Source: Methanosaeta sp. PtaU1.Bin060 | GTDB taxonomy: Archaea; Halobacteriota; Methanosarcinia; Methanotrichales; Methanotrichaceae | Length of the DNA: 32,011 nucleotides | Assembly (NCBI GenBank): GCA_002067365.1 | Contig: MVRK01000050.1 | Span: 1 to 32,011 of the forward strand | Direction of reading: 5' to 3' | Part shown: one piece after another, positions 1 to 32,011 of the stretch | Layout of the letters: every line of letters starts with the position of its first letter | Numbering within the stretch: the first letter of the stretch is position 1 | Translations under genes and position numbers: made by a program | The notes under the pieces: model-generated | The model's input: only the letters and a program-made list of their open reading frames with translations | Told to the model about the DNA's origin: nothing | Database searches by the model: none

Positions 1-43
1 GAGGTGAGATATTTAATCATGAAATTCAAAGGATGGAGCATTC

Positions 44-847
44 ATGAAAGCGTATCTGAAGAGACGCCTCCTGGAGAAGTGCCGCGAGATGGACATTCCC
101 ATGATCGGCATCGCAGACGTAGAGCGCTGGGAGAACCCTCCCTTTCATCCCTGGATGCCTGAGGAGTTCTATCCCAAGTCGATTTATCCTGAGGCGAGGT
201 CGGTGGTGGTGATCGGGCTGCCTATCACCCTCCCAGTGCTGGAGACCTCGCCCTCCATCTTCTATCGGGAGCTTTACAGCACAGTGAACGCCCTGCTCGA
301 TCAGCATACATATCGTCTGGCCAATCTTCTGAATGAGATGGGCTTTCCGTCCCTCTTCGTGCCGAGAGACGGATACGCCAGCATCGATGCGCTGCTGAAA
401 AAGCCCGTCGCCTTCTTCTCCCACAGGCATGCGGCCTTCCTGGCGGGCCTTGGGACCTTCGGCGTGAACAACATGCTCCTCACGCCCGAGTTCGGCCCAC
501 GGGTGCGCTTCGGCTCAGTCTTCACCTCTGCAGAGCTTCCGCCTGATCCTCTGATGAAGGATGATCTCTGCACCCGCTGCATGCGCTGCATCCGGATGTG
601 CCCCGCGAGAGCACTGGATGGGAGGGATTACCCGCTGGGGTTAACCGACAAGAATGCATGCGCCGCCTACAGCGCAGAGCTGAACAGCAAAGGCATCTCG
701 CCCTGCGGAATATGCATCAAGGTCTGTCCCGTTGGCGCCGATCGGTCTCTCTTCGACAGGAACGATGCATCCATCTATTCCCATGATGAGCGCTTTCCCC
801 GGCATCATAGTGCCTGGCGGCACGTCAGGAGCTATGGAGGAAAGTGA
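44..847 (+). CDS. QueG-like dicluster 4Fe-4S protein (COG1600-type)
   Basis: 267 aa. The C-terminal third carries two iron-sulfur motifs: CTRCMRCIRMCP (C176, C179, C182, C186) and C206 with CGICIKVCP (C221, C224, C228), a ferredoxin-type arrangement for two 4Fe-4S clusters. The N-terminal ~150 residues resemble the N-terminal region of epoxyqueuosine reductase QueG, but the C-terminal HEAT repeats of bacterial QueG are absent. QueG is a cobalamin-dependent reductase; whether this archaeal homologue reduces epoxyqueuosine or serves another redox reaction cannot be told from sequence. No signal peptide or membrane segment, so it should be cytoplasmic. The start is ATG 44 with a purine-rich SD (GGATGGAG, 31-38). 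It stands alone, convergent with the gene to its right. The family is clear, the substrate is not. Confidence 0.75.
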   Translation: MKAYLKRRLLEKCREMDIPMIGIADVERWENPPFHPWMPEEFYPKSIYPEARSVVVIGLPITLPVLETSPSIFYRELYSTVNALLDQHTYRLANLLNEMGFPSLFVPRDGYASIDALLKKPVAFFSHRHAAFLAGLGTFGVNNMLLTPEFGPRVRFGSVFTSAELPPDPLMKDDLCTRCMRCIRMCPARALDGRDYPLGLTDKNACAAYSAELNSKGISPCGICIKVCPVGADRSLFDRNDASIYSHDERFPRHHSAWRHVRSYGGK

Positions 848-1037
848 TGCTTCTGAATCACAGTGCATCGTTTTCAACTGCATTCTCCTCTAAATTCGGT
901 CGAGAGAGACTTTGAGATGAGGAATCAGATATAAGGGAACGGTAAAATAATTGATAATAGATAATTTGAACATAAATAAAGAGTTCATAGATAATCGATG
1001 TAAAAAATTATAGATGAATATGTGATTGCGAATAATA
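848..1037. other. AT-rich intergenic region between convergent genes
   Basis: About 190 bases, very AT-rich from about 930 to 1045. It lies between the 3' ends of the iron-sulfur protein gene and the DHQ synthase II gene. I see no ORF with an SD and no clear hairpin with a T-run. Confidence 0.5.
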
Positions 1038-2159
1038 TTATTTTTCCACGATGCTCTCCTCGATGCTCATGCCGAAGTGGCGGGCAGCCTCCTCCAGGCG
1101 CACAAGCACCTGATCCCCGGCCTTCAGCTCTGTCACTGATTTCGGCGTCCCGTCGGGCGAGACTAGCTTTATCGTCTCGGCGTTCTGCAGCAGGGTGCTT
1201 ATCGTCTCTCCTTCTGCCTCAGCCTCGATGAGGATCATGGGCCTCTTCTCGATCTTGGCGCGACCGACGATGGCCACTCTGGCCACCCCTTCTGTGCTGA
1301 CGATGGTGACCTCGTCGCCCGACTTAAGCTCCGAGAGGTAGCGGGTCTTGTCACCCACCTTGATGTAGGCGTGCACAGCTCCGGCATTCACCCTGAATGG
1401 CCTTGCCGCCACGTAGGGGCTCTCCTCGGACTCACTGTGGACCAGGAAGAAGCCCTTCGCCTGGGAGCCGATGAGCATCCCCTCGCCCAGGTGCATCATG
1501 CTGGCGGTGTCCACGCAGACCCGATCGCCCATGCCGACAGGCTTGACAGCCGTCACCCTCGCCGGAATGAGCTCCAGTCTGCCCCTCTCAGAGAGTTCGG
1601 CTGCCATCTCCACCCTCTTGATCTCCGAGAGATCGCCGGTCTCAAGAAGAACACCATCAGCGCCATGCTCGAGGGTGGAGAGCGCCAGCTTTGCCTCCTC
1701 GCTGGTCTTCACTCCGCTTATGATCTTGACGTCTGTGCCCTGAAGGCCTGCGATCATGTTCTCCAGAGGTATGACCTTCCAGTCGGTGCCGATGACGAGG
1801 AGCCAGTCCACATGCCGCCCCAGCTCCACTGCGAACTGCTCATATCTCTTGTTGGCTATGACCACATAGCCCGCCTTCGTTCCCTGAAGGCTCTTGGCCA
1901 GGGCTATATCCATGGAGCTGGAGAGGTTCTGGGGCAGTGAAACAGAACCGTCACCCTCGCTGCTCCTGCCTATCACCAGGATATCCTCGTCTCCTCGCTC
2001 TGCGCCGAAGCACGCCACCTTGATTCCGCCCAGCTCCCGCACGCGATCGATGTTTTCCCTGTTCACGACCACGCAGTCAAAGCCGGACTCAAGGGCAGTG
2101 GTCACCTTGGGCTTCGCCTCAGCCCAGGACCCTTCTGCCATGAGCCACTTCTCCTTCAT
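1038..2159 (-). CDS. aroB': 3-dehydroquinate synthase II (archaeal type)
   Basis: 373 aa, about the usual length for the archaeal DHQ synthase II family (MJ1249 type). The N-terminus MKEKWLMAEGSW and the segment VGMGDRVCVDTASMMHLGEG followed by GMLIGSQAKGFFLVHSE are family hallmarks. The enzyme makes 3-dehydroquinate by oxidative deamination and cyclisation of 2-amino-3,7-dideoxy-D-threo-hept-6-ulosonate, the archaeal entry to the shikimate pathway that bypasses DAHP. The partner aldolase-type enzyme (ADH synthase, often adjacent) is not in this window. The protein is cytoplasmic. Its promoter side (2160-2415) holds an unusual trinucleotide-rich tract. No sign of damage. The assignment is secure. 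Confidence 0.93.
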   Translation of the reverse strand: MKEKWLMAEGSWAEAKPKVTTALESGFDCVVVNRENIDRVRELGGIKVACFGAERGDEDILVIGRSSEGDGSVSLPQNLSSSMDIALAKSLQGTKAGYVVIANKRYEQFAVELGRHVDWLLVIGTDWKVIPLENMIAGLQGTDVKIISGVKTSEEAKLALSTLEHGADGVLLETGDLSEIKRVEMAAELSERGRLELIPARVTAVKPVGMGDRVCVDTASMMHLGEGMLIGSQAKGFFLVHSESEESPYVAARPFRVNAGAVHAYIKVGDKTRYLSELKSGDEVTIVSTEGVARVAIVGRAKIEKRPMILIEAEAEGETISTLLQNAETIKLVSPDGTPKSVTELKAGDQVLVRLEEAARHFGMSIEESIVEK

Positions 2160-2235
2160 AGCCCTTCGGTGGATGTGCTCTTACTAAAACTCTTTGTCGA
2201 TCCGCCTGAAGTTCAAACAATACTATTTCATAAAG

Positions 2236-2330
2236 TCGATAATGGTGGTGATAATAGTGATAATAGTGATAATAATAACAATAATAACGAGGGCGATAAT
2301 GACGACAATACTAGTAATAATAACAAAGGA
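2236..2330. repeat. Degenerate GATAATAGT / AAT trinucleotide tract
   Basis: A low-complexity run built from GAT, AAT and AGT triplets, with GATAATAGT repeated in tandem and then AATAATAAC units. It lies between the stop of the HTH regulator gene and the start of the DHQ synthase II gene, both on the minus strand, so it is in the upstream region of the latter. A nominal plus-strand ORF across it would be poly-Asn and is not credible. Confidence 0.7.
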
Positions 2331-2415
2331 TTTTATAGTCAAATAACTATAATAAATTGAATAATAACGTGATGAAGGGCAGAGCAAAGTGCCGGCAAAG
2401 CAAATCAGATGGAGA

Positions 2416-3060
2416 TCAGTATCCGCTAAAGATACTTGATATTATCCGTGCTTCAGCCTTTCTCAGGTGCTCGATAGTCGCCGCCTTGCTGATCCCAATC
2501 TTCTTGGCCAACTGCTCGCCGTTTATTCTGCGAGGATAATCGTAGTATCCGCTCCTTTTCGCCTCTAAGACGATTTGCCTTTGCCTATCTGTAAGGCAAG
2601 ATAGAATATTATAATTCTGGAAGACAGATGAAAGGTATTTTATCTTTCTGATCTCTCCAATCTGCTTGACGGCCTCAATGAAACGCTTTAAGCCGTCTTT
2701 ATCACCGATCACGCTCATGGTGATCTTATCCTCGGTGATTATGGTGGGCGTATCCCAGATCAGATCCAGATCGAACCTCCTCACGAGAGCCATATATTCA
2801 TCCGGGACTTTTATCTTAACAAAGCATGTGTATCTGTTCTTCGCAGCTTTTATCACATCAAGCACTTCTACCATCTCTGGATTTTTCACATCCTCCAATG
2901 TGAACCCGTCTTTTGTTGTGCATATGCCGATTCCGAACCTCATGCCTCTGTCAAAGTCCGTTTTTAGGATTTGCAGGGCCTCGATGGAGGATATTTTATC
3001 AAAGTTCCTCCTCCGTTTAGTCTCTGCATTGGGGGTAAACTCAACAGTTACTTTTCTCAT
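2416..3060 (-). CDS. HTH_10 (Bat-type) transcriptional regulator
   Basis: 214 aa. The C-terminus reads LSCLTDRQRQIVLEAKRSGYYDYPRRI and then LAKKIGISKAATIEHLRKAE, the pattern of the HTH_10 (bacterioopsin-activator, Bat) DNA-binding domain of archaea. The N-terminal ~150 residues form a mixed alpha/beta region with no cysteines arranged for metal and no membrane segment, probably a sensory domain. A TATA-like box (TTTAAATA on the minus strand, 3093-3100) lies about 33 bases before the start, and GGGAGGA sits just before ATG. A perfect palindrome (3108-3126) lies between it and the divergent exoprotein/ABC operon, so it may control that operon and itself; this is inference from position. The ligand is unknown. 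Confidence 0.8.
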   Translation of the reverse strand: MRKVTVEFTPNAETKRRRNFDKISSIEALQILKTDFDRGMRFGIGICTTKDGFTLEDVKNPEMVEVLDVIKAAKNRYTCFVKIKVPDEYMALVRRFDLDLIWDTPTIITEDKITMSVIGDKDGLKRFIEAVKQIGEIRKIKYLSSVFQNYNILSCLTDRQRQIVLEAKRSGYYDYPRRINGEQLAKKIGISKAATIEHLRKAEARIISSIFSGY

Positions 3061-3092
3061 GTTCCTCCCAACTCAGGCCCGCTATTTAAACT

Positions 3093-3100
3093 GCCCTACA
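3093..3100 (-). promoter_or_regulatory. TATA-like box of the HTH_10 regulator
   Basis: Minus-strand TTTAAATA about 33 bases upstream of the regulator's ATG, in a GC-rich setting, implying a short leader that still contains the SD. Confidence 0.5.
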
Positions 3101-3107
3101 TGACAAG

Positions 3108-3126
3108 CACAATCTTATTAATTGTG
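3108..3126. promoter_or_regulatory. Perfect palindrome CACAAT-N7-ATTGTG, candidate operator
   Basis: Six-base arms match exactly around a 7-base AT-rich centre. It sits in the 107-base space between the divergent regulator and the exoprotein/ABC operon. Its centre (CTTATTA) may overlap the rightward TATA element, which would suit repression. The binding protein is inferred, most simply the adjacent HTH_10 protein. Confidence 0.45.
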
Positions 3127-3167
3127 GATCCGGGAATAGTGATAGCGTTAGCATCGAGGGCAGGGAT

Positions 3168-4349
3168 ATGATGAAGGATCACATGATTCAAGATACGCCA
3201 AATGATGAAATGGGTTTTCAGAAGGTGCCCCTGATGATCCGGCGCACAGGCAGCAAATTCCTGCCATTATCGATCATAATCCCCTCTTTGCTCCTTTTCC
3301 TTTGTGCCCCTTCTCTGGCGCAGCAGCTCCCTGCACAGGGGCAAGCAGCGGTAGGATATCAGCAGGGACCTCTGAGCGTGCCTGCCGACTTCTCAGGCGA
3401 ATGGTACTCAGTCCACGGAGGGCCCGATCTGCAGGCAGCCCTGGTGCGCTCGAGCGTCGATCAGGATGAAGATACTTCGCTCTATCTGACACTGACCAAT
3501 ACAGGCCGCGTCACATCCTTCAAGGTGGTGAATGATCCTGTGCTGAACAGGCCGGACGAGGTCTTTGCAGCCCAGAAGGAGCTGCAGCTCGAAGCTCAGA
3601 GGTCCATAGCCCAGGACGTCTCAGTCAGGCTGACGGCACAAAACGCAAGCGCCATGAAGCTGAAGAGGGAGATGGCCTACGCAGGCTCCCTGCGCGACGG
3701 CCAGGTCTCCTCGGCCCTGGAATTTCCCATAGAGATCTACGAAAACACAATTGTCGGAGATTACACCCTTTATGCCACTGTCAACTATACCTACCAGCAA
3801 GACGTGGCTGTCAAGCCCCATAGCGATAACCCTCAGAACCCGGATCTCTTTTACTGGTACAATACCGCCAGCAAGGTCATACCCCTAACCCTGAAGGTCG
3901 AGAAGAAGAGCCTGGTCGACCTTGTAGCTCTGAATGCCACACCGAAGGCATTGGATGTGGGCTCAAAGGATAACATCTTGAAGATATTCGTAAAAAACCA
4001 GGGGAGCGATACCGCCGAGGATCTTATGGCGAGGCTCAGGCCAGAGTCGGGAGTCTATGTGGACATGGACGAGTCTCCGATCCCCGTCCTGAGGCCCAAC
4101 GAGACTGCCCAGCTCACCTACAAGGTGGATGTATCCAAAGATGCAGTAGGCGGCAAGCCCTACAGGTTCACACTGCTCTTCGACTACTCGGACAGCTACA
4201 GGAAGAACCTGCAGGAGAGCGAGAACGTCTACGTGAGCATTGAGCCCGGCCTGACTGCCAGGTACTGGTGGGTTGCGGCCATAGCCGTCGCCTTAGCTAT
4301 TGCTGCAGTCTTCATTATAAGACGAAGGAGGAGTGCCGCTGGCCAGTGA
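3168..4349 (+). CDS. Membrane-anchored COG1361-type exoprotein of an ABC module
   Basis: 393 aa from ATG 3168. A second start at ATG 3234 (MIRRTGSKF) has GAAGGTG 8 bases upstream and places the signal peptide (hydrophobic LPLSIIIPSLLLFLC, cleavage near SLAQQ) right at the N-terminus; I favour it biologically, though 3168 also has AGGGCAGGG upstream. The exported part has an Ig-like CARDB/NEW3-type domain at about residues 245-350 (VKNQGSDTAEDL through RPNETAQLTYKVDV), then one C-terminal helix (WWVAAIAVALAIAAVFII) followed by RRRR, an inside-positive anchor. Such proteins accompany ABC-2 exporters in methanogens. The ATPase follows after about 50 bases and the permease after that, so it is probably a partner subunit on the outer face. 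What is transported is unknown. Confidence 0.75.
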   Translation: MMKDHMIQDTPNDEMGFQKVPLMIRRTGSKFLPLSIIIPSLLLFLCAPSLAQQLPAQGQAAVGYQQGPLSVPADFSGEWYSVHGGPDLQAALVRSSVDQDEDTSLYLTLTNTGRVTSFKVVNDPVLNRPDEVFAAQKELQLEAQRSIAQDVSVRLTAQNASAMKLKREMAYAGSLRDGQVSSALEFPIEIYENTIVGDYTLYATVNYTYQQDVAVKPHSDNPQNPDLFYWYNTASKVIPLTLKVEKKSLVDLVALNATPKALDVGSKDNILKIFVKNQGSDTAEDLMARLRPESGVYVDMDESPIPVLRPNETAQLTYKVDVSKDAVGGKPYRFTLLFDYSDSYRKNLQESENVYVSIEPGLTARYWWVAAIAVALAIAAVFIIRRRRSAAGQ

Positions 4350-4397
4350 GAAGAGGGAAGGGCCTGCGCCCTGGAAGACTGAGCCGTCAGCGCCGGG

Positions 4398-5330
4398 GTG
4401 ATGCCGATGGGCGCTTCGCATTGGCAGATGCCCGAGAAGGACGAGTACGCCGTGATCGGGAGAGGTATCACGAAGAGCTTCGAGAGCCTGCATGTCCTGA
4501 AGGGTATGTCGGTCAATATCCCTCGCGGCGTAACCTACTGTCTTCTCGGCCCGAATGGCTCAGGCAAGACCACACTGATGAGGATGATCATGGGCCTGGT
4601 GAAGAAGGACTCGGGAGAGATCTACGTTCTTGACGAGCCCCTGGACAGGATCAGCAGAGTCTATTCGAGGCTCGGGTATATGCCCCAGCAAAGACCGCTT
4701 TACCCCGACCTCACAGTAGAGGAGAACCTGGAGTTCTATGCGGGTCTTTACGGGATTCGCGGCCACAAGATGGCTGAGAAGATCGCCGAGGTCCTGCAGG
4801 TAGTGGATCTGTCGCAGACGAGGGACAGGATAACTGGCATGCTCAGCGGTGGGATGTATCAGCGAATATCGCTCGCCTGCACTCTGATCAACAGCCCCGA
4901 TCTGCTGCTCTTAGACGAGCCAACAGTGGGAATCGACCCAGTGACCAAGCAGAGTTTCTGGGGTTATTTTCGGAATCTGGCTGCTGAGGGAAAGACTGTC
5001 ATCATCACCACTCACATCATGGAGGAGGCTGAGCGCTGTGATATGGTGGGGTTCATGCGAGATGGGCGTATGCTTGCCGAGAGCAGCCCCGATGAGCTGA
5101 AGAAGTTTGCAGGCTTGAAGAAGCAGTTGAAGATGAAGGTGGAAGACCCCGAGCAGAAGATGGCGTTGCTCGTGAAAGAGGGCCTTGAGGTGCGTAGGGA
5201 TGGGGATATGCTGTTCGTCGATATCGCTGAGGCATCCAGGATACGGGAAGTCCTGGACAGGATGAAGCCAACTGATTTCGACGTTGTCGAGCCGACTCTC
5301 GAGAATGCTTTCCTCAAGCTCTCAGTTTAA
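4398..5330 (+). CDS. ABC transporter ATP-binding protein (ABC-2 exporter type)
   Basis: 310 aa. It shows Walker A GPNGSGKTT, a Q-loop region (GYMPQQRPLYPDLTVEENL), the signature LSGGMYQRISLA (a variant of LSGGQ), Walker B LLLLDEPTVGIDP and an H-loop TTHIMEEAERC. The C-terminal ~90 residues match the usual tail of drug/lipid-type exporter ATPases, ending EPTLENAFLKL. GTG 4398 opens the frame; ATG 4401, 4407 or 4428 are alternatives and no strong SD decides between them. The permease starts 18 bases after the stop, so the two are co-transcribed. It powers export at the inner face of the membrane; the substrate is unknown. Confidence 0.9.
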   Translation: MMPMGASHWQMPEKDEYAVIGRGITKSFESLHVLKGMSVNIPRGVTYCLLGPNGSGKTTLMRMIMGLVKKDSGEIYVLDEPLDRISRVYSRLGYMPQQRPLYPDLTVEENLEFYAGLYGIRGHKMAEKIAEVLQVVDLSQTRDRITGMLSGGMYQRISLACTLINSPDLLLLDEPTVGIDPVTKQSFWGYFRNLAAEGKTVIITTHIMEEAERCDMVGFMRDGRMLAESSPDELKKFAGLKKQLKMKVEDPEQKMALLVKEGLEVRRDGDMLFVDIAEASRIREVLDRMKPTDFDVVEPTLENAFLKLSV

Positions 5331-5348
5331 TGCCACGGCGAGGAAGAG

Positions 5349-6452
5349 ATGGCGCAGATCAAGGATATTTCAGAGAGCTTGAAAAGAATATGGACTGTGG
5401 GGTTGAGGGTGATCCGCCAGATCAAGCGAGATCGGCGCACAATAGTCGCCATGGTCGTCAATCCCATAATCCTGATGGTCATTCTCGGCTATTCGCTCGC
5501 CGCAACTCTCTCCGGCATAAATCTCGGCATAGTGGACCTCCAGGGTGGACTGGTCCAGGAGAGTGTTCTGGCCCATCTTAGGGCATCGGATGCCTTTTCG
5601 ATCACCTACATCGCCTCAGAATCCGAGGCCAGAAGGCTGATCTCCGAGGGGCGAATCAATGGGGCGGTCGTCCTGGAAGACGGTGAGATCAGGTTGATCC
5701 TGGATGGCACCAGCCCACAGGTCGCAAGCGCAATTACCGCTGCCACCGCAGCCGGGATGCAATCTGCAGCCTCACAGCTCCTCAGCAACCTGCGGGCAGG
5801 AGATCAGCTTCCTGCAGTCACAACCTATTATGTCTACGGCTATGACTTGGAGGCAAAGGACACAGTCGGGGCTGCTCTGCTTGGAATCGCCATCTTCTTC
5901 TTTAATTTTCTTAATACCGCCATCGCCTTTCTGAGGGAAAGGACCCAGGGCACTCTCGAGAAGGTTCTTGTCACACCCATGAATAGGTTAGAGCTCGTCT
6001 CAGGCTATGTTCTTGGATTCGGCCTCGTCTCCCTCGCCCAGGCGGCCATCACCTGTGTGCTTCTGATAGCGATCTTCAAAGTGCCCCTGCAGGGCAGTCT
6101 GCTGGCGGTCCTGATCATCGTCGTACTGCTCAGTGCCGGATCGCTCAGCTTCGGAGCTTTTTTGGCCAACTTCGTCAGCTCCGAGTACCAAGTCATGCAG
6201 CTAAATCCAGTGGTATCATTTCCGCAGATATTGCTCTCAGGAGCGTGGTTCCCCCTTCAGTCAGTGCCTGACTGGCTGAGGCCCCTCTCATACATATTTC
6301 CCCTCACATACTCCACAGATGCCCTGAAACAGGTGCTGCTGAGAGGAGCATCCTTGACTGATATCCTCTTCCCTGATGTCTTTGCTCTGCTGCTCTTCTT
6401 TATGGTGACATTCTTCATGGCCACATTCATGCTCAAAAAGGAGATCGCATGA
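5349..6452 (+). CDS. ABC-2 type transporter permease
   Basis: 367 aa with the ABC-2 permease layout: one N-terminal helix (IVAMVVNPIILMVILGYSLAATL), a large external loop of about 130 residues (ISEGRINGAVVLEDG and onward), then five hydrophobic segments from about residue 175, including the conserved stretch FLRERTQGTLEKVLVTPMNRLELVSGY. The late FPQILLSGAWFPLQSVPDWLRPLSYIFPLTY is also typical of the family. The SD GGCGAGGAAGAG lies just before ATG 5349. It pairs with the preceding ATPase and probably the COG1361 exoprotein. A hairpin with a pyrimidine tail follows it. Confidence 0.88.
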   Translation: MAQIKDISESLKRIWTVGLRVIRQIKRDRRTIVAMVVNPIILMVILGYSLAATLSGINLGIVDLQGGLVQESVLAHLRASDAFSITYIASESEARRLISEGRINGAVVLEDGEIRLILDGTSPQVASAITAATAAGMQSAASQLLSNLRAGDQLPAVTTYYVYGYDLEAKDTVGAALLGIAIFFFNFLNTAIAFLRERTQGTLEKVLVTPMNRLELVSGYVLGFGLVSLAQAAITCVLLIAIFKVPLQGSLLAVLIIVVLLSAGSLSFGAFLANFVSSEYQVMQLNPVVSFPQILLSGAWFPLQSVPDWLRPLSYIFPLTYSTDALKQVLLRGASLTDILFPDVFALLLFFMVTFFMATFMLKKEIA

Positions 6453-6469
6453 TTTCAAGCCGCGCTGGC

Positions 6470-6495
6470 AGAAAGAACGGCTGTCTTTCTCTTTG
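6470..6495 (+). terminator. Hairpin after the ABC-2 operon
   Basis: AGAAAGA (6470-6476) and TCTTTCT (6484-6490) form a perfect 7-base stem with a 7-base loop, followed by CTTTG. It lies 18 bases beyond the permease stop, in the 164-base gap before the corA gene. Confidence 0.4.
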
Positions 6496-6616
6496 ACAAA
6501 GGATGCCCCAGGATCATCGCGCAGGGGAGGATCGCGGCCACAGCCTGGACTGCGAAAACCTCTTAACAGGGGGATTCAATCATCCCAAGTAAGTCCCTTG
6601 GAGAAGGCGATGCGCT

Positions 6617-7672
6617 TTGGAGCAATCAGAAAGAAATCCCTATGTATCCGATCCACTGCATCTTCCCGAATCATGCAGCGCTGCACAAGCTCCCAAGATA
6701 ACAGTCATAGACTACGAGGAGTCCCATTATCACGAGATGGAAGCGAGAACAGTCGAGGAGTGCTTCTCCTTCAAGGCCAAGCCAACAGTTACGTGGATCA
6801 ACATCGACTGCCTCCGCCAGGTGGACACCCTCGACCAGCTGGGAGCTTGCTACGGATTTCATCCCCTAGTGCTTGAAGACATACTCACAGACCAGCGGCC
6901 CAAGGTCGAGGATTACGACGATTACATCTTCATTGTTCTCAAGATGATATACTATGATGAGCACAAGGAGGAGGGAACAGTCGAAGCCGATCAGATAAGC
7001 CTCATCCTGGGGCCCAACTACGTCGTCTCCTTCAAGGAGAAGGCGGGGGATGTCTTCAAGCCGCTACGGGAGCGCCTGAGGACGGGAAAGGGGAGGATAA
7101 GAAAGATGGGCGCTGATTACCTGGCCTACGCCATGATGGATGCCATCGTCGATAATTATTTCGTGGTCATGGAGAAGCTGGGGGAGAGGTTCGAGGAGGT
7201 GGAGGACGCAGTCGTTGCCAATCCGACCCCTGATATCCTGCCCATGATATATAATCTGAAAAGGGATATGCTTTTCTTGCGCAAATCCGTCTGGCCCCTG
7301 AGGGAGGCGATCAGCAGGCTGCAGAGAACAGACTCGCCCATGGTCTCGGAGGCAACGAAGATCTATCTCAGGGATGTCTATGATCACACCATTCAGGTGA
7401 TCGAGAACATCGAGACATTGCGGGATATGTCAGCATCTCTTCTCGATACGTATCTCTCCTCCCTGAGCAACCGCCTCAACGAGGTGATAAAAGTCTTGAC
7501 CATCATCTCCACCATCTTCATCCCGCTGACTTTCATCACAGGGCTTTACGGGATGAATTTCAGTTACATGCCGGAGCTCGATTCGCCCTTGGGATATCCG
7601 GCGATCCTGACGTTGATGCTGATGGTGGTCGTGGTGATGCTCGCCTATTTCAGAAAGAAGAGATGGATATGA
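6617..7672 (+). CDS. corA: CorA-family divalent cation channel
   Basis: 351 aa. The CorA signature YGMNF is present (G312-M313-N314) between two C-terminal helices (VLTIISTIFIPLTFITGLYG and ILTLMLMVVVVMLAYF), and the protein ends in KKRWI, as in typical CorA. The N-terminal alpha/beta cytoplasmic funnel begins KITVIDYEESH and has TWINIDCL. The family moves Mg2+ and in some members Co2+ or Ni2+. The start is TTG 6617 with GGAGAAGG about 9 bases upstream; no in-frame ATG exists before the conserved N-terminus and a stop lies at 6590, so TTG is well supported. It is transcribed alone between a terminator-like hairpin and a T7 run. Confidence 0.92.
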   Translation: MEQSERNPYVSDPLHLPESCSAAQAPKITVIDYEESHYHEMEARTVEECFSFKAKPTVTWINIDCLRQVDTLDQLGACYGFHPLVLEDILTDQRPKVEDYDDYIFIVLKMIYYDEHKEEGTVEADQISLILGPNYVVSFKEKAGDVFKPLRERLRTGKGRIRKMGADYLAYAMMDAIVDNYFVVMEKLGERFEEVEDAVVANPTPDILPMIYNLKRDMLFLRKSVWPLREAISRLQRTDSPMVSEATKIYLRDVYDHTIQVIENIETLRDMSASLLDTYLSSLSNRLNEVIKVLTIISTIFIPLTFITGLYGMNFSYMPELDSPLGYPAILTLMLMVVVVMLAYFRKKRWI

Positions 7673-7683
7673 ACCAAAACACC

Positions 7684-7690
7684 TTTTTTT
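7684..7690 (+). terminator. T-run terminator of corA
   Basis: Seven consecutive T 12 bases after the corA stop, in the 23-base gap between convergent genes. Archaeal termination needs only a T-rich stretch. Confidence 0.4.
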
Positions 7691-7695
7691 GCGGA

Positions 7696-8727
7696 TCAAT
7701 GCGCCATTTCCAGAATCTTCTCGTATCGCTGCACGATTCGCTCCATTATGTCCATATCGTAGGGCTGGTGGGTTGGGACCTTTATCTCGGCCTCGGCCTC
7801 GATGTAGTCCGGAAGAGCCGTCAGGCCGTCGTTCTGGACTGAGATCCTCAGATCCCGGGCTATTTCCTCGATCATGGGGGTAAGTGGTCTGATGGGCCGC
7901 GCGCTATGAGCCTGCTCTCTGTATCTCTGCAGGAGTGCGTCGATCTCCGCTGCCAGAGGCTCGATCTCCCCTGAGCCAGCAGCCACGCAGATGCGCTCGG
8001 CGCTCTCCTTGAGCTGCGAGAGGGTGCGCACGCTGGCCTCAAGCATCTCGCCCTGAAAGTGCTCGCGCACCCGTTCGGAGTATCCGGGAGCAAGTACCAG
8101 AAGATCGATCTCCTTCAGATGCTCCAGATCGTCCGCCTCGGGGCGATAGGGGTTTACCACGAGGAAGTCCAGGCCGAGCCGCAGCGCCAGGCTCTTGTAC
8201 ATCGGAGTGACGCCGATGAGCTTTTTGTCCTTCAGGATGGCCTTTCTGATGGCCTCGGGCCTCTCGGATGCGAGGCCGAAGTAATCGGCAAAGGCCTTCG
8301 TTGTCGTGAGGAGCTTTGTTCTTCCCTGTTTGGTGGCATTTATGAGACCACGCTTCTCCAGCTCTTTTACGTGGGCGTAGCTCTTGTTGCCCCTGACCTC
8401 CACCAGCTCGCTCTGGCGGATAGGCTGGCGGTAGGCGATGATCGCCAGAGTCCTGATGAGAGGTGCCTCGATCTCCCTCGGCGCTATCGAGAGAACCTCC
8501 TGGCCGAGGCCGAACCTGACCTGCATGACGTATCCGTCACCAATGCGTTTGATCTCGATGCCCGAGTCGCTGCGGGAATACTCGGCTGCCAGATCGCCTG
8601 CGATGGCTTCGACTCGCTCTTCCGAGAGAGACGAGAGGGCCGCCAGCTCCTTCGAGGAGAGGATTCTTCCAGCGGCAAAGAGGGCAGCCTCGATGATTGC
8701 TTTGGATTCCAGGTCTTGAGTCGACAA
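7696..8727 (-). CDS. scpB: ScpB-like chromosome segregation protein with extra C-terminal region
   Basis: 343 aa from TTG 8727, which has GGAGGT about 10 bases upstream; the longer open frame to 8817 is low in conservation and overlaps the divergent promoter. Residues 1 to about 175 are ScpB: the winged-helix segments KAIIEAALFAAGRILSSKELA and PLIRTLAIIAYRQPIRQSELVEVRG are classic. ScpB with ScpA forms the kleisin part of the SMC complex that organises chromosomes. The remaining ~170 residues (from about GVTPMYKSLALRLGLDFLVV through LDALLQRYREQ) are not part of bacterial ScpB (about 190 aa). They look helical with one alpha/beta patch, and I do not recognise them. No scpA or smc lies in this window. 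Confidence 0.82.
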   Translation of the reverse strand: MSTQDLESKAIIEAALFAAGRILSSKELAALSSLSEERVEAIAGDLAAEYSRSDSGIEIKRIGDGYVMQVRFGLGQEVLSIAPREIEAPLIRTLAIIAYRQPIRQSELVEVRGNKSYAHVKELEKRGLINATKQGRTKLLTTTKAFADYFGLASERPEAIRKAILKDKKLIGVTPMYKSLALRLGLDFLVVNPYRPEADDLEHLKEIDLLVLAPGYSERVREHFQGEMLEASVRTLSQLKESAERICVAAGSGEIEPLAAEIDALLQRYREQAHSARPIRPLTPMIEEIARDLRISVQNDGLTALPDYIEAEAEIKVPTHQPYDMDIMERIVQRYEKILEMAH

Positions 8728-8862
8728 GATGGGCGAAACCTCCGGATAGTGAGGAGATATGCGGGCTGCAGTATTTAAATGCTTACGAGTCCCGAGAGGG
8801 CCTGCGGGCAGGGCCACGGAGGCCTATCACGGCCTTCAATCACCTCCATGGCCACCCTCCCA

Positions 8863-8874
8863 TAAACTTATCTG
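8863..8874 (+). promoter_or_regulatory. TATA-like element for the helical protein gene
   Basis: CATAAACTTATC lies about 40 bases upstream of the TTG start at 8909, in a divergent intergenic region. A second AT-rich element (GTATTTAAATG, about 8771-8782) lies about 50 bases before the scpB start on the other strand. Confidence 0.35.
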
Positions 8875-8908
8875 CGATACGATTTCAAACGTCAATGGTG
8901 GATTTCCA

Positions 8909-9478
8909 TTGATTGAAGAGTTCAGCAAGATGCCCTTCGACGAGAAGGTGGCATTCCTGGTGGAGAACCTGAGAAACCTGCCCGACGACCTGGCAGACGA
9001 GGGGGCAAAGATCCTTGTTGAGGCGGGGGAGACTGAGTACGCAGTCGTCCTCGCGAGGGAGAAGGGCATGATCGACAGGGCTCTCCAGATCCTCGTCGAT
9101 GCCCGAGACTATCTCTGGGCTGCCTTGATAGCGAAGAACTCTGGCAGGGTCGAGGAATCCGAGAAGCTCTACAGGGAAGGACTGGCTTACTACATCGATA
9201 TGGAGATGTTCGGCAGAGCCCTCAGTGCCGCCACTGCTCTGAGGCTGCCTGAGGAGGAGATAGATGCTCTCTTCCAGAAGGGCATCGAGGTCGAGAGCAG
9301 GGGCGTGAGCCTTGAGGCCAGTCGAAACATGATCGAGTGCACCATGGAGTCCCTGGAGATCGCCCTCCTCGGCAGGGATGACGAGCTATCCATGCAGGTC
9401 ATGGACGCAGTGAAGGAAATGAGAAACAGGAACGAAGAGAGGGCTGAAGAGCACAATGATGAGACGAAGAGCGAATAG
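8909..9478 (+). CDS. Helical-repeat protein of unknown function
   Basis: 189 aa from TTG 8909 (GGTGGA about 6 bases upstream); ATG 8930 is the alternative. The longest frame, from 8759, reads through the promoter region and is unlikely to be translated there. The protein is almost wholly alpha-helical and acidic, with successive helix pairs such as GAKILVEAGETEYAVVLARE, RALQILVDARDYLWAALIAK and RVEESEKLYREGLAYYIDME, which look like TPR-type solenoid repeats. The C-terminal ~25 residues are charged and probably disordered. No signal peptide or membrane segment. It is divergent from scpB, with no operon partner. I do not recognise a named family; a scaffold role is only a guess. Confidence 0.7.
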   Translation: MIEEFSKMPFDEKVAFLVENLRNLPDDLADEGAKILVEAGETEYAVVLAREKGMIDRALQILVDARDYLWAALIAKNSGRVEESEKLYREGLAYYIDMEMFGRALSAATALRLPEEEIDALFQKGIEVESRGVSLEASRNMIECTMESLEIALLGRDDELSMQVMDAVKEMRNRNEERAEEHNDETKSE

Positions 9479-9561
9479 CCTGCATGAAGCTGATACTGAA
9501 GCGAGGATGAGAGCAGGCACATCAGCGTCAAGCTTCATGTCCCACTCAGATCATGCCCAAC

Positions 9562-10479
9562 TCACTCGTCCCTGTGCCTGATATCAAGCTTCATAAGATC
9601 TTCTGCTACTATAGTATTCTTGAAGACCGCCCTCGCATCCATCAAGAGGGGCGATGTGTCCTTGGAATAGCGGGAGCTGATGTGAGTTAGGACGAGCTGC
9701 TCGACTCCAGCTCTGCTGGCAACCTCTGCGGCCTCGCCCGATGTGCTGTGCTTCGTCTCCCTGGCCCACTCCGCCATCTCATTTGCGAGGGCAGCGTCGT
9801 GAATGAGCAGATCTGCGCCACGGCTTGCCACCTCCACAGCCCAGCAGGGCCGCGTGTCTCCTGTGTAGACTATTTTCCTCCCTGATCTTGGCGGGCCCAT
9901 GACCTCTTCAGGGCGAACCGTCCTGCCATTCACCTCCACGCTCAGGCCGTGCTGAAGCCTCCCGAAGAGAGGACCAGCGGGAACGCCCAGGGAGAGCGCC
10001 GCTTCGCGATCGAACCTTCCCAAGCGCTGATCTTCTTTCAGACAGTACCCGAGGCTTGGCACGCTGTGCTGGGTCTCGATGGCCACCACCTGATAGCCAT
10101 CCATCCGGATAACATCGCCCGGCTCAAGCTCAACTGCCCTGACATCGAAGTCTCTGGAGAAGTAGCAGACGGAGCTGAAGCTCTCCACAAGCCTGACGGT
10201 CTTCGGGGGGCCTGCGATGATCAGAGGCACCTCTCTTCCCTGAAAGGCCATAGTCTCCAGGAGCCCCGGTATGCCGAGTATGTGATCTGCGTGCAGATGT
10301 GTGAGGAAGATGCAATTCAGGCGCATCATGCCTGTCTTGGCACGCATCATCTGCCTCTGTGTCCCTTCGCCGCAGTCTAGGAGCACCATCTCGCCCTCTC
10401 TGTTGACCAGGATCGCCGAAGGGTTCCTCTCAGGAGTCGGCAGCGATCCGGCAGTGCCAAGAAACGTCACACTGAGCAT
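9562..10479 (-). CDS. rnz: Ribonuclease Z (tRNA 3' endonuclease)
   Basis: 305 aa, the short RNase Z form. The metallo-beta-lactamase motif THLHADH (H61, H63, D65, H66) binds the two catalytic zinc ions. FLGTAGSLPTPERNPSAI at the N-terminus, GDTRPC and THISSRY near the C-terminus are family signatures. It cuts tRNA precursors after the discriminator base to expose the CCA-addition site. The gene stands alone, convergent with its left neighbour. RNase P protein subunits, which process the other tRNA end, are encoded about 20 kb away at 29.6-30.8 kb. Confidence 0.94.
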   Translation of the reverse strand: MLSVTFLGTAGSLPTPERNPSAILVNREGEMVLLDCGEGTQRQMMRAKTGMMRLNCIFLTHLHADHILGIPGLLETMAFQGREVPLIIAGPPKTVRLVESFSSVCYFSRDFDVRAVELEPGDVIRMDGYQVVAIETQHSVPSLGYCLKEDQRLGRFDREAALSLGVPAGPLFGRLQHGLSVEVNGRTVRPEEVMGPPRSGRKIVYTGDTRPCWAVEVASRGADLLIHDAALANEMAEWARETKHSTSGEAAEVASRAGVEQLVLTHISSRYSKDTSPLLMDARAVFKNTIVAEDLMKLDIRHRDE

Positions 10480-10703
10480 CTATTAGCCACATCCTCCGTG
10501 GGAGCCGAAAGAAGTCTCCATCCATATCAGCCTTTTCGTGAAATTCAGCCCTTCGGCAACATGGGCCCGGAAAACAGTTCTCGGATCCATTTGCTCAGAC
10601 ATATGTGAGGCTATGGGGAGGAAATCCAAAAGTTTTTTAACAACGGAACACAAAACACTTACAGCACTAGCAATGTTCAGGTGCTGGATGTAGGAGGAAG
10701 TAT
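10480..10703. other. Divergent intergenic region
   Basis: 224 bases between the rnz start and the large secreted protein. It contains an AT-rich stretch (AAAAGTTTTTTAACAACGG, about 10629-10647) that could hold the promoter of the secreted protein, leaving a leader of roughly 50 bases. No ORF with an SD is seen. Confidence 0.4.
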
Positions 10704-13700
10704 ATGAAGATCTCGTCAGGTATGCCTATTTTGATGATAATGGCTATGACAGCGTGGGTCACAGGGGCCTGCGCTCTGGATTACAGCTTTGGAGTTCAGA
10801 ACGACGAATATACGTTAACGCACGAATCACATATCGGTTTTGAAAGTGATTATTATCACGATTACAGTACATCAACCAGCAGCAACGGAGATACTGCCAC
10901 TGCATATTATGGTATAACCGATAACACAGGGTTATTTACTGCTGATGTATATGGAGTTGGAGACGGTCTGTCATATGCCAAAGCATGGGTTGAACTGAAT
11001 GTGCCTGGAGCAGATCACATCATCGCAGGTGCCTGGTCATCAAGCCACAATGGGCAAATGGCCGAGGTCTCTACAGAGGTCTTCGATGGCGGCCTTTTGA
11101 ACTACTATGCGGAAGCCTACGCCGACTCGGACCTCGCCAATGCCACGCAGAGCTTCGACCAGGTATACGGCCAGGATATCACCATCAAGAATAGCGCATA
11201 TAACTCAGAGAATGACAGAGTGAATGTGAGCACTGAGGCCTTCAACGGCGTCATCAACGAGTACAGCAGCAGCGCCAGTGCCTACTCAGATAGAGTCAAA
11301 GCCTACCAGAACATCGCTGGTGGCATCACCGGGAACTTGGGCGGCCCCAACGCGATCCTGATCAGGTCCAACGCCTCAAACTCCGCAAATGCGATTGGCT
11401 GGGCCAAGACCGGCCTTTACATCGAAAACGGGAACATCGTGAGCGCCTCAGGGAATGCCACCTCCGACAAAACGAACGTCTATGCAGATAACTGGGCGAA
11501 TGATGCCTCAGGCGAGAGCATCCAGGCAGGATGGTTCGCCAGCCAGGGCGACCCCATAGAGAACAATTTCTCGGCGATGGGCGGAATCGGAGTGGAGAAC
11601 GGCGTCTACGCAGGTCGCTCTGCCGCTGAATATACCTACGGCCCCCGCTCGCAAGGCGAGGCGAGCGGCGTGCAGGTCATCACTGAGGCCCAAGGAACCG
11701 AGATTTCATTCGGGGCAGAGGGCATGAGCCGCTCTGACGGAGCCCTTAGTATGGACGCCAACGTCACAGGTCGTCTGGTCAACGGCATTGTGACCGACTT
11801 CTGCCTGACCAATGCCACTGCCTCAGCCACAAATGTCACCTCGGGCATCACCAGCGGCTCGGAATCCCTGCTCATGGGAGATACAGTGCAGCTCGATACG
11901 TCCGCGTGGAACGTCGAAGGCGATGTGGCCAAGGGAACGACCGATGCAGATGTCCTGGCCACTGTGAAGAGCTATAACAGCAGTGCCCGAAGCGAGATCA
12001 CTGCATCCAAAATCCACACCGCCCAGGTCTACGAGAACGCCACAGAAGTCTCGGGAACATATATCCTCTCCACCTGGGAGGCGAGCAATGCTTATGGCGG
12101 GACCCTCTCAGGCCAGATGATGGCTCGTGGTGGAGTTAGTCTCTGGGAGGAGAAGTTCACCAGCGCGATCACCAACGCCGCTGTGCGCAGCGTGGCCTCC
12201 AGGCAGATCATGAATGTCACAGGCGCTAACCCGCAATGGCTGTATGTGGACACCCAGTGGAACGCGAATATCGAAGGCCAGGGGATAAATGGATATGCGG
12301 GGGTTATTGACTCGCCCGGACCCCGTCTTGGATATCTGAAATTCGATTCCACTCAGACGGTGAATCCCACCGAGGTCGATGCATCGACCTTGTGGAGCGC
12401 TGCTTCTTACAATACCGGCATAACCCATATGGATTGGGCGGCCACGGACCGAAGGGGTGACTACGCCTATCTCGGGGCTGGTGGCCAGGAGGCCATAATC
12501 AACGGCAGCACCAACCTCGTGGCAGGCATTATCAGTGCAGCAGGCACCTCTAAGGTAAATGGAACTGGAAGATTATTACAATTCTATGATGGGGCATGGG
12601 ATTTCAGAGGTGAATCTGCTTTCATATCATCCCTGATAGACTCCTCTGCATCCGTATGGAACACCCTCAATTCCAGCAACAATGCTGTGGCCACAGTCTA
12701 TGGAGCCCAGGTATCTGAAGACTACCTTCAGGGAAAGATCAGTGGAACAGATGATTTATTCAGAACAGAGAGCTATGCCTGGTACAATAATGGTCAAGTC
12801 TCTGCGATCAATAGCCTGTATGGGTCGGCCAATCCCACCAACTTCAGCATCAGCCGTGGAGCATCGGCAGTGCCGACTGGCGTTCAGAGCTCAGAGTCTG
12901 TCGAGTTCAATGCCACAACCTTCTATGGTTCTGCAGATGCGTATAACTCCAGGGTGTACCATGCGGAGGCGAATGTGAGCAGCCTTCCTGGTGTCACGAC
13001 CTCGACATATGCCAAGTACACTGATACCGTCGCGGCATCGAATACAGCAGTCTCCGCCTCTCAGAGCAACTTCGAAGCAACTGGAAACCTCTCCGCAGGA
13101 GGCTTCGCCGAGCAATCCTCTGGCGACCTGTATGCCAGCTCTCTTGCCACAATTGAGGGAGCGACCCTTACCACCTCCTCCTCGAGCTTCGGCACAGATG
13201 TCTATGGGACAGCCACCGCATCCCAGAACATCAAGGCCGAGGGCGATGAGGTCCAGCTCGACTGGAGCGCAAGGGATACCGTGGGAGACAGCGCCATTGG
13301 CAGAACAGTGATACGCGATACCTACGACTGGAATAACATAAATGCCTATGCCAAAGCTGTGGGCAAGGGCGTGCAAAGTGCCACAGTCTCGGAGAACGTG
13401 GACCTCTTTGCAGCATTATTCGACAGCACCATCATTAGCAGGAACGCCAGGAAGGACTATGCCACTGTCGCTCTGAAGGATATTGGTGGCTGGGGGGCCT
13501 ATGTCAAGTACAGCCAGTCGGCTACATCCACACAGAAAGCTGCCAGCGCCTCCCAGACGATCAAAAGCACTGCCGCCAGCCCATCCCAAGGGTCCTTTGA
13601 GGTATATGCCGGAGCGGCTCAGACGACGGACGATTTTGCCAACCAGGCTGCGACTGCGGACGGATTGGTGTACAACGGATATTACGTCACATCCTCTTCA

Positions 13701-14459
13701 ACGGCGAAGAGCGATGCCAGCGGCGCGACAGCCACTCAAACTTTGAAGGCGAATAGCTTCGATTCCATCGCGAATATGGCGACAGCAGGACGGGGGGACT
13801 TCGTTTCAAGAGACTATTTCAGCAACTTCACAGCCTTCTCCGGAACTGCCATGACCAAAGGTACGGCCTTCTCCTCCACTGTGGCGGGCAGTGCCCTCTG
13901 GTCCCGCAGGGCCCCCTTGATCTTGACAGCGACTGCCAGTCAGTCAGTGACGGCTGACGCCAGCGGCGCATCAGGCGTGATAGATATCAACCGCGGTGCA
14001 TACTACAACTACAGCACCACCACAGGCGAGTGGGCAGGCGCGGCAGAGTCCGATGTGACGATCACCAAAGGCAAGATCAACAGCCTCAGCGACAGCGCGA
14101 CGGCCAAGGAGGACAGCGCATCTGTCAAATCTGTGAAGTTCAATGTCCAGGGTGACACCATCAAGAGGCTGTTCAATACCTACAGCGAGTCAGGAAAGCT
14201 CTGGATGTGGACCAACGTCACTGGCTCTGCCACTGTCTTAGCCACGCTCACTGACTCCTCCTATACGGCCTCTGCCACGCCAAATGCTCTGAGCCTGAGC
14301 GGAAAGTGGACTGCCATTGGCACGACCGAGAAGAATGGCCTCGCCCGTTCCATCAATTATCCGACAGACAAGACTGTCTTTAATGTCTGGGGAACAGGAA
14401 CGCACAGGAACATCGTCGATTCCGGCAAGGTGACCAAAACTACACAGAGCATTTCCTAG
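10704..14459 (+). CDS. Large secreted Asn/Ser/Thr/Ala-rich repeat protein
   Basis: 1251 aa. ATG 10704 follows a strong SD (AGGAGGA, 10692-10698). An N-terminal signal peptide (MPILMIMAMTAWVTGACA, cleavage near ACA-LDYS) precedes a very long Ala/Ser/Thr/Asn/Gly-rich chain with many N-x-S/T sequons and a beta-strand-like rhythm. Internal duplication is visible: GDTVQLDTSAWNVEGDVAKG starts at residue 392 and GDEVQLDWSARDTVGDSAIG at 847, with similarity continuing for about 50 residues. Shorter motifs such as TASQSVTA, ASQNIKAEG and SASQTIKS recur every 50-100 residues. No C-terminal helix or sorting signal is seen, so it is either released or held non-covalently in the cell envelope or sheath. 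Beta-helix adhesin or sheath component are guesses; I do not recognise a family. A hairpin with T7 follows. Confidence 0.85.
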   Translation: MKISSGMPILMIMAMTAWVTGACALDYSFGVQNDEYTLTHESHIGFESDYYHDYSTSTSSNGDTATAYYGITDNTGLFTADVYGVGDGLSYAKAWVELNVPGADHIIAGAWSSSHNGQMAEVSTEVFDGGLLNYYAEAYADSDLANATQSFDQVYGQDITIKNSAYNSENDRVNVSTEAFNGVINEYSSSASAYSDRVKAYQNIAGGITGNLGGPNAILIRSNASNSANAIGWAKTGLYIENGNIVSASGNATSDKTNVYADNWANDASGESIQAGWFASQGDPIENNFSAMGGIGVENGVYAGRSAAEYTYGPRSQGEASGVQVITEAQGTEISFGAEGMSRSDGALSMDANVTGRLVNGIVTDFCLTNATASATNVTSGITSGSESLLMGDTVQLDTSAWNVEGDVAKGTTDADVLATVKSYNSSARSEITASKIHTAQVYENATEVSGTYILSTWEASNAYGGTLSGQMMARGGVSLWEEKFTSAITNAAVRSVASRQIMNVTGANPQWLYVDTQWNANIEGQGINGYAGVIDSPGPRLGYLKFDSTQTVNPTEVDASTLWSAASYNTGITHMDWAATDRRGDYAYLGAGGQEAIINGSTNLVAGIISAAGTSKVNGTGRLLQFYDGAWDFRGESAFISSLIDSSASVWNTLNSSNNAVATVYGAQVSEDYLQGKISGTDDLFRTESYAWYNNGQVSAINSLYGSANPTNFSISRGASAVPTGVQSSESVEFNATTFYGSADAYNSRVYHAEANVSSLPGVTTSTYAKYTDTVAASNTAVSASQSNFEATGNLSAGGFAEQSSGDLYASSLATIEGATLTTSSSSFGTDVYGTATASQNIKAEGDEVQLDWSARDTVGDSAIGRTVIRDTYDWNNINAYAKAVGKGVQSATVSENVDLFAALFDSTIISRNARKDYATVALKDIGGWGAYVKYSQSATSTQKAASASQTIKSTAASPSQGSFEVYAGAAQTTDDFANQAATADGLVYNGYYVTSSSTAKSDASGATATQTLKANSFDSIANMATAGRGDFVSRDYFSNFTAFSGTAMTKGTAFSSTVAGSALWSRRAPLILTATASQSVTADASGASGVIDINRGAYYNYSTTTGEWAGAAESDVTITKGKINSLSDSATAKEDSASVKSVKFNVQGDTIKRLFNTYSESGKLWMWTNVTGSATVLATLTDSSYTASATPNALSLSGKWTAIGTTEKNGLARSINYPTDKTVFNVWGTGTHRNIVDSGKVTKTTQSIS

Positions 14460-14489
14460 AAGAGCAGGGTCGAGGATGAACTCCTGAAA

Positions 14490-14517
14490 ATGGGGCTTCA
14501 TCCCCATATCTTTTTTT
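14490..14517 (+). terminator. Hairpin and T7 terminator of the large secreted protein
   Basis: ATGGGG (14490-14495) pairs with CCCCAT (14502-14507) around a 6-base loop, followed by ATC and seven T (14511-14517), 31 bases after the stop codon. Confidence 0.65.
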
Positions 14518-14528
14518 GCGATTTGAGT

Positions 14529-14569
14529 GATTGATAGGATTTCGTCGTGGCCGACGATTGATAGGATTT
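14529..14569. repeat. Two 14-base direct repeats GATTGATAGGATTT
   Basis: Exact copies at 14529-14542 and 14556-14569 with a 13-base spacer that contains GTCG-TGGC-CGAC, a small inverted repeat. They lie in the 345-base convergent gap between the large secreted protein and cbiO. Confidence 0.7.
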
Positions 14570-14650
14570 ATGGCGGACATCTCAATCTTGCCGCTGCCCG
14601 GTAAATCCGATGGCCGTAAAAGAGACTTGAGATATTTTCCTTTGGGAGAT

Positions 14651-14698
14651 CCTAGAGCGAGGGCGTGCTCATAATCCTGAACACGCCCACGCTCTTGG
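14651..14698. repeat. Long imperfect inverted repeat
   Basis: AGAGCG-A-GGGCGTG (14654-14667) pairs with CACGCCC-A-CGCTCT (14682-14695), leaving one A-A mismatch and a 14-base loop; CC/GG pairs extend it outward past a T-T mismatch. On the plus strand it is followed by GGGTTTTC. It could be a further terminator or part of a small RNA. The rest of the 14460-14804 gap is AT-rich, with TATTTTACTT twice (14739-14748 and 14759-14768). Confidence 0.55.
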
Positions 14699-14804
14699 GT
14701 TTTCTGAATGGACGCATGGAATACAGATCATTCCACTGTATTTTACTTCAAACAAGTATATTTTACTTAAATATTTCGGTCGATTCGTTGCGGGTCGCGT
14801 GAGG

Positions 14805-16046
14805 TCATTGAGCCATCCCTGCATGTTCCATGGAATATTTCGGGCCTGATGCTTCCTGTTTCTTCGAATCTGCTCTCGAACCAGCAGGAGGCTCAAGCTT
14901 GACTGCCTCAATTCTTGATCCCGACTCCTCGCCATATCCCCGAATCCTTCGCAATGAGTGATCCACCATTCCGCCTGATGTCATTATCAGAGAATTCTTG
15001 CCCGTCAGGGCCTTGAGGATGCACTTGTCTATTACGCCGTAGGTGAAGTCCAGGGATATCCCGACTTGCTCTGCCAGAACCTTGGCGCTCGTCCCCATGG
15101 CACCAGCATAACTTATGTCTGCCTCGTCAAGAATGCCCTTGATCTCATCAGGGCCTACCTTATCCACATCTGCGATGTGAATTGTGCCTGTGGCCCCTCT
15201 GGATATCGTCCCGCGGCTTCTGGCCTCCACGAGATCTGTAAGCTCGAGGACATTTCTCGGCGGATTAGATCCGTTCAGCAAACCTCGGCCGACAAGCTCT
15301 TTGTAGATGTCCACCACAATTGGCAGCTTTAGCCTGGCTCTCCTGATCAGCTCAGAGTCTTTGAAGACCTCCTGTCCTGTGCCTCGGCAGAGGACCCCGC
15401 CGTTCTCCATGAGGATTACCTCATCCGCCCAGCGGTAGGCCAGCTCCACATCATGTGTGGAGATGATGATGGTCTTTCCCCCACAGTTAAGCTCGTCCAG
15501 CATATCCATAATCTCTTCAGAGCTGGCCGGGTCGAGGTTGGATGTTGGCTCGTCCAGAACCATCACCTCAGGCTCCATCGCCAGAATGCCGGCTATTGCC
15601 ACCCTCTTCTTCTCGCCGCCGCTGAGGTGGTGAGGAGGACGGCGCTCATATCCCAAGAGGCCAACGTAGGCCAGGGCATAACCCACATACCTTTTCACTT
15701 TTTCTTCAGGATATCCCAGGTTCACAGGACCGAAGGCCACATCCTGGTAAACCGTCGGGGCGAAGATCTGGTCGTCCGAGTTCTGGAAGACCATGCCAAC
15801 TTTGCGCCTTATCTCTCTCAAGGAGGCGGAATCATATCTCAGAGATTGCCCATGAAAGAGAACTTCTCCGGTGGTTGGCCTGAGGATGCCGTTGAACATG
15901 AGCATGAGAGTGGATTTTCCTGCCCCATTGGGACCGACCAGGGCGATTTTGCGGCCCTCATCGAGCGATATGCTCACGCCCCTCATGGCCTCTATCCCAT
16001 CCCCATATGAGTAGCTAACATCTCTGGTCTCAATGATGAATGTCAT
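14805..16046 (-). CDS. cbiO: Cobalt ECF importer ATPase CbiO with long C-terminal extension
   Basis: 413 aa, against about 270 usual for CbiO. Residues 1 to about 240 are an ECF-type ATPase: Walker A GPNGAGKST (38-46), Q-loop GMVFQNSDDQIFAPTVYQDVAFGP, signature HLSGGEKKRVAIA, Walker B VMVLDEPTSNLDP and STHDVELAYRWAD. A tail of about 140 residues follows, with an ordered part around AMGTSAKVLAEQVGISLDF and LIMTSGGMVDHSLRRI, then a low-complexity end. I recall comparable extended ATPases in other methanogens but know of no function for the extension; a regulatory or metal-sensing domain is possible. It is the last gene of cbiM-N-Q-O, 6 bases after cbiQ, and energises uptake at the inner face of the membrane. 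Confidence 0.9.
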   Translation of the reverse strand: MTFIIETRDVSYSYGDGIEAMRGVSISLDEGRKIALVGPNGAGKSTLMLMFNGILRPTTGEVLFHGQSLRYDSASLREIRRKVGMVFQNSDDQIFAPTVYQDVAFGPVNLGYPEEKVKRYVGYALAYVGLLGYERRPPHHLSGGEKKRVAIAGILAMEPEVMVLDEPTSNLDPASSEEIMDMLDELNCGGKTIIISTHDVELAYRWADEVILMENGGVLCRGTGQEVFKDSELIRRARLKLPIVVDIYKELVGRGLLNGSNPPRNVLELTDLVEARSRGTISRGATGTIHIADVDKVGPDEIKGILDEADISYAGAMGTSAKVLAEQVGISLDFTYGVIDKCILKALTGKNSLIMTSGGMVDHSLRRIRGYGEESGSRIEAVKLEPPAGSRADSKKQEASGPKYSMEHAGMAQ

Positions 16047-16052
16047 GTGTCC

Positions 16053-16835
16053 TCACAGCAGTCGGATGTCCTTGGTCAGAAAAGCGATAGCTGAAACTAT
16101 GATTATGTATATCATCACCGCAAAGATCGCTCTTGGCTTTGCTCTTGCGGCAGGTTCCACGAGACTGAGCCGGCCATCGTAGCAGCGGGCGTCCATGGCC
16201 ACTATGAGCCGCTCTCCCTGCTCCCACGCCCTCAAAAACAAGACCCCTGAAAGTATGGCATGGGATTTCAATGTGTTTTTAATTCCTGCATCCCCCAGCC
16301 GCATCACCTGAGCGTTATGGATCAAAGCGGCTTGGTCGATGAAGACGAAGATGTACCTGTACATCAGCATTGAAAGATCGACCAGGAAATCCGGCAGACC
16401 TAGAGACTTCAGCACAGAGAAGATCTCCATCATCGGCGTGGTCAGGGCTATGAAGAATAGGGAGCACATGCCACCAAAGGTCCTGGCGATCAGGAGCAGC
16501 GCCAGGTTGGCACCATCTTCTCTGATCTCCAATAAGAAGCCGAAGAGATTTACGGCAAACAATTGATCGCCCCCGCCATGCATGAAGGCCACAACGCCCG
16601 AGCTCAATAGAGCGAAGGATAATGGTATCAGCAGCAGAGTAAAGTAAAAGCGCCCCGGAGTTTTGGCTATCCCTATGGTTATGAGGCTCATGGTAACTGC
16701 TATGAATATGGGCGCTATCGGCGTGGCCGAGGAGACGCAAAGGAGCATGGCCCCGAGTCCGAGGAGCAGCTTCAGCCTCGGACTCGTCTTTGTCAGAGCG
16801 CTGGAATGGGCGTAATCATCCAGGAGGTCGTGCAT
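16053..16835 (-). CDS. cbiQ: Cobalt ECF importer transmembrane protein CbiQ
   Basis: 260 aa, the usual length. It has several hydrophobic helices (KLLLGLGAMLLCVSSATPIAPIFIAVTMSL and onward) and a cytoplasmic coupling region with the family's Ala-Arg-Gly-type motifs near RLIVAMDARCYDGRL. DYAHSSALTKTSPRLKLLLG at the N-terminus is also typical. CbiQ couples ATP hydrolysis by CbiO to the substrate-binding CbiM/CbiN. It starts 11 bases after the cbiN stop. Confidence 0.9.
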   Translation of the reverse strand: MHDLLDDYAHSSALTKTSPRLKLLLGLGAMLLCVSSATPIAPIFIAVTMSLITIGIAKTPGRFYFTLLLIPLSFALLSSGVVAFMHGGGDQLFAVNLFGFLLEIREDGANLALLLIARTFGGMCSLFFIALTTPMMEIFSVLKSLGLPDFLVDLSMLMYRYIFVFIDQAALIHNAQVMRLGDAGIKNTLKSHAILSGVLFLRAWEQGERLIVAMDARCYDGRLSLVEPAARAKPRAIFAVMIYIIIVSAIAFLTKDIRLL

Positions 16836-16846
16836 TCAAATTTCCT

Positions 16847-17155
16847 TTACTGTTTCTCCTCGGGATATGCTGAAGCTTTGGCCTTCGCAAGACCACGGTA
16901 GTATCCCAGAAAATAGCCGATGATGATGGCGCCGAAGGCGGCCTGCAAGGCGAAGAGCAGGCTCTCTATCTCGCCGCTGGGTGGCTCCCATATACTATGG
17001 GCCCAGGGCTGATATGTTCCCCCTGTCAATTTATCAATTGTGTTTCCGGCCTGATCGTCAGCCCCGCTCCATTCATGATTTCCCGTCGAGCTGACATAAG
17101 CAAAGATCGCTATGAATATCAGAATAATTGCAAGAGTTATGTACTCCAGCTTCAT
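16847..17155 (-). CDS. cbiN: Cobalt transport protein CbiN
   Basis: 102 aa from ATG 17155, overlapping the end of cbiM by 4 bases (ATGA-type coupling); the longer open frame to 17401 is the out-of-frame shadow of cbiM. There are two membrane helices (ITLAIILIFIAIFAYV and ALQAAFGAIIIGYFLGYYRG) around an external loop. The loop carries the CbiN signature W-S-GADDQAGNTI, YQPW and EPPSGEIESLLFALQAA. CbiN is the small accessory subunit needed for cobalt loading of CbiM. This signature is the best evidence that the leftward cluster is cobalt- rather than nickel-specific. Confidence 0.92.
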   Translation of the reverse strand: MKLEYITLAIILIFIAIFAYVSSTGNHEWSGADDQAGNTIDKLTGGTYQPWAHSIWEPPSGEIESLLFALQAAFGAIIIGYFLGYYRGLAKAKASAYPEEKQ

Positions 17156-17847
17156 GCGGATGCCTCCTGTAGCTTCTTGATTATGTCTGGGGATGCCACA
17201 TTGAGCTTTAGCAGGACGTCGCCCCTGAGCTGGACGATGTACTTGAACAAGAGCGCACTCACAGCCCCCTCGACAATGGCCAGTGGGACCTGCGTAATGG
17301 CAAAGACCCCTAGGAAGGCCTCGAAAGATGCCAGCACTCCTCCAGAGGCTGCTGGAAAGGCCAGAGCGAGCTGGATGGATGTGACAATATATGTGAACCA
17401 ATCTGCAAACAACGCAGCTAGAAAGACGGCGAGGTACAAATTAACATTTCGGTTCATGCAAGCTTTATAGACCAGATAGCCGACTATTGGCCCGACTATG
17501 CCCATGGAGAATGTATTGGCGCCCAATGTGGTCAGGCCGCCGTGCGCGAGGAAGATGGCCTGAAAAATCAGGACGATGATCGATAGAACTGAAGTAATCC
17601 ATGGCCCGAAGAGTATCGCTCCTATGCCTGTACCTGTAGGATGCGAGCAGCTCCCAGTGACTGAAGGCATCTTCAGGGATGATAAGACGAAGATGAAGGC
17701 ACCGGAGACGGCAAGCAAAGGCAGAAGGTCTCGATTCTCTTTGATTATCCTGTTCATCTTGTAAGCACCATAAGCGACCACAGGCAGCGATAGCGCGTAC
17801 CATAAAACGCACCAGTAGAGCGGCAGGAAGCCCTCCATTATATGCAT
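17152..17847 (-). CDS. cbiM: Cobalt importer substrate-binding membrane protein CbiM
   Basis: 231 aa from ATG 17847, giving MHIMEGFLP; in the family the second-position His takes part in metal binding, so this start is preferred over the frame opening at 17880. GGTGGT lies upstream as SD. Seven or so hydrophobic segments; SSLKMPSVTGSCSHPTGTGIGAILFGP is the conserved metal-site loop with its His, and LAHGGLTTLGANTFSMGIVGP is also diagnostic. CbiM is the specificity subunit that takes Co2+ from outside. First gene of cbiMNQO, with a TATA box close upstream. Confidence 0.93.
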   Translation of the reverse strand: MHIMEGFLPLYWCVLWYALSLPVVAYGAYKMNRIIKENRDLLPLLAVSGAFIFVLSSLKMPSVTGSCSHPTGTGIGAILFGPWITSVLSIIVLIFQAIFLAHGGLTTLGANTFSMGIVGPIVGYLVYKACMNRNVNLYLAVFLAALFADWFTYIVTSIQLALAFPAASGGVLASFEAFLGVFAITQVPLAIVEGAVSALLFKYIVQLRGDVLLKLNVASPDIIKKLQEASA

Positions 17848-17877
17848 TTGACCACCATTGAGTGATTCGAATCCTGA

Positions 17878-17887
17878 CATATAAAAC
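17878..17887 (-). promoter_or_regulatory. TATA box of cbiMNQO
   Basis: Minus-strand GTTTTATATG about 30 bases upstream of the cbiM ATG, implying a very short leader with no room for a leader riboswitch. A TTGATCAA palindrome follows within about 10 bases upstream. Confidence 0.5.
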
Positions 17888-18043
17888 TTGCTTGATCAAA
17901 TGAAAATATTTTTGCCTTATAGTTGGATCATCCAGAGCCAATAGAGATGGTTGCAGGGGCCACATCAGGAAGCACAAAGGATTTCCAAAAAAAGGTTGAG
18001 GAGGATGCCTGCGATCACGTGGGCAGGCAGAAAGCTCCGAGGA

Positions 18044-18988
18044 CTAGTATACTCTCGGGAATTCGGCCAGCGGCGGAGCCTTGAAACAGGAGCAATCGAA
18101 CATCTTCTTCACATTATCACCGAGCTGGTAACGCGGTGGCACGGTCAGGTAGCCTGAAAAACAACAGGGCAACCAGGCATCGACATAGGTTTTTTCGTCC
18201 TCTGATCTCGACATAGTCATGTTATGCTTTATGTGATATGTCCCTATGTAGTCCTGTTCGAAGATGGCCACAGGCTGTTTCCAGTCCTTCGTGGCGGTTC
18301 CAGCGATCTCATCATCCTCGTCATCCTTAGGACTTCGGGCGTATTGAACCGCCCTCAGGCTGGCTTTGCCCTCGGTCACATCGCCCTCCACCTTCAGCGA
18401 TGTGTCCGTAAGGTCTGTCGTGGCTTCAAGCTGCTTGTCCAATGCGTGCGCCCCTTCCACCTTGAATCCCATGGAATTATATCCATCGCGGTTCTTGATG
18501 GTCGTCTCATCCCCAAGAAGAGAGTTGAAGGCGAGCGGATGTTGTGCATAGTATCTTGAGCCCACAGCCATGGCTGTTGGAGAATACGTCATTGCACCAT
18601 CCTCTTTTACGTTTATAGTGGCGGATGACTCCTCTTCATACAGATCCAGCTCTTCTATCCTGTGCTCACCTAGATAGCGCTCCAGATCTTCGGGATCCGC
18701 ATTCAAGTCGCTCGTGTTCGTGTAGGTGCTCTCGCCCGAGAACCCCGACTCGACATCGATGCTGCCGCTACCATGTTGCTTAACTTTTGCCTCTGCGCCG
18801 TTATACAACCACCCCTCTGTGCCGAGTATATCGGGCATCAAGGCATACCTATAGACCGCAAAAAAGCCATCTCCGCTTACTTTTTGCGCTATATCGAAGC
18901 TCATATTCTTCTCTTCGCGGTATAACAAGCCATCATCTTGTGCGGCAGTCGCACCCATAAGGGCAACGAAAACCAACAGCACCAGCAT
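18044..18988 (-). CDS. Secreted Cys-containing protein of unknown function
   Basis: 314 aa from ATG 18988. The N-terminus MLVLLVFVALMGATAAQ is a signal-peptide core with cleavage near AAQ. No basic residue precedes it from ATG, but GGAGGG (19007-19012) lies 6 bases before an in-frame CTG at 19000, which would add LRRA and supply the usual charges, so a CTG start is possible. The mature part is acidic, rich in beta-type segments (GSGSIDVESGFSGESTYTN) and has sequons. Near the C-terminus are WLPCCFSGY and FDCSCFK, its only cysteines, which could form disulfides or bind metal. No C-terminal helix. It lies between the two metal-importer operons but is transcribed separately. No family recognised. 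Confidence 0.75.
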   Translation of the reverse strand: MLVLLVFVALMGATAAQDDGLLYREEKNMSFDIAQKVSGDGFFAVYRYALMPDILGTEGWLYNGAEAKVKQHGSGSIDVESGFSGESTYTNTSDLNADPEDLERYLGEHRIEELDLYEEESSATINVKEDGAMTYSPTAMAVGSRYYAQHPLAFNSLLGDETTIKNRDGYNSMGFKVEGAHALDKQLEATTDLTDTSLKVEGDVTEGKASLRAVQYARSPKDDEDDEIAGTATKDWKQPVAIFEQDYIGTYHIKHNMTMSRSEDEKTYVDAWLPCCFSGYLTVPPRYQLGDNVKKMFDCSCFKAPPLAEFPRVY

Positions 18989-19468
18989 CGCTCTTCTCAG
19001 ATCGCTCCCTCCTCGGACGCTAAATACGATGCCAGCATGTATGATTCCTATTATTTTAAGTTATCTGCTTATTTTTCTGGTTAGTAGCAAGGAAAGCATA
19101 ATTATTTTTCAAACAAATATCGAAAAAGCCTGGTAATAAGATCAATATATTTAAATAATCCCAACATATGACAGATAATGTGAAAATGATCGTCATCGTC
19201 GAGTATTGTGGATTTCGCACGGCATATACATCGCAATGGCATGGATAGTCGAGCTTGTGCAGCACAATGGGACTGGGACGAGATATTCATCAGATACAGC
19301 AGGTCGCTGATCAGGTTGATTCGCACCTAAAAAATATATAGTATGTAAGCCGAAAAATGAACTTCATTCCTGCATCATATGGACATAAAAAAACAATAAA
19401 ATTCTTACTAAATATGTCACTAGGATACCCTTTTATAATAGAACGATATCTTGTACATTGGTGAAACT
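18989..19468. other. AT-rich divergent intergenic region with several TATA-like elements
   Basis: 480 bases without a convincing gene. TATA-like stretches: ATATATTTAAAT (about 19144-19155), AAAATATATAG (about 19330-19340) and TTTATAAT (19432-19439) facing the nickel cluster, and TTAAAATAAT (about 19048-19057, minus strand) facing the secreted protein. The two nominal minus-strand ORFs have no SD and biased composition. I searched by eye for a NikR-like half-site pair at the usual spacing and did not find one. A long leader or a small RNA cannot be ruled out. Confidence 0.45.
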
Positions 19469-20188
19469 ATGCACATCCCTGATGGCTATTTAGGTCCACA
19501 GACCTTTATAGCATTTTGGATCATTATGATCCCTATCTGGTATTACGCCGGAAAGAAGATGAGCAATGAGCTGAGGTCGAGGCAGGTTCCACTGCTTGCG
19601 CTGGCGGCTGCCTTTTCCTTCGTCATCATGATGTTCAATGTGCCGATCCCGGGAGGCAGCACAGGCCATGCTGTAGGCGGTGCGATAATCGGCATCGTCC
19701 TAGGACCATGGGCTGGCGTCATAGCCATATCTGTTGCCCTGATACTGCAGGCACTCGTCTTCGGCGACGGTGGCATAACGGCAATAGCTGCCAACTGCTT
19801 CAACATGGGTGTAGTGATGCCCTTCGTGGGGTATTATGTTTATAAGGCTATAAGCGGCAACTCGGAGATCACATCGTCGCGAAGGGTCATCGCCGCAGCC
19901 ATCGCCGGGTACCTCTCCCTGACCATCGCCGCCTTCTGCACTGGCGTCGAGTTCGGGCTGCAGCCCATCCTCAACCATACAGCAGATGGTGTTCCTCTCT
20001 ACATGCCTTACCCGATGAGCGTGACAGTCCCCGCGATGCTAGGGGAGCACGTCCTGGGATTCAGCTTCCTTGAGGCCCTGATCACTGCGCTGATCTTCGC
20101 CTACATCCAGAGGACGGACACCACCATCCTTTACGGAGAGAATTCACCATTGCAGAAGAAGAAACAAAAACTGGGAGCTTCTGCCTGA
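19469..20188 (+). CDS. nikM: Nickel/cobalt importer substrate-binding protein (NikM-like)
   Basis: 239 aa from ATG 19469, giving MHIPDGYLGP with the metal-binding His2; the upstream TTG 19451 would bury that His and is rejected. GGTGA lies 5 bases before ATG. Hydrophobic segments throughout; FNVPIPGGSTGHAVGGAIIGIVLGPWAG is the conserved metal-site loop, and FGDGGITAIAANCFNMGVVMPFVGYYVY is diagnostic of the CbiM/NikM family. The C-terminus ends in KKKQK. The nickel assignment is inferred from the PDGLE-type small subunit that follows, the His-rich ATPase tail, and the presence of a separate cbiN-containing cobalt cluster. M-family specificity cannot be read from sequence with certainty. Confidence 0.85.
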   Translation: MHIPDGYLGPQTFIAFWIIMIPIWYYAGKKMSNELRSRQVPLLALAAAFSFVIMMFNVPIPGGSTGHAVGGAIIGIVLGPWAGVIAISVALILQALVFGDGGITAIAANCFNMGVVMPFVGYYVYKAISGNSEITSSRRVIAAAIAGYLSLTIAAFCTGVEFGLQPILNHTADGVPLYMPYPMSVTVPAMLGEHVLGFSFLEALITALIFAYIQRTDTTILYGENSPLQKKKQKLGASA

Positions 20189-20198
20189 GGTGATGAGG

Positions 20199-20513
20199 AT
20201 GGATAAAACGATAAAGAACCTTGCAATCGGCCTGGTAGTGCTGATGATTCTGGCACCTTTGGGCCTCCTGGCGGTGGGCGAGACCTTCGGTGAATGGGGA
20301 AATGAGGAGCTGAAGGATAAGCTCGGCTATGTGCCCCAGGGCCTGGAGCAGCTCGGCTCTCTATGGAGTGCGCCTATGCCTGATTATGCGTTCCCAGGCG
20401 GCGATGAGTCGATGGGCATGCTCTCGATAGCTTATATCCTCTCGGCTGTGATCGGCGTTATCGTATGCGGCGGCCTGCTCTATTTCGTTGGCAAACATAT
20501 CGCCAAGAGTTAG
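20199..20513 (+). CDS. nikN: PDGLE-domain small subunit (NikN-like)
   Basis: 104 aa from ATG 20199 (MDKTIKNLAI), chosen because GAGGTG overlapping the nikM stop lies 6 bases upstream; GTG 20190 and ATG 20193 are alternatives. Two helices (NLAIGLVVLMILAPLGLLAV and ILSAVIGVIVCGGLLYFVG) flank an external loop with YVPQGLEQLGSLWSAPMPDY, a PDGLE-type motif. It has the same topology as CbiN but a different loop, as in the nickel-type or undetermined M-N-Q-O systems. It is translationally coupled to nikM. Confidence 0.82.
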   Translation: MDKTIKNLAIGLVVLMILAPLGLLAVGETFGEWGNEELKDKLGYVPQGLEQLGSLWSAPMPDYAFPGGDESMGMLSIAYILSAVIGVIVCGGLLYFVGKHIAKS

Positions 20514-20675
20514 CGCCTTCCCCTCTTTTTATCTTCCAGCCCTGTGATCATCGGGCAGAATTCTGCTAGATGTTCATCCCAAATGAGGGGGCAAAGGCTT
20601 TTTTATCATCCAGATGTGACCTATCGAATGAATGCGCTTTGAAGGCACTGAAAATATGACTTCAGCAGGAGTTAT
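20514..20675. other. Intra-operon gap between nikN and nikQ
   Basis: 162 bases containing CCCCTCTTTTTATC (about 20520-20533) directly after the nikN stop, a small GCCC/GGGC inverted repeat (about 20540-20557) and GGCTTTTTTATC (about 20597-20608). It could partially terminate transcription after MN or hold a second promoter for QO. No ORF. Confidence 0.35.
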
Positions 20676-21614
20676 ATGCTCCCGGAATGGATGAAAGAAG
20701 TGGACGTCGGACCTTGCAGGTTCTCGGCGGTGTACCACGGCAAGAAGGGGTTCGTGGGAAAGACCATCGACGGGATATTCGGCTTTTTGCAGGAGGCTTT
20801 TGTCTCGGAGACATATGCAAAACGCCCCGGCTTTCTGCAGGGCCTTGACCCCAGGGCCAAGATGATATCGATCCTCTGCCTGGTATTTGCCACGAGCGTC
20901 ATAACCAATCTGAATTTATTGATCTTCACATATGCATTGACTCTGATGCTTGCGTATCTCAGCAAGATCAATATCGCCTTTTTCATCAAGCGCGTCTGGC
21001 TCTTCATCCCCATCTTCGCGGGCATCATCGCTGTGCCTGCGATATTCAACATCATCTCTCCAGGCGATTTGCTCATTCAGGTGGCGTATCTCGGAAAAGA
21101 GGCTCATCTTGGGCCTTTTTCGCTTCCTGAAAGCATTTACATCACTAAACAGGGCCTCAATGTGGCGATTGTATTCACCATGAGGGTCGCCGCTTGTGTC
21201 TCGGCTGTGGTTCTTCTCTTCATAACCACGCCCCAGCAGGTGCTCTTCAAGTCCCTGCACTCTGTGGGCGTTCCCAAGATCTATGTTCTCACGCTGGAGA
21301 TGGCCTACAGATACGTTTTTCTGCTGATGGACCTGGTGCGCGAGATGTATGTCGCGAAGAAGGCGAGGACCATCAAGTCCAGAAGCATGTTCGAGGAGCA
21401 GAAATGGGTCGGCGGACGTATGGGCTACACTCTGATAAGATCTCTTGACATGAGCGAGAAGGTCCACATGGCCATGATGTCCCGCGGCTACAATGGCGAT
21501 GTCAAGATCATGAAACAATTCAAGATGCATAATCGCGATTATGCTGCAGTGGCAGCGGCTGCATCTTTGAGCACATTGCTTGTGTTGATCTCCCATAACA
21601 TCATTCAGGTGTGA
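20676..21614 (+). CDS. nikQ: Nickel/cobalt ECF importer transmembrane protein (NikQ/CbiQ)
   Basis: 312 aa. CAGGAG lies 5 bases before ATG 20676. An N-terminal extension of about 60 residues precedes the CbiQ domain, which begins LQGLDPRAKMISILCLVFATS. Five or so hydrophobic segments follow, then the coupling region MAYRYVFLLMDLVREMYVAKKART and MSRGYNGDV, where the Ala-Arg / Arg-Gly motifs contact the ATPase. It is longer than the leftward cbiQ (260 aa), mainly at the N-terminus. nikO follows 3 bases later. Confidence 0.88.
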   Translation: MLPEWMKEVDVGPCRFSAVYHGKKGFVGKTIDGIFGFLQEAFVSETYAKRPGFLQGLDPRAKMISILCLVFATSVITNLNLLIFTYALTLMLAYLSKINIAFFIKRVWLFIPIFAGIIAVPAIFNIISPGDLLIQVAYLGKEAHLGPFSLPESIYITKQGLNVAIVFTMRVAACVSAVVLLFITTPQQVLFKSLHSVGVPKIYVLTLEMAYRYVFLLMDLVREMYVAKKARTIKSRSMFEEQKWVGGRMGYTLIRSLDMSEKVHMAMMSRGYNGDVKIMKQFKMHNRDYAAVAAAASLSTLLVLISHNIIQV

Positions 21615-21617
21615 GAA

Positions 21618-22448
21618 ATGGAAACCCTATTCGACTTGAGGAACATATCCTATTCATATGTTGGAAAGATCGATGCCCTGAAGGACATCAGCCTGAAGGT
21701 GGGCCGCGGGGAGCAAGTGTCCATATTAGGATCTAATGGCAGCGGCAAATCGACATTATTGGCAATCCTCGACGGGCTCATCTATCCCACATCTGGAGAG
21801 TTCTATGCCTTTGATAATCAGATAACTGAGGAGGTTTTCGACTCCATCAAGGAGAATGATTTCAGAACCTATTTCAGGACAAAGGTGGGCTTCGTCTTCC
21901 AGAACTCCGACGTACAGCTTTTCTCTCCAACGGTCTTCGATGAGATCGCCTTTGGGCCGCTGCAGCTCGATATGACAGCAGAGGATGTCGAGGCCCGAGT
22001 CGATGATGTCCTGGAGATGATGGACATCGTCAAGCTCAGGGATAGAACGCCTCATACTCTGAGCGGCGGAGAGAAGAAGAAGGTGTGCATAGCAACAGTC
22101 CTTGTGAACAACCCTGATGTTCTCCTATTGGACGAGCCCACAGCTGGCTTGGACCCCAGGACCCAGCTCTGGCTGACTGAACTCCTGCAGGAGCTGGGCG
22201 AAGCAGGCAAGACGGTGATCACAGCGACTCACGATCTGGAAGTCATAGATCAGATCAGCGAGAGAGCCATAGTCATCGGCGAGGACCACAGGATTAAGGT
22301 TGATGGAAGCACGCTTGATGTGCTGGGCGACATGGCGCTCCTACTCAGCGTCAACCTCATTCACGAACACATGCATTTTCACGGAAAGGCTGTTCATGAG
22401 CATCTTCATGCTCATAAGGGCGAGCATCTGCATCAGCACAAGACCTGA
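21618..22448 (+). CDS. nikO: Nickel/cobalt ECF importer ATPase with His-rich tail (NikO/CbiO)
   Basis: 276 aa. It has Walker A GSNGSGKST, Q-loop GFVFQNSDVQLFSPTVFDEIAFGP, signature TLSGGEKKKVCIA, Walker B VLLLDEPTAGLDP and the H-loop TATHDLEVIDQ. The last 29 residues contain 11 histidines in HxH runs (HEHMHFH, HEHLHAH, HLHQH), an obvious Ni2+/Co2+-binding tail on the cytoplasmic side, where it could capture or sense incoming metal. The leftward CbiO has a quite different extension and no His tail. This tail is the main internal evidence for nickel. A separate 38-aa peptide about 1 kb downstream repeats the same pattern. Confidence 0.9.
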   Translation: METLFDLRNISYSYVGKIDALKDISLKVGRGEQVSILGSNGSGKSTLLAILDGLIYPTSGEFYAFDNQITEEVFDSIKENDFRTYFRTKVGFVFQNSDVQLFSPTVFDEIAFGPLQLDMTAEDVEARVDDVLEMMDIVKLRDRTPHTLSGGEKKKVCIATVLVNNPDVLLLDEPTAGLDPRTQLWLTELLQELGEAGKTVITATHDLEVIDQISERAIVIGEDHRIKVDGSTLDVLGDMALLLSVNLIHEHMHFHGKAVHEHLHAHKGEHLHQHKT

Positions 22449-22454
22449 GATGGT

Positions 22455-22489
22455 TGCACATCCCTCGATTTGTGCATCGATCTCCTTTT
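22455..22489 (+). terminator. Hairpin after nikO
   Basis: TGCACA (22455-22460) and TGTGCA (22471-22476) form a 6-base stem with a 10-base loop, followed by pyrimidines and T4 at 22486-22489; a T6 run follows at about 22501-22506. Confidence 0.4.
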
Positions 22490-22651
22490 GAATACAAATT
22501 AATTTTTTCGTATTATTTGATATGACTATTATGCGAAAAGTATTTAGAACATGGTAACTAAGTAGTCGTATCGTGCTGCTGGCTATTGCGAATGGAGAGG
22601 CGGATAAGAAAAGATCAGGCAGCAAAAAGCTGAGTTTAGAAGGTGAATCTG

Positions 22652-23023
22652 ATGAATCATCCCGATCGCGCATTCTCTTTCACGAAGATCGATAGCGAAG
22701 AAGGACTGATCGCGGCGATGTTCAGGCACAAATGGCCGCTTTGCCAAAGCTTCTATCATGATAGATTGCTCTACCTGAGCGATGGCGAGAGCGAGGATAT
22801 GCCTGAATATGCCGTTGTGGCAATCGAGAAGACTGAAGGGCGCTTCGGCATCAACGGCCGTGAGTTGGGCAGGATCAGGCCCGCGACAATGCAGGCTGCA
22901 GAGGTGCCAAGGATCATCCGGGGAATAAATGTGGGCGATCCCGCAGGAGGGAATCCCGTTAAGGTCGTAGCAGAGCCTAAATGGCATCACAGCTGCCAGC
23001 TCTGTCGGCTGGATGAGGAGTAG
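22652..23023 (+). CDS. Small conserved-looking protein with HHxCxxC end
   Basis: 123 aa from ATG 22652, preceded by AAGGTG 6 bases upstream; GTG 22643 is the alternative. It is soluble, with no signal peptide, mixed alpha/beta. Segments FYHDRLLYLSDGESEDMPEYAVVAIE and GRFGINGRELGRIRPATM look like ordered core. It ends KWHHSCQLCRLDEE, a compact HHxCxxC cluster near the C-terminus that could hold one metal ion, and another Cys-His pair occurs near LCQSFYHD. A TATA-like element (GAAAAGTATTTAG, about 22536-22548) lies upstream, so it has its own transcript after nikO. No family recognised; a metal-handling role is suggested only by the cluster and the neighbours. Confidence 0.65.
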   Translation: MNHPDRAFSFTKIDSEEGLIAAMFRHKWPLCQSFYHDRLLYLSDGESEDMPEYAVVAIEKTEGRFGINGRELGRIRPATMQAAEVPRIIRGINVGDPAGGNPVKVVAEPKWHHSCQLCRLDEE

Positions 23024-23526
23024 CAATCAACGACTTATTAAAAATTTTCTTCATCGGATATCAGCAATTGCTACAAACATCTGATAGGTGTTATTTCGAT
23101 ATCTTAAGGCATCCATTCCGAATCGATCATCTCCAGAATGAAGGGATCTTATGCACCAAGCTGGCGGGAGACGGGATGTTGAATGCTCTGTGCGCGAGAT
23201 TTTGCCTTCGTCGGATCGCTGTTGGCCAGGGGTTCAATCGGGTATGCGAGCGATCTCGTCGATTGCTGTAGCCTTTCTGGCATTTTTCAAAGATAGTCCT
23301 TGATGAATAGCTAATCATCTTAATGCGAGTCTCATTTTTAGCACTATTTGTACTGGAAAAACCAGTAAGGTTAAAGAATTATGCTCAAATGATTCATTCA
23401 TATTACAATTAGTTACAAATATATTCCTAAAAAGCTGCGGAAAACTACGAAAAACGCATCAGAAAGAATTAAATAGTGAGTCATTAAAAGAGAAGACTAG
23501 GATAAGTGAGATGGAGGTGAACCAAG
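23024..23526. other. Intergenic region with inverted repeat and promoter of the His/Cys peptide
   Basis: 503 bases with no credible gene; the two nominal ORFs (23068-23271 on plus, 23127-23318 on minus) oppose each other and have no SD. The part from 23300 on is AT-rich. A perfect inverted repeat TACTGG-AAAAA-CCAGTA lies at 23351-23367, about 100 bases before the probable promoter of the peptide gene. Confidence 0.5.
23461..23475 (+). promoter_or_regulatory. BRE/TATA-like promoter of the His/Cys peptide gene
   Basis: AGAAAGAATTAAATA: a purine-rich BRE-like part followed by a TATA-like AATTAAATA. Start of transcription would be expected about 25-30 bases on, giving a leader of roughly 30 bases that contains the SD at 23513-23520. 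Confidence 0.45.
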
Positions 23527-23643
23527 ATGTGTTGCCATACAGACGATAAGCATGAGCATGCCCATCAACACAACGGCGAGATGCACACCCACGAGCATAT
23601 TCACGATGCTGACCACAAGCATGCACACAAGTGCTGTCATTGA
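23527..23643 (+). CDS. 38-aa His/Cys-rich metal-binding peptide (Hpn-like)
   Basis: 38 aa with 13 His and 4 Cys. It starts MCCH and ends KCCH, so the two ends mirror each other; the middle contains HEHAHQHNGEMHTHEH and DHKHAHK. A near-perfect SD (GGAGGTGA, 23513-23520) lies 6 bases before ATG 23527, and promoter, hairpin and T-run sites flank it, which together make a real gene very likely. His runs with vicinal Cys pairs recall Hpn, the nickel-storage peptide of Helicobacter, though this one is shorter and evenly HxH-spaced. The pattern HEHxHxH-x-GE also matches the nikO tail. It is probably a cytosolic buffer or carrier for Ni2+, with Co2+, Zn2+ or Cu+ as alternatives; the role is inferred from composition and location. 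Confidence 0.85.
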   Translation: MCCHTDDKHEHAHQHNGEMHTHEHIHDADHKHAHKCCH

Positions 23644-23676
23644 TAAAATAGCATACAAGGGCTCAAAAAATGATGA

Positions 23677-23719
23677 GTTGCCGCATGTTCGGGGCTGCCA
23701 GGCTCCGAATCGTGGCAAC
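23677..23719 (+). other. Strong stem-loop in the 3' region of the peptide transcript
   Basis: GTTGCCGC pairs with GCGGCAAC-like CGTGGCAAC (8 pairs with one G-U), followed inward by TTCGG/CCGAA around a 12-base loop. It begins 33 bases after the peptide stop. It may stabilise the message or be a small RNA domain. Confidence 0.5.
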
Positions 23720-23732
23720 CAAATCCGAGTTT

Positions 23733-23769
23733 CGTGCGTCCAAAAGGGCGCTATTTGCACGCATTTTTT
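23733..23769 (+). terminator. Hairpin and T6 after the His/Cys peptide
   Basis: CGTGC (23733-23737) and GCACG (23757-23761) flank a 19-base loop and are followed by CA and six T (23764-23769). It reaches the stop codon of the convergent PUA-domain gene. Confidence 0.5.
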
Positions 23770-23974
23770 ACGGAGTCATGAACACCTGAACCGAATGTAT
23801 GGGGTGGTCATGGCTATCCATGACCTCGACCACATCTCCATTCTCGATTCCGGGATCGGAAGTCATCACCTGCCCGGGAAAAACGCACCCTCCTCTGGCT
23901 ACAAAGGGAACGGCTACATCCTTTATCACGATTCTCCTCGCAGGAGAACTCCAGGAACTCTCAATCTTCGACAT
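23768..23974 (-). CDS. Minimal PUA-domain protein
   Basis: 68 aa. ATG 23974 has a strong SD (AAGGAGG, 23983-23989 on the minus strand) 8 bases upstream, and a TATA box lies behind it, so it is a real gene although short. Residues about 15-68 follow the PUA pattern: IKDVAVPFVARGGCVFPGQV, then DPGIENGDVVEVMD and a final strand HSVQVFMTP. PUA domains bind RNA, usually as the C-terminal part of tRNA- or rRNA-modifying enzymes. A stand-alone copy may be an RNA-binding accessory subunit. It ends slightly earlier than a full PUA domain, so some truncation is possible. It is convergent with the His/Cys peptide gene; a link to metal is not evident. Confidence 0.7.
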   Translation of the reverse strand: MSKIESSWSSPARRIVIKDVAVPFVARGGCVFPGQVMTSDPGIENGDVVEVMDSHDHPIHSVQVFMTP

Positions 23975-24007
23975 ATCACAATCCTCCTTTCGATTGAATT
24001 ATACAGC

Positions 24008-24015
24008 TATATAAA
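24008..24015 (-). promoter_or_regulatory. TATA box of the PUA-domain gene
   Basis: Minus-strand TTTATATA about 34 bases upstream of the ATG, preceded by purines. It implies a short leader that includes the SD. Confidence 0.5.
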
Positions 24016-24104
24016 TTAGTATTATTCAGTATTAAGCTTTTCTATTTAGGTATTATTTAATTCTGCTCCCAGCCCCCTCTAATCGGATTTGGAGCACTAC
24101 TATC

Positions 24105-24117
24105 TGAAATATTTATA
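24105..24117 (+). promoter_or_regulatory. BRE/TATA-like promoter facing a region with no clear gene
   Basis: TGAAATATTTATA is a good archaeal BRE/TATA match. Transcription would begin near 24140, just before a stretch with several inverted repeats and no convincing ORF. Confidence 0.45.
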
Positions 24118-24139
24118 CTGGATGCAGCCCTGACCACCT

Positions 24140-24295
24140 GCCATAGGCGAACCTCTTAATGAGTCAGGAAGAGATCGGGATGGATGGCTATTCCGAGAGA
24201 AATCTAACCCCAGCCATTCACCAGAAGACGATCCGGGGTCAAACCCGGATTCGGGGTGATCGGAAGCCCATGCGATCTTCTAAAACGCGCAAAAA
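24140..24295 (+). ncRNA. Candidate structured small RNA (unassigned)
   Basis: Downstream of a plausible promoter lie ATGGCT/AGCCAT (about 24183 and 24213) and ATCCGGG-GTCAAA-CCCGGAT (about 24230-24249), ending near an A-rich CGCAAAAAAAC. An ORF from ATG 24159 runs through here but continues antisense through cooT and the tRNA, so most of it is not a gene; only a short leaderless peptide could be real. I recognise no RNA family and see no clear C/D or H/ACA boxes. Low confidence. Confidence 0.25.
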
Positions 24296-24299
24296 AACT

Positions 24300-24494
24300 C
24301 TATTGCTGCTTTACAACGATATTCGCCGACTGGGCGATGATGTCCACTTCGGTCAGCCTGCCCTCAACCTCCATGGAATCCCCGAATATGCCCTCGAGCA
24401 GAACCTTTTCATCGCCGATCACAAGCCGGATCACGCCCTCCATGATCTTCTCGCGCTGATCCCCTTTCACGGCATAAACGGAAAGCTCGCACAT
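24300..24494 (-). CDS. cooT: CooT-family nickel-binding protein
   Basis: 64 aa, the family's usual size. It starts MCELSVYAV, with Cys at position 2, the nickel ligand in CooT of Rhodospirillum rubrum. It continues with REKIMEGVIRLVIGDEKVLLEGIFGDSMEVEGRLTEVDI, the small beta-barrel fold of the family. GGAGAAG lies just before ATG 24494. CooT is tied to nickel insertion into carbon monoxide dehydrogenase; an aceticlastic methanogen would need this for CODH/ACS. It lies 36 bases downstream of tRNA-Arg at the distal end of the superoperon. No CODH genes are in the window, so the client is inferred. Confidence 0.85.
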   Translation of the reverse strand: MCELSVYAVKGDQREKIMEGVIRLVIGDEKVLLEGIFGDSMEVEGRLTEVDIIAQSANIVVKQQ

Positions 24495-24530
24495 CTTCTT
24501 CTCCGGATCAATTTGATCTCGATGATGATT

Positions 24531-24608
24531 TGGCGGGCCCGGCGGGACTCGAACCCGCGGCCCCCGGGTTAGAAGCCCGGTGCTATGTCCTGGCTAAGCC
24601 ACGGGCCC
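24531..24608 (-). tRNA. tRNA-Arg(UCU), CCA encoded
   Basis: A complete cloverleaf: acceptor GGGCCCG/CGGGCCC, anticodon stem CCGGG/CCCGG with loop CTTCTAA (anticodon TCT, reading AGA/AGG), 5-base variable loop, T-arm GCGGG-TTCGAGT-CCCGC, discriminator G, then CCA (24531-24533) encoded in the genome. No intron. It begins 6 bases after the stop of pfdB on the same strand, so it may be transcribed with the superoperon and released by RNase P and Z. Confidence 0.96.
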
Positions 24609-24614
24609 GCTGAT

Positions 24615-24977
24615 TCAGCCGCCCTTGGGCGGCATCTGGCCTAATGCTATCTTGAGCTGCTCCTGAAGCTGAGCGAAGCGGCTCTGAATCCTCTCCTCCT
24701 GCTTGGCCATGGTCTTGAGGCGGAGGTCCATCATATCCTTTCTCTCTTTCAGCTCTTCTGTCAGCTTCGCCTTCTCGGCCCTGAAGAGAAGCTCGCCGAC
24801 GTTCTTGTATATAACGGCGTCGTCGCTCGACTTCTCCAGCTCCTTCAGCGCGGCCTCTGTCTCTCTGATAAGGCCCTCTATCTGGGCCTTCTGAGTCATG
24901 ACCGCCTGTGCCTGCTGCTGGAGCTGCTGGAGCTGAGCCAGCTGATTCTGTATCTGCGGAGGCAATTCAGCACTCAT
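24615..24977 (-). CDS. pfdB: Prefoldin subunit beta
   Basis: 120 aa, the family's usual length. Long coiled-coil helices at both ends (PPQIQNQLAQLQQLQQQAQAV and LRLKTMAKQEERIQSRFAQL) flank the central beta hairpin region with DDAVIYKNVGELLFRAEK, as in archaeal prefoldin beta. Two alpha and four beta subunits form a jellyfish-shaped chaperone that hands unfolded proteins to the thermosome. The start overlaps the end of pcc1 by 4 bases. Secure. Confidence 0.95.
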   Translation of the reverse strand: MSAELPPQIQNQLAQLQQLQQQAQAVMTQKAQIEGLIRETEAALKELEKSSDDAVIYKNVGELLFRAEKAKLTEELKERKDMMDLRLKTMAKQEERIQSRFAQLQEQLKIALGQMPPKGG

Positions 24978-25201
24978 ACATCCACCATCTCAAATGCTAT
25001 CTTCACCAATCTGATCCAGGTGTTCAGGGCAGCTCGCAGGGATGCCGGATCATCTCCATGGATCTTCAATCCTATGGAACCCTCGGAGAGGCTCAGATCT
25101 ATGCCGGACCTGTGAACCTCGTCATCCCTCTCAGGAGCCAATGCCCTATAAACCATCAGAGGCTCCTTGGTCTCAAAGACGAACTCTGCTGTGCCCTTCA
25201 T
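24974..25201 (-). CDS. pcc1: KEOPS complex subunit Pcc1
   Basis: 75 aa. The Pcc1 pattern is visible: an N-terminal strand (AEFVFET), VYRALAPERDDEVHRSGIDLSL, KIHGDDPASLRAALNTWIRLVKIAFEMV. Pcc1 is the dimerising subunit of KEOPS, which together with Kae1, Bud32 and Cgi121 makes the universal t6A37 modification of ANN-decoding tRNAs. It lies between rpoP and pfdB, with a gap of 274 bases to the former. No damage seen. Confidence 0.9.
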   Translation of the reverse strand: MKGTAEFVFETKEPLMVYRALAPERDDEVHRSGIDLSLSEGSIGLKIHGDDPASLRAALNTWIRLVKIAFEMVDV

Positions 25202-25475
25202 ATCTTCGGCCTATATGCCATCGACGGAATCGATCTGCACAGATGCTATTGCGACATACGCGAAGACATCCGCAGATGCTATAGATCAATCCAACCAAGA
25301 AGCCAGACAGCGGCATTCGCATCGCCAATACACGCCACCTGAGATGAGCCTCTTTTGGCTTTGACGAGGGAGGGAAGCCCTTCTCGCACGCGAGAACGCC
25401 CTTTTGGCTCCGCGTGATACTTCCCGCGCCTGGCCAGAGCATAAGCCCTGCCGGCCAGAGGTCTTCTGCCCTTCG
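25202..25475. other. Unexplained gap inside the superoperon with hairpins
   Basis: 274 bases without a convincing gene, unusual in a cluster whose other gaps are under 30 bases. On the minus strand there is a nested structure: GAGCC ... GGCTC enclosing TTCTCG-CGTG-CGAGAA (about 25345-25412). Minus-strand frames are open but rich in Arg/Gly and have no SD; none resembles the Brix-domain or DUF3194 genes I would expect between rpoP and pcc1 in relatives. Candidate small RNA or gene remnant. Confidence 0.45.
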
Positions 25476-25613
25476 TCAGACTGCGCTCATCCTCTTGACC
25501 GTCGTGGGGCGCTCCTTCATAAGGATCCTGTGCCCGCAGTAAGGACAGCGTATGCCGCTGTACTCGTAATCGATCTCGACGGTCTTCTTGCACCTGGTAC
25601 ACTTATAGGCCAT
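25476..25613 (-). CDS. rpoP: DNA-directed RNA polymerase subunit P (Rpo12/Rpc10)
   Basis: 45 aa, too short to show in a standard ORF list but complete. It reads [20 protein letters not shown], then [14 protein letters not shown] and TTVKRMSAV. The CTRC and CPYC pairs form the zinc ribbon of the archaeal/eukaryotic small polymerase subunit that helps hold Rpo3 and Rpo11. It starts 7 bases after the rpl37ae stop. The family assignment and the start are secure. Confidence 0.95.
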
Positions 25614-25620
25614 TATTCCA

Positions 25621-25902
25621 TCACTCAGCCTCGAGGGTCTTCCTGAGAGACCTCAGCACAGAGCGGCCAAGAGATGTCTCGGGCATGAAAGATCCTCCAG
25701 CGAAGGTGTGGCCGCACTTGCTGCAGCTCCAGATCGCTGTGCTTGTTCTCTTCACCTTAGTCCTTCCGCACTGAGGGCAGTCGTATGCAGCCTTGGACTT
25801 CTCCTCCATGTCTGCCACGAGCTTTCGCGATTTTCGGCCGTACCTCGGACCAAATCGCGCCGCGGACCTGCTCTTCTTTCCCTTTGAAGTCTGCTTGACC
25901 AT
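25621..25902 (-). CDS. rpl37ae: 50S ribosomal protein L37ae (eL43)
   Basis: 93 aa. [28 protein letters not shown] is the usual basic N-terminus, and [11 protein letters not shown] with [13 protein letters not shown] form the zinc-binding beta ribbon. It belongs to the large ribosomal subunit. In archaea it regularly follows rrp42, as here (16-base gap). Confidence 0.95.
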
Positions 25903-25918
25903 GATTCATACTTCCATT

Positions 25919-26701
25919 TTATGCTTCCAGAAACTTTTCCCGGATCTCCTTTGCCTTCTCACATGCTATATCAACAATGCGGTAGATCTGCTCTTGCTTC
26001 AGAGTTCCTTTGCCGCTCTTCTGCATGCCGCAGATGTTCCCGCTCGCTGTGGTGATGACAGTGAGCCTTGTGTTGGCTATGGACTGCTCGTCCACATCCG
26101 GGTCGAACATCAGCACATCTCCGAACTCAATAGCAGTGGTGGCGATGGGGATATCCTTGATGGGCAGGGAATAGTCCTCGCCCAGATCGAATTTGCTCGC
26201 AGGCACCCTTGTCGTGAGGAGCGCTGCTATGGCTCCGAGGCTTGATGCATCGAGGATGTTCCCGCAGTCGTCTAAGATGTGCACATCTATGAAGATGATC
26301 CAAACCTGCTTGCCGGGCACTATGCAGAGCGCCTCCAGATCGACGGCCTTGGATTCGCGAACGCCGCGATCGACGACCCGCGCCAGCTCGATTCCCACCT
26401 CGCTTGGCGGCCCCGGCTCGAATGTGGGGGATGCCAGCGGCACCAGCTCGGCATTTGTGATGATGACGCCCCTGTTGGGAGTGTCGGGAAATGGCTCGCC
26501 CGGCTGCATCTTCACGCCCACGAGCACCTGGGTTTGCCCCAGCTTTACCAGGGCACTGCCCTCTGCCTTCCTCACCACGTTCTTCTCGATGGAGATCTCC
26601 CTGTACTGCTCGAAGGATCTGCCGTCGGCCCTCTCACCCTTCAGGACCAGGTTGTAAAGATAGTCCTTCTTTATCTCCGAGAGAACATCACTCACAGGCA
26701 T
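25919..26701 (-). CDS. rrp42: Exosome complex subunit Rrp42
   Basis: 260 aa. RNase PH fold: [40 protein letters not shown] and [30 protein letters not shown] are family segments. Rrp42 is the inactive partner that alternates with Rrp41 in the hexameric ring of the archaeal exosome, needed for RNA binding and for completing the active site. Overlaps the rrp41 end by 14 bases. Confidence 0.96.
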
Positions 26702-27443
26702 GCACCTCCTCTGCCGGGGCCTCTAGCTGGCTGTACTTTTCCACGAGGCACTTCCTCTGGATCTCGTAGATATCCCTGCAGCCCTTCATGGCCATCTCCA
26801 CAGCCTGATGAAGCTCATCGGGCGTGAGACCTCCATCCATCTGAATCAGGGTGATCTCGCCATTTGGGGTCATGGCTATGGGCAGATCTGCCTGGCCGAA
26901 GTTGTCCTCCTCCTTCATAGGGTCGAGAACCAGGGTGTCATCCACCTTTCCTGCGGCGCAGGCTGAGATCATGCTCTTCATGGGAATGCCTGCGTCAGCC
27001 AGGGCGACGGCGGCGGCGTTTATCCCCGCGGTTCTGGTTCCCGCGTCTGCCTGCAGGACCTCCACGAAGACGTCTATCACAGACCTCGGGAAGTAGGATG
27101 TCAGGATCACAGGCTCCAGCGCCTCGCGGCTCACCTTCGAGAGCTCATAGGATCTTCTGTCAGGGCCCGGCCGCTTCCTCTCCTCCACTGAGAAGGATGC
27201 CATGTTGTAGCGATAGCGCACAATGGCCCTCGTCACCTCCTGCAGGTGTCTTGGATGCACCTCTCTTGGTCCATACACCGCGGCTATGACCTTGTTTCCT
27301 CCCATCTCAATGTAGCACGAACCGTCCGCCCTGGCGAGGACACCTACCTCCATCTTCACGGGCCGAAGCTCCTCTGCCCTGCGGCCATCGAGGCGGAAAC
27401 CGTCTTTGAAAAACGTTATGTCAGTCTCATCCATAGCGATCAA
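26688..27443 (-). CDS. rrp41: Exosome complex catalytic subunit Rrp41
   Basis: 251 aa. It begins [23 protein letters not shown]; it has [12 protein letters not shown], the arginine-rich RNA-channel segment [14 protein letters not shown] and the acidic catalytic region [18 protein letters not shown]. It degrades RNA phosphorolytically from the 3' end and can also add tails. TTG 27443 overlaps the rrp4 stop as TTGA; ATG 27434 is the alternative. The position between rrp4 and rrp42 is the classic archaeal order. Confidence 0.96.
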
Positions 27444-28105
27444 CTTCTTGCCCCTTTCTCCTTCTTCAGGAAATCCACGATCCTGTCCGTCAGGCCGTTG
27501 GTGTGGGCTTCTTTCTCTATCAAGAGGATGGTCCGAATAGCGAGGTCCATATCCTCTGCTCCGCCGTTGATCCAGATTCTGCCGTTCTGGCCGACGAAGA
27601 TGCTGCAGTTAACTTCTTTCTTCAGCATGCTGATCATGGAGCCGCCCTTTCCTATCAACCTCGGAACCCTCGTGTGGCTGATCTCTATGACCCTGCCCGT
27701 CTTGATGAGGCCGAGCTTTCGGTCGTTCAGGGTAAGCTCCACCTTCATCGTGGGGTCCACGTCCTTCACCTTGGTCATGAGAGAGCTGCCGATCCGCAGA
27801 TACTTCGACATCTCGTCCGATTCGATCCTCTTCGGGAACTCTGAGATGTGCAACAGCCCATCATAGGGCGAGTTGATGTCCACGATCCAGTTGGAGAAGG
27901 TTATGTCCTTCACAATGCCTATGACATTATCCCCTTGTGCGGGCACATACTTTCCCGCAAGGGGTATGACGTTTATCCTATCTCTGTAGTTCGCAAGGCC
28001 GTAAAGAAGGGAATAAACCTTGCCGTCCTTGACGAACGTCCCCTCACCGGACCTCTTGGCCTCTTCAGAGAGGAGATCACCTGGTACAACCACCTTGCGA
28101 TCCAT
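27440..28105 (-). CDS. rrp4: Exosome RNA-binding cap subunit Rrp4
   Basis: 221 aa. An N-terminal domain ([20 protein letters not shown]) precedes an S1 domain ([20 protein letters not shown] ... [11 protein letters not shown]) and a KH domain with [15 protein letters not shown]. Three cap subunits sit on the exosome ring and guide RNA into it. It begins 18 bases after the sbds stop. Confidence 0.95.
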
Positions 28106-28123
28106 GCGCTTCCTACTCCCGCG

Positions 28124-28822
28124 TCAATGCTTAAGAAGCTTCGTCTCGGCCTCGCCTTTGGTCAGGCGATTGAGCAGGGCGTAGAAGTCGGTCTGCATGC
28201 CCGCAGGTATCTGAACTATGCCGATCCATGAGCCGTTGTTCTGCCATGCCTCTCTGTTCAATCTGCCGAAGGCCGCGATCTCTCCATAGGCCTTGGGGGC
28301 ATAGGCAGCTGGTATCTTGACAGCCACCTCGACCTCCTCGAACCTTATGGGTATCAGCGGCCTGATGGCCTTCATGGCGATCTTGACAAGATCGTCCGTC
28401 GACTTCGTGGGGTCGATGCTGACTCGCGCCTCGGCCATGGCCTGCTCAATTCTCGCGGGAGGGTGCGGCGTCTTTGTCTGGGGGTTGATGGCATTTCTTG
28501 CTATGACCTCGATCACCTGTCGCCGCTTGTTCTCGATGAAGCGCTTGCGCTGCTCTGCGGTCAGGCTGATCTCGCCCTTCTTGATTATGTTCTCGGCTAT
28601 CGCCAGGACCTCAGTCGTTCCGAAAGCCTTCTGGAGGTCCTCTTCTGCGCTGCGATCGCCCCGGGAGGCGTTCTCGAAGATATCCTCCACCGCCAGAATC
28701 TCTTCGAGGTTCACGGGCTCGCCCCTCTTCAGGGCGAGGGCTCCATCGGGGTCCACAAGGACTTCGAAGGTGGTTCCGTGGGTCTTGAGCCTGGCGGGAA
28801 CAGCGTCCTCCAGTCGGACCAT
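28124..28822 (-). CDS. sbds: Ribosome maturation protein SBDS
   Basis: 232 aa. The N-terminal FYSH domain contains LKTHGTTFEVLVDPDGALALKRG and LQKAFGTTE, followed by the helical domain (AEQRKRFIENKRRQVIEVIARNAINP, PPARIEQAMAEARVSID) and the C-terminal ferredoxin-like domain. SBDS releases the anti-association factor aIF6 from the large ribosomal subunit. It lies 3 bases after psmA in the standard archaeal order. Confidence 0.95.
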   Translation of the reverse strand: MVRLEDAVPARLKTHGTTFEVLVDPDGALALKRGEPVNLEEILAVEDIFENASRGDRSAEEDLQKAFGTTEVLAIAENIIKKGEISLTAEQRKRFIENKRRQVIEVIARNAINPQTKTPHPPARIEQAMAEARVSIDPTKSTDDLVKIAMKAIRPLIPIRFEEVEVAVKIPAAYAPKAYGEIAAFGRLNREAWQNNGSWIGIVQIPAGMQTDFYALLNRLTKGEAETKLLKH

Positions 28823-28825
28823 TTT

Positions 28826-29584
28826 TTAAGCCTCTCCTTTCTCCCCTTTGCTGCTTGCGACCTGAGACTTCATCTTCTCGACGTAATCAGCCACTTCCTT
28901 CTCAGTCAGCTTATAGAAAGTCCTGTCCGCGAGTTTGATGATGCCTATCTCAGTGGTCGCCGCCTCAACCTTGCCCTCGGCAGCCTTATAAAGCGCCTCC
29001 AGGCCCAGGAGAACCGCATCCTCCATCTTCAGGTCATCCCTGTATTTCTCCTCGAAGACCTCCATGACAGCTGAGCGGCCAGCGCCTATCCCAGTGGCCT
29101 TGTACTCGAGCAGAGCGCCGCTGGGGTCCGTCTCGAAAAGGCGTGTCCTGTCCTCCTCAGCGCCCACTATCAAAAGCGCCGTTCCAAATGGCCGGACGCC
29201 CCCATATTGGGTGTATTGCTGCTTGAAGTCGCAGATCTTCTTGGCCAGGGCCTCAACGCCGATGGGCTCGTCGTAGACCAGCCTGTTGATCTGGCTCTCG
29301 ACGCGGGCCCTGTCGATCAGGACCCTGGCATCTGCAACTAGGCCTGAAGTGGCTGCGCCGATGTGCACATCTATCTGAAAGATCTTCTCAATGGACTTGG
29401 GCTCCATGAGCCTGCTCGTTATCCTCTTGTCGACGAGGACCGCCACGCCGTCGACTGCCTTTATGCCCACAGCGGTCGTCCCTCTCCGAACCGCCTCGCG
29501 CGCGTACTCAACTTGAAATAGCCTGCCATCAGGGCTGAATACTGTAATAGCCCTGTCATAACCCATCTGAGGTGCCATCTGCAT
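28826..29584 (-). CDS. psmA: Proteasome subunit alpha
   Basis: 252 aa from ATG 29584 ([20 protein letters not shown]), chosen because GGAGG lies 8 bases upstream; ATG 29590 is too close to it and the frame to 29608 has no SD. The alpha-type N-terminus continues [20 protein letters not shown], followed by [26 protein letters not shown]. Seven alpha subunits form each outer ring of the 20S proteasome and gate entry. The rnp2 end overlaps this start. The beta subunit is not in the window. Confidence 0.95.
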
Positions 29585-30095
29585 CGTCATGTCCTCCACA
29601 TAAATCAAAAGATGTCAGTCCCAGGTATCTGGTATCTGATCCTTTGGTCCAATCGCGATCATCCGGACAGAGATCGATCTCGAGGCCGTGAGTATGAACA
29701 ATACACCCGGAGATTTCTTCTAGCTCGATTCTTCTTCCGTCGTTTTCAGAACTTATTTTGCGGAGTTTCGGTAAATACTTTTCTGTGGCCGATTTGATGG
29801 TTCCTGAGACTCCTTTTACGTGGCAAGATGCCCTGAAGCCGTCGATGGAGTAGACGGCTGCAAGGGCTGCCCTCGTCTCCTGAACATGATCGCCATGGCA
29901 GCGCAAGAGACCGAATCCGCCCTGAAAAGAGATCAGCTTGAGCCTGTTTCTGGCAGCGCCTGCGTCGCCAAAGAGCGATGTCTGGGAGGATCTGATCTCG
30001 TGGATGAGATCCTTAGCCTCGAATTCCCCTTCTGCCTCCACCATAAAGGCCACATATCTTCTTGTCGCGCGCAGAACCGGCAGCCTGCTCCTCAA
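29556..30095 (-). CDS. rnp2: RNase P protein component 2 (Rnp2/Pop5)
   Basis: 179 aa from TTG 30095, whose last two bases join the rnp3 stop (TTGA) and which has TGGAG 5 bases upstream; ATG 30122 would give 188 aa. Residues to about 105 are Pop5: [66 protein letters not shown] and [13 protein letters not shown]. The remaining ~70 residues, acidic and ending in HDDADGT, are a tail longer than usual, and run 29 bases into psmA. Pop5 with Rpp30 binds the catalytic domain of the RNase P RNA, which removes tRNA 5' leaders. Confidence 0.88.
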
Positions 30096-30766
30096 AGAAG
30101 CTCCACTCCTGGGCCGATCCAATTTCTTCTGTTGAGCGCCACGAGCCGGGCCGGAAGCTTCAGGGCCTCCTCTGCCTCAGAGTGCTCGAAGCCCACCACC
30201 TCGGCCAAGGCTACTAAGGCCCTGGGGGAGCGCATGTCCAGATGGGATCTTGCTCTGGAGGTTATGGCCATCGAGAGGTCGAACTTGCGAGCCAGCTCAA
30301 GATTGCGCTTTGCAACCTCCATCCACCTGGAGCGAGAGCTTCCACGCAGGCGGATAAGGGGGCTCAGGTCGAAGCCGATGGCGATCTGGTTCTGCTCTGC
30401 GGCCCTCGCCTGGGCGATGCCAAGGGGCCGCCACGCCTGGCCGAGCAAGAGGAGATCGACATTTGCATCCTCGCAGGCAGCTCTGATCAGCTCCTCAGTC
30501 TCTCCTCGGACGGTGATGAAAGGATATCTCGCCCTCAGAGAGAAGACGCGGCTTCGCAAGGCTCTCGCATTCGGGGCAGTGACTTCGGCCCCCACTGAGA
30601 TGCTGATATCTTTGACTTTTTCCGCTGCATCTATTCGAAAGATGCGACGAGGGTCCTCGTTGCAGATGATGATTCCCTGCCAGCCCAACCGCTTTGCCAC
30701 CAGAGCAAGCCTGCTGGGGGAGTCGGAGCCCTCGGGAAATGATTTCAGACATTCATAAAAGCTCAT
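30092..30766 (-). CDS. rnp3: RNase P protein component 3 (Rnp3/Rpp30)
   Basis: 224 aa. TIM-barrel-like Rpp30 signatures: LALVAKRLGWQGIIICNEDP, ISVGAEVTAPNARALRSRV, ANVDLLLLGQAWRPLGIAQARAA and FDLSMAITSRARSHLDMRSPRALVALAEVVGF. It pairs with Pop5, encoded just downstream with a TTGA overlap. The upstream neighbour is a COG1325 RNA-binding protein, 28 bases away. Confidence 0.93.
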   Translation of the reverse strand: MSFYECLKSFPEGSDSPSRLALVAKRLGWQGIIICNEDPRRIFRIDAAEKVKDISISVGAEVTAPNARALRSRVFSLRARYPFITVRGETEELIRAACEDANVDLLLLGQAWRPLGIAQARAAEQNQIAIGFDLSPLIRLRGSSRSRWMEVAKRNLELARKFDLSMAITSRARSHLDMRSPRALVALAEVVGFEHSEAEEALKLPARLVALNRRNWIGPGVELL

Positions 30767-30794
30767 GGAAGCTCGTAAAAAGCTCGTGAAACTC

Positions 30795-31211
30795 TCATAG
30801 GATTTCGCTCAGGATCCTCAGGGCTTCCTCGCGCCTTGAGGGATATGTCTTGACGAGGGCAGAGACATCCAGGGCATCTGCAGAGTCGGTCAGCTTGACC
30901 ATCCCCTTATAGGCTGCCTGCTTGTCCAGACGCAGGTGGAAATGGCTCTCGCCCTCTAGCCTCTGCTCCCTCTCTCGACGGAGCCTGAGAAGGTCTTCCT
31001 TCGGGAGCTGCTCTCGCAGGATCTGGAAAAACGCTCTGGCCTCCCTCTTCTTGAGTATGGCCTCCAGGATCTTTATCTCATTCCCAAAATGGCCCTGTGC
31101 AGAGGATCCCGAGATCCTGTCCAGAGGGACGAAGATGCCGAGGGCTTCGCGCACCCGGCCCTCGTCCTCAGTGGCAGCCACAAACGCCCTGAAGGAGACT
31201 CTGTCAATCAC
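30795..31211 (-). CDS. COG1325-type RNA-binding protein of the exosome superoperon
   Basis: 138 aa. [37 protein letters not shown] and [20 protein letters not shown] match the short archaeal proteins annotated as putative exosome or RNA-binding subunits. Its start overlaps the rpl15e stop by 4 bases. Whether it is a true exosome subunit is not settled as far as I know; the link is mainly conserved neighbourhood. Confidence 0.85.
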
Positions 31212-31795
31212 TTTCCTTTACCGTCGTGGGCCCTGATCCCTGGCCTCGTCTTCTCAGTGCCGAAGCCCTTTCTTCGCAGGCCGCGCCCCTTTCTGCCTGC
31301 GCTCGTCTTGCCGTGAACCGCCCTGCCTCTGTGGACGTCTTCTGTCACCCAGCTCAGGTCCTTGTCGTTCTGAATGGCAGGATGGCTCGGGTCCACCAGG
31401 ATGACCTCATACCACTTGTGTTTGCCGTCCTCCGCCACCCAGTAGGAGTTCAGGACCTCCATATTGCGAAAGCGCCTTCCTGCACGCTCCTCTGCGATGC
31501 GCTGGATGGATTTGGCCATGGTCATCATGTTCAAGCCCATCTTGCTCGTCTTGCGATTCCTCTCGTAGCGGGACTTGCGACGGCCGCCCCGCCTCACCTT
31601 CACGCGGGCCACGATGATGCCCTGCTTGGCCTTGTAGCCCAGCGCCCGCGCCCTATCGAGACGCGTAGGCCTATCGATCTTCTGAACAGTCATCTCCCGG
31701 CGCCAGGCTCGAAGCCTGTCCTGCCGGAGCGCACCGACGTAGCCCTCCCTCGGAGAGGACCATGCAGCGCCTATGTAGTTGTAAAAAGACTTCAT
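31208..31795 (-). CDS. rpl15e: 50S ribosomal protein L15e (eL15)
   Basis: 195 aa, the usual length. It begins [12 protein letters not shown] and has [41 protein letters not shown] and the C-terminal [20 protein letters not shown]. Very basic, a protein of the large ribosomal subunit. AGGTGA lies 6 bases before ATG 31795. First gene of the superoperon in this window. Confidence 0.97.
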
Positions 31796-31914
31796 CCTTT
31801 TTCACCTGTACCGGTTCGACCGAAGGGTCACATTCCGGAACCAAAGCTCAAATCCGCTTCATGGAGATAAAGCTTTGCAAAGGAAGAACCGGAATCTCTA
31901 TGCGATCGATGCTG

Positions 31915-31960
31915 TTGGAAGCAGTGAACACTCCCCGCCCTAAAGGGCGGAGCTTCTAGC
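31915..31960 (+). mobile_element. GC hairpin resembling an IS200/IS605-type element end
   Basis: CCGCCC-TAAA-GGGCGG (31935-31950) is a perfect 6-base stem with a 4-base loop inside a short frame that ends NTPRPKGRSF-stop. Hairpins of this type with a tetraloop occur at the right ends of IS200/IS605-group elements in methanogens. Only about 200 bases remain before the window edge and no tnpA or tnpB coding sequence is seen, so this is a remnant or a stand-alone copy, or a chance terminator hairpin. Confidence 0.35.
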
Positions 31961-32011
31961 GTTTTGCAGAGATTGTGTTCCCAATCTCAATATGTTTATT
32001 GCTGCGTTCCA

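Follow-up and report, generated by a model that had tools for sequence, protein, structure and literature searches.

A histidine- and cysteine-rich mini-protein conserved in Methanotrichaceae, a probable nickel buffer or carrier with a longer bacterial form

A 38-residue peptide encoded behind a nickel/cobalt ECF transporter operon in an archaeon of the Methanotrichaceae belongs to a family that appears to be previously undescribed and, judged from its sequence and genomic company, probably acts as a nickel buffer or carrier. That the peptide is real and conserved is near certain. Methanogens need much nickel, and Methanothrix is an abundant acetate-using methanogen. The mechanism of nickel uptake in methanogens and the form in which accumulated nickel is held are open questions (PMC10617489), for which the peptide offers a concrete, small and testable nickel-holding candidate in Methanothrix. 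While histidine-rich nickel peptides are a kind already known, the spread of this one across two domains is unusual.

The gene and its signals

The window, that is, the whole stretch of 32,011 nucleotides from Methanosaeta sp. PtaU1.Bin060 that was analysed, translates at 23527-23643 on the plus strand to MCCHTDDKHEHAHQHNGEMHTHEHIHDADHKHAHKCCH, 38 residues, of which 13 are His and 4 are Cys, with a CCH at either end, exactly as described in the initial annotation. The gene and its signals are as follows.

23469 to 23476, plus strand: TATA-like box TTAAATAG, 58 nt upstream of the start codon
23513 to 23520, plus strand: Shine-Dalgarno sequence GGAGGTGA, with a GGAGGT or GAGGTG core in 31 of 31 archaeal relatives examined
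23527 to 23643, plus strand: gene for the 38-residue His/Cys mini-protein (MCCH...KCCH), with about 25 full-length relatives and a pN/pS of 0.13
23677 to 23719, plus strand: strong 3' hairpin, GTTGCC...GGCAAC, with no T-run directly behind it

The Shine-Dalgarno sequence and the TATA-like promoter that had been claimed for the gene were thus both located, and a TATA-like box lies 47-78 nt upstream in 26 of the 31 archaeal copies examined. The archaeal gene is accordingly read as having a predicted promoter of its own and a short leader. A downstream hairpin ending in T6 had also been proposed. The hairpin is there, whereas the T6 (23764-23769) lies about 45 nt past it, behind a weaker stem. 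Hairpins follow other archaeal copies too and are related in sequence only inside a subgroup, so that as a conserved structure the archaeal 3' hairpin is weakly supported. The histidine content of 34% compares with a maximum of 20% for open reading frames of 25-60 residues in simulated windows, and in 60 such windows of the same dinucleotide make-up no frame of this length reached 25% His.

Conservation in archaea

A search of 61 genomes returned full-length relatives, 66-87% identical, in the majority of genomes of its genus and in some others of the family; the named relatives are Methanothrix/Methanosaeta metagenome-assembled genomes (MAGs). Class-wide, the gene was found in 28 of 238 genomes, every one of them in one family. 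About 25 full-length relatives within Methanotrichaceae keep the length, the start codon and the Shine-Dalgarno sequence, and usually the TATA box. This bears out the claim of a real small protein in an archaeon. Frame-disrupting changes, named beforehand as the finding that would speak against it, were confined among about 28 loci to one pseudogene with an internal stop (genome G032) and one copy whose N-terminus has been lost or replaced (G027). The alignment of 26 copies has 17 invariant columns, including Met1, Cys2, His4, ten more His, Cys36, Cys37 and His38, so that what is held constant is the pattern of alternating His together with the Cys at either end. A comparison of 20 archaeal copies equal in length gave a pS of 0.84 and a pN of 0.11 (ratio 0.13); the copies are under purifying selection, with synonymous sites saturated while the amino acids are held. 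Of about 26 genomes in the genus, six have no convincing copy, which implies that the peptide is not essential across the whole lineage.

It is extremely improbable that the frame is untranslated and owes its conservation to a DNA or RNA element. Such an explanation would suit a tract as short and as low in complexity as this one, but third positions are saturated while amino acids are conserved in two domains, and the Shine-Dalgarno sequence and start codon are conserved as well.

One copy lies on a contig labelled Methanospirillum hungatei (MAG M59; L079), which may be a misbinned contig or a case of gene transfer. Weaker matches of the peptide search (E 0.03-4) were rejected as His-rich segments of other proteins or unrelated frames. 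Likewise, candidates from other phyla (L083, L087-L092) proved to be His-rich loops in transporters and other proteins, with a compositional resemblance only.

Linkage to nickel genes

The peptide gene stands 1.1 kb downstream of nikMNQO in the window, in the order nikM, PDGLE/nikN, cbiQ, cbiO, a protein of unknown family and the peptide, with a PUA-domain protein and CooT on the opposite strand.

17152 to 17880, minus strand: second cbiM, in a second, minus-strand ECF cluster
19469 to 20188, plus strand: nikM/cbiM, substrate component of a nickel/cobalt ECF transporter (PF01891, E 1.5e-60; NCBIfam cobalt transporter CbiM models)
20199 to 20513, plus strand: nikN-like gene, PDGLE domain (PF13190, E 8.8e-12)
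20676 to 21614, plus strand: nikQ/cbiQ, transmembrane component (TIGR02454, 195 bits, cut-off 111.8)
21618 to 22448, plus strand: nikO/cbiO ATPase with a His-rich C-terminal tail (HEHMHFHGKAVHEHLHAHKGEHLHQHKT) at 22349-22448
22652 to 23023, plus strand: conserved protein of unknown family (clusters C10/C19) between nikO and the peptide, ending in ...WHHSCQLCRLDEE
23768 to 23974, minus strand: stand-alone PUA-domain (RNA-binding) mini-protein (PF01472, E 5e-8)
24300 to 24494, minus strand: CooT-family protein, a CO dehydrogenase accessory (PF10133, E 4e-15), 0.66 kb from the peptide

The genome has three CbiM genes, two of which are found no more than about 6.4 kb away from the peptide. The conserved protein at 22652-23023, for which neither Pfam nor NCBIfam gave a match, holds the same place in five other loci (L042, L043, L046, L047 and L048), and the PUA mini-protein is convergent with the peptide in nine archaeal loci (the window, L033, L034, L041, L045, L046, L047, L048 and L056). 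A second small frame, rich in His and Glu (MTEKHEHEHKPEK...) and of variable length, was observed about 1 kb upstream of the peptide in L042, L043, L047 and L048, between nikO and the conserved unknown protein.

Seven further archaeal loci have ECF genes next to the peptide (L034, L041, L043, L044, L047, L048 and L056), an eighth, at a contig edge, has CbiO alone (L042), and ECF genes also adjoin it in seven bacterial loci (L094, L097, L098, L127, L130, L135 and L137). The arrangements differ, the peptide being found after NikO, before NikM or inverted, which points to a repeated association with nickel uptake. Of 20 archaeal genomes, 7 have a CbiM no further than 5 kb from the peptide, where 0.22 would be expected (naive p 1e-9); of 21 bacterial genomes, 6 do, where the expectation is 0.09 (naive p 2e-10). 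These p-values overstate the linkage, as related genomes are not independent, while the two domains count as separate tests. Linkage to the nickel pathway thus exceeds chance in independent lineages. Further, in two archaeal genomes (G012 and G015) the peptide stands behind cfbC and cfbB, genes that make the nickel cofactor F430, both above curated cut-offs; elsewhere in archaea the peptide has NikA/Dpp-type ABC transporters, which scored below curated cut-offs, or a CDF metal exporter in its vicinity. In bacteria, DUF4198 (NikK-type) or NikL-like genes stand beside the peptide in nine loci (L095, L096, L127, L130, L134, L135, L147, L148 and L149), and NikK/NikL are used mainly for nickel, with few cobalt cases (PMC2667541). 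About half of the peptide loci have no nickel gene within reach, some of them owing to contig ends. The nickel link that had been proposed from the peptide alone therefore gains genomic company in two domains, consisting of nickel (or nickel/cobalt) uptake and nickel-cofactor genes.

A longer form in bacteria

The scan for relatives covered 84,980 species genomes and brought up a bacterial form of 53 residues, MCCHNKDKHEHEH...HTHDGHEH...HxHEHxHxDGHHxHxHxCCH, which has one extra HxHDGHxH unit and shares the MCCHxxDKHEH...CCH ends with the archaeal 38-residue form. Profile matches were obtained in 16 of 29 genomes from the class of a Desulfobacca MAG, in about 5 of 230 from the class of a 'Nitrospira' MAG (a Nitrospirota-type class), and in 14 of 395 genomes sampled from the phylum of the Desulfobacca MAG, where one (G547) falls outside that class set. 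The bacterial copies resemble the archaeal ones in their constraint (pS 0.84, pN 0.15, pN/pS 0.18; 19 copies).

Common descent of the two forms is supported by the ends and the KHEH core that they share, convergence being formally possible. As the spread is patchy, gene transfer has probably carried this peptide type between archaea and bacteria of two classes; 38 mostly-His positions hold too small a signal to date or direct the transfer. Two related observations were made in bacteria. At L096:892-1233, adjoining DUF4198, a peptide paralogue (MCGRDKDQHEHAHAH...) forms a fusion with a heavy-metal-associated domain, and in L201 (G375) a frame-broken His-rich remnant, perhaps a lost peptide gene, lies upstream of an element of the type found with the peptide.

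An RNA element behind the bacterial copies

Nearly all bacterial copies with 3' sequence carry, within a few nucleotides of the stop codon, the pattern GGAAAGCCACG-x-AAGCCACGAAGGC-hairpin-GTTCGTGGCTTTCC-U tract (L093, L095-L098, L127-L133, L135-L137 and L146-L149), from which L094 and L134 depart. The outer helix is 94.5% paired and shows compensatory changes; its covariation score of 0.190 falls to at most 0.14 when slid. The inner helix is 95.5% paired. In a bistable version, the 3' arm has two alternative pairing partners upstream, and a simpler form limited to the inner helix is present at other sites in these genomes. No copy of the element was seen in the archaeal 3' sequences.

A sequence model detects the element in 29 of 29 genomes of one bacterial class and in 106 of 229 of the other, and it also occurs as AAGCCACGAAGGC...GCTTTCGTGGCTT-U tract upstream of other genes (L151-L160 and L175-L222). 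In most of the 40 non-peptide copies that were read, the next gene, which usually begins about 30 nt past the U tract, encodes CbiM/NikM, DUF4198, a porin followed by these, a TonB receptor, or a protein without a Pfam match that is presumably UreH/RcnA-like. In L156 and L157 the element is followed by an operon that encodes a methyltransferase, a receptor of TonB type and a NikA-like binding protein, and that might serve nickel-metallophore uptake.

The element resembles a terminator-bearing leader of a nickel/cobalt regulon and may be a new nickel- or cobalt-responsive switch. Its matches fall on both strands, as expected of a near-palindrome, which also makes a protein-bound DNA site possible. 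It can be suggested, tentatively and with somewhat less than even confidence, that the bacterial peptide belongs to a nickel regulon in which this candidate nickel-responsive switch (AAGCCACGAAGGC-hairpin-GCTTTCGTGGCTT-U tract) is joined to a buffer peptide; the regulon would, with the same reserve, comprise the NikM, NikK-type, porin, TonB and UreH/RcnA-like genes that the element precedes.

Proposed role and alternative explanations

The favoured reading, considered likely on sequence grounds, is that of a mini-protein that binds nickel(II) in the cytoplasm, buffers it and hands it on behind nickel import. Metal binding as such is very likely from the composition, and nickel is quite likely the main metal. 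The location is probably cytoplasmic since the peptide has no visible signal sequence. Loss of Met1, if it takes place, would expose NH2-Cys-Cys-His with His in third place, as in an ATCUN (amino-terminal Cu/Ni) site. The middle with its alternating His may form a beta-hairpin around an N-G or D-G turn with one His face, and the C-terminal CCH would close the peptide. AlphaFold returned a beta-hairpin with strands at 9-15 and 18-24 at a mean pLDDT of 62, a low confidence too weak for a fold search. Directly behind nickel import, the peptide would bind nickel(II), and probably other divalent metals too, and by buffering the incoming ion could keep nickel available yet harmless. From there nickel may pass to CODH/ACS, to methyl-CoM reductase F430 and to hydrogenase maturation. 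The bacterial fusion to a heavy-metal-associated domain counts in favour of this reading. The nickel role is favoured by the fact that nearly all bacterial copies bear the RNA element that precedes nickel/cobalt-uptake genes.

Histidine/cysteine peptides bind zinc, copper and cobalt as well, and ECF transporters of the CbiM/NikM type can carry cobalt. Buffering or delivery of another metal, chiefly cobalt for corrinoids or zinc, with the nickel link reflecting mixed nickel/cobalt transporters, would agree with the NCBIfam CbiM/CbiQ models being named for cobalt, with another CbiM copy among corrin genes in one bacterial genome (L162), with a tetrapyrrole methylase downstream of some copies of the RNA element and with a zinc-type ABC permease near one (L156). 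However, this is judged unlikely, as the CfbB/CfbC, CooT and NikK/NikL-type neighbours point to nickel, and the peptide loci that were scanned gave no cobalamin riboswitch.

Lower still is the probability given to a metal sensor or leader peptide, which would regulate the transporter by way of its translation, of the 3' RNA element or of an interaction with NikO/NikM in place of storing metal. A bistable element immediately 3' of the gene in bacteria, a strong Shine-Dalgarno sequence and promoter belonging to the gene itself and the adjoining transporter genes would all suit such a function. Yet the element occurs in about 100 genomes that lack the peptide and is hence independent of it, at the C-terminal half and both CCH ends it is the protein and not the RNA that is conserved, and the archaeal gene is often far from transporters and has no element in view.

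Comparison with known systems

Searches of the peptide against Pfam, NCBIfam and PDB gave no match above threshold (one chance Pfam match, E 0.51), and no profile match was obtained to PF10133 (CooT) or CooJ. The initial annotation had called the peptide Hpn-like. Like the nickel-binding and nickel-storing Hpn and Hpn-2 of gastric Helicobacter, it is small, His-rich, furnished with Cys pairs and tied to nickel. Hpn contains stretches of six and of seven consecutive His as well as two EEGCC motifs in its interior (PMC5312948), whereas the window peptide has single His only, with at most four neighbouring His in any relative, and its Cys pairs are confined to the CCH of either end. The ATCUN-type N-terminus of Hpn, with His third after Met removal (PMC8704837), would on loss of Met1 have a counterpart, as His4 is invariant in all full-length aligned copies. 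The peptide differs further in occurring in archaea and anaerobic bacteria, in adjoining ECF transporters and in its mostly alternate His. With neither long poly-His runs nor EEGCC motifs nor a profile match, the Hpn-like label does not hold in the sense of kinship; as far as sequence can tell, the peptide is analogous to Hpn of Helicobacter and not its relative.

As for the RNA element, a leader position upstream of nickel/cobalt transport genes and a terminator-like form recall the NiCo and cobalamin riboswitches, but AAGCCACGAAGGC...TTCGTGGCTT is not a described Rfam family, and Rfam returned no match for the element or the peptide region.

CooJ, the CODH accessory protein of Rhodospirillum rubrum, is likewise His-rich, nickel-binding and part of an anaerobic nickel pathway, the metal binding of the peptide being a prediction; CooJ is a 12.6 kDa protein with a C-terminal His region (PMC6006190). 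CooT is a small nickel protein of the same neighbourhood that in Rhodospirillum binds nickel via Cys2 (PMC6006190), and the peptide also starts with Met-Cys; however, CooT is a beta-sheet protein with a Pfam family of its own. Metal-holding His segments are found in HypB, SlyD, UreE and the RcnA loop, as in the tail of NikO in the window. While these are His parts of larger proteins, the peptide forms a free-standing family with fixed ends and length.
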